Assembly (NCBI GenBank): GCA_017395245.1
Contig: JAFPVR010000121.1
Coordinates: 1 to 50,262, forward strand
DNA from: Bacteroidales bacterium
Lineage (GTDB): Bacteria; Bacteroidota; Bacteroidia; Bacteroidales; WCHB1-69
Direction of reading: 5' to 3'
Length of the DNA: 50,262 nt
A program made the position numbers and the translations under genes. A model generated the notes under the pieces. The model had not been told where the DNA came from. It made no database searches and saw only the letters and a list, made by a program, of their open reading frames with translations. This document shows, in pieces, positions 1-50,262 of the stretch. The number at the start of each line of letters is the position of its first letter. The stretch's first letter is position 1.

Positions 1-3000
1 AACGCTATCTGTCTCGGCGAGACGGTGGTGCTGAATGCCAACTTGAATGGTTTCAATAACGAGAACATCGAATATGCATGGACGGGCAACGGCCTCGGCA
101 CCATCGCTACCGGTTCTCAGGTGAACGCTACTCCCACCGCTACGGGCGATCAGAAGTATGTTGTTACCGCTTCTGCCGGCAACTGCGAGATGAAAGACTC
201 CGTCATTGTCACGGTTCATGAGATTCCCAGCAAGCCTTCTTTGTCTCTCAGCACTCACAACATCTGTGTTGGCGAGCAGGTCACGTTGACTGCTGACAAT
301 CCAGGTGCCGGTAGCAACTACACCTACACTTGGTACAAGGATGGCGTTGTGATTCCGGGTGAGAACACTCGTGAGATCATTCTGACGCTCACCGAAGTTG
401 GCGAGCACATGTTCAGAGTGAGCAGAACGAATGCCTACGGTTGCACTTCCGCGCTCACCACTCCGACGAACAGCACCAAAGTTACGGTTCACGAAATTCC
501 GGTTGTCACGCTTACTGGCGACCACTACTATACTACCGACATCACCAGTGCTAAGATTATGGCTTCTGTCACGCCTGCCGGTAACTACACTTACGAGTGG
601 AGCAACGGTGAGACCCGCACGAAAGCCAACCACGATACTATCACGGTCAGCGCTCCTGGTGGTTATGGTGTCTATACGGTGACGGTTACCTCTGCTAACG
701 GTTGTTCGGTCATTTCTGATCCGTTCACGGTTTCTTCCGTGGTTGATCTCCAGGCCTACATCACCGGCGCCGAGGCTGCTTGTCAGCACGATATCGTCAC
801 CCTCTCTGCTGTTGTGGATTATGACCTTGAAGGTCACACCTACAGATGGTTGGTCAACAACCAATACATCACGGATGCTCATGGTATTACCGGATCCACG
901 ACCCAACATCTGGTCTTCCCGGTTGATTCCTTGTATCAATACTACGGTCAAGTTTTGGCTAACGAATTCACGGTTGAGATTGTTCGTCCTGGCTGCGACT
1001 CCGTTGTCAAGAGCCCTGTCCACCCGTTCCTGATTACTCCTGTGCCTTACGTCTATGTCGCGGCTCCTGAGAAGATCTGTAAGGGTGACAGCACTACGCT
1101 TATGGCTGTTGTTTATCAAATCGGTGAAAATGCTCAGTATCAATACGAGTGGTTCTCCAGACACAGCGGTACTATTACTTCACTTGGTACGACCAACTAT
1201 GTGAACACATACGATGTTCCTGCCAATAAGATTGAAGGTTATGAATATGCTGTTAGAGTGATTTATCAGGATCTTGCCTGTAACTCCGATACTTCTGATT
1301 TTGTTTCTATCCCGTTCTACACTGAGCCTCAACCTATCAAGCTGCACATCGATCCTAGCACGATTTGCACTACCAACCAGGCTTCTGTTTGGATTACTGA
1401 TCCGAACACTGATCCTGTTGATTTCGGTGCTGTTAATTACACTTGGTATGTCAATGGCTTCGAGATGACGCTTGCTCACGGTGACACGCTCGTGGTTGAT
1501 TTTGACCACAATGGTGACTACACCTTCTGGGCTACGGCTGCCTACGCCAACTATCCTTGCGCAATGGCTTACACCGACACGCTGACCGAGAACGTTGTGA
1601 TGCACCCGACGGTTGCTATCACTGGCGATCCGATCATCTGCCACGGCGATTCCATCCAACTGTTTGCAACTATCAACGACACTGTTGGTTCTATGACTTA
1701 CTCTTATGAGTGGAGATTATACAATTACAGTCTTGACGGTACGATTACTCCGAATACTATTATTACTGGTTCTCCTGATCCTAATGCTCCTCTCTATGTT
1801 AATAATGGTAATACTACATTTACTGTGTATGCACAACCTGATGATCCTTGGTTGACAGTTTATGGTGTTAACGCTCAGGATTATCCGTACATCTTCACGG
1901 CTGTCATTACCACTCCTGAGGGTTGCCGCGTGGAGAGTGCTCCTTACTATGTCTACGTGAACGACTCCATCCATGTTGTGGCTACGGTTGATTATGACTC
2001 AGTCTGCGCTGAGGGTATCATCACCGCTACGGCTCATCTGGGTAACTGGAATGCTGACAACCTGACCGCTCAGTGGCAGTACAGCATCGACAACGGTACG
2101 ACTTGGAATAACATTGATTATGGTACTTCTGGTATTCTGCAACACATTCCGGGTCACGTTGCTACGACTCTCCCGAGCGTTGTTCTGTACAGAATCCACG
2201 TTGTCCAAACGACTTCTGGTTGTGAGGCTTATAGCAATGCACTTCCGGTTAAGGTCTTCCAACCTGTTACCATCGATCACATTGTGGCTATCAACCACGA
2301 CGACAACTATCCTACGGACAATGTCTGTGAGGGCGCTCAGTTAGACGTCACCGCTTACATCCGTAAAGTTGATGCTTCCGGCAATTATATCGTGTTGAAG
2401 AAAGCTGACGGTGTTACGGATTCTACGGATGCAAATGGTAACCTTGTTTATGAAACCTATATCGATAGCACGCTCACTTACATGTGGGAGTTGAACGGTA
2501 TGGTTCTTCCTGACATCCACGGTCCTGCTTTCAGTGCTCAGGCTTACATCTATGATAGCGATCCTGTTGATTATACCTACACTGCTTATATCGTTTTCGA
2601 CATTCCTGGATGTGAGAAAATCAAAGTTGCTTCTAACACGATTCATGTGAAACGCAACCCGATCGTTATCATCGAGGGTAACCACAACTTCTGCTACTAT
2701 GGTCCTGGTAACAATGTCACCCTTACTGCTTGGGTTGACGGTGACTATGATCCGGATGCTACCTATACTTGGTTCAAGAATGGTGAACAAAGACCGAATA
2801 CCGACGGTACGAACAACCACTACGTTGAACATTGGGAGCCCAACTACGACAACCCGTACGAGTTCACGGTTGAAGTTACCAATGGTGATGGTTGTACCAC
2901 GATTTCCGATATTCATTATGTCAATGTTTATGAAAGACCTTACGTCCATATCTCCGCAGATGCTGATTCAATCTGTGAGAATGGCAGTGTCTCTATGTTC

Positions 3001-6000
3001 GCTAATTTGGAGAACTACAACGATCCTATGTTAACCTATCAGTGGTATCGTAATGAGGTGAATAACCTGCATATTATTCCTGAGGCTACCAACCCGAGCC
3101 AGACGTTCTATCCGGAACTCGGTACTACAAATTATATCGTTGCGGTTACGCACCTGATGGATTACGATATGCAATACTGCATGGCTTTCGATACCTTTAC
3201 TATCAAGGTGAACCCGATTCCGGTTGTGACTGCTCAGTATAAAGATCTTCCTGTCTCCACTATCTGCGACGGTAGAGAGGTTAAGATTGCTGCTGGCGTT
3301 CTCGCTAACACCGGTATTGCTGGTGGTGAGGTCTACACTTGGTATCGTAACGGTGAGGTCATCAATGGCTTCAACGGCGACACTTTGGTTGACTACCCGA
3401 TGTCTGTTGACAATGAGCCTGCTGTTTACACCTACGCTGTTTCTGTCAAGCAGAGCGCTTCTGGTTGTGAGTCTTTAATCTACACGCTCACCCCGTCTAT
3501 CACGGTTAACCCGAATCCTGCTCTTGAGCTGACCACCGATCCTATCGTGTGCGACACCACGGGTAACAACATCACGCTTACTGCAAACATGGTTCCCACC
3601 ACGGTTGGTTCTACGCTGCAATATTCTTGGTTTGAGGATAACCATCTGTTGACTGGTGTTCCTACCGCTATCACCGATGTCAATACGATTTCCTTCCACA
3701 AGGATTACAGAGATTATCCGTACAGCTTCAGCGTGAAGACTGTCAATACTTACGGTTGCATCTCCGAGGCTTCTGCTCTCGTCTATGTGAATGCTGAGCC
3801 GGTTGTCCATATCACGGCTACCGAGGAGAACATTTGCGTGGGTGGTGAGATTACCTTGACTGCTACGTTGAATGACTGGAACGCTGACATGCTTACCTAT
3901 CAATGGTATGATGGTACGACCCTCATCCCGGGTGCCACCGAGCTGAGCTACACTGTCACTCCTGCTGCTGGTACGCACAAGTACAATATCCAAATTGACC
4001 AGCTCACTTCTCTCTGCCACGCTGCCTCTGACACTGTGACGGTTAATGTTGCTGCTGATCCTACGATTACGATTACCTTTGCTGCTGCTCAATACACGGT
4101 TTGTGACGGTTATCAGGTTGACCTGACGACTACGGTTACTGGCGGTGTTGCCGGCGGTGAGGTTTATACTTGGTATCGCAATGGCCAGGTCATCGAAGGT
4201 GCCACCTCCGCTACTTACAGTGAGGTTGTGAGCGCTCTTAACGGTGAGCCTACCACATACGACTATGCAGTGTCTGTCCGTCAGGCTGCTGCCGGTTGTG
4301 AGTCCAATGTGTACGATCAACTCGCTACGATTACGGTTAATCCGAACCCGGTTGTGGTTCTGACCACCGATCCTATCGTGTGCGATACCACGGGTAACAA
4401 CATTACCTTGACTGCTAATTTGGATCCTGCTAATGTCGGTTCTAATGTTACCTACAAGTGGATGGAAGACAACCATCTCTTGTCTGGTTTCACTACTCCG
4501 ACCACTTCCAACACGATTTCCTTCCATAAGGATTACAGAGACTATCCGTATAACTTCGCCGTTGAGGTTGTGAATGCTTACGCTTGCTCCGCTTCCAGCG
4601 AGGCTCAGGTCTATGTGAATGCTAACCCGATTGTGAACACCACTGTCACTGAAGACTCTATCTGTGTTGGCGGTGAGATTACGATGACGGCAAGCTTGAA
4701 CGACTGGAATGCTGATATGCTCACCTTCCAATGGTATGACAACAATGTGCTCATCCCGGGTGCTACCTCTTTGAGCTACACTGTTGCTCCTGCTGAGGGT
4801 AACCACAGCTACACTGTGAAGGTCTTCCAACTCACTTCTGAGTGTGAGGCTACTTCTACTCCGCTCAACGTTGTTGTGAAACCGGATCCGATTGTTACGC
4901 TGGTCTCTATTTCTGATACGAATGTCTGTAACGGCGCTCAGATCACGGTTGCTGCCACGATCGACGCTCACGGTATGAATACCACCGGTGCCATCTACAC
5001 TTGGTATCGCAATGGTATCCTCATCCCGGGTGCTACTGCCGCTACTATCCAAGACAATCCTGGTACGATTGACAACAATATTCAGCACTACACCTACACG
5101 GCTGTTGTGACTCTCCCGCAGGCTGGTTGTACTTCCCTGCCGCAGACCTCTGCCGCTGTCAACGTGTACCCGAATCCTGTTGTTGTGATTTCTGGCGACG
5201 CTCATGTTTGCGAAACCGACTCTGTCTTCTTGATTGCCAATGTTGATACCACCGCCTTCGCTGTGGGCAACCTGCACTTCACTTGGTACGAGTCTGGTAC
5301 AATTCATGACAATATGGCTTACAACCTTGGTGACAACAGATTCTTCGCCGAGTACTTCTACCCGCGTGACGAACCGTACGTCTTCACGGTTAATGTTGAG
5401 CGTGACGACATCTCCGCTGCTTGCGCTGCCATGTCTGCCGAGTACTATGTCTATGTTTATCCTCAACCTCTCGTGACCGTCACGGCTACCGAAACTTTGG
5501 TTTGCACCGATGGCGAGGTTACCTTGACTGCCAACTTGGCCGATTACAATGCTGACAATCTCATCTATCAATGGTATGAGATCAGACAGCAAGAAGTGAT
5601 CACCGCCAACAATTACGAGAATGATGTTTATTCGTATGATACGGCTATTGTTGACTACCGTTATTTCATTCCGGGTGCTACAATGCCGACATATACCACC
5701 AACCCGCATGTCACCACTACCTACGGTGTGGTAGTCTACCAAACCAATTCTACTTGCTGGAACGATGACGAAGTGACCATCACGGTGAACGAGATTCCTG
5801 AGGTTACTGCCATCTATGTCAGCAATGACACGGTTTGCGACGGTACGCAGGTTACGGTTTCCGCTACTATCGATACAAAGGGTACTCCTGCTGACAATGC
5901 TGTCTATACTTGGTACAGAAATGGTGATTTGATTGAGGGTGTGACTGGCGCTTCCTTCAGCGAGAATGTCTTCACCACTGACGATCACATCACGGTGAAC

Positions 6001-9000
6001 AGCTACACGGCTGTTGTCACTCTCCCGATTTCCGGTTGTGTCTCTCTCGAGTCTGCTCCGAACACCGTGACGATTCTGCCTGCTCCGACTACTGTCTCTA
6101 TCAGCGGTAACAATATTATCTGCGAGAACGATAGCACTGTCTTGACGCTTTACAGCAATGTTCCGGGTAACATCACTTGGAGCACCGGTTCTCACGACAA
6201 CACCATCAAGGTGCCCGCCGGTACCTACACGGTTACGGTTGAGACGCTTGGTTGCCAGATGACCTCTGAGCCGTTCACGGTTGAGGCCTTCGGTACTGAC
6301 CTCCTCGTCAGCGCTTCTGCTACCAGCATCTGTCGCGGTGAGCACACCACGCTGTATGTCAACCAGGATGGTTGGCAGGGTAATGTGACTTACGCTTGGG
6401 ATGCTCAGGCTGGCAACAGCACGGCTACCACGGTTGATGTCCAACCCGATTCTACGACAACTTATCATGTGACTGCTACGGTCAGCTCCACGAATGGTTC
6501 TTGCACCGCTCAGGGTGAGGTTACCATCATCGTGAACCAGCTGCCTGCCGCCTTCGCTGTTACGGCTAGCGCCGACACCATCTGCGAGGGTCAGCAAGTT
6601 ACCTTCACTGCTCCGGTTGATCCGCAAGTCACGGGTTATATCTGGTACCAGAACGGTGTTGAGATTCCTGGTGAGAATCAGAATACGATCACTGTGAACT
6701 TCAATGAGTATGGTAACTACACCTTCGCCGCTAAGGCTATCAGCGTTGAGGGTTGTATCTCTGCTCAGGCTTCCGCTCCTGTCACTGTGACTGTGACGCC
6801 TGCTCCGACGACGGTTACCATCACCGGTGTGAACATCCTCTGTGAGAACAGTACCACCACGTTGACCGCCCACAGCGATGTGGAAGGCACCTGGACTTGG
6901 AGCAACGGTTCCCACGAGAGCACTATTACGGTTCCTGCCGGTACGTACAATGTTACGATGACTACTGCTCAGGGTTGTTCTATGACTTCTGAGAACTTCA
7001 CGGTCGAGGCCTTCGGTACTGATCTCATCGTGAGCGCTTCTGCCACCGCTATCTGCGAGGGCGAGCACACCACGCTGTATGTTGATCAAGAGGGTTGGCA
7101 GGGCAATGTGACCTACGCTTGGGATGCTCAGGCTGGTAACAGCACGGCTGCCACGGTTGATGTCCAACCCGCTACCACGACCACTTATCATGTTACTGCC
7201 ACCGTTTCCTCTACGAACGGTACTTGCCAGGCTGAGGGTGAAGTGACCATCGTTGTCACCCCGCGTCCTGCTCAGGTTGTTGTGACGGCTTCTGTCGACA
7301 CGATATGCCAGGGTCAGCAAATCACCTTCAATGCTTCCGGTAATGCTTACAGCTACATTTGGTACCAGAACGGTGTTGAGATGGCTGGTGAGAACCAGGC
7401 TTCCATCACGGTCAACTTCAATGAGGCTGGCAACTACACCTTCGCTGCCAAGGCTGTCAACGACCAGAACTGCGAGAGCGCAGTTGCTTCTCTCCCGGTC
7501 ACTGTGACTGTGAATCCTGCTCCGACGACTGTCACCATCACTGGTGTGAACATCCTCTGCGAGAACAGCACCACCACGTTGACTGCCCACAGCGATGTGG
7601 AAGGCACCTGGACTTGGAGCAACGGTTCTCACGAGAGCACCATTACGGTTCCTGCCGGTACTTACAATGTGACGATGACCACTGCTGAGGGTTGCTCCAT
7701 GACCTCTGAACTCTTCACGGTTGAGGCCTTTGGTACTGATCTGATTGTGAGCGCTTCTGAGACTAGCATCTGCCGCGGTGAGCACACCACGCTGTATGTT
7801 GACCAGGAAGGCTGGCAAGGCAATGTGACTTATCAATGGGATGCTCAGGCTGGTAACGACACCGCCTCTACGGTTGATGTCCAACCCACTCAGACCACCA
7901 CTTATCATGTGACTGCTACGGTTCACTCCACCAACGGTACTTGCAGTGCTGAGGGCTTCGTTACGATTATCGTCAACCAGCTGCCCGTCATTACTGGTGT
8001 GACTGCTACGGATACGGTTATCTGCCAAGGTCAGCAAGTGACCTTCACCGCCACTGGCGATGCCAACACTGTTGCTTACATTTGGTACAACAACGGCGTT
8101 GAGATTCCAGGTGAGAACCAATCTGCACTTACTGTTAACTTCAATGAGGCTGGTGTTTACAACTATGCAGTGAAGGCTATCAGCAACGAGAACTGCCTTG
8201 CAGCTGTTGCTTACAATGCTCCTGTTGTGACTGTGAACCCCGCTCCGACCACTGTTACTATTACGGGTGTCAATGTCCTCTGTGAGAACAGCACGACCAC
8301 TTTGACCGCTCACAGCGATGTTGCCGGTACGTTCACTTGGAACGACGGTACCACTGGTGCTACTAAGGTTGTCCCGGCTGGCGTTTACAATGTTACATTG
8401 ACCACTGCTGAGGGTTGTTCCATGACTTCCGACAACTTCACTGTCGAGGCCTTCGGTACCGACCTTATCGTGAGCGCTTCTGCTACCAGCATCTGCCGCG
8501 GCGAGCACACCACGCTCTCTGTTGATCAGAACGGCTGGCAGGGCAATGTCACCTATCAATGGGATGCTCAGGCTGGTAATGACACCGCTACTACGGTTGA
8601 TGTCCAACCCACAGCCACGACCACTTATCATGTGACTGCTACTGTCAATTCTACCAATGGAACTTGCCAGGCTGAAGGCTTCGTGACGATCATCGTCAAC
8701 CAGCTGCCTGTTGTGAGCGCTGTGACAGCTACCGACACCGTTGTCTGCGAGGGTACGCAAGTGACCTTCACCGCTACGGGCGATGCCAACACCACGGGTT
8801 ACATCTGGTACAACAATGGCGTTGAGATTCCTGGTGAGAACCAGGCTAACCTCACGGTTAACTTCAACGAGCAGGGTGTTTATAACTACGCTGTCAAGGC
8901 TATCAGCAATGAGGGTTGCGTCTCTGCAATCGCCTTCAATGCTCCTGCTGTGACAGTGAACGCCGCTCCTGCTTCTGTGACTATCTCTGGCGAACTTAAC

Positions 9001-12000
9001 ATTTGTGACGGTGGTTATACCACGCTGTATGCGAATGTTGTTCCGAACGAGCCCGCCACCTATGTGTGGTATAAGGATAATGTGGCTGCCAATAACACCA
9101 CTGACCACCTGACTGTTACCGAGGCTGGTTCTTATAAGGTTGTGGCTTCCTTCAACGGTTGCTCCACCGAGTCTGATCCTGTTAACGTGATGGTTGGTGA
9201 GACTCCGCAAGTCGAGCTCACGGCTACTGAGAGCACGATCTGCGTTGGTGGCACTACGGTGATTACCGCCGAGGCTACTGGTCCTAACAATATTGAAATG
9301 AACTACAATTGGGAGAATGGCTTCCAGGGTAGCACTTACACCTTCACTCCTGCTGCTGCCGGTACTTACACCTTCATGGTGACTGTTTCTCAGGCTACCA
9401 ACGGTTGCACGGCTGCTGACACCATCGACATTACTGTGAACGCTGTCCCGGCCACTCCGGTTGTGACGGTTGATCACGCTGTTGTCTGCGACGGTGGTCA
9501 GGTCACGCTGACGGTTACGAACGCTATCGCCAACGCCACCTACACTTGGACCAAGAACAATACTGTGATTGGTACCGGTGCTGTCCTCCTCGATTCTCCT
9601 GCTACGGTTGACGGTGATGAGACTGGTTATGTCTACACGGTCGTTGCTGAGCTGCCGATGTCCGGTTGTATTTCCGAGACTTCTGCCAACACGGTTGTCA
9701 CAGTTATTCCGACTCCTGTTGTTGAGCTCTCCGTCGATGGCAACACCACGCTTTGCGCCGGTGGTTCCACCACGATCTATGCGAACGTCACGCCCGCCAA
9801 TCCGAATTACACCTATCAATGGTATAAGGACAATGTCCTGATCGATGGTGCTACTGAGGCTACTTACACTGCTGCTGACGCTGCTCGTGAGACTGCTTAC
9901 AACTATAAGGTTGTTGTCTCCGCCAACGCTGGTTGCGATGTTACCTCTGCTCCTCTTGCCATCACCTTCGTCGCTGATCCTCAGGTTGAGGCTATCATCA
10001 GCAACAACATCTCTTGTGTCGGTGGTACTGCTACCCTCACCGCAGTTGTTGACGGTGGTATTGCCAACGTGAATGGCTTGAACGGCTATCACTTCGCATG
10101 GCATAGAAATTACGCCATCAGCACTGATCCGAATGCCCCGCATTCTACCGAGGCTCTGATTGGTGATGCTCCTACCTACACGACCTCAGCCAACGACGCT
10201 GCTGGTAATTACAGCTACTGGGTGACTGTTACCTCCAACTACGGTTGCGAGAGCACTTCTCTCCCGGTCAACTACAGTGTTGTTGCTGATCCTGTTGTCA
10301 CTATCTCAGTTGCTAACGGTTATCCGACGACTGTCTGTGACGGTGGTGCCTCCATGCTCACAGCCAACGTCTCTGGCGGTTATGGTGAGGCTACCTATCA
10401 ATGGTACAAGAACAATAACCTCCTCGTTGGTGAGACCAACCAGACCTTGAGCCTGCTCAACATGGCTTACAATGTTAACGACACCTATATGGTTGAGGTC
10501 ACGCAAACGGGTGTTGGTTGCTCCAACGTTGCTACTGCTGCTATCAACACGCTCGTGACGGTCCACCCGACCTACACGGTTGACATCACCGGTTTCGGCA
10601 ATGTCTGCGAAGGCGGTACGCTTACCCTGAATGCTACGGTCAACGGTGGTCAGATCATTGCTGGCGACGTGTTGAGCTATCAATGGTACAGAATTGTGAA
10701 CGGTGATGATGCTGTTGCTATCGCTGGCGCCAATGCTGCTTCCTACTCTACCTCTGACCTGCTCTTAGGCAATTCTTATGACTACTATGTTGTTGTTACC
10801 AGCAGCATCTCTGGATGCTCTGTGGTTTCCAACTCTGTTCCTGCAAACGTCGTGACGGCTCCTACGGTTGCTATCCAAGGTGCTAACACGGTTTGCGAGG
10901 GTGGTAACTTGACCTTGAACGCCTTCGTCAATGGTGGTGTTGATGGTGCAGCTTACATCTACACTTGGAACTGGACTGGTGCTGCTAACGGCAGTGACAC
11001 AACGGCGGTCCCGACCTACGTGCCCACGCTTGCTGCTAACGACCTTGCTACTCCGTACTACTTCACGGTTACGATTTCTCGCAACGACAATACCGGTTGC
11101 ACGGCTACTTCCGAGGCTCACGAGGTTAACGTCCTCGCTATCCCGACTGTCAGCGTGACTGCCGATAACAGCTACATCTGCCAGAACGGTGAGGTTACCT
11201 TCACTGCTCATGTTTCCCCGGTTGGCGCCTACAACTATGTGTGGACGATCAACGGTCAGCAACAGGCTGATAACGCTGCTACGATTACGACGACGATGGC
11301 TACCACCGGCACCATCAACGCTACGGTTGTTGTGTCTGCCGCTAACGCCAGCGGTTCTTGCTCCGCCACGGCTACTATCGCCACTGCGGTTCAGGTTGTC
11401 GCTACCCCGACGGTCACTCTCGCTGCCAACAACACCACCATGTGTGTCGGCGGTGTCACGACCCTCACGGCTACTGTCAATGCGAATGCCAATATTCCTG
11501 GCAACTTCAACTACGAGTGGATTGTTGATGGTGCTCCGATTGCTGGTGTGACGAACATCCTCAACCAGACCCTCAACACCGCGGGTGTCCACACCTATCA
11601 GGTGAGAGTTTCCCAGAACAACAACCTCGGCTGCGCTTCTTCTTGGAGCAACATGGCTACGGTTCAAGTTGCTGAGCAACCTGTTGTGACGCTCAACTCT
11701 GAGGATGGCCTCGCCATCTGTGAGGGTGGTTCTATCACGCTGACCGGCGTTGTGACGAACTACAACAACACTGTCAACGGTGTCACCAACAGCGCCATCT
11801 ATGGCAACATGGTCTTCGACTGGACTTCCAATGGTGTCAACATCCACCACAATACTTCTAACAACGCTATGAACCAGGTTACTGAGACGCTCAACACGAT
11901 TGGTAACTACACCTACCAAGTGACTGTCGATGCTGCTGGTTACAACTGTCTGCCGCAAATCTCCAACGAGTACACGGTGAATGTTGTTTCCGACCCGACT

Positions 12001-13362
12001 TGGACCGATGTCCATGTCTATAGCAACAATGGTACAGATGCTTGCCTCGGTGAGATGGTTTACCTGATGGCTAACATCGAGGGTGGTGCTGTGGATTACA
12101 GCGCGATCACCGGTGGTCACATCCAGTGGGTTGTCACTGACGAGAACGGTAACACGATTGACGTGAACGGCGGTCTCGGCGGTAACTCCTACGACATCCC
12201 GACTGCTGCTGGTACGTACATCTACACTCCGACCTTTGTTGGTAACATCGGTAGTGGCTGTCAGCTTGCTAACACGAACTATGTCCAGGTTGCCGTGACG
12301 GTTCACGAGCTCCCGACGGCTGAGTTCACCAGCGGCGACGGTACTGCTCTCTGCGCCAACGATCCGAGCGCTTCTGCAGCGTTGGTCATCTCCTTCACCG
12401 GTGTTGCTCCGTTCACCTACGAGGTTGTTGACAATAACAATAACGTTATTGCCCACGCTACCACGTATGCTAACACCGCCACCATCTATGTGGCTCCGGA
12501 GCACCAGACCACCTACAGAATCAACCTGATTAGCGATAATTACTGCGAGAATCCTGCTATCGGCGATGCTATCACCGCTACCGTCTATGTCAACAACATC
12601 GAATTCACTGATAATGTCTTCGACGCTGCTTGTGACGCTAACGAAGTTACCATCACCTTCAACATGATCTCCGGTAATCCGACTGCAGCCTTCACCGTGG
12701 TTTACGAGAATGGTATGCAGGCCAGCGGTAATATTGTGAATAATACCGCTACCTTCACCACTCCGACCACTGCTGGTTCCTACAATGCTGTCATTACGAT
12801 TGACGGTTGCTCCTATGACATCGTCGTCAGAGTCCCGATGACTGGTTACAGCTACAGCGGTACTCTCCCGCTCATGGATCAACGTTGGAATGATGTTGTT
12901 GTCGTGAACTGCAATCCTGAGACCAACGGTGGCCACAACTTCGTCGGCTTCCAGTGGTATCACAACGGTGTTGCTATCCCGGGTGCTACCTACAGCAACT
13001 ACCAAGACAAGGGTGGTTTGAACGGCTTCTACTCTGTTGAACTGACTGAACAAACTGCTGATGGTCGCATGATTACCTACATGGCTTGCGAGCAGTACTT
13101 CGACGGTACCTCCAACGTGAAGGTCTATCCTGTTCCTGCAAACGTTCGTCAGGAGATCACTATCGAACTTGATTTGACATCTGAACAACTCAACGGCGCT
13201 GTGCTCGATATCTACAGCGTGACCGGTGCTCACATCAGCCATTTGACTGACCTGCAGCCCATCACCAAGATCGAAGGCTTCACCGCTCAGGGTACTTACT
13301 TCGGACGTATCTTGACAGGTACAAATGAAATCAAGACTGTTAAATTCATTATCGTAAAATAG
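1..13362 (+). CDS. Giant Ig/PKD-like repeat surface protein with T9SS C-terminal sorting domain (5' partial)
   Basis: Reading frame 1 is open from the first base, so the gene starts left of the window; at least 4453 residues are present. The protein is a chain of roughly 80-100-residue beta-sandwich-like modules (about 45-50 by length). Each carries an early 'ICxGxxVTLTA' segment, a middle 'YxWYxNGxxIPG' segment and a later 'GC' before a 'VxVxPxP' linker. The paired cysteines suggest one disulfide per module, as in Ig-like folds. The last ~80 residues (from about 13118) start with VKVYPVPA and end TVKFIIVK, matching the type A sorting domain used by the type IX secretion system. Family knowledge then implies export across the outer membrane and surface attachment. 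Role as adhesin is inference. It is followed by a hairpin and an OmpA-family gene. Codon choice is strongly biased toward GCT, GGT and GTT, consistent with high expression. Confidence 0.9.
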   Translation, partial: NAICLGETVVLNANLNGFNNENIEYAWTGNGLGTIATGSQVNATPTATGDQKYVVTASAGNCEMKDSVIVTVHEIPSKPSLSLSTHNICVGEQVTLTADNPGAGSNYTYTWYKDGVVIPGENTREIILTLTEVGEHMFRVSRTNAYGCTSALTTPTNSTKVTVHEIPVVTLTGDHYYTTDITSAKIMASVTPAGNYTYEWSNGETRTKANHDTITVSAPGGYGVYTVTVTSANGCSVISDPFTVSSVVDLQAYITGAEAACQHDIVTLSAVVDYDLEGHTYRWLVNNQYITDAHGITGSTTQHLVFPVDSLYQYYGQVLANEFTVEIVRPGCDSVVKSPVHPFLITPVPYVYVAAPEKICKGDSTTLMAVVYQIGENAQYQYEWFSRHSGTITSLGTTNYVNTYDVPANKIEGYEYAVRVIYQDLACNSDTSDFVSIPFYTEPQPIKLHIDPSTICTTNQASVWITDPNTDPVDFGAVNYTWYVNGFEMTLAHGDTLVVDFDHNGDYTFWATAAYANYPCAMAYTDTLTENVVMHPTVAITGDPIICHGDSIQLFATINDTVGSMTYSYEWRLYNYSLDGTITPNTIITGSPDPNAPLYVNNGNTTFTVYAQPDDPWLTVYGVNAQDYPYIFTAVITTPEGCRVESAPYYVYVNDSIHVVATVDYDSVCAEGIITATAHLGNWNADNLTAQWQYSIDNGTTWNNIDYGTSGILQHIPGHVATTLPSVVLYRIHVVQTTSGCEAYSNALPVKVFQPVTIDHIVAINHDDNYPTDNVCEGAQLDVTAYIRKVDASGNYIVLKKADGVTDSTDANGNLVYETYIDSTLTYMWELNGMVLPDIHGPAFSAQAYIYDSDPVDYTYTAYIVFDIPGCEKIKVASNTIHVKRNPIVIIEGNHNFCYYGPGNNVTLTAWVDGDYDPDATYTWFKNGEQRPNTDGTNNHYVEHWEPNYDNPYEFTVEVTNGDGCTTISDIHYVNVYERPYVHISADADSICENGSVSMFANLENYNDPMLTYQWYRNEVNNLHIIPEATNPSQTFYPELGTTNYIVAVTHLMDYDMQYCMAFDTFTIKVNPIPVVTAQYKDLPVSTICDGREVKIAAGVLANTGIAGGEVYTWYRNGEVINGFNGDTLVDYPMSVDNEPAVYTYAVSVKQSASGCESLIYTLTPSITVNPNPALELTTDPIVCDTTGNNITLTANMVPTTVGSTLQYSWFEDNHLLTGVPTAITDVNTISFHKDYRDYPYSFSVKTVNTYGCISEASALVYVNAEPVVHITATEENICVGGEITLTATLNDWNADMLTYQWYDGTTLIPGATELSYTVTPAAGTHKYNIQIDQLTSLCHAASDTVTVNVAADPTITITFAAAQYTVCDGYQVDLTTTVTGGVAGGEVYTWYRNGQVIEGATSATYSEVVSALNGEPTTYDYAVSVRQAAAGCESNVYDQLATITVNPNPVVVLTTDPIVCDTTGNNITLTANLDPANVGSNVTYKWMEDNHLLSGFTTPTTSNTISFHKDYRDYPYNFAVEVVNAYACSASSEAQVYVNANPIVNTTVTEDSICVGGEITMTASLNDWNADMLTFQWYDNNVLIPGATSLSYTVAPAEGNHSYTVKVFQLTSECEATSTPLNVVVKPDPIVTLVSISDTNVCNGAQITVAATIDAHGMNTTGAIYTWYRNGILIPGATAATIQDNPGTIDNNIQHYTYTAVVTLPQAGCTSLPQTSAAVNVYPNPVVVISGDAHVCETDSVFLIANVDTTAFAVGNLHFTWYESGTIHDNMAYNLGDNRFFAEYFYPRDEPYVFTVNVERDDISAACAAMSAEYYVYVYPQPLVTVTATETLVCTDGEVTLTANLADYNADNLIYQWYEIRQQEVITANNYENDVYSYDTAIVDYRYFIPGATMPTYTTNPHVTTTYGVVVYQTNSTCWNDDEVTITVNEIPEVTAIYVSNDTVCDGTQVTVSATIDTKGTPADNAVYTWYRNGDLIEGVTGASFSENVFTTDDHITVNSYTAVVTLPISGCVSLESAPNTVTILPAPTTVSISGNNIICENDSTVLTLYSNVPGNITWSTGSHDNTIKVPAGTYTVTVETLGCQMTSEPFTVEAFGTDLLVSASATSICRGEHTTLYVNQDGWQGNVTYAWDAQAGNSTATTVDVQPDSTTTYHVTATVSSTNGSCTAQGEVTIIVNQLPAAFAVTASADTICEGQQVTFTAPVDPQVTGYIWYQNGVEIPGENQNTITVNFNEYGNYTFAAKAISVEGCISAQASAPVTVTVTPAPTTVTITGVNILCENSTTTLTAHSDVEGTWTWSNGSHESTITVPAGTYNVTMTTAQGCSMTSENFTVEAFGTDLIVSASATAICEGEHTTLYVDQEGWQGNVTYAWDAQAGNSTAATVDVQPATTTTYHVTATVSSTNGTCQAEGEVTIVVTPRPAQVVVTASVDTICQGQQITFNASGNAYSYIWYQNGVEMAGENQASITVNFNEAGNYTFAAKAVNDQNCESAVASLPVTVTVNPAPTTVTITGVNILCENSTTTLTAHSDVEGTWTWSNGSHESTITVPAGTYNVTMTTAEGCSMTSELFTVEAFGTDLIVSASETSICRGEHTTLYVDQEGWQGNVTYQWDAQAGNDTASTVDVQPTQTTTYHVTATVHSTNGTCSAEGFVTIIVNQLPVITGVTATDTVICQGQQVTFTATGDANTVAYIWYNNGVEIPGENQSALTVNFNEAGVYNYAVKAISNENCLAAVAYNAPVVTVNPAPTTVTITGVNVLCENSTTTLTAHSDVAGTFTWNDGTTGATKVVPAGVYNVTLTTAEGCSMTSDNFTVEAFGTDLIVSASATSICRGEHTTLSVDQNGWQGNVTYQWDAQAGNDTATTVDVQPTATTTYHVTATVNSTNGTCQAEGFVTIIVNQLPVVSAVTATDTVVCEGTQVTFTATGDANTTGYIWYNNGVEIPGENQANLTVNFNEQGVYNYAVKAISNEGCVSAIAFNAPAVTVNAAPASVTISGELNICDGGYTTLYANVVPNEPATYVWYKDNVAANNTTDHLTVTEAGSYKVVASFNGCSTESDPVNVMVGETPQVELTATESTICVGGTTVITAEATGPNNIEMNYNWENGFQGSTYTFTPAAAGTYTFMVTVSQATNGCTAADTIDITVNAVPATPVVTVDHAVVCDGGQVTLTVTNAIANATYTWTKNNTVIGTGAVLLDSPATVDGDETGYVYTVVAELPMSGCISETSANTVVTVIPTPVVELSVDGNTTLCAGGSTTIYANVTPANPNYTYQWYKDNVLIDGATEATYTAADAARETAYNYKVVVSANAGCDVTSAPLAITFVADPQVEAIISNNISCVGGTATLTAVVDGGIANVNGLNGYHFAWHRNYAISTDPNAPHSTEALIGDAPTYTTSANDAAGNYSYWVTVTSNYGCESTSLPVNYSVVADPVVTISVANGYPTTVCDGGASMLTANVSGGYGEATYQWYKNNNLLVGETNQTLSLLNMAYNVNDTYMVEVTQTGVGCSNVATAAINTLVTVHPTYTVDITGFGNVCEGGTLTLNATVNGGQIIAGDVLSYQWYRIVNGDDAVAIAGANAASYSTSDLLLGNSYDYYVVVTSSISGCSVVSNSVPANVVTAPTVAIQGANTVCEGGNLTLNAFVNGGVDGAAYIYTWNWTGAANGSDTTAVPTYVPTLAANDLATPYYFTVTISRNDNTGCTATSEAHEVNVLAIPTVSVTADNSYICQNGEVTFTAHVSPVGAYNYVWTINGQQQADNAATITTTMATTGTINATVVVSAANASGSCSATATIATAVQVVATPTVTLAANNTTMCVGGVTTLTATVNANANIPGNFNYEWIVDGAPIAGVTNILNQTLNTAGVHTYQVRVSQNNNLGCASSWSNMATVQVAEQPVVTLNSEDGLAICEGGSITLTGVVTNYNNTVNGVTNSAIYGNMVFDWTSNGVNIHHNTSNNAMNQVTETLNTIGNYTYQVTVDAAGYNCLPQISNEYTVNVVSDPTWTDVHVYSNNGTDACLGEMVYLMANIEGGAVDYSAITGGHIQWVVTDENGNTIDVNGGLGGNSYDIPTAAGTYIYTPTFVGNIGSGCQLANTNYVQVAVTVHELPTAEFTSGDGTALCANDPSASAALVISFTGVAPFTYEVVDNNNNVIAHATTYANTATIYVAPEHQTTYRINLISDNYCENPAIGDAITATVYVNNIEFTDNVFDAACDANEVTITFNMISGNPTAAFTVVYENGMQASGNIVNNTATFTTPTTAGSYNAVITIDGCSYDIVVRVPMTGYSYSGTLPLMDQRWNDVVVVNCNPETNGGHNFVGFQWYHNGVAIPGATYSNYQDKGGLNGFYSVELTEQTADGRMITYMACEQYFDGTSNVKVYPVPANVRQEITIELDLTSEQLNGAVLDIYSVTGAHISHLTDLQPITKIEGFTAQGTYFGRILTGTNEIKTVKFIIVK
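6088..8970 (+). repeat. Four ~720-bp in-frame super-repeats inside the giant adhesin
   Basis: Units start at 6088, 6808, 7525 and 8248 and are 720, 717, 723 and 723 bp long, about 240 residues each. Each starts with a 'TTVTITGVNILCENSTTT'-like segment, then a 'VEAFGTDLIVSAS' segment, then an 'ICxGQQVTFTA...IWYxNGVEIPGENQ' segment, so the unit is three domains. Long stretches are nearly identical at DNA level, for example around 6810-7010 against 7527-7727. A second, more diverged three-domain unit of about 828 bp runs upstream (compare 3541 with 4369). Lengths differ only by multiples of three, so the frame is kept. Confidence 0.85.
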
Positions 13363-13373
13363 TATGTTGAAAT

Positions 13374-13407
13374 CCGAGCTTAGCGGCTTCGGCCGCTAAG
13401 CCCTCGG
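13374..13407 (+). terminator. Hairpin after the giant adhesin gene
   Basis: A perfect 10-bp stem GCTTAGCGGC / GCCGCTAAGC with a TTCG tetraloop lies 12 bases after the stop codon and can be extended by CCGA/TCGG past a two-base bulge. Only a short T run follows, so it may be a weak terminator or an mRNA 3'-end stabiliser between this gene and the OmpA-family gene. Confidence 0.6.
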
Positions 13408-13445
13408 TTTCAAAATTATCACCGAATAAAAAAAGTATATATATT

Positions 13446-14960
13446 ATGAAAAAGAATTTATTGTTAGTCAGTCTTATTTTCGCTATGTGTACCGCTTTTG
13501 GTCAAGAGGTACAGACCGAAAATAATTCCGGTACGCCGGAAAACTACGAGACTTCCTTCTTCTGCCCTCATCACATTAATGTGCATGTGGGTGAGGCGTG
13601 GACGAACAATATCTACAGACGTGCCGGTATTACCCAATACTATTCTCATAGCACTATGCTGGATATTGATTACGCTTACTTCTTCAACGAGCATTGGGGC
13701 TTGAGCTTGGGTGCCGGCCTGAATCGCATCGGTGCGAAGGCTTCTATCTCTAAGAGCGGTGTCATCCGTGATTATGATGAGATCCACGATGGTTCATTTG
13801 ACGATGTCGAAAACTACAACCCCAACTATGACCTCTATTACGATGCTAATGGCTTGCGCGAGAAAGAGGTTGTGTGGGCTGTTGAGATTCCCTTGAAAGC
13901 GCATTTTGACTGGCGTTTTGATGGCCGCAACGGTATCTATGCCACTCTCGGTGTCCAGGCTTACATCCCGTTGAAAGGTTTCAACAAGTACACGGGTGAA
14001 GGTTCTATCACGACTTCCGGTTATGAGGCCATGTACAATCAATGGTATATGCGTCACGATGAGAACGGCGAGATCAAGATGGACAACCACTTTGCTGAAG
14101 GTTCTTACACGGGTAACGGTCGTAATGCCAAGATGCGCTGCTCTGCGGACCTCGTGACCGATTTCGGTGGGGTGTTCGCTCTCGGCAGAAAAGTTGACTT
14201 CTTCCTCGGTATGTACTGCAAGTACGGTTTCCTTGACATTCTCCCGAAGGAGAAACACACACTCATCGGCTCCAATGATCAAGGCCAGATGGAGTTCAAG
14301 GGTACTCTTGGTTCCAACATGTTGGATGAACTCTATGCCAACAACCAGATCAAGAAAAATCAGACCAAGTGGAATCTTCTCCAGGTTGGTGTCAAGGCCG
14401 GTTTCCATTTCAAGACCTGCATGACGGAACAAGAAAAGTCCAAGAAGCAGATTGAGAAGGAGATTCTTGAAGAGCTCAAGAAGAAATCCAATGAGCCTAT
14501 TATCATCAAACAAGATCCGCAATATATCTATATTGTGCCTGTTTGCGATCAGCTCAACAACGATGATGATTATCTTACTGAACAAGATAAGAAAGATATC
14601 CAAGATATTAGCGATGCTTTGTCCAAGACGAAGATTTTGTTCGACCTTGACAAGGACATCCCGAAGATCAACGATTACAACGACAACATCGACAGAACTG
14701 TTGCTATTCTGAAGAAGAACAACACCCTCAAGTTGATTGTCGAAGGTTATACCTGCGATTTGGGTTCAGAGGAACACAATCGCGACCTCGCTCAGAGAAG
14801 AGCCAACAAGGTGCGTGAGATGTTCATCCAGAAGGGTGTGAGCCCCGACCAAATCGAAACCGCTTCTTACACGGTGAACGATCCGCAGAACCGTCAGAAC
14901 ATCACGGATCCGAGCCGCGAGGAGCATCGCGCTGCTATCTTTAGAATCGTCAAAAGATAA
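13446..14960 (+). CDS. OmpA-family outer-membrane protein with N-terminal beta-barrel-like region
   Basis: 504 residues. Residues 1-20 form a Sec signal peptide (MKKNLLLVSLIF... ending AFGQ). The middle, to about residue 330, alternates aromatic and glycine-rich strands like an outer-membrane barrel. A Lys/Glu-rich linker follows. The last ~110 residues are an OmpA-like peptidoglycan-binding domain, with ILFDLDKDIPKIN, the loop GYTCDLGSEEHNRDLAQRRA and the end AAIFRIVKR. Asn and Arg at the NxxLxxxRA positions, which bind diaminopimelate in this family, are present. Expected location is the outer membrane, tethered to peptidoglycan. It sits 83 bp after the giant T9SS cargo gene, so it may anchor or assist that protein. 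This is inference from position, as it is not a clear PorP/SprF family member. Confidence 0.88.
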   Translation: MKKNLLLVSLIFAMCTAFGQEVQTENNSGTPENYETSFFCPHHINVHVGEAWTNNIYRRAGITQYYSHSTMLDIDYAYFFNEHWGLSLGAGLNRIGAKASISKSGVIRDYDEIHDGSFDDVENYNPNYDLYYDANGLREKEVVWAVEIPLKAHFDWRFDGRNGIYATLGVQAYIPLKGFNKYTGEGSITTSGYEAMYNQWYMRHDENGEIKMDNHFAEGSYTGNGRNAKMRCSADLVTDFGGVFALGRKVDFFLGMYCKYGFLDILPKEKHTLIGSNDQGQMEFKGTLGSNMLDELYANNQIKKNQTKWNLLQVGVKAGFHFKTCMTEQEKSKKQIEKEILEELKKKSNEPIIIKQDPQYIYIVPVCDQLNNDDDYLTEQDKKDIQDISDALSKTKILFDLDKDIPKINDYNDNIDRTVAILKKNNTLKLIVEGYTCDLGSEEHNRDLAQRRANKVREMFIQKGVSPDQIETASYTVNDPQNRQNITDPSREEHRAAIFRIVKR

Positions 14961-14980
14961 TTATTACTATTCTCGTTAGA

Positions 14981-15013
14981 AAAGAGGTTGTCCGAAAGGA
15001 TAACCTCTTTTTT
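14981..15013 (+). terminator. Rho-independent terminator after the OmpA-family gene
   Basis: AAAGAGGTT and AACCTCTTT form the stem around a GTCCGAAAGGAT loop region (inner TCC/GGA also pair). A run of six or more T follows. It lies 20 bp after the stop codon and separates the surface-protein genes from the secE operon. Confidence 0.85.
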
Positions 15014-15304
15014 ATTTATGTATAAATCGCTGATTATAAGAATGTTGTATTGCCCATTACAAAAAACGTGCCATAGGAAAGATTTTTTTTTCAACAATGC
15101 GTGTTTGATTAAAAAAAATCCTATATTTGCCAGCTTGTTTAAAAATCGTTATTTGGATGGGTAAGGATTGTGATTTTGATTTTTAACGAGTTGATTATAA
15201 GAAGATTATGAGGGGTTGGTGAGTGATGACTATTTCTTAAATAGGTTGTCGTTTGTGCAAGAAATGCGGAAAAATATTCGAAATTAAGATAAAAATATAA
15301 AGAG
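15014..15304 (+). promoter_or_regulatory. Promoter and ~170-nt leader of the secE-rpoC operon
   Basis: This is the noncoding stretch before secE. It holds a perfect Bacteroidota -7 element TATATTTG at 15122-15129. A TTTG at 15104-15107 could be the -33 element, but the gap of 14 is shorter than usual (about 19-23), so the -33 assignment is weak. A start near 15135 gives a leader of about 170 nt. A 12-bp direct repeat, TGATTATAAGAA, occurs at 15031-15042 and 15192-15203. I see no tRNA here. In the Bacteroides genomes I recall, a tRNA-Trp and tuf lie just upstream of secE. Confidence 0.55.
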
Positions 15305-15493
15305 ATGAAGATAGTGAATTATTTTAAAGAAGTGTATGACGAGCTGGTTCATAAAACGACCTGGCCGACCATGCAGGAGCTTGGAAATAGCGTTGTTGTG
15401 GTATCCATTGCTTCCCTTATTATCGCGTTTATCGTGTTTTTGATGGATGCCCTCTTCAACATGGGAATGAGTCTTATGTTCCCGACTGTCTAA
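15305..15493 (+). CDS. secE: Preprotein translocase subunit SecE
   Basis: 62 residues, the usual size for the short single-span SecE of Bacteroidota. The N-terminal amphipathic part contains the family signature VYDELVHKTTWPTMQEL, and one hydrophobic span follows (about residues 30-55). SecE is an inner-membrane clamp that stabilises SecY in the Sec channel. It is first in the operon with nusG 39 bp downstream, the near-universal secE-nusG-rplK order, which confirms the call. The start is the ATG after AAAGAG. Confidence 0.96.
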   Translation: MKIVNYFKEVYDELVHKTTWPTMQELGNSVVVVSIASLIIAFIVFLMDALFNMGMSLMFPTV

Positions 15494-15532
15494 GTTTCTT
15501 TATTCCGACATTGTATCTAAAGATCCTTTGAC

Positions 15533-16087
15533 ATGGCTGAGTTAGAGCGCAAGTGGTACGTGATTAAATCCATCACGGGTACTGAGAAGAAAGTGAAACA
15601 GAACATTGAAAGTGAAGTGTCGCTTTCCAATCTCAAGGATTCCGTATTTGAGGTTTTGATCCCCACGGAGAAAGTTTTCCACAGTACGAAGACCGGAAAG
15701 AAAGTGGTCAAGGAGCGCAACTACTTCCCGAGTTACATCTTCATTGAAGCGATTATGACGCAGGAGGTGTGTGCGAAGCTGCTTGAGATTCCTGGCGTGC
15801 TGGGGTTCGTGGGTTGCAAACGCAAGAGCGACCCGCCCGTGGCGTTGCGTAAAGACGAGGTTTCCCGCCTTCTCGGTAAGGTTGACGAACTCTCCACGCA
15901 GGACGAGTTCCTTCTCCAGCCTTACATTGTGGGCGAGGAGGTTAAGGTGATCGATGGACCTTTCAACACTTTCAACGGTATTATCGAAGAGATTGATACC
16001 GAAAAGAAGAAGCTGAAGATTACGGTGAAAATCTTCGGCCGTAAGACCCCGCTTGAGCTCGGTTTTATGCAGGTTGAAAAAATATAG
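15533..16087 (+). CDS. nusG: Transcription termination/antitermination factor NusG
   Basis: 184 residues. The NGN domain (about 5-110) begins with RKWYVIKSITGTEKKVKQNI and contains the FPSYIFIE segment. The KOW domain (about 130-184) has the GEEVKVIDGPFNTFNGIIEE signature. NusG binds the RNA polymerase clamp, suppresses pausing, and couples transcription to Rho or to ribosomes. It lies between secE and rplK as in most bacteria. No insertion or truncation is seen. Confidence 0.97.
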   Translation: MAELERKWYVIKSITGTEKKVKQNIESEVSLSNLKDSVFEVLIPTEKVFHSTKTGKKVVKERNYFPSYIFIEAIMTQEVCAKLLEIPGVLGFVGCKRKSDPPVALRKDEVSRLLGKVDELSTQDEFLLQPYIVGEEVKVIDGPFNTFNGIIEEIDTEKKKLKITVKIFGRKTPLELGFMQVEKI

Positions 16088-16126
16088 TGCCGGAAAATAG
16101 TTACAAACAAATTAAATTAACAAACA

Positions 16127-16576
16127 ATGGCAAAAGAAGTAGCTGGCTTAATTAAGTTACAGATTAAGGGAGGTGCCGCCAATCCGTCACCGCCGGTAGG
16201 CCCCGCTTTGGGTTCTAAGGGCGTGAACATCATGGAATTCTGTAAACAGTTCAATTCCCGTACGCAGGACTTGGCTGGTAAGGTGATTCCGGTGATTATC
16301 ACGGTTTACAAGGACAAATCTTTTGATTTTGTTACCAAAACGCCGCCTGTAGCCGTTCAGGTTATGGAGGCCGCCAAACTTCAGAAGGGATCCGGTGAGC
16401 CCAACCGTACCAAGGTTGGCACAATCACTTGGGACCAGGTGCGCAGCATTGCCGAGATCAAGCTGAAAGACTTGAACTGTTTTACGATCGAGTCCGCCAT
16501 GTCTATGGTCGCCGGTACTGCCCGCAGCATGGGTGTCAACGTGAAGGGAGGCCAGAATCCTTTCGAGCAAAATTAA
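16127..16576 (+). CDS. rplK: 50S ribosomal protein L11
   Basis: 149 residues, slightly longer than the usual 141-147 because of a short C-terminal tail ending GGQNPFEQN. The N-terminal domain has the proline-rich [20 protein letters not shown] motif bound by thiopeptides. The C-terminal rRNA-binding domain carries the [16 protein letters not shown] ending. L11 binds 23S rRNA in the GTPase-associated centre and is needed for RelA-dependent stringent signalling. The next gene, rplA, is 22 bp away. Confidence 0.97.
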
Positions 16577-16598
16577 TTAACAAGTAAAATTCAAACAA

Positions 16599-17294
16599 AT
16601 GGCTAAGATATCAAAAAAACGCAAAGAGGCTTTTGCTAAATTTGATAAGAGCAAACAATACGCTCTGCCCGAGGCTATCCAGGTGGTGAAGAACCTTACC
16701 TACACCAAGTTTGATGCGTCTTTCGACATCGATGTCCGTCTGGGCGTCGATCCCCGTAAGGCCAACCAGATGGTGCGTGGTATCGTTACCCTGCCTCACG
16801 GCACCGGTAAGGTGGTTCGCGTATTGGTGCTCTGCACTCCCGACAAGGAGGAAGAGGCAAAGGCTGCTGGCGCTGATTTCGTGGGCTTGGAAGAGTACGT
16901 CGATAAGATCAAGGGCGGCTGGACGGATGTTGATGTCATCATCACTATGCCGAGCGTGATGCCTAAGATCGGTGCTCTGGGCCGTATCCTCGGTCCCCGT
17001 GGCTTGATGCCCAACCCGAAATCCGGCACCGTGACGATGGACATTGGTAAGGCCGTGTCTGAAGTGAAAGCCGGTAAGATCGACTTCAAGGTGGACAAGT
17101 ATGGTATTATCCACACGTCAATCGGTAAGAACCGTTTCTCTGTGGAGCAACTGACGGACAACGCCCGCGAGATGCTCTCCACGGTGATCAAACTCAAACC
17201 GACCAGCGCGAAGGGTACCTACATCAAGAGCATCTATCTCTCCACCACTATGAGTCCCGGCGTGCAGGTTGATCCCAAATCAGTCACATTCTAA
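16599..17294 (+). CDS. rplA: 50S ribosomal protein L1
   Basis: 231 residues, the normal length. The family segments [40 protein letters not shown] and [20 protein letters not shown] are all present. L1 forms the mobile L1 stalk that helps release deacylated tRNA. In other bacteria it represses its own rplK-rplA mRNA. I could not identify a convincing L1 mRNA target here. The gene sits between rplK and rplJ with short gaps. Confidence 0.97.
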
Positions 17295-17308
17295 AAAGAT
17301 TAGTTAGT

Positions 17309-17827
17309 ATGAACAAAGAACAAAAAAGTCAGATTATTGAAGAGATTTCCCAGGACTTGGCTAACTATTCTCACGTGTATGTGACCGACATTTCGGGTTT
17401 CACAGTTAGCACAGTCAATCAGTTACGTAAGTTGTGCTTCAGCAAGGACGTGAAACTGAAGGTTGTGAAGAACACCCTTCTGAAACGCGCCATGGATGCA
17501 TCGGACAAGGACTATTCAGAACTCTACGAGACGCTGAACGGCCCGACTGCGATCATGCTGTGCAACACAGGTAACGTGCCCGCGAAGTTGATCAAGGACT
17601 TCAGGGCGAAAAACGCGAAGCCCCTCATCAAGGCCGCCTTCATTGAAGAGGCCGTCTACATCGGCGACGATCAGCTTGAGGCGCTCTGCAACATCAAGTC
17701 CCGCGAGGAATTGATCGGCGACATCGTGGCATTGCTGCAATCTCCCGCCAAGCAGGTTATTTCTGCTTTGCAGTCGGGTGGCGGCAAACTGGCCGGTATC
17801 GTCAAAACACTTTCGGAAAGAGAGTAA
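17309..17827 (+). CDS. rplJ: 50S ribosomal protein L10
   Basis: 172 residues. It has the N-terminal rRNA-binding region with VTDISGFTVSTVNQLRKLCF and KLKVVKNTLLKRAMD, and a C-terminal helix near residues 145-172 that docks L7/L12 dimers. L10 forms the base of the stalk that recruits translational GTPases. It starts 14 bp after rplA; rplL follows after an AT-rich 52-bp gap. No L10 leader structure is evident in the 14-bp gap. Confidence 0.96.
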   Translation: MNKEQKSQIIEEISQDLANYSHVYVTDISGFTVSTVNQLRKLCFSKDVKLKVVKNTLLKRAMDASDKDYSELYETLNGPTAIMLCNTGNVPAKLIKDFRAKNAKPLIKAAFIEEAVYIGDDQLEALCNIKSREELIGDIVALLQSPAKQVISALQSGGGKLAGIVKTLSERE

Positions 17828-17879
17828 AAACAACAAACAAACAAATCAAACAAGTAAAAACAATTAAAAAAATAAAATT

Positions 17880-18257
17880 ATGGCAGATTTGAAAGCATTT
17901 GCAGAACAATTAGTGAACTTGACCGTTAAGGAAGTTAACGAGTTAGCTCAGATTTTGAAAGACGAATACGGTATCGAGCCCGCCGCCGCCGCAGTCGCCG
18001 TGGCCGCTGGTCCCGCCGCTGGTGGCGCTGCCGCCGCTGAAGAGAAGACCGAGTTCGACGTGATCCTGAAAGCCGCCGGTGGCCAGAAGCTGCAGGTTGT
18101 GAAGTTGGTGAAGGAACTCACCAGCCTGGGCCTGAAGGAAGCCAAGGAGCTCGTTGACGGTGCCCCCAAGGCCGTCAAGGAAGGCATCTCCAAAGAGGAG
18201 GCCGAGTCCCTCAAGAAATCTCTCGAGGAGGCCGGTGCCGAGGTTGAGATTAAATAG
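17880..18257 (+). CDS. rplL: 50S ribosomal protein L7/L12
   Basis: 125 residues. The helical N-terminal dimerisation domain (1-35, [11 protein letters not shown]) is followed by an Ala/Gly-rich hinge (about 38-57). The C-terminal domain carries [14 protein letters not shown] and the factor-binding [20 protein letters not shown] segment. L7/L12 is the multicopy stalk protein that stimulates EF-Tu and EF-G GTPase activity. An attenuator-like hairpin follows before rpoB, which would let the ribosomal genes be expressed above the polymerase genes. Confidence 0.97.
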
Positions 18258-18279
18258 TTTCATCCAAACCCCCAAGTAA

Positions 18280-18329
18280 AAGAACAACGCTTCCACCACG
18301 TGTGGAAGCCTTGTTCTTATTGCTTTTTT
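18280..18329 (+). terminator. Attenuator/partial terminator between rplL and rpoB
   Basis: AAGAACAA-C-GCTTCCAC pairs with GTGGAAGC-C-TTGTTCTT around a CACGT loop (18280-18318), a 16-bp stem with one C/C mismatch. A six-T run follows at 18324-18329, offset by five bases. It lies inside an operon, so some read-through is required, as at the rplL-rpoB attenuator of enterobacteria. The 72-bp tract after it holds no clear -7 element. Confidence 0.75.
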
Positions 18330-18401
18330 ATGACACCTGCTGGTTGGTGTTTTGCTAAGTAGCTAATAATCAGTAATTTCGTCAAATAAAAACAAACAGC
18401 C

Positions 18402-21400
18402 TTGTCAACTACAACAAACAATAGAATTAGTTTCGCGACCACGAGACCCGTCGATTTCCCCGACTTTCTGGACATCCAGCTGAAGTCGTTCCAGGAGTTC
18501 TTCCAGATTGACACGGACCCCGAGTCGCGCAAGAATGAGGGCTTGTATCGGGCTTTCGCCGAGAATTTCCCGATTACCGACGCAAGAAACTGCTTCGTCC
18601 TGGAGTTCATGGATTATTACATCGATTTTCCGCGCTACTCGATGGACGAATGCCTTGAGAGAGGTTTGACATACAGTGTTCCACTGAAAGCCAAGTTGCA
18701 GCTTAAATGCAACGACGAGGAGCACGAGGGTTTCGAAGAGGCCCGCGTGCAGGAGGTCTATTTGGGCATGATCCCCTACATGACCCCGAGCGGCACGTTC
18801 ATCATCAACGGCGCGGAGCGCGTGGTGGTGTCTCAGCTGCACCGCTCACCGGGCGTGTTCTTCGGATTCTCATACCACTCCAACGGCACCCCGCTTTACT
18901 CCGCCCGTATCATCCCCTTCAAGGGTTCGTGGATGGAGTTCACCACCGACATCAACAACGTGCTGTATGCGTACATCGACCGTAAGAAAAAACTGCCGGT
19001 CACCACGCTGCTGCGCGCTATCGGCTACGAGACCGACAAGGACATCCTCAGCATTTTCGACATTGCCGAGGAAGTGAAGGCCTCCAAAGCCAACCTCAAG
19101 AAATATGTCGGTCAGAAACTGGCGGCCGCCGTCACCAAGACGTGGTACGAGGACTTTGTAGATGACGAGACCGGCGAGGTGGTCAACATCGAGCGTACTG
19201 AGGTGCTCATCGACCGTGAGACCATCTTCGAGAAAGATCACATCAACATGGTGGCCGACGCCAACATCAAGACCGTGCTTTTCCACAAGCAGGATGACAA
19301 GCAGGTCGACTATTCCGTGATCTTCAACACGTTGCAGAAGGATCCCACCAACTCGGGCAAACAGGCCATCGAGTATATTTACATGCAGCTCAAGAGCACG
19401 CAGGCTCCCGATGAAGAGACCGCCCGCGCCACCCTCGACAAGCTGTTCTTCTCCGAGAAGCGTTACGACCTCGGAGAGGTGGGTCGCTACCGCATCAACA
19501 AGAAATTGAATCTTGACATCCCGATGGAAACGGGCGTGCTGACGAATGAGGACATCATCTCCATCATCCGTTACCTGGTCGAGCTGATCAACTCCAAGAC
19601 GGAGGTTGACGATATTGACCACTTGAGCAATCGCCGCGTCCGCACCGTCGGCGAGCAATTATATAACCAGTTCAGCCTTGGCCTGAACCGCATGGCCCGC
19701 ACCATCCGTGAGAAGATGAACGTGCGTGACCATGAGTCCTTCTATCCGCAGGACCTCATCAATGCCAAGACCCTTTCGTCCGTGGTGAATTCCTTCTTCG
19801 GAACGAACCAGCTGTCACAGTTCATGGACCAGACCAACCCGCTGTCAGAAATTACGCACAAGCGCAGAATCTCGGCTTTGGGTCCTGGCGGTCTGTCACG
19901 TGAGCGCGCAGGTTTCGAGGTGCGTGATGTGCACTACACGCACTACGGACGTCTCTGTACCATTGAGACCCCTGAAGGACCGAACATCGGTCTGATTTCC
20001 TCCCTCTGCGTGTTCGCCCGCATCAACGAGCTCGGTTTCATCGAGACGCCGTACCGCAGGGTTGACAACGGTCGGGTGCGCTTCGACGAGGAGCCCATCT
20101 TTCTGACCGCTGAAGAGGAGGATAACAAACGTATCGCCCAGGCTAACACGCCGATGGACGAGAATGGTCTGTTGGGCGAGAGAGTGAAAGCCCGCCGCTT
20201 GGCCGACTACCCGATTTTGCCGCGCGAGGAGATTGACTTGATCGACATCGCGCCGAACCAGATTGCCTCTATCGCCGCCTCTCTGATTCCGTTCCTTGAG
20301 AACGACGACGCTAACCGTGCGTTGATGGGATCCAACATGATGAGGCAGGCCGTGCCGTTGCTTCGTCCCGAAGCTCCCATCGTGGGTACGGGCCTGGAGC
20401 ACCGCGTGGCCGTTGACTCCCGCGTCGTGCTGCTCGCTGAGGGCACTGGTGTGGTGAAGTCTGTTGACGCCCAGCATATTGAGATTGCTTACGAGCGTAC
20501 CGATACAGAGGAACTGGTCAGCTTCGACTCCAACGTGAAGAACTACCAGCTGCTGAAGTTCCGCCGCACGAACCAGAACTCCTGCTTCAACCAGCGTCCT
20601 ATCGTCGTGAAGGGACAGAAAGTGAAGAAAGGTGACGTGCTGACAGAAGGTTATGCTACCGAGAACGGCGAACTCGCACTTGGTCGCAACCTGATGGTGG
20701 CCTTCATGCCTTGGAAGGGCTACAACTTTGAGGATGCCGTCGTGATTTCCGAGAAGGCGGTCACCGACGACCTCTATACCTCTATCCATATTGAATCCTT
20801 CACCCTTGAGGTGCGCGACACCAAGCGCGGCCAAGAGGTGTTAACCAACGACATCCCGAACGTCTCCACCGAGACGACCAAAGACCTCAATGAGGACGGT
20901 TTGATTCGCGTGGGTGCCGAGGTTAAAGAGGGTGACATCCTCATCGGTAAGATTACACCGAAGGGCGAGTCTTATCCGACTCCCGAGGAGAAGTTGCTCC
21001 GCGCCATCTTCGGCGATAAGGCCGGCGATGTGAAGGATGCTTCCCTCAAGGCACCGCCATCCATGCGTGGCGTGGTCATCGGTGCAAAATCGATGTCGAG
21101 ACTCATCAAGGACCGCAAGTCTAAAGCGAAAGACAAGGACATTGAGGAAGAAATCCGCGCGAAATACCAGGTTGAGCTGGATGCCTTGAAAGAGGTGCTG
21201 GTGGGTAAGCTTTATAAGGTGTTGGAAGGCAAGGTCGCCCATGTGATCTGCGCCGACACCAAGGAGCCCATCGTGCAAAAGGGTTCCAAGTTCTCCCAAA
21301 AATTGCTCAACACCATTGACTATAAGACCGTTTCCGTGTCGAAATGGACGAACGACGGTCGCGTGAACGGAATGGTTTCGCAGATTATCCGCAACTACCT

Positions 21401-22205
21401 CGTGAAGGTTCGCGATGTCGAGTCCCGCCGCACGCGCGAGATTTTCGATGCCACTATCGGCACCGAGCTGCCGTCCGGCATCGTTCAAATGGCCAAGGTC
21501 TATGTCGCCAACAAGCGCAAACTGCGTGTGGGTGACAAGATGGCCGGTCGTCACGGTAACAAGGGTTGTGTGGCCAAGATCGTGCGCCAGGAGGATCTGC
21601 CGTTCCTCGCGGACGGTCGTCCGGTCGATGTGGTGCTGAACCCGCTGGGCGTGCCTTCCCGTATGAACCTCGGTCAGATTTACGAGACGATTTTAGCATG
21701 GGCGGGCAAGAACACGGGCGTGAAATACGCCACCCCGATTTTTGACGGCGCCTCCCTCGACCAAATCAACGAGATTCTGCGCAACGCCGGACTGCCGGAA
21801 AACGGCAGTACCCAGCTTTACGACGGTGAGACCGGCGAGCCGTTCCACCAGAAGGCGACGGTGGGCTACATCTACTACCTGAAGCTGCACCACATGGTTG
21901 ACGACAAGATGCACGCCCGTTCCATCGGACCGTACTCTCTGATTACGCAACAACCTCTCGGCGGTAAAGCCCAATTCGGCGGCCAGCGTTTCGGTGAGAT
22001 GGAGGTGTGGGCCATCGAGGCCTACGGCGCTTCCAACGTGCTGCAGGAAATCCTGACCGTGAAGTCCGACGACGTGGTGGGCAGAGCCAAGGCTTACGAG
22101 GCCATCGTGAAGGGCGACAACATGCCGGTGTCCGGCATTCCTGAGTCGTTCAACGTGTTGGTCAACGAGTTGCGCGGCCTGTGCTTGGATATTAAGTTTG
22201 AATAA
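18402..22205 (+). CDS. rpoB: RNA polymerase beta subunit
   Basis: 1267 residues, typical for Bacteroidota. The start is a TTG: an in-frame TAA lies at 18387-18389, no ATG or GTG lies between it and the TTG, and the next ATG is about 70 codons inside conserved sequence. The resulting N-terminus ([12 protein letters not shown]) resembles Bacteroides RpoB as I recall it. The rifampicin region contains [19 protein letters not shown] and [20 protein letters not shown] with wild-type D, H and S at the classic resistance positions. At residue 520 the usual CPIETPEG reads CTIETPEG. The active-site-proximal [12 protein letters not shown] and the C-terminal [18 protein letters not shown] are intact. 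It is followed by rpoC after 20 bp. Confidence 0.98.
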
Positions 22206-22225
22206 GAATTAAACAGCTGAAAGAA

Positions 22226-25200
22226 ATGGCTCTCAGAAAAGATAACAATACCCGCAAGGAGTTTCATAAAATAACCATCAGTCTGGCCTCCCCCGAGACG
22301 ATTTTGGAACAGTCGCACGGCGAGGTGCTGAAGCCGGAGACCATCAACTACAGAACGCTGAAGCCTGAGCGCGACGGCCTGTTCTGCGAGAAAATCTTCG
22401 GACCGATGAAGGACTGGGAGTGCCACTGCGGCAAGTACAAACGCATCCGTTACAAGGGCGTGGTTTGCGACCGCTGCGGTGTGGAAGTCACCGAGCGCAA
22501 GGTGCGCCGCGAGCGTATGGGCCACATCCAGCTGGTGGTGCCTGTCGCCCACATCTGGTTCTTCAAGTCGCTGCCCAACAAGATCGGCGCTCTGTTAGGA
22601 TTGGCCACCAAGGAGGTGGAAGCCGTGATTTATTACGAGAAGTTCATCGTGATACAAGGCGGTATCCTCGAAAGCGACGACATCAAGAAAGGCAAGCTGC
22701 TGAACGAGGAGGAGTATTTCGAGCTGGCGGAGAAGTTGCCGGCCGAGAACCGTCTGTTGGAAGACAGCGACCCCAACAAATTCATCGCCAAGATGGGTGC
22801 CGAGGCGTTGTACGACCTGCTCTGCATGGTGGATCTCGATGCCGAGTCTTACGAACTGCGTGACCGCGCCAACCGCGAGACCTCGCAGCAGCGTAAGAAA
22901 GACCTGCTGAAGCGTCTGCACGTCTTCGAGGCCTTCCGCGACAGCCGCAAGCGCGCCGACAACCGTCCCGAGCGCATGATTGTGCGCATGGTGCCGGTGA
23001 TTCCGCCGGATTTGCGTCCTTTGGTGCCGTTGGATGGCGGCCGTTTCGCCACTTCCGACCTCAACGACCTCTACCGTCGCGTCATCATCCGCAACAACCG
23101 TCTGAAACGACTGATGGAGATCAAGGCCCCCGATGTCATCATGCGCAACGAAAAGCGTATGCTGCAGGAGGCTGTGGACTCCCTCTTCGACAATTCCAAG
23201 AAGTCCAGCTCCGTGCGTTCCGACTCCAACCGTGCGTTGAAGTCTCTCTCCGACAGCTTGAAGGGTAAGCAAGGCCGCTTCCGTCAGAACCTGTTGGGTA
23301 AGCGTGTTGACTATTCCGGTCGTTCCGTTATCGTCGTCGGTCCCGACTTGCACTTGAATGAGTGCGGTCTGCCGAAGGACATGGCGGCCGAGCTGTTCAA
23401 ACCGTTCGTCATCCGCAAAATCCTCGAAAGAGGTATTGTGAAGACGGTGAAGTCGGCCAAGAAGATTGTCGATCGCAAGGATCCGGTGGTGTGGGAGATT
23501 CTGGAGAACATCCTGAAGGGTCACCCGGTGTTGCTGAACCGTGCTCCTACGCTGCACCGTCTGGGTATCCAGGCGTTCCAGCCGCGTTTGGTCGAAGGCA
23601 AGGCCATCCGTCTGCACCCGTTGTGCTGTACGGCTTTCAACGCCGACTTCGACGGTGACCAGATGGCTGTGCACGTGCCACTGGGCAATGCCGCCATCAT
23701 GGAGGCCCAGATGCTGATGATGGCTTCACACAACATCCTCAACCCGGCCAATGGTGCGCCTGTCACCGTTCCTTCTCAGGACATGGTGCTCGGTCTGTAC
23801 TACATCACCAAGGAGCTGCCCTCCACGCCCGACCACAAGGTTCCCGGCGAAGGCGGTATCTTCTACGGCCCCGAGGAGGTGATGATTGCTTATAACGAAA
23901 AGAAAGTCCATCTGAATGCCAAGATCAAATGCCGCGTTGATATTGACGGGCAGGGCACGCAAAAGGTCATCGACACGACCGTGGGTCGCGTGATGTTCAA
24001 CCAAGTGGTGCCGAAAGATTATGGCTATATTAATATGTTGCTGACCAAGAAGGCGTTGCGCGATATCATCGGCGACGTGCTCAACAAGTGCGGCAACAAG
24101 GCTTGTACGCAGTTCCTCGATGACATCATGACCCTCGGTTACCGTATGGCTTACGAGGGCGGTATGTCGTTCAACCTGGGCGACGTGATTGTGCCGTCGG
24201 CCAAGCCGCAGCTGATTGCCGAAGCCAACGCGCAGGTCGATGAAATCACCATGAACTACAACATGGGTTTCATCACCAACACCGAGCGTTACAACCAGGT
24301 GATTGACGTCTGGTCGCAGTGCAACGCGCGTCTTTCCAAGATTCTGATGAAGGAGATTGAGGAAGACCGTCAGGGCTTCAACCCCGTGCACATGATGCGC
24401 GACTCCGGTGCTCGTGGTTCTGCGGAGCAGATTCGTCAGCTGTCCGGTATGCGTGGTCTGATGGCAAAGCCCAGTAAGGCCGGCTCCTCCGGTGGCGAAA
24501 TTATCGAGAACCCCATTCTGTCGAACTTCAAGGAGGGTCTGTCGGTGCAGGAGTATTTCATCTCCACGCACGGTGCCCGTAAGGGTCTGGCTGATACCGC
24601 TTTGAAGACCGCTGACGCTGGTTACCTGACTCGTCGTTTGGTGGATGTCTCCCACGACGTCATCATCAACGAGGAGGACTGCGGCACGCTGCGCGGCATG
24701 ACCGTGAGCGCGTTGAAGAACAACGAGGAAGTTGTGGAGACGCTGTACGACCGTTTGCTCGGCCGTGTGACGCTGCACGACGTTTACCATCCGCAGACCG
24801 GCGAGCTGATTATCAAGGCCGGCGAGGAGTTGACCGAGGAATATTGCCAGATCATTGAGGATTCGCCCATCGAGGAGGTGGAAATCCGTTCCGTCCCGAC
24901 TTGCGAGTCGAAGCACGGTATCTGCCAGAAGTGCTATGGTCGAAACTTGGCCACCGGCAAGATGGTGCAGATCGGCGAGGCTGTCGGCGTGATTGCCGCA
25001 CAGTCCATCGGTGAGCCTGGTACTCAGCTGACCCTGCGTACGTTCCACGTCGGTGGTGTGGCCGGTAACGTGGCCGCCAACAGCAGCATCATCGCTTCTT
25101 ACGACGGTGTGCTGAGCATCGACGAGCTCCGTGCTTTGGAGAAGACCGATGATACCGGCAAGTTCTACTACAAGGTCATCGGCCGTACCGCTGAAATCAA

Positions 25201-26512
25201 GATTATCGACGTGAAGACTGGCGTGGCCCTTTCGTCCGCCAACGTGCCTTACGGTTCGAACCTCTATTTCAAGCACGGCGACAGCATCAAGAAAGGTGCT
25301 TTGATTGCCGACTGGGATCCGTTCAACGCCGTGATTTTGTCCGACGTGGCCGGTAAGGTTCAGTTCAACGATATTATCGAGGGCGTGACCTACCGTGTGG
25401 AGACCGACGAGCAGACCAATATCCACGACAAGGTGATTATCGAGAGTCGTCTAAAGACGAAGAACCCGAGTATCAACATCGTGGACGAGGACGGCGACAT
25501 CATCAAGAGCTTCGACGTGCCTGTGGGTGCCCGTTTGTCCGTGGAGGAAGGCCAGGTCATCGATTCCGGTGAGATTTTAGTCAAGATTCTGCGTTCCTTC
25601 GGTAAGTCTGGCGATATCACGGGCGGTCTGCCGCGCGTGACCGAGCTCTTCGAGGCTCGTAACCCCAGCGATCCCGCCGTGGTGTCCGAAATCGACGGTG
25701 TCGTTTCCTTCGAGAAGAAGCTGAAACGTGGTAACCGTGTGGTGAAGATCACCCCGCGTGTGGATTCCGGCGAGGGCGCGAAGACCTACCTCATCCCGAC
25801 GTCCAAGCAGATCCTGGCTCAGGAGAACGACTTCGTGAAGGCGGGTACGCCGCTGTCCGAAGGCTCCCTGACCCCTGTGGACATCTTGAACATCAAGGGT
25901 GCGCAGAAGGTGCAGGAGTACATCATCAACGAGATTCAGGAGGTGTACCGTCTGCAAGGTGTGAAAATCAACGACAAGCACTTCGAAGTCATTGTGCGTC
26001 AGATGATGCGCAAGATGGAGATCGAGGATCCGGGCGACACCAAGTTCCTGCAAGGCGAGCTCATCAACAAGATCGACTTCCAGGAGGAGAACGACCAGAT
26101 CTGGGACAAGAAGGTTGTCGAAGACGCTGGCGATTCCGATACGGTTCGCAAGGGTCAGATCATCTCCGCCAAGAAACTGCGTGATATCAATTCGATGCTG
26201 AAGCGTAAGGATATGCGCTTGGTGGTGACCCGCGACGCGCGTCCGGCCACCGGTAAGCCGATCCTGCAAGGTATCACCCGCGCTTCTCTGCAGACCCACA
26301 GCTTCATCTCCGCCGCCTCCTTCCAGGAGACCACGAAGGTGCTGACCGAGGCCGCCATCAATGCCAAATCCGACAGCCTGATCGGTATGAAGGAGAACGT
26401 CATTGTGGGCCAGAAGATTCCGGCCGGTACGGGTATCCGCGCCTACCAGAACATCGAGGTCGGCTCCAAGGAGGAGTACGAATCCTTGATGGCGTCGAAA
26501 GAGGACGAATAG
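22226..26512 (+). CDS. rpoC: RNA polymerase beta' subunit
   Basis: 1428 residues. The N-terminal zinc ribbon uses Cys66, Cys68, Cys81 and Cys84 (CHCG...CDRCG). The catalytic NADFDGD motif is at residues 472-478, and its three Asp residues hold the active-site Mg2+. The second zinc site is formed by the Cys in [10 protein letters not shown] and the three Cys in [11 protein letters not shown]. The trigger-loop region reads [17 protein letters not shown]. The C-terminus ends with the usual PAGTGI segment and an acidic tail. Together with rpoB it forms the polymerase cleft. It is the penultimate gene of the operon. Confidence 0.98.
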
Positions 26513-26613
26513 CTTCCTTGAGCAGCCCCGGCAGGGACAAGGGCTCGGTAGTCCCGTACAAGCGACAGCGCAGTGCGGGGTGTAAATAAACAAGTCAAAC
26601 AATTACGACAATT
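26513..26613 (+). other. Structured intercistronic spacer, rpoC to DUF3467 gene
   Basis: About 100 bases with nested complementarity: CCCCG (26526-26530) with CGGGG (26576-26580), and inside it GGGAC (26534-26538) with GTCCC (26551-26555). There is no T run, so it does not look like a terminator. It could be an mRNA processing or stability element. Confidence 0.3.
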
Positions 26614-26919
26614 ATGGCAGAAAATAAAGAACAGAAAATGGATTTGAGCATCAGCGAGGAGGTGGCGCAGGGCGTGTATTCGAACCTGGCGATTCTCTCG
26701 CACTCGGAGAACGAGTTCTTCGTGGATTTCGCCTCGCTTTCGCCGGGCATCCCGAAGGCCATCGTGCGCTCCCGCGTGATTATGACCCCGGTGAACGCCA
26801 AACGGCTGCTGCGCGCGTTGCAGGACAATGTTTCCAAGTATGAGGAACAGTTCGGCGTAATCAGCGAGACCTCGAACAACCAGATGCCCCCGTTCATGAG
26901 CGGCGGCGGTCTGGCCTAA
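26614..26919 (+). CDS. DUF3467 domain-containing protein
   Basis: 101 residues, soluble, no signal peptide. The core reads YSNLAILSHSENEFFVDFAS, then PKAIVRSRVIMTPVNAKRLL and a helical ALQDNVSKYEEQFG, which matches DUF3467 as I know it. Members are small single-domain proteins of unknown function, and in Bacteroidota one is commonly encoded right after rpoC. The Gly-rich tail (FMSGGGLA) is also usual. The link to RNA polymerase is positional only. It is the last gene before a strong terminator. Confidence 0.85.
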   Translation: MAENKEQKMDLSISEEVAQGVYSNLAILSHSENEFFVDFASLSPGIPKAIVRSRVIMTPVNAKRLLRALQDNVSKYEEQFGVISETSNNQMPPFMSGGGLA

Positions 26920-26955
26920 ACGGACTACGTTCAACTTTTTTTATAAATTTTGTGG

Positions 26956-26986
26956 CGGCCGGGGAGCGATTCCCGGCCGTTTTTTT
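26956..26986 (+). terminator. Rho-independent terminator of the secE-rpoC operon
   Basis: CGGCCGGG pairs with CCCGGCCG around a short loop, followed directly by seven T residues. This is the strongest terminator in the window and ends the operon 36 bp after the DUF3467 gene. Confidence 0.9.
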
Positions 26987-27000
26987 AATGTTCGTTTGCT

Positions 27001-27154
27001 TGCCTGCACGGGCGTTGCCGTATGCCTGCACGGGCGTTGCCGTATGCCTGTACAGGCGTTCGCTTATGCGTATATACGTATTCGCTCATGCGTATATACG
27101 TGTTGGCTTATGCGTATATACGTGTTGGCTTATGCGTATATACGTCTTGGCCAA
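27001..27154. repeat. Seven 22-bp tandem repeats with palindromic cores
   Basis: Seven units of exactly 22 bp start at 27001, 27023, 27045, 27067, 27089, 27111 and 27133. All begin TGC. Core positions 2-13 are GCCTGCACGGGC in units 1-2 (imperfect palindrome), GCCTGTACAGGC in unit 3 (perfect), and GCGTATATACGT in units 4-7 (inner 10 bp perfect). The other ten bases are a spacer such as GTTGCCGTA or GTTGGCTTA. A partial eighth core follows at 27155. Unit length is not a multiple of three and has no unique spacers, so it is neither coding nor CRISPR. The last unit contains the TTGG that may serve as the -33 element of the nrnA promoter. Confidence 0.93.
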
Positions 27155-27179
27155 TACGTCAGAAAAATTTGTATCTTTG
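27147..27179 (+). promoter_or_regulatory. Promoter of the nrnA-FKBP operon
   Basis: A perfect -7 element TATCTTTG (27172-27179) lies 21 bp after TTGG (27147-27150), close to the Bacteroidota TTTG/TAnnTTTG pattern. The -33 half is in the final 22-bp repeat. Transcription would start about 27185, leaving a leader of about 15 nt before the TTG start of nrnA. Confidence 0.7.
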
Positions 27180-27199
27180 CCGATTCAAAATCTGAAACG

Positions 27200-28216
27200 T
27201 TGGAAGAACAGCATATACGTAAATTTCAGACCGCGTTGCGTGAGACGAAGTCCATCACCATCGTGTTCCACTTCAATCCCGACGGCGACGCTGTGGGCAG
27301 CGCGCTGGCCCTTTATCATTATTTCAAGGACGACGGTTATACGGTTTCGGTGATTTCACCCAACCCGTTCCCCGATTTCCTGCAGTGGATGCCTGGGACA
27401 GACCATATCATTGTGGCCCAGGAAAACCTCACCGAAGCGCGGAAACGCATCAAGGAGGCGGATATGCTCTTTGTGGTCGATATGAACGCCCCGCATCGCG
27501 CCGGACAGGATTTGCAGAACGCCATTATCAAGTCGTCGGCGTTCAAGGTGCTCATCGACCACCATGTGCAACCCGACATCAAGTGCGATGTGATGTACTC
27601 CACACATCTCACCACCTCGGCTTCGGAGCTTGTTTATAACTTTCTGTACCGGTATCTTACGCCGGACAAGCTGGTTACTCGTGAAATTGCCGAGTGTCTC
27701 TATGTGGGCATTATCACTGATACCGGCTCCATGTCCTACACCTGTGATTACCCGGATTCCTACACCGTGTTGCGCCGTCTTATCGAGGCCGGCGTCAATG
27801 GCGAGGATGTCCATCGGAAGGTTTATGACAACTATACCGAGAGCCGTATGAAACTGCTCGGGCTGGCACTCTCGCAGCGCATGACTGTGCTGCCTGAGTA
27901 CGGGGCTTCCTATATGTATCTGACTAAGAAAGATTTACAGGAAAATGGTTTCCAAATTGGTGATACTGAGGGATTTGTGAATTATGGGCTGTCGATGAAG
28001 ACGGTGCATTACACCGCATTCTTCACCGAACGCGACAACCGTATCCGCGTGTCGTTCCGCTCCAAAGGCATCGTGGATGTGAACCAGTTCGCCCGCAAGT
28101 ATTTTGAAGGAGGCGGCCATGTGAACGCAGCCGGTGCTTTCTATCACGGCACGATGGAGGAAGCGATTGCCCATTTCCTGAACGCGGTTCGCGAGAACGC
28201 CGAGCAACAAAAATAG
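27200..28216 (+). CDS. nrnA: DHH/DHHA1 phosphoesterase, NrnA-like oligoribonuclease/pAp phosphatase
   Basis: 338 residues from a TTG start at 27200. The frame is open further upstream, but that part translates the tandem repeats and the promoter, so it is not coding. There is no in-frame ATG before the first catalytic motif. Motifs: HFNPDGDAVGSALAL (DHH motif I), DMNAPHR, IDHHVQPDI, and TDTGSMSYTC, then a C-terminal DHHA1 domain with GGGHVNAAGAF. NrnA-type enzymes degrade RNA oligonucleotides of a few residues and dephosphorylate 3'-phosphoadenosine 5'-phosphate, using Mn2+. The first FKBP gene starts 3 bp after the stop, so they are surely co-transcribed. Confidence 0.9.
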   Translation: MEEQHIRKFQTALRETKSITIVFHFNPDGDAVGSALALYHYFKDDGYTVSVISPNPFPDFLQWMPGTDHIIVAQENLTEARKRIKEADMLFVVDMNAPHRAGQDLQNAIIKSSAFKVLIDHHVQPDIKCDVMYSTHLTTSASELVYNFLYRYLTPDKLVTREIAECLYVGIITDTGSMSYTCDYPDSYTVLRRLIEAGVNGEDVHRKVYDNYTESRMKLLGLALSQRMTVLPEYGASYMYLTKKDLQENGFQIGDTEGFVNYGLSMKTVHYTAFFTERDNRIRVSFRSKGIVDVNQFARKYFEGGGHVNAAGAFYHGTMEEAIAHFLNAVRENAEQQK

Positions 28217-28219
28217 TCC

Positions 28220-28804
28220 ATGCGCAAGATCCATTTCCTCATTCTGATTACGTTACTGGTTGGCGTTTTTTCCGCCTGCCGCGACCAGAAGGTCACGGGC
28301 AACGTGGTTTCCTCGTCGCAGGAGGAGAAGGAGGACAAGGACGCACCCTACGTGGAGGGGAACAAGAACATTATGCGCCGCGAGAATGAGGAAATGCAAC
28401 TGTTTATCCAGCGTTACGGATGGCAGATGCAACGCACGCCCACGGGCCTCTATGTAGAAATACTGGAGCCCGGCAACGGTCCCTTGTTCGTGGAAGGCGA
28501 CCAAGTGGCGTTGCGCTATCGCACGTTCCTGCTCTCCGGCGAGCAGATTTACAGTTCCGACAGCGCGGGCGTGAAGCGTTTCACGGTGGACCGCTCCGAG
28601 GAGATCGGTGCCTTGCACGAGGTGGCAAAGATGCTGCGTCCCGGCGCAAAGGCACGGCTCGTCATCCCTTCGTATCTCGGATATGGGGTGGCCGGCGATG
28701 GCGACTGTATCCAAGGACTCCAGCCGTTTATGATGGAGATTTCCGTGCTGAAGAGTGACGAACTGATACCACAAACAATTATACCACAAGCATATACAAA
28801 CTAA
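28220..28804 (+). CDS. FKBP-type peptidyl-prolyl isomerase lipoprotein (GldI-like)
   Basis: 194 residues. A lipoprotein signal ends at the lipobox VFSAC (Cys20). A charged linker follows, then an FKBP-like fold in about residues 80-185: EGDQVALRYRTFLLSG, LRPGAKARLVIPSYLGYG and a C-terminal MMEISVL strand. It should be a periplasm-facing lipid-anchored foldase. Length and layout resemble GldI/gliding-associated FKBPs of Bacteroidota. Several aromatic positions of the canonical FKBP pocket are not obvious, so catalysis is uncertain. It is second in the nrnA operon and 8 bp from the next FKBP gene. Confidence 0.82.
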   Translation: MRKIHFLILITLLVGVFSACRDQKVTGNVVSSSQEEKEDKDAPYVEGNKNIMRRENEEMQLFIQRYGWQMQRTPTGLYVEILEPGNGPLFVEGDQVALRYRTFLLSGEQIYSSDSAGVKRFTVDRSEEIGALHEVAKMLRPGAKARLVIPSYLGYGVAGDGDCIQGLQPFMMEISVLKSDELIPQTIIPQAYTN

Positions 28805-28812
28805 ACGATAGG

Positions 28813-29667
28813 ATGAAAACGCAACGATTGATAGGGATTTCCATGGCCGTGTTGCTGTGCCTGACGCTGGTTTCCTGCCGGAAATACAGCGGATTCAAGC
28901 ATGGCTCAGGCTACTACTACCAATACCACCAGCGGAATGACAAAGGAGAACAACCGCAGACCGGCGATTTCGTGGAGGTCAATATGGCCCTGCGTGCCGG
29001 CGATGAGGTGCTCTCCCCGATGACCCAAAACAACATGATGATGGACGAACTTTATCGCGGGGACATCTACACGGCCTTGCGCACGATGTACGTAGGCGAC
29101 AGCGCAACCTTCATCTTCGATGGGAAACGCTTCTACGAGGAATTTCTCGGCATGGGCGAATACCCCTATGGCAAAACCCCCGTTTACGCGGATGTCAAGC
29201 TGTTGAAAATCCTTTCGAAGCAGAGCATTGACCAGGCTACGGAGCAGTACCGCGAGAAGCGCAAGGCGTTGCGGCAACAAGAGGATTCATTGGTGAAGGC
29301 CTACGCCAATGAGAACCATTTCAAGAATATCCACAAGGGCATCTATTATACTGTGAACCGAAAAGGTAATGGCTTGAAGCCGAAGAAGAACCAGACCGTG
29401 CAGATACTTTACAAGGGACGCCGTCTCGACAACTCCTTGTTCGACTTGTGTACCGACCCGGCCCACCCCTGCGTGTTCGAAACCGGCAAGGACCAGATTG
29501 CGCGCGGCATTGACATTATGGTGCAGGAAATGAACGAGGGCGACCAAATTACGGCCGTCTTTTCCTCCTCACTGGCTTTTGGCGACAAAGGCGATGCCGT
29601 TTTCCAAATTCCACCGTTCACTCCTGTGGTCTATGAAATCGAATTGCTCCGAGTTGTGGGCAAGTAA
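28813..29667 (+). CDS. FKBP-type peptidyl-prolyl isomerase lipoprotein, two FKBP-like domains (degenerate)
   Basis: 284 residues. The lipobox is LVSC (Cys22). The N-terminal half (about 35-135) is FKBP-like, with GDFVEVNMALRAGDEVLSPM and MYVGDSATFIFDG. A charged helix (SIDQATEQYREKRKAL) links it to a C-terminal FKBP domain (about 185-280, VQILYKGRRLDNSLFD and GDQITAVFSSSLAFGD). The C-terminal copy lacks the typical V(I)PGW pocket and has the motif only in part, so it may be a chaperone rather than an efficient isomerase. It is clearly paralogous to the next gene along its whole length, and a tandem duplication is the simple explanation. Confidence 0.82.
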   Translation: MKTQRLIGISMAVLLCLTLVSCRKYSGFKHGSGYYYQYHQRNDKGEQPQTGDFVEVNMALRAGDEVLSPMTQNNMMMDELYRGDIYTALRTMYVGDSATFIFDGKRFYEEFLGMGEYPYGKTPVYADVKLLKILSKQSIDQATEQYREKRKALRQQEDSLVKAYANENHFKNIHKGIYYTVNRKGNGLKPKKNQTVQILYKGRRLDNSLFDLCTDPAHPCVFETGKDQIARGIDIMVQEMNEGDQITAVFSSSLAFGDKGDAVFQIPPFTPVVYEIELLRVVGK

Positions 29668-29709
29668 TATACGAACAAAAACGATAAAATAATTTAAAAC
29701 AACAAAAAA

Positions 29710-30579
29710 ATGAGAAAAAACGTAACGAAAATCATGCTGATCGGGCTGGCAGTGGCCACCGTTTTCGCTTTGGGTGCATGCAGCAAGTACAAAGGTTTCA
29801 AGAAAGACAAGTCTGGGTTCTACTACCAGTTCCACGGCGATATCCATGACACCGCCGACCAACCTGAAATTGGCGGCTATGTGGCCATGCTTATGTCCAT
29901 GCATGCAGGTGATTCCACCCTCATCCCCATGACTCCCAATCAGATGCTGGTTGATTCTGTTTATGAGGGCGATATCTTTCAAGCTATCCGTATGATGCAT
30001 GTGGGCGATAGTGCCACTTTCATCCTTGACGGCCCCATGTTCTATGAAAAAATGATGGATGGGGAAGAATATCCTTTTGGAGAAGAACCGATTTATTTCG
30101 ATATCAAGTTGCTCCAAGTAGTGTCAAAGGCTGAGATAGAGAAGGCACAAGCTGAATATCAGGCTCAGTTGGATGCGAGACAAGAGCTGGAAAAGACCGA
30201 AATCGAGAAATATTTAAGCGAGAATCCCGGTTTGAAACAGCAGCCCATTGGTGTTTACGTGAAGTCCGTCAAGAAGGGCACTGGCGACAAGGTAGAACCT
30301 TTGCAGACCGTCAAGGTGCACTACACCGGACGTTTTGTGGACGGCACCGTGTTTGATAGCTCCGTGGAGCGCGGCGAACCCTTCACCTTCACGGTGGGCG
30401 CGGGTAAGGTGATTCCTGGTTGGGATGCCACTGTTTCGGAAATGAAGGTCGGTGACAAGGTTACAGTCCTCATCCCCTCTGATCTCGCTTACGGCGACGG
30501 CTCCATGACTTACGGCTCCATTCCGCCTTATTCCCCTCTGGTGTTCGACATCGAGCTGTTAGAGATTGTGAAGGAATAG
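29710..30579 (+). CDS. FKBP-type peptidyl-prolyl cis-trans isomerase lipoprotein
   Basis: 289 residues with lipobox LGAC (Cys24). The N-terminal FKBP-like half matches the previous protein (HAGDSTLIPMTPNQMLVDS; MHVGDSATFILDGPMFYE). A Lys/Glu-rich helix leads to a canonical C-terminal FKBP domain (about 195-289): VKVHYTGRFVDGTVFDSS, FTVGAGKVIPGWD, and VLIPSDLAYGDG. The pocket residues Tyr, Phe, Asp, Val-Ile, Trp and Tyr are all present, so this copy should be an active isomerase. It is anchored to a membrane facing the periplasm. It is separated from the preceding gene by an AT-rich 42-bp gap. Confidence 0.92.
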   Translation: MRKNVTKIMLIGLAVATVFALGACSKYKGFKKDKSGFYYQFHGDIHDTADQPEIGGYVAMLMSMHAGDSTLIPMTPNQMLVDSVYEGDIFQAIRMMHVGDSATFILDGPMFYEKMMDGEEYPFGEEPIYFDIKLLQVVSKAEIEKAQAEYQAQLDARQELEKTEIEKYLSENPGLKQQPIGVYVKSVKKGTGDKVEPLQTVKVHYTGRFVDGTVFDSSVERGEPFTFTVGAGKVIPGWDATVSEMKVGDKVTVLIPSDLAYGDGSMTYGSIPPYSPLVFDIELLEIVKE

Positions 30580-30580
30580 T

Positions 30581-30663
30581 TTGAGACTTGAGACCTGGAA
30601 CTTAAGACTTAAGACTTGGGATTTGAGACATTAAAAGTCTTAAGTCTTAAGTCTAAAGTCTTA
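30581..30663. repeat. Heptamer tandem repeats forming an 18-bp inverted repeat
   Basis: Seven 7-bp units run from 30581 (TTGAGAC, TTGAGAC, CTGGAAC, TTAAGAC, TTAAGAC, TTGGGAT, TTGAGAC). Four reverse-complement-type units (AGTCTTA) follow from 30636. As a result 30600-30617 and 30635-30652 are perfect 18-bp inverted copies with a 17-bp loop. It lies between the last FKBP gene and tex, and may act as a transcription terminator, though no T run follows. Confidence 0.85.
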
Positions 30664-30683
30664 ATTATCGAAATCCTATAAAA

Positions 30684-32807
30684 ATGTACGCATTACGCAT
30701 TGCGAAAGAGCTGAACCTCACGGAAGAGCAGGTGCGGAACACGCTGGACCTGTTGGAGACGGGTGCCACGATTCCGTTCATCTCGCGCTACCGCAAGGAG
30801 GTTACGGGCTCATTGGATGAGGTGCAGATTGGCAATATCAAAGACCTGTACAACAAATGGTTGGAGCTTGACAAACGTCGTGCCGCCATCTTGGACTCCA
30901 TCCGCGAGCAGGGCAAGCTTACTCCCGAGTTGCAGGAGAAGATTGAGCAGGCCGACACGATGAGTGCCCTGGAGGATCTCTACCTCCCGTACCGGCCCAA
31001 GCGCAAGACCCGTGCGTCGGTGGCTGTGGAAAAGGGTTTGCAGCCGTTGGCCGGGCTGTTGTGGACGCAGCGTCCTGTGGATCTGCACCGCGAAGCCGCC
31101 AAATACATTAGCGCGGAAAAGGGCGTTGCGAACGAGGAAGAGGCCCTGGCCGGAGCCCGTGACATTATTGCGGAACGTATCAGTGAGAGCCCCAGCATCC
31201 GGGCCCGCCTGCGCGGCACGTTCCTGAAGTACAGCCGCATTTCCACCCGCTTGATTCCCGACAAAGTGGATGAGGACGAGAAGTACCGCATCTACTACAA
31301 GGCGGAGGAACCGCTCGCAAAAGCTCCTTCGCACCGTATTTTGGCCATGTTGCGCGGCGAAGAGGAGGGTATCTTGCGCGTGCATATCGCCCCTGACGAG
31401 CAGCGCACGCTCGCCGACCTGAAGCACCGCATTGTCAAGAACAACAGCAACAGCGCCCAACAGGTCTGGATGGCCGCTACCGACTCCTACAAACGGCTCC
31501 TGCAGCCGCAGATGGAGACCGAAATGCGCCATTTTTACAAGGAAAAAGCGGACAAGGAGGCCATCCAGGTGTTTACCAAGAATGCCCGGCAGTTGCTGTT
31601 GGCAGCCCCGCTTGGACAAGTCACTACGTTAGCCATCGACCCCGGTTTTCGCACTGGCTGCAAGGTGGTGATTCTCAACCCGCAAGGCAAACTTCTCTAC
31701 AACGAGACCATCTATCCGCATCCGCCCGTGGCGCAGTACAAGCTCGCTTCCGACAAACTGAAACGTTTAGTGCTTCAGTATCAGGTGGATGCCATCGCCA
31801 TAGGCAACGGCACCGGCGGGCGCGAGACCGAGAATTTCATCCGTCATATTCCCTTTGAACGCGATGTGAAGGCCTTCATGGTGAACGAAAGCGGTGCATC
31901 GGTCTATTCGGCATCGCCAGTGGCCCGTGAGGAATTTCCCGATTACGACGTGACGGTGCGCGGTGCGGTTTCCATCGGTCGTCGCCTCATGGATCCGTTG
32001 GCCGAACTCGTGAAGATTGATCCTAAATCCATCGGGGTGGGGCAGTACCAGCACGACGTGAACCAGAAGATGTTGCAGGAAAGCTTGCAGACCACAGTGG
32101 AGAGTTGTGTCAACTATGTGGGTGTGGAATTGAATACGGCGAGCAAGCAGTTGTTGTCATACGTGTCCGGTGTCGGACCCGCGTTAGCGCAGAATATCAT
32201 CGACTACCGTGACGAACACGGTGCATTCGCCTCCCGCGAGGAGCTGAAGAAGGTGCCGCGTTTCGGCGCGAAAGCCTTCCAGCAGTCGGCTGGATTCTTG
32301 CGCATCCGAGAGGCCGCCAATCCGCTTGATGGCAGCGCGGTGCATCCGGAAAGCTACAAGGTGGTGGAGAAGATGGCCGCCGACCATAATTGTTCCGTCG
32401 CCGACCTGATTGCCAATAAAGATCTGCGACAACAGATTGTGTTACAGGAGTATGTCACCGACAAGGTTGGATTGCCCACGTTGGAAGACATCATGAAGGA
32501 GCTGGCCAAGCCCGGCCGGGATCCGCGCTCTGGTTTCGAAATGTTTGAGTTCGACAAGAGCGTGCATACCATCAACGATTTGACGCCTGGCATGGTACTG
32601 CCCGGCATTATCACCAATATCACGAACTTTGGCTGTTTTGTGGACATCGGCGTTCACCAGGACGGCCTCATCCACATCAGCCGCTTGAGCGACCGTCGCA
32701 TCTCCGACCCCTCCGAAGTCGTTCACCTGAATCAGCATGTGACCGTGCGCGTGGAGGGTGTGGAAGTGGACCGCAAACGCATCAGTCTGGTGTTGGAGAA
32801 GATGTGA
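30684..32807 (+). CDS. tex: Tex-family RNA-binding transcription accessory protein
   Basis: 707 residues, somewhat shorter than the ~770 of proteobacterial Tex. The helical N-terminal Tex region (1-190) includes ATIPFISRYRKEVTGSLDE and YLPYRPKRKTRA. A YqgF/RNase H-like domain starts near 315 (TTLAIDPGFRTGCKVVIL). Helix-hairpin-helix repeats lie around 490-560 (SYVSGVGPALAQNIIDYR). A C-terminal S1 domain starts near 633 (TPGMVLPGIITNITNFGCFV). Tex binds nucleic acid and affects transcription and RNA metabolism; the bacterial role is not settled. It is cytoplasmic and looks monocistronic, flanked by heptamer repeats on both sides. Confidence 0.95.
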   Translation: MYALRIAKELNLTEEQVRNTLDLLETGATIPFISRYRKEVTGSLDEVQIGNIKDLYNKWLELDKRRAAILDSIREQGKLTPELQEKIEQADTMSALEDLYLPYRPKRKTRASVAVEKGLQPLAGLLWTQRPVDLHREAAKYISAEKGVANEEEALAGARDIIAERISESPSIRARLRGTFLKYSRISTRLIPDKVDEDEKYRIYYKAEEPLAKAPSHRILAMLRGEEEGILRVHIAPDEQRTLADLKHRIVKNNSNSAQQVWMAATDSYKRLLQPQMETEMRHFYKEKADKEAIQVFTKNARQLLLAAPLGQVTTLAIDPGFRTGCKVVILNPQGKLLYNETIYPHPPVAQYKLASDKLKRLVLQYQVDAIAIGNGTGGRETENFIRHIPFERDVKAFMVNESGASVYSASPVAREEFPDYDVTVRGAVSIGRRLMDPLAELVKIDPKSIGVGQYQHDVNQKMLQESLQTTVESCVNYVGVELNTASKQLLSYVSGVGPALAQNIIDYRDEHGAFASREELKKVPRFGAKAFQQSAGFLRIREAANPLDGSAVHPESYKVVEKMAADHNCSVADLIANKDLRQQIVLQEYVTDKVGLPTLEDIMKELAKPGRDPRSGFEMFEFDKSVHTINDLTPGMVLPGIITNITNFGCFVDIGVHQDGLIHISRLSDRRISDPSEVVHLNQHVTVRVEGVEVDRKRISLVLEKM

Positions 32808-32811
32808 GACA

Positions 32812-32841
32812 TGTAGAGACGGGGCGCGCCCCGTCTCTACA
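32812..32841. repeat. 30-bp perfect palindrome (TGTAGAGACG family), copy 1
   Basis: Arms TGTAGAGACG and CGTCTCTACA enclose the self-complementary centre GGGCGCGCCC. It starts 4 bp after the tex stop codon. Two further copies with different centres occur at 41418 and 41482. As RNA it would form a 15-bp hairpin, so it may end tex transcription, although no T run follows. Confidence 0.9.
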
Positions 32842-32869
32842 ATGAAACCTGAATCTTGAAACTTGAAAC
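32842..32869. repeat. Four heptamer tandem repeats upstream of the Nudix gene
   Basis: ATGAAAC, CTGAATC, TTGAAAC and TTGAAAC follow the palindrome with exact 7-bp period. They resemble the TTGAGAC units at 30581 on the other side of tex. The array ends 6 bp before the Nudix gene start codon. Confidence 0.75.
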
Positions 32870-32875
32870 TCGATT

Positions 32876-33574
32876 ATGGGAGAAAACGTGAAACCTTTCC
32901 AATATGATTATTGGCGGCCGTCGGTGGCCGCTGACAATGTGGTCTACCGTTTCGACGGCAAGACCATGCAGGTGCTGTTGATAAAGCGCGGGAACGAGCC
33001 TTTCAAGGGCAAATGGGCGCTGCCTGGCGGCTTCCTTGAGGAGAACGAGACATTGCAGGAGGGTGCGTTGCGGGAGCTCAAGGAGGAGACGGGCATTGTG
33101 CCGCGTTACACGGCTGAACTATGCACTTGTAGCGGTGTGGACCGCGATCCGCGCACGCGGGTTATCTCTGCCGTTTTTTACTCGTTTGTCCGCGATGTCG
33201 AGGGTGTGGCCGGCGACGATGCCGCCGACATCTGTTGGTTCGACATCCATAATCTGCCCGAGCTGGCCTTTGATCACGCTGAGGTGATGGAAAAAGCCAT
33301 TCATCGGCTGCGTGTCAGTATGAAGTATTCACCGTACTTCTTCTATCTGTTGGATGATGTTTTCACGCTGCCGGACCTTTGGCGGATGTGGACGTATGTC
33401 TATAAAAAGAAGATGGACCGGCGCAATTTCCAAAAGCATTGGATTGCTTTCGGTGCGGTGACAGGTGTCATCGAACCTGTCGTGGATTCGTCGAAGTCCC
33501 CCCGTTCCCCGAAGTTTTACCGCTTCAACGAGGCGGCATACCTGAAGTACATAAAAAGCAACTCTTGCTGGTGA
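32876..33574 (+). CDS. NrtR-like regulator: Nudix domain plus winged-helix DNA-binding domain
   Basis: 232 residues, the length of NrtR-type regulators. The N-terminal Nudix fold (about 15-145) has a complete Nudix box with correct spacing: GFLEEN, E, then RELKEETGI. The C-terminal 80 residues look like the winged helix of this family (LDDVFTLPDLWRMWTYVYKK, then RRNFQKHWI). NrtR proteins sense ADP-ribose-like ligands and repress NAD or sugar catabolism genes. The intact Nudix box means hydrolase activity is possible, whereas many NrtRs lose it. No target operon is adjacent, so the regulon is unknown. The start ATG is the one following the heptamer repeats. Confidence 0.85.
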   Translation: MGENVKPFQYDYWRPSVAADNVVYRFDGKTMQVLLIKRGNEPFKGKWALPGGFLEENETLQEGALRELKEETGIVPRYTAELCTCSGVDRDPRTRVISAVFYSFVRDVEGVAGDDAADICWFDIHNLPELAFDHAEVMEKAIHRLRVSMKYSPYFFYLLDDVFTLPDLWRMWTYVYKKKMDRRNFQKHWIAFGAVTGVIEPVVDSSKSPRSPKFYRFNEAAYLKYIKSNSCW

Positions 33575-33640
33575 GGCGTGTGTTTTGCCCTGCCTGAATC
33601 CGTTTTTTTTCAACAGCGTACGAAGTATGGATTTTTTTAT

Positions 33641-33648
33641 TACTTTTG
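33641..33648 (+). promoter_or_regulatory. -7 promoter element for the DUF4328-like gene
   Basis: TACTTTTG matches TAnnTTTG and lies about 70 bp before the start codon. I see no convincing -33 TTTG at the right spacing. Confidence 0.45.
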
Positions 33649-33718
33649 CTACGCGCTATGTTAGCGTTATTGTTTTTTATAACTTTCTGAAAATTAGTAA
33701 TATAAAATAATCTTAAGT

Positions 33719-34663
33719 ATGAAAAAATTGACAGACAACACCTCTTTGGGCAAGCTTATTCTGCTTTGCAACGTGGTCGTTTTGGTGCTTTTCATCATCT
33801 CCATGCTTTTTTTGATGAAATTTGACAAGACCAACCAAGCCGTCATCCAAGAGCGCAACCATTACAACAAACTGTATGAAGGATACGCGACGGCGCAGCA
33901 CCCGCTCAAGCAAGACAGTGCGGAAGTGGCTTACTACCAGTACAAACTGGATACGTTGCAGCAGAAGACTGCCGCCTCAAAGGACGAGAAGAAAGCTCTT
34001 GACGAAAGCATTGAGGTTACGAAGCAGACTCTCGCCGACAAGAAGAAACAACAGGCCGACAATCTCGCCAAACTCGCTGAACTGGAAAAAGAGTACGGCC
34101 CCGTGCAAAAGAACTGGGAACAGCTCAATGCTGACAATGACGCTGCAAAGAAGAAATTCTGGGTGATTGCATGGATTACCATCATCGCTTTCTTGGCGAA
34201 AACCTTCGTCTTCGCGATGTGGGGTGCCAAGAACAACCAGAATCTCCAAAACATCGCTCCGTGGATGAAAGATGGTATGAAACCTTGGATGTCCTACGTG
34301 GCTTGGTTTGTGCCGTTCTACAACCTTATTAAGCCCTTGTCTTTCTTCAAAGAAGTTTGGAACGAGACCGACTATGCGCTTGAGAACGCCGATGTTGTTG
34401 CCCGCGATGAGAATAAAATCGACAATTCAAACATCTATATGGCCATTTGGTGGGGATTCCTTCTCCTTAGCGTTTGGGTGATGAACTTCATTCTCTTCCT
34501 CACTTTCTTCCGCGAAGGCGCGTTCTTCACCAAATTCAACCATGGCGGTCTTACGGTAGGTGCTATTGTCGTTATGCTTATCGCGATGGGCATTGAAGCT
34601 TTCCTCATTATCCAATACAACAAGAAAAACAAAAAGTTGGTTGATAACGAGAGCAAATTCTAA
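33719..34663 (+). CDS. DUF4328-like membrane protein with coiled coil
   Basis: 314 residues. One membrane span lies at about 12-33, then a long Lys/Gln/Asp-rich coiled coil (about 40-140) predicted to lie on one side of the membrane. A span follows (about 142-165). The region PWMSYVAWFVPFYNLIKPLSFFKEVW strings together the DUF4328 hallmark residues (W-FVPF-NL-P---EVW). Two further spans lie near 240-265 and 275-300. DUF4328 proteins are uncharacterised. The coiled-coil insertion between spans one and two is not something I recall as standard for the family. The gene is single, with its own -7 element and terminator. Confidence 0.75.
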   Translation: MKKLTDNTSLGKLILLCNVVVLVLFIISMLFLMKFDKTNQAVIQERNHYNKLYEGYATAQHPLKQDSAEVAYYQYKLDTLQQKTAASKDEKKALDESIEVTKQTLADKKKQQADNLAKLAELEKEYGPVQKNWEQLNADNDAAKKKFWVIAWITIIAFLAKTFVFAMWGAKNNQNLQNIAPWMKDGMKPWMSYVAWFVPFYNLIKPLSFFKEVWNETDYALENADVVARDENKIDNSNIYMAIWWGFLLLSVWVMNFILFLTFFREGAFFTKFNHGGLTVGAIVVMLIAMGIEAFLIIQYNKKNKKLVDNESKF

Positions 34664-34694
34664 TCTCCAAGACGAAAAACTACAATATTATATT

Positions 34695-34720
34695 AAGCGG
34701 GACTTCGGTTCCGCTTTTTT
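34695..34720 (+). terminator. Rho-independent terminator of the DUF4328-like gene
   Basis: AAGCGG and CCGCTT form the stem around GAC-TTCG-GTT, followed by six T residues. It lies 31 bp after the stop. The converging minus-strand glycosyltransferase gene ends 50 bp further on and might use the hairpin in reverse, although its T run there is poor. Confidence 0.88.
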
Positions 34721-34770
34721 ATTGCCTGTTGGTGTAATGAAATTATTAGAGATTTGCGCGTGATGTGAGG

Positions 34771-35895
34771 TCAGGGGAGGGCTTTCTCGATGGTTTGCCA
34801 GAGCAATTCCGCCGTGCGGTCCCATGTGTAAAGGCCTTTTCGGGCTTTGCCTTTTTCTATCAGCGTGTTGCGTAACAGGGGATCTTGATAAAGCTGTTCC
34901 ATGGCTTGGGCAATTTCCTCCACGTCGTAGGGGTTTACGAGCAACGCGGCATCCCCGGCGATTTCGGGCATGGAGGAGATGTTGGAGGTAATGACCGCCG
35001 TATGGGCGTTGAAAGCGTCCACAATGGGCTGTCCGAAACCTTCAAACAGGGAAGCATAGACCATGGCGGTGGCGGCGGCGGTCAGGGCGCTCAGTTCGTC
35101 GAGTTGGCGGCGGCCGAGCATGACCACATCCTCGCGGTGGCGCATGGCCAAGTAGGTGTCCTCGATCTCGCCGGCCCACCATTTTTTGTCGCCGACTACC
35201 ACAAGCTTCATCGGACTGCCGGTGCGCTCCTTAAACAGGTCGAATGCCCGGAACACGTTGTCCAGATTCTTGCGCTTGTGAATGAGCCCTACGAAGAGGA
35301 AGAAATCGTGGCCGTCCGTATATTGTTGTTTTACAGCAATCTGCTGTTCTTCCGTATAAGGCTTGTACGCGGTGTTCGCGCCGTTGTATACCACGTCGAT
35401 AGTTTCCACCGGAACTTGATAGCTTTGGTGGATGTCGTCGCGGCTGAATTGCGAGACGGTGGCGAGTCTTGTGGCATTGCGGGCGAACTTCGGGAAAAAG
35501 CGGTCGTAGTAGCGTCGCACGACGGGCGGCACAAATTCGGGGTGGTGCAGGAAGTTGAGGTCGTGGATGACGTTTACGCTCGGGATGTCGAGGCGGGTGG
35601 GAATCCAACCGTCTGTGGAAAGGAAAAAATCGGGCTTTATCTTTTTGAGTTTCAACGGAATGCCGTGCTCAAAGAAAAGATACCAGAGGTAAGGGTGACG
35701 CGCTTGCGGGTGTGCGACAATAGGTGTGACATTCTCGCCGAAGACGAACGATTCGTCGTATTCGCGGTCGAAAAGGAAGTAGAATTGGTGCTCGGGATGC
35801 GCTTGTGTTATTCGGGCGAGGGTTTCGCGGGTGAATATACCGATACCTTCCAGTCTGTTCTTGAGTAGCAGGCGGGTGTTAACAGCGATTTTCAT
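34771..35895 (-). CDS. Glycosyltransferase family 4 (GT-B fold)
   Basis: 374 residues. The N-terminal Rossmann half starts MKIAVNTRLLLKNRLEGIGIF, with the glycine-containing loop that faces the acceptor; VNVIHDLNFLHHPEF is the usual 'hD' strand. The C-terminal half has FLFVGLIHKRKNLDNVFRAF, then YASLFEGFGQPIVDAFN, the ExxxxxxE-type nucleotide-sugar site of GT4 enzymes (Glu of FEGFG and the downstream acidic region). It likely transfers a hexose from an NDP-sugar onto a cell-surface glycan or lipid. No other glycan genes are next to it apart from the nucleotidyltransferase at 39.5 kb. It starts 6 bp after recJ and is probably co-transcribed with it. Confidence 0.9.
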   Translation of the reverse strand: MKIAVNTRLLLKNRLEGIGIFTRETLARITQAHPEHQFYFLFDREYDESFVFGENVTPIVAHPQARHPYLWYLFFEHGIPLKLKKIKPDFFLSTDGWIPTRLDIPSVNVIHDLNFLHHPEFVPPVVRRYYDRFFPKFARNATRLATVSQFSRDDIHQSYQVPVETIDVVYNGANTAYKPYTEEQQIAVKQQYTDGHDFFLFVGLIHKRKNLDNVFRAFDLFKERTGSPMKLVVVGDKKWWAGEIEDTYLAMRHREDVVMLGRRQLDELSALTAAATAMVYASLFEGFGQPIVDAFNAHTAVITSNISSMPEIAGDAALLVNPYDVEEIAQAMEQLYQDPLLRNTLIEKGKARKGLYTWDRTAELLWQTIEKALP

Positions 35896-35901
35896 GTCGG
35901 A

Positions 35902-37749
35902 TTACGCTTTGTGGTCGCTGCTGGTGCGGTAGGTGTAGTCGTCAGACGGGTCGCTTGACGCGTCCTGTGCGTCCGCAACGGGGCTTGCGGGTTCTATGTC
36001 CTTGATGTTCAGCTGGGTGCTCACCACATTGTTCCAGCGGTTTTCCTCAACATGGTAGAGCACGTTGAACGGTTTCGAATCGCTGACGACAGGCAGGAAC
36101 GCTTTCTGGTTGAAGGCGATGCCGTCGAAAGAGCTGCTACGTTCGTAAGGACTCAGAATCTTGCATTTCAGGTGCTTGTCGCCGACGATGCGGGCATTTC
36201 CTTCGTCCACCACGCCGTCAGTCTCGAAAATGGGCTCCATGTTGCCGGGACCGAACGGGGCGAACTGTTTCAGGTGTTTCAGGAATGACGGGGTTATCTC
36301 GGACAACTTGAGGCGCATGTCGACGGTGATTTCCGGCTCGTAGGCCGACTCATCGAGGTTTTCTTTGACATACTCCTCAAAACGTTGGGAGAATTCTTCG
36401 AGGTTTTCCTGTTTCATGGTCAGACCGGCGGCGTATTTGTGCCCGCCGAAGTGTTCAAGCAGGTCTGCGCAGGAGTCGATGCCGTCGTAGATGTTGAACT
36501 CCTTGACGGAGCGGGCGGAGCCAGTGATGAGGCCGTCGTCGGAGCTCATGAGCACGATGGTGGGCTTGTAGAACTCCTCCACGAGACGGGAGGCCACGAT
36601 ACCGATGATGCCCTTTTCCCACTGCGGGTTGTAAACAACGATGCTCTTGCGGTTTTCGAACTCGTGGGAGTTGCGGATCATATCCATTGCCTCCTCGGTC
36701 GCGTTTTTGTCCTTCTGCTTGCGCTCGTTGTTCTGTTTGTTGATGCGGTTGCTGATTTCCATCGACTTGTCCTCGTCTTCCACAATGAAGAGGCGGACAG
36801 ATTCGCGGGCACTCTTGATACGGCCGGCGGCATTGATGCGCGGTCCAACGTAAAACACTAAGTCAGAGATGGATATGACGCGGGTAAAGAAGGTGTCCTC
36901 GCTAAAGGGAGGATAGGTTCTCATCTTGATGCCGGCTTGGTCGAGGATGGCGCGGATGCCCATGCGCGGAATCTTGTTGATCATTTCGAGGCCGAAGTGG
37001 GCGAGGATGCGGTTTTCGCCAGTGATGGCCACGATGTCGCAGGCAATACTGACGGCCACGAGGTCCATGCGCTTAAGCCACAATTCGTCAGGGAGCTCGT
37101 TGCGGAAGCAGTAGCCTTGCACAAGTTTGAAACCGACGCCGCAACCGGAGAGTTCTTTGTAAGGATAGGTGCAGTCCTTGCGCTTGGGGTCGAGGATGGC
37201 GAGCGCATTGGGCAGTGTGTCGCCTTCCAAGTGGTGGTCGGTGATGATGACATCAATGCCGTACTCGTTGGCCAGGTCAACCATGTCGTTGGCCTTGATA
37301 CCGCAGTCGAGGGAGATGAGCAAGTTGATGCCGTTTTCCTTGCAGAATTGGATGCCCTTTTCGGTGATGCCGTAGCCCTCGGTGTAGCGGTCCGGGATAT
37401 AATATTTGATGTATTCGTGGGCGTCGGCGCCGCGGATTTCGCAGAGGAAAGAATAGACCAATGCGACGGCGGAAGTGCCGTCCACATCGTAGTCACCATA
37501 GACCATGATTCGCTCGTCGTGGATGATGGCCTTGGAGAGGCGATCCACGGCTTTGGCCATGTCTTTCATCAGGAAAGGGTCGTGAAGTTTCTCAATATTG
37601 GGTTCGAAGAAGTCACGCGCTTGTTGCACGGTAGTGATGCCGCGCTGTGCCAAGAGCGTGGCCAACGGACGTTCAAGATGCAGATTGTCACACAGTTGTG
37701 TAACAACCGCCTCGTCCGGAAGCTCTTTTACAACCCAATGTTTCTTCAT
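35902..37749 (-). CDS. recJ: Single-stranded-DNA-specific exonuclease RecJ
   Basis: 615 residues. The DHH-family motifs are in order: VYGDYDVDGTSAVAL (motif I), SLDCGIKAND, IITDHHLEGD (motif III DHH), LDPKRKDCTYPYKELSGCGV, and PRINAAGRI in the core. The DHHA1 domain shows GSARSVKEFN and FGGHKYAAGLTM, followed by the OB-fold domain (FAPFGPGNMEPIF). RecJ is the 5'-to-3' ssDNA exonuclease used in recombination repair and mismatch repair. The C-terminal ~25 residues (PVADAQDASSDPSDD...) are a low-complexity acidic tail. It has a promoter of its own upstream and leads into the glycosyltransferase gene. Confidence 0.96.
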   Translation of the reverse strand: MKKHWVVKELPDEAVVTQLCDNLHLERPLATLLAQRGITTVQQARDFFEPNIEKLHDPFLMKDMAKAVDRLSKAIIHDERIMVYGDYDVDGTSAVALVYSFLCEIRGADAHEYIKYYIPDRYTEGYGITEKGIQFCKENGINLLISLDCGIKANDMVDLANEYGIDVIITDHHLEGDTLPNALAILDPKRKDCTYPYKELSGCGVGFKLVQGYCFRNELPDELWLKRMDLVAVSIACDIVAITGENRILAHFGLEMINKIPRMGIRAILDQAGIKMRTYPPFSEDTFFTRVISISDLVFYVGPRINAAGRIKSARESVRLFIVEDEDKSMEISNRINKQNNERKQKDKNATEEAMDMIRNSHEFENRKSIVVYNPQWEKGIIGIVASRLVEEFYKPTIVLMSSDDGLITGSARSVKEFNIYDGIDSCADLLEHFGGHKYAAGLTMKQENLEEFSQRFEEYVKENLDESAYEPEITVDMRLKLSEITPSFLKHLKQFAPFGPGNMEPIFETDGVVDEGNARIVGDKHLKCKILSPYERSSSFDGIAFNQKAFLPVVSDSKPFNVLYHVEENRWNNVVSTQLNIKDIEPASPVADAQDASSDPSDDYTYRTSSDHKA

Positions 37750-37774
37750 TTTTTACCTTTTAAAAACTGCGCTG

Positions 37775-37805
37775 CAAATATAAAGATTTTTTCTATTATT
37801 TGCAA
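37775..37805 (-). promoter_or_regulatory. Promoter of recJ
   Basis: On the minus strand a perfect -7 element TATATTTG (37782 down to 37775) is preceded, 19 bp away, by TTGC (37805-37802), near the TTTG consensus. The start codon of recJ is 25 bp downstream of the -7 element. Confidence 0.6.
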
Positions 37806-37831
37806 CCCCACTTTTTTTTCAATTTTTTTTA

Positions 37832-37858
37832 GTCAAAGTCAACGGTCAACGGTCAAAT
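37832..37858. repeat. Heptamer tandem repeat at the dnaA 3' end
   Basis: GTCAAA, GTCAACG, GTCAACG and GTCAAAT follow with a 7-bp period. The dnaA stop codon (TGA, complement of 37853-37855) lies within the last unit, so the repeat touches the end of the coding sequence. Confidence 0.8.
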
Positions 37859-39310
37859 ATTCCCGATCTTCATTTTCTTGTCAATATCCGAAATGTACTG
37901 CTTCATCTTCTTGTCGGTTTCGCTGAGGTTCCGAATGGTGCGGCAGGCGTGGAGGACGGTTGCGTGGTCCTTGTTGCCGCAGTAGGCACCGATGACGGAG
38001 AGAGGCAGGTGTGTGTATTTCTTGGCGAAGTACATGCTGATCTGGCGCACCTGCACAATCTCGCGCTTGCGGGTTTTGGCGTTGATGGACTCCACCGGGA
38101 TGCCGAAGTAGTCGCATACGATTTTCTGGATGTATTCGATGGAGATTTCTTTGGCGGTGGACTTGACGTATTTGTCGACCATCTCGCGGGCGAGGTCGAG
38201 GGTGATGTCGCGGTGGTTGAGTGAGGCTTGGGCGAGGATGGCGATCATGGCACCCTCCAGTTCGCGGGTGTTGGCGGTGATGCGCAACGCGAGGTAGTCG
38301 ATGACCTCTTTGGAGAACTCTATCCCGTTGTTTTCCAGCTTCTTGGTGATGATGGCCGTACGGGTCTCCAGATCGGGTATCTGCAGGTCGGTGGCCAGTC
38401 CCCATTTGAAACGGTTCAGCAGACGTGGTTCGAAGCCTGTGATGTCCACCGGCGACTTGTCGGAAGTCATGATAATCTGCTTCTTAAGCTGATGCAAATG
38501 GTTGAAAATCTGGAAGAAAGCCTCTTGTGTCTTGGTCTTGTTGCCCGAAATGAACTGGATGTCGTCGATAATCAACATGTCCACTGCCTGGTAGAACCAG
38601 TAGAAATCGTTGAGGTTGTCGCTTTTCACGGCCTCCATGTATTGTTGGTAGAAAGTGTCGGCGCTGACGTAGATGACGATTTTGTCGGGGAAGTTGATTT
38701 TGGTCTGGATGCCGATGGCGTTGACCAGGTGGGTTTTGCCGAGGCCCACATCGGAATAGATGAACAGCGGGTTGAAGGGGGTCTGTCCGGGCGACTTGGC
38801 GATGGACATGCCGGCGGCCACGGCCAGGCGGTTGCAGTCGCCCACCACGTAGTTGTCGAACGTGAGTGTCTCGGATAGGTTGGAGGGAATGCGCTGTTTC
38901 TTGATGCCGGGCACCACGAACGGGCCGGGGATGTCCTTGCGCTCCATGGCGTTGACATCCAAAGGCGGCATCATCAGCGGGTTTTTGACAGCCTTGCGGG
39001 GCGACGAGGAGATGGTGATGGCCGAGGTCTGTTCGGGCGTCTTGCCGCGCTCCACGAGCACCTTGTAACGTAGCTTTGCGTCGTTGCCCAACAGTTTGCG
39101 TATGGAGGAGCGGAGCAGGTCAACATACTGTTCCTCCAGTATTTCCTTGTACCAAAGGCTGGGAAGTTCAATCGTAAGTTGCTTGTTTTCGAGAGAGACG
39201 GCGTTGATGGGCTCGAATATAGTGGCGTAGACCTCCGGCGAAACGGTGTCGCGGATAATCTCCAAACATTGATTCCAGACGTTCGTATAAGAGGGTATCT
39301 CTTTTTCCAT
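37853..39310 (-). CDS. dnaA: Chromosomal replication initiator DnaA
   Basis: 485 residues. Domain I (about 1-85) begins with WNQCLEIIRDTVSPEVYATI; a variable linker follows. The AAA+ domain starts near LTFDNYVVGDCNRLA. Walker A reads SDVGLGKTHL at residues 186-195, with Ser186-Asp187 where most DnaA proteins have Gly-Gly. Walker B is MLIIDDIQFI, and the arginine-finger segment is PRLLNRFKWG. The C-terminal duplex-binding domain has IGAYCGNKDHATVLHACRTI, the DnaA-box recognition signature. DnaA opens the origin. I found no clear TTATCCACA-type boxes in the flanking 170 bp, so the origin is probably not directly here. Confidence 0.96.
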   Translation of the reverse strand: MEKEIPSYTNVWNQCLEIIRDTVSPEVYATIFEPINAVSLENKQLTIELPSLWYKEILEEQYVDLLRSSIRKLLGNDAKLRYKVLVERGKTPEQTSAITISSSPRKAVKNPLMMPPLDVNAMERKDIPGPFVVPGIKKQRIPSNLSETLTFDNYVVGDCNRLAVAAGMSIAKSPGQTPFNPLFIYSDVGLGKTHLVNAIGIQTKINFPDKIVIYVSADTFYQQYMEAVKSDNLNDFYWFYQAVDMLIIDDIQFISGNKTKTQEAFFQIFNHLHQLKKQIIMTSDKSPVDITGFEPRLLNRFKWGLATDLQIPDLETRTAIITKKLENNGIEFSKEVIDYLALRITANTRELEGAMIAILAQASLNHRDITLDLAREMVDKYVKSTAKEISIEYIQKIVCDYFGIPVESINAKTRKREIVQVRQISMYFAKKYTHLPLSVIGAYCGNKDHATVLHACRTIRNLSETDKKMKQYISDIDKKMKIGNI

Positions 39311-39395
39311 TTGCAGTTCGGGTTCTTGTTAATTTTTGTTACAACACTAAATTCTAATAAGTTAGGTGAATCAGATTCTTCATTTTTTCACGTTG

Positions 39396-39435
39396 CAAAA
39401 CTAACAAAAAAATTGTTCAAAAAAATATTTTGAAC
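39396..39435 (-). promoter_or_regulatory. dnaA promoter -7 element with an overlapping 21-bp inverted repeat
   Basis: On the minus strand TAGTTTTG (39403-39396) matches the -7 consensus. Just upstream, GTTCAAAA-N5-TTTTGAAC (39415-39435) is a perfect inverted repeat with 8-bp arms that covers the expected -33 region. It could be an operator, or a terminator for the upstream nucleotidyltransferase gene. Confidence 0.55.
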
Positions 39436-39479
39436 CCATTGATTTTTTGAAAAAAAAGTGTATAGGTTGCTAACGAAGG

Positions 39480-40193
39480 CTATGACAGGGAGTTACGAAA
39501 CTGGTCGTATTTCCCTACGTCGCACCAGCTGTCTTTGTCATGGATATAGACCGACAGGCGGTGTTTTCTGGACTGCTCGAGGTAGAATCCGGTGACAGAT
39601 GCTTTCTCCACGGAAGGGATGCAGCGGGCGAAAGCGGTGTTCATTACGTGTATCCCACTGAAAGCCAGTTCATCGGCATTGACGGGATTTCTCGTCAGAA
39701 TCTCCTCTCCGGTTTTGACGTTGCGCCAGCCGCAGAGTTCCCCGCTGTCGTGCTCGAAGAGGAAGTAGCGTTGGGTCTGCCGGTGTCTCACGGCCAATGT
39801 TGCGTCGGAATTGCTTTGAATATGGTTGTTAATCAGCTTGTTGAGATTTATGTTCGATAGAATGTCCACATTGTAGAACAGCAACAGGTCGCTGTTGTCC
39901 CAGAGATGTTCGGCAAACTTGATGCCGCCGGCGGTGTCGCGCAGGTAGGCTCGCTCGTCCGAGACGCGGATATGCCCCCACTCATGCCGCTTCCGCAACG
40001 CGTCTATGATTTGGTCGGGGAAGTGGTGCACGTTGACGATAACAGAGTCGATCCCCGCCTCGAACATTTTGTCCAATGCGCTGTCCAACAGTGTTTTACC
40101 CTTGTAACAGACCAAAGCTTTTGGTTTTGAGGCGGTTAGCGGGTAAAGCCGGGTGCCGAGCCCTGCCGCGAATATGAATCCGGTGGTTTTCAT
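39480..40193 (-). CDS. Nucleotidyltransferase (sugar-1-phosphate NTP transferase family)
   Basis: 237 residues from the ATG at 40193. The frame extends to a TTG at 40217, but that TTG is part of the -7 promoter element, so it cannot be the start. The N-terminus has the family signature GFIFAAGLGTRLYPLTASKPKAL, where the Gly-rich loop and Lys bind the nucleotide. The FYNVDILSN segment carries the metal-binding Asp. It should make an NDP-sugar from a sugar-1-phosphate and NTP. Its relatives include MurNAc-1-P uridylyltransferase (MurU) and mannose-1-P guanylyltransferases; the small size fits MurU-like enzymes, but no partner kinase is visible here. The substrate is unknown. Confidence 0.85.
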   Translation of the reverse strand: MKTTGFIFAAGLGTRLYPLTASKPKALVCYKGKTLLDSALDKMFEAGIDSVIVNVHHFPDQIIDALRKRHEWGHIRVSDERAYLRDTAGGIKFAEHLWDNSDLLLFYNVDILSNINLNKLINNHIQSNSDATLAVRHRQTQRYFLFEHDSGELCGWRNVKTGEEILTRNPVNADELAFSGIHVMNTAFARCIPSVEKASVTGFYLEQSRKHRLSVYIHDKDSWCDVGKYDQFRNSLS

Positions 40194-40214
40194 CCTCTCG
40201 ATTTTTTCAGGCTG

Positions 40215-40249
40215 CAAATCTACACAAAATACAGATACATAATAACAAA
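40215..40249 (-). promoter_or_regulatory. Promoter of the nucleotidyltransferase gene
   Basis: On the minus strand TAGATTTG (40222-40215) is preceded by TTTG (40249-40246) at a gap of 23 bp, matching both Bacteroidota elements. It fixes the downstream ATG at 40193 as the start. Confidence 0.7.
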
Positions 40250-40300
40250 CTGATGTTGATTACATCTTTTGGGAACGATGTTTTTTTTTTAGGTTTATGC

Positions 40301-40308
40301 TATTTTTG
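40301..40308 (+). promoter_or_regulatory. -7 promoter element for the small lipoprotein gene
   Basis: TATTTTTG matches TAnnTTTG, 26 bp before the start codon. It diverges from the nucleotidyltransferase promoter about 50 bp away. Confidence 0.55.
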
Positions 40309-40334
40309 CCGATTATAATCCAAAAATACTGACA

Positions 40335-40733
40335 ATGAAAAAAATTGTTTTTGCCGCTATAATTTGCCTCTCCGTGGTGCTCGGAGGATGTAAGCACAAT
40401 GTCTCCACCCAATACACCATCGGTTGCTTGGGATATCAGTACGGATCTGTTGAAGGGTCTGACTGGCAAACCCTTGAAGACTATTTCAAAACGCATGTCG
40501 AGTTTAGCAAAGTCGTCACATTCGAGGGAAAGTCGCTGGCGGAGAATGACAAACAGGCTCGCGAGCTTTTTGACGAGCAGATGGCGAAGATTGACGCGGA
40601 TTATGTTTGTACGCTGCTCGGAGGTACAGACTATTACATTTACGGCATTGCGACGCTGAATGCGGGCGGCGACTACCGCTACGTCAAGGCGATGAAATTC
40701 GCACCCGACGGCGCGACGGAGGTAACGGACTAG
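40335..40733 (+). CDS. Small lipoprotein of unknown function
   Basis: 132 residues. A lipoprotein signal peptide ends in the lipobox VLGGC (Cys19). The mature part is soluble and mixed alpha/beta: YTIGCLGYQYGSVEGSDW, then a helix-rich middle (LAENDKQARELFDEQMAKID), then strands (YVCTLLGGTDYYIYGIATL). I do not recognise a family. It stands alone on the plus strand, with its own -7 element, and its stop codon lies only 5 bp from the stop of the convergent pcm gene, leaving no room for a terminator between them. Confidence 0.8.
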   Translation: MKKIVFAAIICLSVVLGGCKHNVSTQYTIGCLGYQYGSVEGSDWQTLEDYFKTHVEFSKVVTFEGKSLAENDKQARELFDEQMAKIDADYVCTLLGGTDYYIYGIATLNAGGDYRYVKAMKFAPDGATEVTD

Positions 40734-40738
40734 TAAGG

Positions 40739-41386
40739 TTATTTCCGTACCCGCTCTTTCAGCATCGGCACGAACAGACAGTCGCCGAAATCCTCTTCTT
40801 CGTATTCTGAATCGCTGATTTTCACGATTCTCTTCATGATTTGGGTTTCCACCCCAACGGGAATCACCATGATTCCGCCTGTCTTTAGCTGGTCGAGCAG
40901 GGCCTGCGGTATCTCGGGCGCACCGCATGTGACGATAATCCGGTCGTAGGGGGCGAACTGCGGCCAACCTTTGAAACCGTCACCGTAGTAGGTGATCACC
41001 GACGGTGCTAACTTGTCCAACAGCGGTTTGGTCTGCTTGAAGAGGGTGATCTGCCGCTCGATGGTGTAGACTTTCGCACCCATGGCGTACAGAATAGCCG
41101 CTTGGAACCCCGAGCCGGTGCCGATTTCCAACACTTTATGCCCCTTTTGCACCTCCAAAAGCTGTGACTGGAACGCCACGGTGGAGGGCTTGGAGATGGT
41201 TTGGTCGGTGGTAAGTTTGATGGCGGTGTCCTCGTAGGCACGCGGCCACAGCAGCGACTCCATGAACAGGTGCCGCTCCATCTTGTCGAATGCTGCCAAC
41301 ACGTTCTCGTCAGAGATGCCCTTCTCACGGAGGTTCTCGATCATTCGTTTCTTCTGTCCGAGGAGGAGATAGTTTTGGGTGGCCAT
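40739..41386 (-). CDS. pcm: Protein-L-isoaspartate O-methyltransferase
   Basis: 215 residues, the usual size. Family motifs: TTDQTISKPSTVAFQSQLLE (substrate/pre-motif I), VLEIGTGSGFQAAIL (SAM-binding motif I), and YYGDGFKGWPQFAPYDRIIV with TCGAPEIPQALLDQLKTGG (motifs II-III). The enzyme methylates L-isoaspartyl residues from SAM to start repair of age-damaged proteins in the cytoplasm. Upstream lies a 31-bp spacer and then two TGTAGAGACG-type palindromes, which separate it from the PurF-like gene on the same strand. Confidence 0.93.
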   Translation of the reverse strand: MATQNYLLLGQKKRMIENLREKGISDENVLAAFDKMERHLFMESLLWPRAYEDTAIKLTTDQTISKPSTVAFQSQLLEVQKGHKVLEIGTGSGFQAAILYAMGAKVYTIERQITLFKQTKPLLDKLAPSVITYYGDGFKGWPQFAPYDRIIVTCGAPEIPQALLDQLKTGGIMVIPVGVETQIMKRIVKISDSEYEEEDFGDCLFVPMLKERVRK

Positions 41387-41417
41387 GATATTCGGTGTCG
41401 GTTTATTCTGTTGTTAA

Positions 41418-41545
41418 TGTAGAGACGCGCCATGGCACGTCTCTACATCGGGTTAGGGTGTATTCGGAATGAATGTTTGTCTGTAGAGACGTTGCGCGCA
41501 ACGTCTCTACAAGGGTTAAGATGTATTCGGATTGATGGTTTGTTA
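41418..41545. repeat. Tandem 64-bp unit: two 30-bp palindromes (copies 2 and 3) plus matching spacers
   Basis: Palindromes at 41418-41447 (centre CGCCATGGCA, one mismatch) and 41482-41511 (centre TTGCGCGCAA, perfect) share arms TGTAGAGACG/CGTCTCTACA. Each is followed by a 34-bp spacer of related sequence (GGGTTAGGGTGTATTCGG against GGGTTAAGATGTATTCGG). The block thus looks like a 64-bp duplication whose palindrome centres later diverged but stayed self-complementary. The last spacer reaches the stop codon of the PurF-like gene. Confidence 0.9.
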
Positions 41546-42958
41546 GAAACCGTAGGACGAGCCGTCGAAGCAGTGGGTGCAGATGCGCTCCTTGGGAAGG
41601 CCGATGGCTTGGGTAACAGTGTCTATTGTATTGAATTTCAAAGTGTCAACACCGAGGTGCTTGCGGATGACCTCCACCATGCGGGCGTATTCCGGGGAGG
41701 TGTGATCCATGTAGCGCTGCAGGTTCTTGCTGTCGTCGCCGCCCTCTAACTCACCGATGACGCGGCGGGTGATGAGTTCCATCACGTTCTTAGAGGCCGA
41801 GAAGTTGAGGAACTCGCAGCCGTAGAGCAGGGGTGGGCAGCTGATGCGGATGTGCACTTCCTTGGCGCCGCCTTCGTACAGCATCTTCACGTTGTCGCGC
41901 AACTGTGTGCCGCGCACGATGGAGTCGTCGCAAAAGACGATGCGCTTGCCCTTGAGGAGGCTGGCGTTGGGCAGCAACTTCATCTTGGCCACATGCTCGC
42001 GCATCTCTTGGCTGACAGGCATGAAGCTTCTTGACCAAGTAGGCGTGTATTTGACGATGGCGCGCTGATAGGGAATCTGCTTGCCGTTGGAGTAGCCGAT
42101 GGCCATGCCGATGCCGGAGTCGGGGATGGGCGACACGAAATCAACCTCGGTGTCGTCGGTTTTGCCCATGGCGTAACCGAGATTGTATCGGGCACTCTCC
42201 ACGTTGATGTCCTCGTAGTTCACGGAGGGGTAGCCGTAGTAGATCCAGAGGAACGAGCAGACCTGCATCTGCGGGTTCGGGGCGAGCAGCTGCTGGATGC
42301 CATCGGCGGTGACTCTCACAATCTCGCCCGGCCCCACGAAATATTCGGTTTCGTAGTCGAGGTTGGCGAAGCTGTGGTTCTCCGAGGCGACCACGCGGCC
42401 GTCGTCGCGCTTTCCGATGGCGATGGGGGTGCGGCCGTAGCGGTCGCGCGCGGCGATGATGCCGTCTTCCGTCAGAATCAGCATCGAGCAGGAGCCCTTC
42501 AGCTTTTCATATACATATTGTATGCCTTCCACGAAGTCGCGCTTGCGGGTGATCATGAGTGCGACGAGCTCGGTGGGGTTGGTGGTGCCGGAGCTCAGCT
42601 CGGTGAACTGTTGGTTGCAGTCGAGGCACTCCTGTTCCAATTCCTTGATGTTGTTGATCTTGCACACCGTGGTGATGGCGAAGCGGCCGAGGTAGGAGTT
42701 CACCACGATGGGCTGCGCGTCGGTGTCGCTGATGACCCCGATGCCGGAGTTGCCTTGGAACTTGCCCAAGTCGTCCGCGAACTTCGTCCGGAAATAGGTG
42801 TTCTCAATGTTGTGAATGGAACGGCGGAACAATTGTGTATCCTGCTGATACGTCACTATTCCGCCGCGTTTGGTTCCGAGATGGGAGTGATAGTCCACCC
42901 CGTAAAACAAGTCCGAAATGCAAGGTTTGGTCGAGACGACCCCGAAAAATCCACCCAT
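41543..42958 (-). CDS. PurF-like amidophosphoribosyltransferase paralog lacking the glutaminase nucleophile
   Basis: 471 residues from the ATG at 42958. PurF enzymes begin Met-Cys-Gly, with Cys1 attacking glutamine. This one begins MGGFFGVVS, so Cys is Gly. The glutamine-binding Arg segment (usually GHxRY) reads GIGVISDTDAQP, and the oxyanion segment (usually HNGxL) reads ITTVCKINN, so the whole glutaminase site is lost. The C-terminal phosphoribosyltransferase half is intact: IPDSGIGMAIGY, YTPTWSRSFMP and the PRPP loop IVFCDDSIVRGTQL. Cysteines at SFLW (QVCSF), SCPPLLYGC and ICTHCF match the iron-sulfur ligands of Bacillus-type PurF. I recall close relatives in Bacteroides. It may use ammonia or act as a PRPP sensor; true function is unknown. 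Confidence 0.88.
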   Translation of the reverse strand: MGGFFGVVSTKPCISDLFYGVDYHSHLGTKRGGIVTYQQDTQLFRRSIHNIENTYFRTKFADDLGKFQGNSGIGVISDTDAQPIVVNSYLGRFAITTVCKINNIKELEQECLDCNQQFTELSSGTTNPTELVALMITRKRDFVEGIQYVYEKLKGSCSMLILTEDGIIAARDRYGRTPIAIGKRDDGRVVASENHSFANLDYETEYFVGPGEIVRVTADGIQQLLAPNPQMQVCSFLWIYYGYPSVNYEDINVESARYNLGYAMGKTDDTEVDFVSPIPDSGIGMAIGYSNGKQIPYQRAIVKYTPTWSRSFMPVSQEMREHVAKMKLLPNASLLKGKRIVFCDDSIVRGTQLRDNVKMLYEGGAKEVHIRISCPPLLYGCEFLNFSASKNVMELITRRVIGELEGGDDSKNLQRYMDHTSPEYARMVEVIRKHLGVDTLKFNTIDTVTQAIGLPKERICTHCFDGSSYGF

Positions 42959-42984
42959 AGTTTTGTTGCTATTGTTTTGATTAT

Positions 42985-43022
42985 AAAAAAAATACCCGTC
43001 AGAGACGTACATCTCTAACGGG
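42985..43022 (-). terminator. Terminator-like hairpin 27 bp upstream of the PurF-like gene
   Basis: On the minus strand CCCGTTAGAGA pairs with TCTCTGACGGG (one G-T pair) around a TGTACG loop, then TA and eight T residues. It can end transcription from upstream, or it may be a leader attenuator of the PurF-like gene. The remaining 26 bases before the start codon show no -7 element, which favours the attenuator reading. Confidence 0.75.
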
Positions 43023-43175
43023 CTGCAATAATACTTTTTTTTTGCAAAAACTACAGGAATGCCGCAGATTTTTTTTTGAACAAAGTGTTGATAACAGCGA
43101 ATCCGGCAGAAGTCACCTTGTCATTGCCGAACACACAGTGCTTGCGCCTTACATTCTTTATTTGAGCATCCCGAC
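43023..43175. other. Noncoding stretch upstream of the PurF-like gene leader
   Basis: There is no supported gene here. On the minus strand a weak -7-like TATTATTG (about 43034 downward) could start the transcript that runs through the hairpin at 43022-42985. Short open frames here are incidental. Confidence 0.4.
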
Positions 43176-43273
43176 GTAGGAGACGACGCCTCCAAGCGTC
43201 GCAAAAGACATTCGCTTCCGCGCGTCGCAAATACACATTCAACGGTCCAACGTTGGGAAACGTTGGCTCCTAC
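43176..43273. repeat. 98-bp element with GTAGGAG inverted ends and internal repeats
   Basis: Ends GTAGGAG (43176-43182) and CTCCTAC (43267-43273) are inverted copies. Inside are two similar 26-27-bp units starting at 43187 and 43213 (shared GCGTCGCAAA and ACATT). A perfect 8-bp hairpin CCAACGTT-GGGA-AACGTTGG lies at 43247-43266, and the stem CGACGC/GCGTCG at the other end. It has no coding capacity. Its right end provides the TAG stop codon of the DUF4153 gene. Confidence 0.7.
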
Positions 43274-45012
43274 TTCACCAGCACCACCCATTCGTAATAA
43301 TTCATTTCCCAAACGCTATCGGAGGTCATCCGTTTCAATTCCAACTTGTTGAAACAGACCAACAAACTGTCGGTGCGATAAATCAGCAACTCGTCCTCAT
43401 GATCCTTTATCCAAGACCTCGAAGGCGACACGTCCGGACAGCCAAGCCTTTGCAACTGTTCCCGGAAAATCTGGTTTGCCGAAATATTCCGGCCGTTTCC
43501 AATCGACAGTTGTTCATCCGCATTGGCTGGGTTTGGTGTCCCGTACATCTGGCGGTAGCCACTCACATCCACAGGCCCGTAAGTCTTGCGCGATAAATAA
43601 ACACTTGGGACTATCTCCTCGATTACAACTTCTTCCTCTAACTGTTCGCGGGCTAATTCTTCCGACCATGCAGAAGCATATTTGGAGGTTTTTTCCGACA
43701 ACGATGCCAGATAGTCCGACTTCCGGGCGATACCGAACTCGCTCTTCAAGAGCACCGTGTCGTTCCTGTTGTCCAAATAGTTGAGCGACTGATATAGTTT
43801 CCGATGTTCCACCATACGCAAGGTGTCGGCAGGATCAGGGGTAGGCAACCGCAAGGTGCCGTCGTCGTTCAGGCGGTCGAGTTGCTCGGCCATTGTGCGC
43901 ACGCGCTGGATTTGTGCCCGTTGCGCAATCTTCTCGCCACGGAGACTCGGCACCAGCACCGTCAGCAACACGACGGCCAACGCTCCCGCTGCCAACGCGA
44001 AATAGCCACGGCGGTTGCGGAACAGGAACACCAGCACACACGCCGTCATCAACGCTCCGACCAACAGCAAATAATAGCGCGACTCGGTCAGACCGTAGTC
44101 CGCCAAACGACGGGCAACCCCTGTCCAGAAGAGTGCCAGCAGCGGCAAGACGAACAGACTGAAATGGTCGTAGAACCACTTGAAGGGTTGCGGTTCCGTC
44201 AGCATCTGCAACATCTTGGCCAACAAGAAGACCACGAAGAAAACCGTCACCATGATGGCCACGCCGCCTTTGGGCAAGTTCCAGGTAAAGAGGATTTTAG
44301 CGGCATAGATGTACAGCACTGCTGTGTAAATTAGCAGTGCGGGGGAGAGCACCCAGTTCAGCAGGACTGCCCAGAAGCGGCGGATTTCGATGGGTTCGGG
44401 GTGGTCCTCCATGGCAAAAAACAGCACAGGAGCCAGTCCGCAAAAGAGCACCACTGCCACCTTACCGAACCAGCCGCTCCATGTTATATAATTGAGGTCG
44501 AAGAGGGAGTAGATCGTATAAGAGATAGCTGCGTACAGCAGATAGATTATTCCCGCGACGAGCAACGCCCGTGCCAGCGACCACGCCATCTGCACGTTAC
44601 GTTGTACAAACGGTTCGTTGTCTATCAGCCAATGCCGCACGCACATCCACAGCGGAAGCGCCGCAAACACGGCAATCCAGTAGGAGGTCTCTTCCACCCA
44701 ATCGATAAGGAAGGGCATGGCGCACGCCGCCACCATCACCACTAGCGGCAACAGATAGAGTATCCGCCACCCGATACCGCGTTTACGGAACGGTTGCAGC
44801 GAGTAGGCCGCCACCACCATGAACGGTGCCATCACCATCGGCCGTAGCCACCATGGCACCTCCCAGTCGGCATCTCCGTCGTGAGCTAACCCATAACATC
44901 CTGCCACACAAATATATACCAGGATTGCTATCTCTGCCGGATGCGCCTTCACCGCCCGCCACAAGGCCTCCGCCCTGCTGCGGATCTTCTCTTTTAATTC
45001 TTCTTTTTTCAT
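43270..45012 (-). CDS. DUF4153 domain-containing membrane protein
   Basis: 580 residues from the ATG at 45012; the frame is open further upstream, but a -7 element TATTTTTG sits there (45036-45029). The first ~390 residues hold about ten to twelve hydrophobic spans, with the DUF4153-type segment VLYIYAAKILFTWNLPKGGV. A soluble C-terminal ~190 residues (from about 400) follow. The function of the family is unknown; members sit in the inner membrane. The stop codon TAG is formed by the end of the 98-bp repeat element, so the natural C-terminus may have been changed by that element. The gene is the last of a minus-strand run. Confidence 0.82.
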   Translation of the reverse strand: MKKEELKEKIRSRAEALWRAVKAHPAEIAILVYICVAGCYGLAHDGDADWEVPWWLRPMVMAPFMVVAAYSLQPFRKRGIGWRILYLLPLVVMVAACAMPFLIDWVEETSYWIAVFAALPLWMCVRHWLIDNEPFVQRNVQMAWSLARALLVAGIIYLLYAAISYTIYSLFDLNYITWSGWFGKVAVVLFCGLAPVLFFAMEDHPEPIEIRRFWAVLLNWVLSPALLIYTAVLYIYAAKILFTWNLPKGGVAIMVTVFFVVFLLAKMLQMLTEPQPFKWFYDHFSLFVLPLLALFWTGVARRLADYGLTESRYYLLLVGALMTACVLVFLFRNRRGYFALAAGALAVVLLTVLVPSLRGEKIAQRAQIQRVRTMAEQLDRLNDDGTLRLPTPDPADTLRMVEHRKLYQSLNYLDNRNDTVLLKSEFGIARKSDYLASLSEKTSKYASAWSEELAREQLEEEVVIEEIVPSVYLSRKTYGPVDVSGYRQMYGTPNPANADEQLSIGNGRNISANQIFREQLQRLGCPDVSPSRSWIKDHEDELLIYRTDSLLVCFNKLELKRMTSDSVWEMNYYEWVVLVK

Positions 45013-45028
45013 TGTCTTGATTTTTTTG

Positions 45029-45036
45029 CAAAAATA
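45029..45036 (-). promoter_or_regulatory. -7 promoter element for the DUF4153 gene
   Basis: Minus-strand TATTTTTG matches TAnnTTTG and lies 16 bp before the ATG. No clear -33 partner is seen. Confidence 0.5.
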
Positions 45037-45059
45037 TGATTTCTTTGATTCTATGGGTG

Positions 45060-45109
45060 TTGCCCGCACACCTAACGGCGTGCGCGATGGCCGTTAGGCC
45101 TGCGGGCAA
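45060..45109. repeat. 50-bp two-part hairpin between two minus-strand genes
   Basis: TTGCCCGCA pairs with TGCGGGCAA, and inside it CCTAACGGC pairs with GCCGTTAGG around a 10-base loop. That gives 18 bp of stem with one small internal loop. No T run follows on either strand, so this is a repeat-type palindrome or a stabilising structure rather than a simple terminator. Confidence 0.7.
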
Positions 45110-45134
45110 TATCAGGAAACAAAAAGAACATCCG

Positions 45135-45953
45135 TCACCACGGTTTGTGTTTTCTCAAAAATCTTCGTTTTTCGGTTTCGCTGAAGCCGCCAGAGTCAAA
45201 TGCACCCGCACTTCCATCATACACAAACGTGCAATATTCGTTGTAGGGAATAAACCTGGAATCGCCCATTAGCGCATCTCTTTGTTCGGCCTTAATGGGA
45301 TAATTGCGTAAAACGTAGCCATAACAGCCCCATCTATCACGACATAAATCAAGGTTGATTCTTCCAGAGTCGTACTGGTCATATCTTACCCCAATACACT
45401 CCATCGACTTAAGCCGCAGTCGAATTTCATCAAACTCCTCATTCGTAAGTCCTACGACTGGCATCATCATTTTTTGATGGGCAACAGCCTCTTCATCCCT
45501 ATAGTCGAAAGAGTCGTACCTGTTCCCCGCGTAAAACCTTACCAAAGTGTCCCCTTTGAATTCCAATTCCACGACACAACTGTCATTGAGGGCAGTATGC
45601 ATATAATGTCGCAGTTCCTCCATTTCAGCATGGTGCTTGTCATAGTGTTTGGCCATGATGTCGGGATTGCATTGCGGGTCGGGTGCCATTGCAAGGACAT
45701 AGACGACCATCGCCAGCACGTTTATTCCTCCCCATACCACCGCAATCCGCTGCCAAACATCACGCCACCGCAGCCCCTGAATGAAAAACACTATCGACAA
45801 GCCAATCGCCAGCGGCGGGATCCAACTGAAGATTAAAGAAATTACAAAGCCGAGAAAGTCATCCACCCAAAACAGCACGATGACTGCGGTGACGACGGCG
45901 AACGGAATCAGCTTCAATATCCCGAAAATGGTTGCTTCTGTTTGCTCTTTCAT
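45135..45953 (-). CDS. Membrane protein of unknown function
   Basis: 272 residues from the ATG at 45953 (MKEQTEATIFG). Three hydrophobic spans are seen in the first ~95 residues (around 10-30, 34-55 and 74-93). A soluble C-terminal domain follows with DSCVVELEFKGDTLVRFYAG, LRLKSMECIGVRYDQYDSG and a Cys/Trp-containing DLCRDRWGCYGYVLRNYP. I do not recognise the family. It begins 14 bp after the stop of the next upstream gene, so the two are probably co-transcribed. Confidence 0.72.
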   Translation of the reverse strand: MKEQTEATIFGILKLIPFAVVTAVIVLFWVDDFLGFVISLIFSWIPPLAIGLSIVFFIQGLRWRDVWQRIAVVWGGINVLAMVVYVLAMAPDPQCNPDIMAKHYDKHHAEMEELRHYMHTALNDSCVVELEFKGDTLVRFYAGNRYDSFDYRDEEAVAHQKMMMPVVGLTNEEFDEIRLRLKSMECIGVRYDQYDSGRINLDLCRDRWGCYGYVLRNYPIKAEQRDALMGDSRFIPYNEYCTFVYDGSAGAFDSGGFSETEKRRFLRKHKPW

Positions 45954-45967
45954 AATACTGTATATTA

Positions 45968-46282
45968 CTACCACCCACTAATTTGCATACTTATATTTAC
46001 CCATTCCAAAATGATTATTACGCAAATCGCCATCGTCAACACCAACAATAACGCAATCTTCCATCTTTTCTGTGCAATCGCGAACACGAATGTGGCAAAT
46101 CGCAGTATTTTGGCAACAAACAACAGAGCTGCCAGAAAGGGAGCCACATATAGGTCATCCATAAACTCTTTTCCCGTTTCTAAACATAACCAATTGTCTG
46201 CCAGAAAACCGAGCATTACGAAAACACTCACCACCGGCGCCACCCACCAGTATTTCAACATCAAATTGGATAGCTCGTTCAT
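45968..46282 (-). CDS. Small membrane protein of unknown function
   Basis: 104 residues from the ATG at 46282 (MNELSNLMLKYWW). About three hydrophobic spans: near 10-28, 46-70 (VAPFLAALLFVAKILRF) and 76-97 (IALLLVLTMAICVIIILEW). There is no recognisable domain. It lies just upstream of the 272-residue membrane protein on the same strand with a 14-bp gap. Such pairs of small membrane proteins are typical of poorly conserved Bacteroidota accessory regions. Confidence 0.65.
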   Translation of the reverse strand: MNELSNLMLKYWWVAPVVSVFVMLGFLADNWLCLETGKEFMDDLYVAPFLAALLFVAKILRFATFVFAIAQKRWKIALLLVLTMAICVIIILEWVNISMQISGW

Positions 46283-46371
46283 TTTTCTGCTTTTTGCAAA
46301 ATTTTGATTTACATTGATATACAACAATCGGTTTGGGCGGTTTTCACATTATGGCAGGCTTTGCGCCTCGC

Positions 46372-46731
46372 CTACTCCCAAGCACCCTCTTCTTGAAGAT
46401 CCCGCACCGACAAATTGAAACGCTTTGTGACCAATGTGTCTTTCAAAGGGTAACCGTCCTTGTAAAATGTTACAAAGACGGTATTCCCTTTCACGACATA
46501 ATCTGGCTTGTAATATGGGTCATACGTTGAGATGAATTTCCTAAAATGCACAGAATCGGTCAGATAAGAAGTACATGTGGATGTTGTTGTTGCATTTCCG
46601 GCATCGACTTCATACCATTCCTCGTACAAACCTTCTGCAATCTTGGAACTACCCAACGGATGCGACTTGTCCTTCAAATCAATGCATCCAACCAATATAA
46701 AAGCACTTGCAACAATCAATATTCGTTTCAT
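46372..46731 (-). CDS. Small lipoprotein of unknown function
   Basis: 119 residues from the ATG at 46731; a GTG one codon earlier is possible but unneeded. The signal peptide MKRILIVASAFILVGC ends in a lipobox (Cys16). The mature part is small and soluble, with a Thr/Cys-rich patch (NATTTSTCTSYLTDS) and strands such as GNTVFVTFYKDGYPLKDTLV. No family recognised. It lies between creD and the small membrane-protein genes. Confidence 0.7.
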   Translation of the reverse strand: MKRILIVASAFILVGCIDLKDKSHPLGSSKIAEGLYEEWYEVDAGNATTTSTCTSYLTDSVHFRKFISTYDPYYKPDYVVKGNTVFVTFYKDGYPLKDTLVTKRFNLSVRDLQEEGAWE

Positions 46732-46760
46732 CACTATACACTTTATACCTAAAGCTTCAA

Positions 46761-46788
46761 TAACCTATAACCTATAACCCATAACCAT
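46761..46788. repeat. Four 7-bp tandem repeats at the creD 3' end
   Basis: TAACCTA, TAACCTA, TAACCCA and TAACCAT run with exact 7-bp period and end at the creD stop codon (complement of 46788-46790). Confidence 0.8.
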
Positions 46789-48137
46789 TACTCCTTGTAC
46801 CATTTCACCTTCAGCGACACGAACATCAGCACGGCCAGAATCACGAAGATGCCGAGGCTGCCGAAGAGCAGGGCGTAGGTCTCCATCTGGAGCAGCACAT
46901 ACATGAAGACGTAGAGCAGTAGCAGTAGCGCACCCACCATCAGCGCGGTCTTGCGGATTTTCAGGATGCCCGCCAAGTAGCCCGTGATCAGCACGATGGT
47001 CATCAACATGGCGATGAGGTACGACCAAAGGAAGGGGATGTGCTCGCAGAATGAGAGTAGCAGCGTGTAGAACACCAGCAACGCTGCCCCGATGAGCAGA
47101 TACTGTACCAGGTGGATGGGCGTCTGCCGGCGGTACTCTACGAAAAAGACTGTGGCGAAGGTGAGGAAGATGAACAGGTAGGCGTACTTCACGGTGCGCG
47201 TAGTCTGCTGGTACTGCAGTACAGGCACCTTCATCATCACCCCGAACTCATTCTTCTTCATGCTTACGCTGTGCGAGCCCCCGTCGCCGTAGTCCACCCA
47301 TTGGGTCACCGACTGCCCGAAGTCGCGGTTGAGGGCCAGCACCTTCCACGTCGAGGTGAACCCGCTGTCCGTCACCGTGCGCTCGTCTGGCAGGAAGTTG
47401 CCCTGGAAGCTCGGCGTGGCGCAGTTGGAGGTCAGCTGCACGGAGGTGCTGTTGCCCACCGGCAGAAACATCAATGACTCCGAGCCCTTCAGCGGCAGCT
47501 GCACGGAGTAGGCCGCAGCCGCCGAATCCCGCATCTCACTCACCGGCACGCGGCAACAGAGCACCGAGCCCAGCTCCTCGTCCTTGTCGGACCTCATCGT
47601 GTACTCCTTCCCGTTCAGCCGTAGCACCACGTTCTCCGAGAGTCCCCGGAAGTCGCTCAGCGAAATCAGCACCTCCGCCTTCGAGATGTCATAGACGGAA
47701 TCCACATACTCTGAAAGATCAGGCAGTTGCAGATTCCCGTCTAACGTCAGGTCAGCGGTATAGACGGTCACGTCGAAGTTGCCCCGATGCCGTTTCTCCG
47801 TCTTCACATCGCCCTTCACCTGTAGGGACTCGGGCAGGAGATAGGCATCCCTGTGGTAGCCTTTGCCGGGGATGCGCACCACCGGCCCGATCACCCGCTG
47901 CGGCGCACTCCACATCTGCTCCACCTCCTCCTCGGCTTCCACGGATGTTGCGTTCCGCTCGTTCACCACGTGCAGGATGATTTGCTGCGGAATGAGCAGA
48001 ATAAGGCTGATGAGCCCGATGAGGAGGAGCTTCAGCAGCATGCGGTCGCTGCGTTTCATTCTTGATCTGTCCTGAGTGGCAGGTTTTGTTTGTTCTGCTT
48101 GCGGTGTGGTCACCGCGTTTGTTGTTTCTGTTGTCAT
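46788..48137 (-). CDS. creD: CreD-like inner-membrane protein
   Basis: 449 residues. The cytoplasmic N-terminus is followed by a first span (about 33-58, LLLIGLISLILLIPQQIILH). A large periplasmic domain comes next (about 60-310), with the CreD-type segments GPVVRIPGKGYHRDAYLLPE and PSFQGNFLPDERTVTDSGFT. Five to six spans fill the C-terminus, starting TRTVKYAYLFIFLTFATVFFVE. In enterobacteria and Stenotrophomonas CreD is tied to envelope stress. Here there is no CreBC pair but a small winged-helix regulator directly upstream, the arrangement usual in Bacteroidota. Confidence 0.88.
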   Translation of the reverse strand: MTTETTNAVTTPQAEQTKPATQDRSRMKRSDRMLLKLLLIGLISLILLIPQQIILHVVNERNATSVEAEEEVEQMWSAPQRVIGPVVRIPGKGYHRDAYLLPESLQVKGDVKTEKRHRGNFDVTVYTADLTLDGNLQLPDLSEYVDSVYDISKAEVLISLSDFRGLSENVVLRLNGKEYTMRSDKDEELGSVLCCRVPVSEMRDSAAAAYSVQLPLKGSESLMFLPVGNSTSVQLTSNCATPSFQGNFLPDERTVTDSGFTSTWKVLALNRDFGQSVTQWVDYGDGGSHSVSMKKNEFGVMMKVPVLQYQQTTRTVKYAYLFIFLTFATVFFVEYRRQTPIHLVQYLLIGAALLVFYTLLLSFCEHIPFLWSYLIAMLMTIVLITGYLAGILKIRKTALMVGALLLLLYVFMYVLLQMETYALLFGSLGIFVILAVLMFVSLKVKWYKE

Positions 48138-48163
48138 ATTTATTGGTTTTAAGATAAAAAGTT

Positions 48164-48181
48164 CTTTGCATTACAAAGTAA
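48164..48181 (-). promoter_or_regulatory. creD promoter with CTTTG-N5-CAAAG palindrome
   Basis: CTTTG-N5-CAAAG spans 48164-48178. On the minus strand its first half is part of a -7-like TTACTTTG (one mismatch), and it is followed by AACTTTTT. The same layout stands before the operon start at 49216, so it is a likely operator of the adjacent winged-helix regulator. Confidence 0.55.
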
Positions 48182-48195
48182 ATAACCAAAAAAAA

Positions 48196-48495
48196 TTAGC
48201 TGCGGCATTCCTTTAAAAAGCGTTCCATTGCGTCGATGTGGGCGGCGAAGGCTTTGCGACCCTCTTCCGTGACGATGTAGGTGGTGTTGGGTTTGCGGCC
48301 CACGAACTTCTTCTCGCAAGTGAGGTAGCCGGCCTCTTCCAAACTGCGGGTATGGCTCGCCAAGTTGCCGTCGGTGAGTTCCAGCAGCGACTTCAGCGTG
48401 GCAAAATCAGACGAGCCGTTGGCCACCAGCACCGACATGATGCCCAAGCGGATCTTGCTCTCGAAAACCTTATTTAACCCATCTATAATCGCCAT
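48196..48495 (-). CDS. Winged-helix transcriptional regulator
   Basis: 99 residues. The helix-turn-helix covers about 14-62 (KIRLGIMSVLVANGSSDFAT, then LLELTDGNLASHTRSLEEAG), and the wing is CEKKFVGRKPNTTYIVTEEG. Small single-domain regulators of this type (PF13601-like) are common in Bacteroidota and usually sit next to a membrane protein and creD, as here. It probably represses its own operon and creD. No metal- or ligand-binding motif can be seen. Gaps to neighbours are about 58-65 bp. Confidence 0.88.
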   Translation of the reverse strand: MAIIDGLNKVFESKIRLGIMSVLVANGSSDFATLKSLLELTDGNLASHTRSLEEAGYLTCEKKFVGRKPNTTYIVTEEGRKAFAAHIDAMERFLKECRS

Positions 48496-48560
48496 ATCAA
48501 TTTAAATCCTAATATTATCAAACAAACCACTACTTTATTTGCTCCCTTAACTGCTAACTC

Positions 48561-49202
48561 TTATTTCTTCCGATCAAACATGATGACGTAAAGGATACCG
48601 AAGAGGATGTGCGTCACGCTGAAACCGAGAAACCAGAAGAGCAGCGCGTGCGACATCGTGAAGCAGTCGATGATGCCGAGAATCAGCTCCGCATAACCGA
48701 GGTAGCGAAGGATAGGGTAGGTGTAATGGCTGCAGTTGACCAATGCGAGGCCGTAGAAGAGCAGCATGATGGATGAGGTGAGCCCGTAGTGTCCCTGCAT
48801 CACCAAGGCCATGCTGAGCAGACCGCCCGCCGCCAGCGGGATGAAGAAATCGAGCGACATTTGGACCGTCCGCTTCTCGAAGGCGAAACGCAGGTTGTGC
48901 CGTTTGGACTTCACGATGGCGAAGACGAAGACGGTGAGCAGCGAAAGTGCGAGCAGTCCGATGGCGAGCAGGGCGGCAATGCGGATGCGCGAAGGAGTGT
49001 TCAGGTTGGCATACTGCTGCAGATTTTCGCAACAGGGGAGCCAATCACCTACACCGATGACGGCCGCGGCCATCGCGGAAGCCACCGCCGCATACAGCCC
49101 GACGATTATGATGGACCATCCGCTAACTGCCTGGAAACGTGATGATTTACTCATCATCTCGCGAATGTCGCTCAGTGTCTGTCTAACCTCTTTTTCTTCC
49201 AT
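48561..49202 (-). CDS. Membrane protein of the winged-helix/CreD module
   Basis: 213 residues. The soluble start MEEKEVRQTLSDIREMMSKS leads into five to six hydrophobic spans (near 27-50, 75-97, 117-135, 138-155, 162-180 and 185-208). Short Lys/Arg loops lie between some of them. The family name is not known to me. The position, first in an operon with the regulator and followed by creD, suggests it is a sensor or partner of that module. The start codon is preceded by the -7 element and operator-like palindrome at 49216-49233. Confidence 0.72.
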   Translation of the reverse strand: MEEKEVRQTLSDIREMMSKSSRFQAVSGWSIIIVGLYAAVASAMAAAVIGVGDWLPCCENLQQYANLNTPSRIRIAALLAIGLLALSLLTVFVFAIVKSKRHNLRFAFEKRTVQMSLDFFIPLAAGGLLSMALVMQGHYGLTSSIMLLFYGLALVNCSHYTYPILRYLGYAELILGIIDCFTMSHALLFWFLGFSVTHILFGILYVIMFDRKK

Positions 49203-49215
49203 AATCTTAAAAGTA

Positions 49216-49233
49216 CTTTGCGCTGCAAAGATA
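49216..49233 (-). promoter_or_regulatory. Promoter/operator of the membrane protein-regulator operon
   Basis: The minus strand reads TATCTTTG (49233-49226, perfect -7 element), then CAGCG, then CAAAG, so CTTTG-N5-CAAAG is centred on the -7 box. It continues into TACTTTT, forming AAAGTACTTT. The same order (CTTTG-N5-CAAAG-nACTTTT) stands before creD. Confidence 0.6.
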
Positions 49234-49269
49234 CACTTTTTTTGATATACGACACGTTTTCGGAAAAAA

Positions 49270-49833
49270 TTATTGCTGCTCCTTCAAAAAAACATTGTGA
49301 TTCCCAAAATCCGTACACGGCATGAATTGCTCAATCTCTTTCTCGATCGACTTCCACCTGAAGAACTGCTGAAGACAAACCGTGAAGATTTCGGCATTTT
49401 TGGTAAAGATAATCATATAAAACGGACCTGTTTTGGGAAACGAGGTACAACCGATTTTCTCAATGTCCGTCCAGGCAAAAGTTCTGTACTCGCAGTCTGT
49501 ACAGGAATTCACATCGGTGGATTCCAAAGTCTTCACGCCATTTGAGGACACGCCAGATCGGTCGATTGTTATAAAGAAGGCCCGCTGAGGCCAAACCATG
49601 ACAAAAAACAAACGAGTAAAATAGACAGAGATGGAGATACCGAATAAAAGTAAAAAAGCACAAAATGCAGCTTCGAATGAATTTTCGAAAGAATTCGACA
49701 AAATCCTCCATAAGCATACAACAACCATCACCAATCCGAAAACAATAAAAAATGATACAATAACACTGACGAACCAAAAGCCAGCGGCTGTGTAAAACGT
49801 CTTGCCCTTAGGCTGAAACAATTCTTCTTCCAT
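49270..49833 (-). CDS. Two-span membrane protein with PH-like C-terminal domain (STM3941-like)
   Basis: 187 residues from the ATG at 49833; a TTG two codons upstream is less likely. Two hydrophobic hairpin spans (about 18-45 and 58-82) are followed by RAFFITIDRSGVSSNG and FAWTDIEKIGCTSF. This 'strand, then W-x-DI' pattern is typical of bacterial PH-like membrane proteins such as the STM3941 family. The assignment is tentative. It is 21 bp downstream of the next gene on the same strand. Confidence 0.6.
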   Translation of the reverse strand: MEEELFQPKGKTFYTAAGFWFVSVIVSFFIVFGLVMVVVCLWRILSNSFENSFEAAFCAFLLLFGISISVYFTRLFFVMVWPQRAFFITIDRSGVSSNGVKTLESTDVNSCTDCEYRTFAWTDIEKIGCTSFPKTGPFYMIIFTKNAEIFTVCLQQFFRWKSIEKEIEQFMPCTDFGNHNVFLKEQQ

Positions 49834-49854
49834 ACTCAAATGATAAGCAAACTT

Positions 49855-50262
49855 TTACCTAAACGACCGCACCTCAACTTTATCAGCATTGAAGTAGTCC
49901 AACTCGACACACCTCAAGCGCCGCTTGTGGTCAAAGCTGAAAGTAATATGCGTACGCCTCCCTTCGTCCGTATAGAACCACAAATTAGTGAATTGCCTGT
50001 GCCTACAATGTCTAAATTTATAATTATACGGAGCCATGCATTCGGGACCGAACTCTATAGTATCCGTGATGTTGAATGCCTTGATAAAATCATCCAGGGT
50101 GGTATTATACGAAAGGAATAATCCAACATCTCCCAAAGAGAGAAAACTACCGCGCGCCAACTTGAAATCCAAATAACGAAGCCGTATATTCCCTTCATTG
50201 TCAGAAAGATATGTAACATGTTTCTTCTTTTCATGAATCCAATTCACCCGATAAACATATAT
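49855..50262 (-). CDS. Protein of unknown function (5' partial, runs off right edge)
   Basis: At least 136 residues; the frame is open to the window end, and the only internal start candidate (GTG at 50247) is unconvincing, so the true start lies outside. The visible part is soluble and strand-rich: EGNIRLRYLDFKLARGSFLS, then TLDDFIKAFNITDTIEFGPE and WFYTDEGRRTHITFSFDHKR. No family recognised. It precedes the two-span PH-like gene by 21 bp and is probably co-transcribed with it. Confidence 0.6.
   Translation of the reverse strand: MYVYRVNWIHEKKKHVTYLSDNEGNIRLRYLDFKLARGSFLSLGDVGLFLSYNTTLDDFIKAFNITDTIEFGPECMAPYNYKFRHCRHRQFTNLWFYTDEGRRTHITFSFDHKRRLRCVELDYFNADKVEVRSFR

Follow-up and report, generated by a model that had tools for sequence, protein, structure and literature searches.

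The window, by which we denote the whole stretch of 50,262 nucleotides that was analysed, harbors rpoB, rpoC, a DUF3467 gene, a tandem array of short repeat units, an nrnA-like DHH/DHHA1 gene, three FKBP-like genes and tex (Table 1). The first of the FKBP-like genes was run against Pfam and the other two were named by eye. The sequence 3' of the DUF3467 gene is conserved in relatives. Preceded by a terminator-like hairpin and its T run, the array ends 16 bp upstream of the -7 element of nrnA, and the TTG start codon of nrnA lies 44 bp from it, a distance that the ORF caller had mis-measured.

Table 1. Features of the window around the 22-bp array.
Feature	Position	Strand	Remarks
Terminator-like hairpin	26954..26986	+	12 pairs, followed by a T run; after the DUF3467 gene
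Unit 1	27002..27023	+	core GCCTGCACGGGC, spacer GTTGCCGTAT; core not palindromic
Unit 2	27024..27045	+	same sequence as unit 1
Unit 3	27046..27067	+	core GCCTGTACAGGC, a perfect palindrome; spacer GTTCGCTTAT
Unit 4	27068..27089	+	core GCGTATATACGT, palindromic over the inner 10 bp; spacer ATTCGCTCAT
Unit 5	27090..27111	+	core GCGTATATACGT, spacer GTTGGCTTAT
Unit 6	27112..27133	+	core GCGTATATACGT, spacer GTTGGCTTAT
Unit 7	27134..27155	+	core GCGTATATACGT, spacer CTTGGCCAAT; holds the proposed -33 TTGG (27147-27150)
nrnA -7 element	27172..27179	+	TATCTTTG; kept in relatives without the array
nrnA-like DHH/DHHA1 gene	27200..28216	+	TTG start inferred from conservation

Repeat finders and a position-weight scan both locate seven units with an exact spacing of 22 bp at positions 27002-27155; one of the repeat finders assumed no period, and the position-weight scan of arrays presupposed 22 bp. 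With a score of 138, compared to at most 13.5 in four base-shuffled windows, the run stands far above chance and confirms the seven exact units which the earlier note had described. Moreover, GCGTATATACG occurs 8 times at one mismatch or fewer, where 0.34 occurrences are expected. Three core types are present, in two, one and four units, respectively. The change from unit 3 to units 4-7 consists, as had been claimed, of four base changes forming two symmetric pairs. The description of the cores as palindromic holds in full for unit 3, but T/G and C/A mismatches interrupt the cores of units 1 and 2, and those of units 4-7 have unpaired G/T ends.

The array belongs to a dispersed family. Searches of the source genome with the array and with a general pattern revealed at least 22 arrays; the genome search for the same cores, proposed in the earlier note, thus found similar arrays at no fewer than 21 further places. 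A strict pattern yielded 11 + 10 matches in this genome (control pattern, 0 + 0), and a pattern allowing three mismatches 55 and 48 (control, 13 and 11). Among 40 genomes of the genus, 17 contain at least one strict match each, against a control total of 12, and six genomes are judged to hold true arrays: G000 with 21 matches, G019 with 29, G012 with 11, G016 with 5, and G009 and G020 with 3 each. In the remaining 11, which give one or two matches, no array was found when one locus per genome was scanned. Direct DNA comparison with the window array gave a match in 4 of the 40 genomes. Two pattern searches of 393 genomes of the order, a sample which may or may not include Phocaeicola and Parabacteroides, returned matches in 8 and in 19 genomes, with repeated matches in the source genome alone and one or two in each of the others; a further search scored few candidates per genome, and its negative is weak. 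Since most of the genomes searched lack the element, it is not essential.

For the analysis of unit structure, 48 arrays from six species of the genus were used (21 from the source genome, 14 from G019, 6 from G012, 5 from G016 and one each from G009 and G020), leaving out the C25 array of the source genome and the C6 array of G016. A total of 231 units pass the score cut, comprising 99 distinct cores and 132 distinct spacers. Each unit is composed of a 12-bp near-palindromic core, roughly GNNNNYRNNNNC in the genus, and a conserved 10-bp spacer, and 2 to 10 such units are arranged head to tail. The most conserved stretch is the block C-RTYGGCNNAY-G. The distance of 11 bp between the core centre and the spacer centre is a matter of geometry and no evidence of binding.

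BLAST searches against plasmid records returned matches in isolates of Phocaeicola massiliensis and Parabacteroides distasonis (19, 25 and 16 records per search; 26 distinct). Arrays of 22-bp units with the same layout are present in all 23 of the records that were opened; these 23 of the 26 matched records, with one place each, constitute the second set, from which H30, H31 and H34 were left out. Because the records labelled as plasmids carry housekeeping genes (rpoB in one, ordinary genes in others), we infer that they are chromosome pieces of the two gut isolates and treated them as such. The core of the second set is roughly RCRTAYRTACGT, and its core set differs somewhat from that of the genus. 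The spacer consensus reads RTYGGCNNAY or RTRGSCYNAT, the spacer in P. massiliensis and P. distasonis again being somewhat different from the genus. Of the 23 arrays of these two cultured species, ten have a common leader and are therefore not independent, and thirteen are without it; the leader-sharing arrays lie partly in larger duplicated regions. In P. massiliensis, such regions (L302, L305, L307 and L311, all with the common leader) are found near VirE-like and transposase-like genes, names that were assigned by eye from some translations. A phage origin was rejected, as no viral contig and no phage record matched.

Several repeats of other kinds were met in the same searches. A tandem repeat with a 23-bp period, of the TTGGCNNATTTTT type, is present in 2.8 copies at positions 1498-1562 of L116 (G017:C64) and was also found at G004:C50, G025:C52 and L109 (G018:C88), thus in two families of the order, which makes it a candidate for comparison with the 23-nt repeat of BrickBuilt; most matches to its pattern are isolated, and some lie 23 bp apart in G004, G017 and G025. 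Within the window, positions 26512-26600 in the gap between rpoC and the DUF3467 gene contain another dispersed repeat, with many matches of 38-90 bp in genomes of the genus, and positions 30580-30664, between the third FKBP-like gene and tex, contain a degenerate tandem repeat of 7/14/21 bp (TTGAGAC / ACTTAAG). In the order sample, the reversed control pattern matched G097 17 times, which probably represents another repeat of similar make-up.

The two halves of the genus cores covary. In the 99 distinct cores, 370 of 594 left-right positions match, compared to a mean of 287 and a maximum of 324 in 5000 shuffles of the right halves. When shuffling was confined to single arrays, with each distinct core counted once per array, 589 of 840 positions match (mean 541, maximum 576, 10000 shuffles); since units share ancestry, the shuffles overstate independence. 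In the genus set, the covariation is carried by the pairs 2/11, 3/10 and 5/8, and none was detected by within-array shuffles at 1/12, 4/9 and 6/7. Where neighbouring units differ, complementarity is more frequent within a core than between units: 49/86 versus 32/86 for pair 2/11, 68/122 versus 42/122 for 3/10, and 38/80 versus 24/80 for 5/8. Symmetry is far from complete, however: a perfect core is present in 31 of 231 units, 9 of the 99 distinct cores are perfect, the commonest core, GCGTATATAGGC, contains a G/G pair, and 38 of 221 units possess an asymmetric CA centre.

The second set comprises 101 units and 45 distinct cores, and its 196 matches equal the largest total among 5000 shuffles (mean 175). 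Here the signal is strong at the centre pair, which is complementary in 43 of 45 cores where 22 are expected by shuffle; pair 3/10 is borderline (p 0.056), and none of the other four pairs reaches significance. Of the 101 units, 99 have TA or CG at the centre, even though 49 of 77 neighbouring pairs differ at this position, indicating that centre symmetry belongs to the single core and not to stems between units. The thirteen leader-free arrays behave alike (57 of 59 units), and 18 of the 101 units have perfect cores. Spacer symmetry was considered as well and rejected, as no spacer pair shows significant covariation in either set. The claim that twofold symmetry is maintained is therefore supported at the family level, by covariation above every genus shuffle and, independently, by the centre in two other genera. 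Its original basis, the comparison of units within the window array, is weak, since both core types are already found elsewhere in the family.

The arrays are predominantly extragenic. Of the 48 genus arrays, 43 are situated between called ORFs, 3 at the edge of a contig and 2 inside called ORFs, namely an ORF of 603 amino acids whose called start is just upstream of the array and one of 137 amino acids. The 43 classified arrays occupy 19 convergent, 19 tandem and 5 divergent gaps, compared to 6, 27 and 16 among 49 control gaps of 150 bp or more (convergent, p 0.0009; divergent, p 0.02), a test based on crude gene calls with gap lengths unmatched. Among the 39 genus arrays with a stop-side neighbour, 24 have a stop codon at a distance of 60 bp or less, counting small overlaps; among the 25 with a start-side neighbour, 10 have a start codon that near, or 11 if the TTG of the window is counted. 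The corresponding numbers for the second set are 11/19 and 3/15. According to the deposited annotation of P. distasonis, three of the four opened arrays are located between convergent genes, one of them (L303) 13 and 15 bp from the two stop codons, and the fourth directly follows a stop codon.

Comparison of six orthologous sites revealed unit numbers of 7/5, 5/7, 4/5, 6/3, 5/5 and 4/5, some edge units being degenerate, so that the slippage-like change in unit number which the earlier note had considered is supported between species. At one orthologous site, GAACATATATTC in G019 corresponds to GCGTATATAGGC in G012, with similar spacers and flanks that are alike for about 1.4 kb on both sides. 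Cores may thus be replaced as a block at orthologous sites.

In our preferred reading, to which we assign a probability of about 0.5, the window array belongs to an intergenic element that is dispersed, prone to slippage and read by a putative protein, or else corrected, as duplex DNA with twofold symmetry. The presence of at least 22 arrays in the genome and of the same layout in two other genera points to a genome-wide symmetric element and not to a one-gene switch. Each unit would be recognised by a twofold-symmetric protein, dimeric or oligomeric, which would hold the spacer and require a symmetric, flexible, YR-centred core, and the number of units would shift by slippage or unequal recombination. 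In its action the array might resemble a BIME-like site at transcript ends, affecting the nucleoid or supercoiling. From symmetry to protein is a step that we infer, and against it stands that the analysis identified neither a binding protein nor a partner gene. A more specific version is doubtful: the units could form a 22-bp lattice on which a putative symmetric nucleoid or topology protein reads the near-constant 10-bp spacer together with any roughly symmetric 12-bp core, such that symmetry would be inherited more than sequence and the arrays would mark or insulate transcript ends. The species-specific core sets may be tuned to diverged paralogues of this putative protein.

No earlier description of the array was found in the literature searched, which covered few subscription journals. 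Dimeric proteins bind tandem arrays of operators or iterons in which dyad sites follow one another head to tail at intervals of roughly two helical turns. The arrays described here share this arrangement, but differ in that the core varies between units of one array and that the arrays are scattered over the genome. The per-site twofold symmetry expected of an operator for a dimeric protein is reflected in the covariation above shuffles, yet most cores are imperfect. BIME and REP sequences are frequent at the 3' ends of genes. As these elements are portrayed in two reports (PMC2817692, PMC3733652), the arrays resemble them in being extragenic palindromic DNA in many copies with regular spacing and variable number, and differ in that the 12-bp core has neither a loop nor a long stem-loop. 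The GTAG or CGTC tag of REP/BIME is not a feature of the family; GTAG is frequent at spacer starts in P. massiliensis and P. distasonis, but not in the genus. Y1_Tnp is present in 36 of the 40 genus genomes, most of which are without arrays, and no association with RAYT was found. As a carrier, RAYT was rejected on this ground and because the one Y1 gene analysed near an array has different repeats of its own. This RAYT-like Y1 transposase gene (G000:C70:1604-2051, L201) is situated about 490 bp from the C70 array and has inverted repeats of its own on either side, of the GGGCTTTCAGCCC and CCCAGGG...CCCTGGG types. The C6 array of G016 also lies near a Y1 gene.

The most serious alternative, although unlikely, is a neutral or selfish minisatellite that evolves by slippage and unequal recombination and whose symmetry is restored by template switching in imperfect palindromes, requiring neither a protein nor a function. 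Runs of identical units within arrays, the differing unit numbers at orthologous sites and the patchy presence across genomes agree with it. Furthermore, 18 of 40 left half-sites occur as right half-sites too, and half-swapped units exist, such as GCGTATATTCTC in the C25 array. However, these half-swapped units persist, suggesting that correction would be slow, and the bias towards convergent gaps argues against this alternative. A palindrome-correcting copying error within one core would leave the same marks as those observed in the covariation analysis. We nevertheless rank a symmetric protein somewhat above copying error, given that the YR centre and a spacer of similar sequence are seen again and again in three genera.

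Alternatively, the arrays could act as transcribed RNA, with adjacent cores pairing as 12-bp stems around the spacer as a loop, and serve as a two-way terminator or as a protector of mRNA 3' ends. This possibility, which we regard as rather improbable, would fit the frequent location after stop codons, where arrays fill convergent gaps as at L303 of P. distasonis, and the window array does fold better than its shuffles (RNA z -5.6 and -4.4 for the two strands, DNA z -3.7). Yet inter-unit stems are broken at the centre wherever neighbouring units of the second set differ there; in these units the centre is complementary in 2 of 98 comparisons across units and in 96 of 98 within, the former following from the latter once neighbours differ. 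Neither is there an excess of G-T over A-C mismatches (33 versus 48), an excess that two-way transcription would hide. The window array sits behind a terminator-like hairpin and is not followed by a T run of its own; the combination of a GC-rich hairpin and a U run that defines an intrinsic terminator is not found in it. No Rfam family reached its curated score in L303, L306, L304, L185 or L142, and the window gave sub-threshold matches only; Rfam microRNA families and Prevotella-2 were rejected, as their window matches are far below the curated scores. Inter-unit RNA stems are thus disfavoured by the centre test, which leaves room for a role at transcript ends.

The arrays could also be internal minisatellites of a MITE-like, non-autonomous transposable element. 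The model for such an element is BrickBuilt of Porphyromonas gingivalis, described in its report (PMC4596501) as a minisatellite/MITE with a 23-nt repeat and a limited host range. A single strain carries 19 intergenic copies, strains differ by expansion and contraction, and the unit has conserved as well as variable positions. Judged by that description and not by repeat sequence, the arrays resemble BrickBuilt in belonging to the same order, in their intergenic multi-copy occurrence, in varying repeat number, in near-equal unit length, in being confined to few hosts and in combining constant with variable positions in the unit; they differ in the 22-bp period, the near-palindromic variable core and the more constant spacer. 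The term 'palindrom' is absent from the text of the BrickBuilt paper (PMC4596501). In contrast to the leader and tail of BrickBuilt, a common leader or tail is found in some arrays only: a tail of 68 to 289 bp is common to four arrays of the source genome, and the leader of the P. massiliensis and P. distasonis arrays has been mentioned above. Against this origin, only 8 of 48 arrays have a near flank in common with a second array in their own genome, by the E-value applied, and the leader arrays lie partly within larger duplicated regions. We consider this origin quite improbable as an explanation by itself, but it could coexist with either a protein-read element or a neutral minisatellite. 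The common tail, seen on C50, C31, C3 and C26 of the source genome (L189, L193, L194 and L195), includes a small palindrome, CCCCNNTAGGGG. Overall, dispersal, turnover and location resemble those of REP/BIME and BrickBuilt, whose defining features fail or are unproven here.

The earlier note had proposed that the array controls nrnA. By the -33/-7 consensus, we take TATCTTTG to be the -7 element; the TTGG predicted in the last unit was found 21 bp before it, near the expected -33 position. Alignment of the window with 13 other nrnA loci, however, revealed conservation of the -7 element and the downstream leader and no conserved -33 region. The expectation that the array is kept at this gap in related genomes was contradicted by a weight-matrix scan of 58 other nrnA loci, one per other genome record, none of which carries an array, although three records (L036, L055 and L068) contain fewer than 40 bases upstream of nrnA and thus do not cover the promoter. 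The array-free loci L030, L031 and L032 are from G019, G012 and G009, which bear arrays elsewhere. In the window, the DUF3467 gene and nrnA are about 0.3 kb apart (26920-27200). In the four relatives with both genes on one contig in the same order (G012, G051, G002 and G009; L292-L295), about 3.5-10 kb of other sequence separates them, so that the window array sits where gene order differs, which suggests a deletion or a relocation, the array lying at the DUF3467/nrnA junction. That the array regulates nrnA or acts as its phase-variable promoter element, transcription being tuned by occupancy or by the number of units, is therefore very improbable, given the array-free loci, the -7 element conserved without an array, the at least 21 arrays elsewhere in the genome and the small share of arrays between divergent genes; the window array is probably incidental to nrnA control.

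For annotation, it follows that the arrays are to be treated as a dispersed repeat and not taken as an nrnA promoter switch. If the symmetry arose from copying errors, the arrays would constitute a natural record of template switching. If, on the other hand, it is by their symmetry that a protein recognises the sites, the arrays would reveal a system of gut bacteria that organises the chromosome or acts at transcript ends, and the symmetric reading could be examined in a cultured species, P. distasonis.
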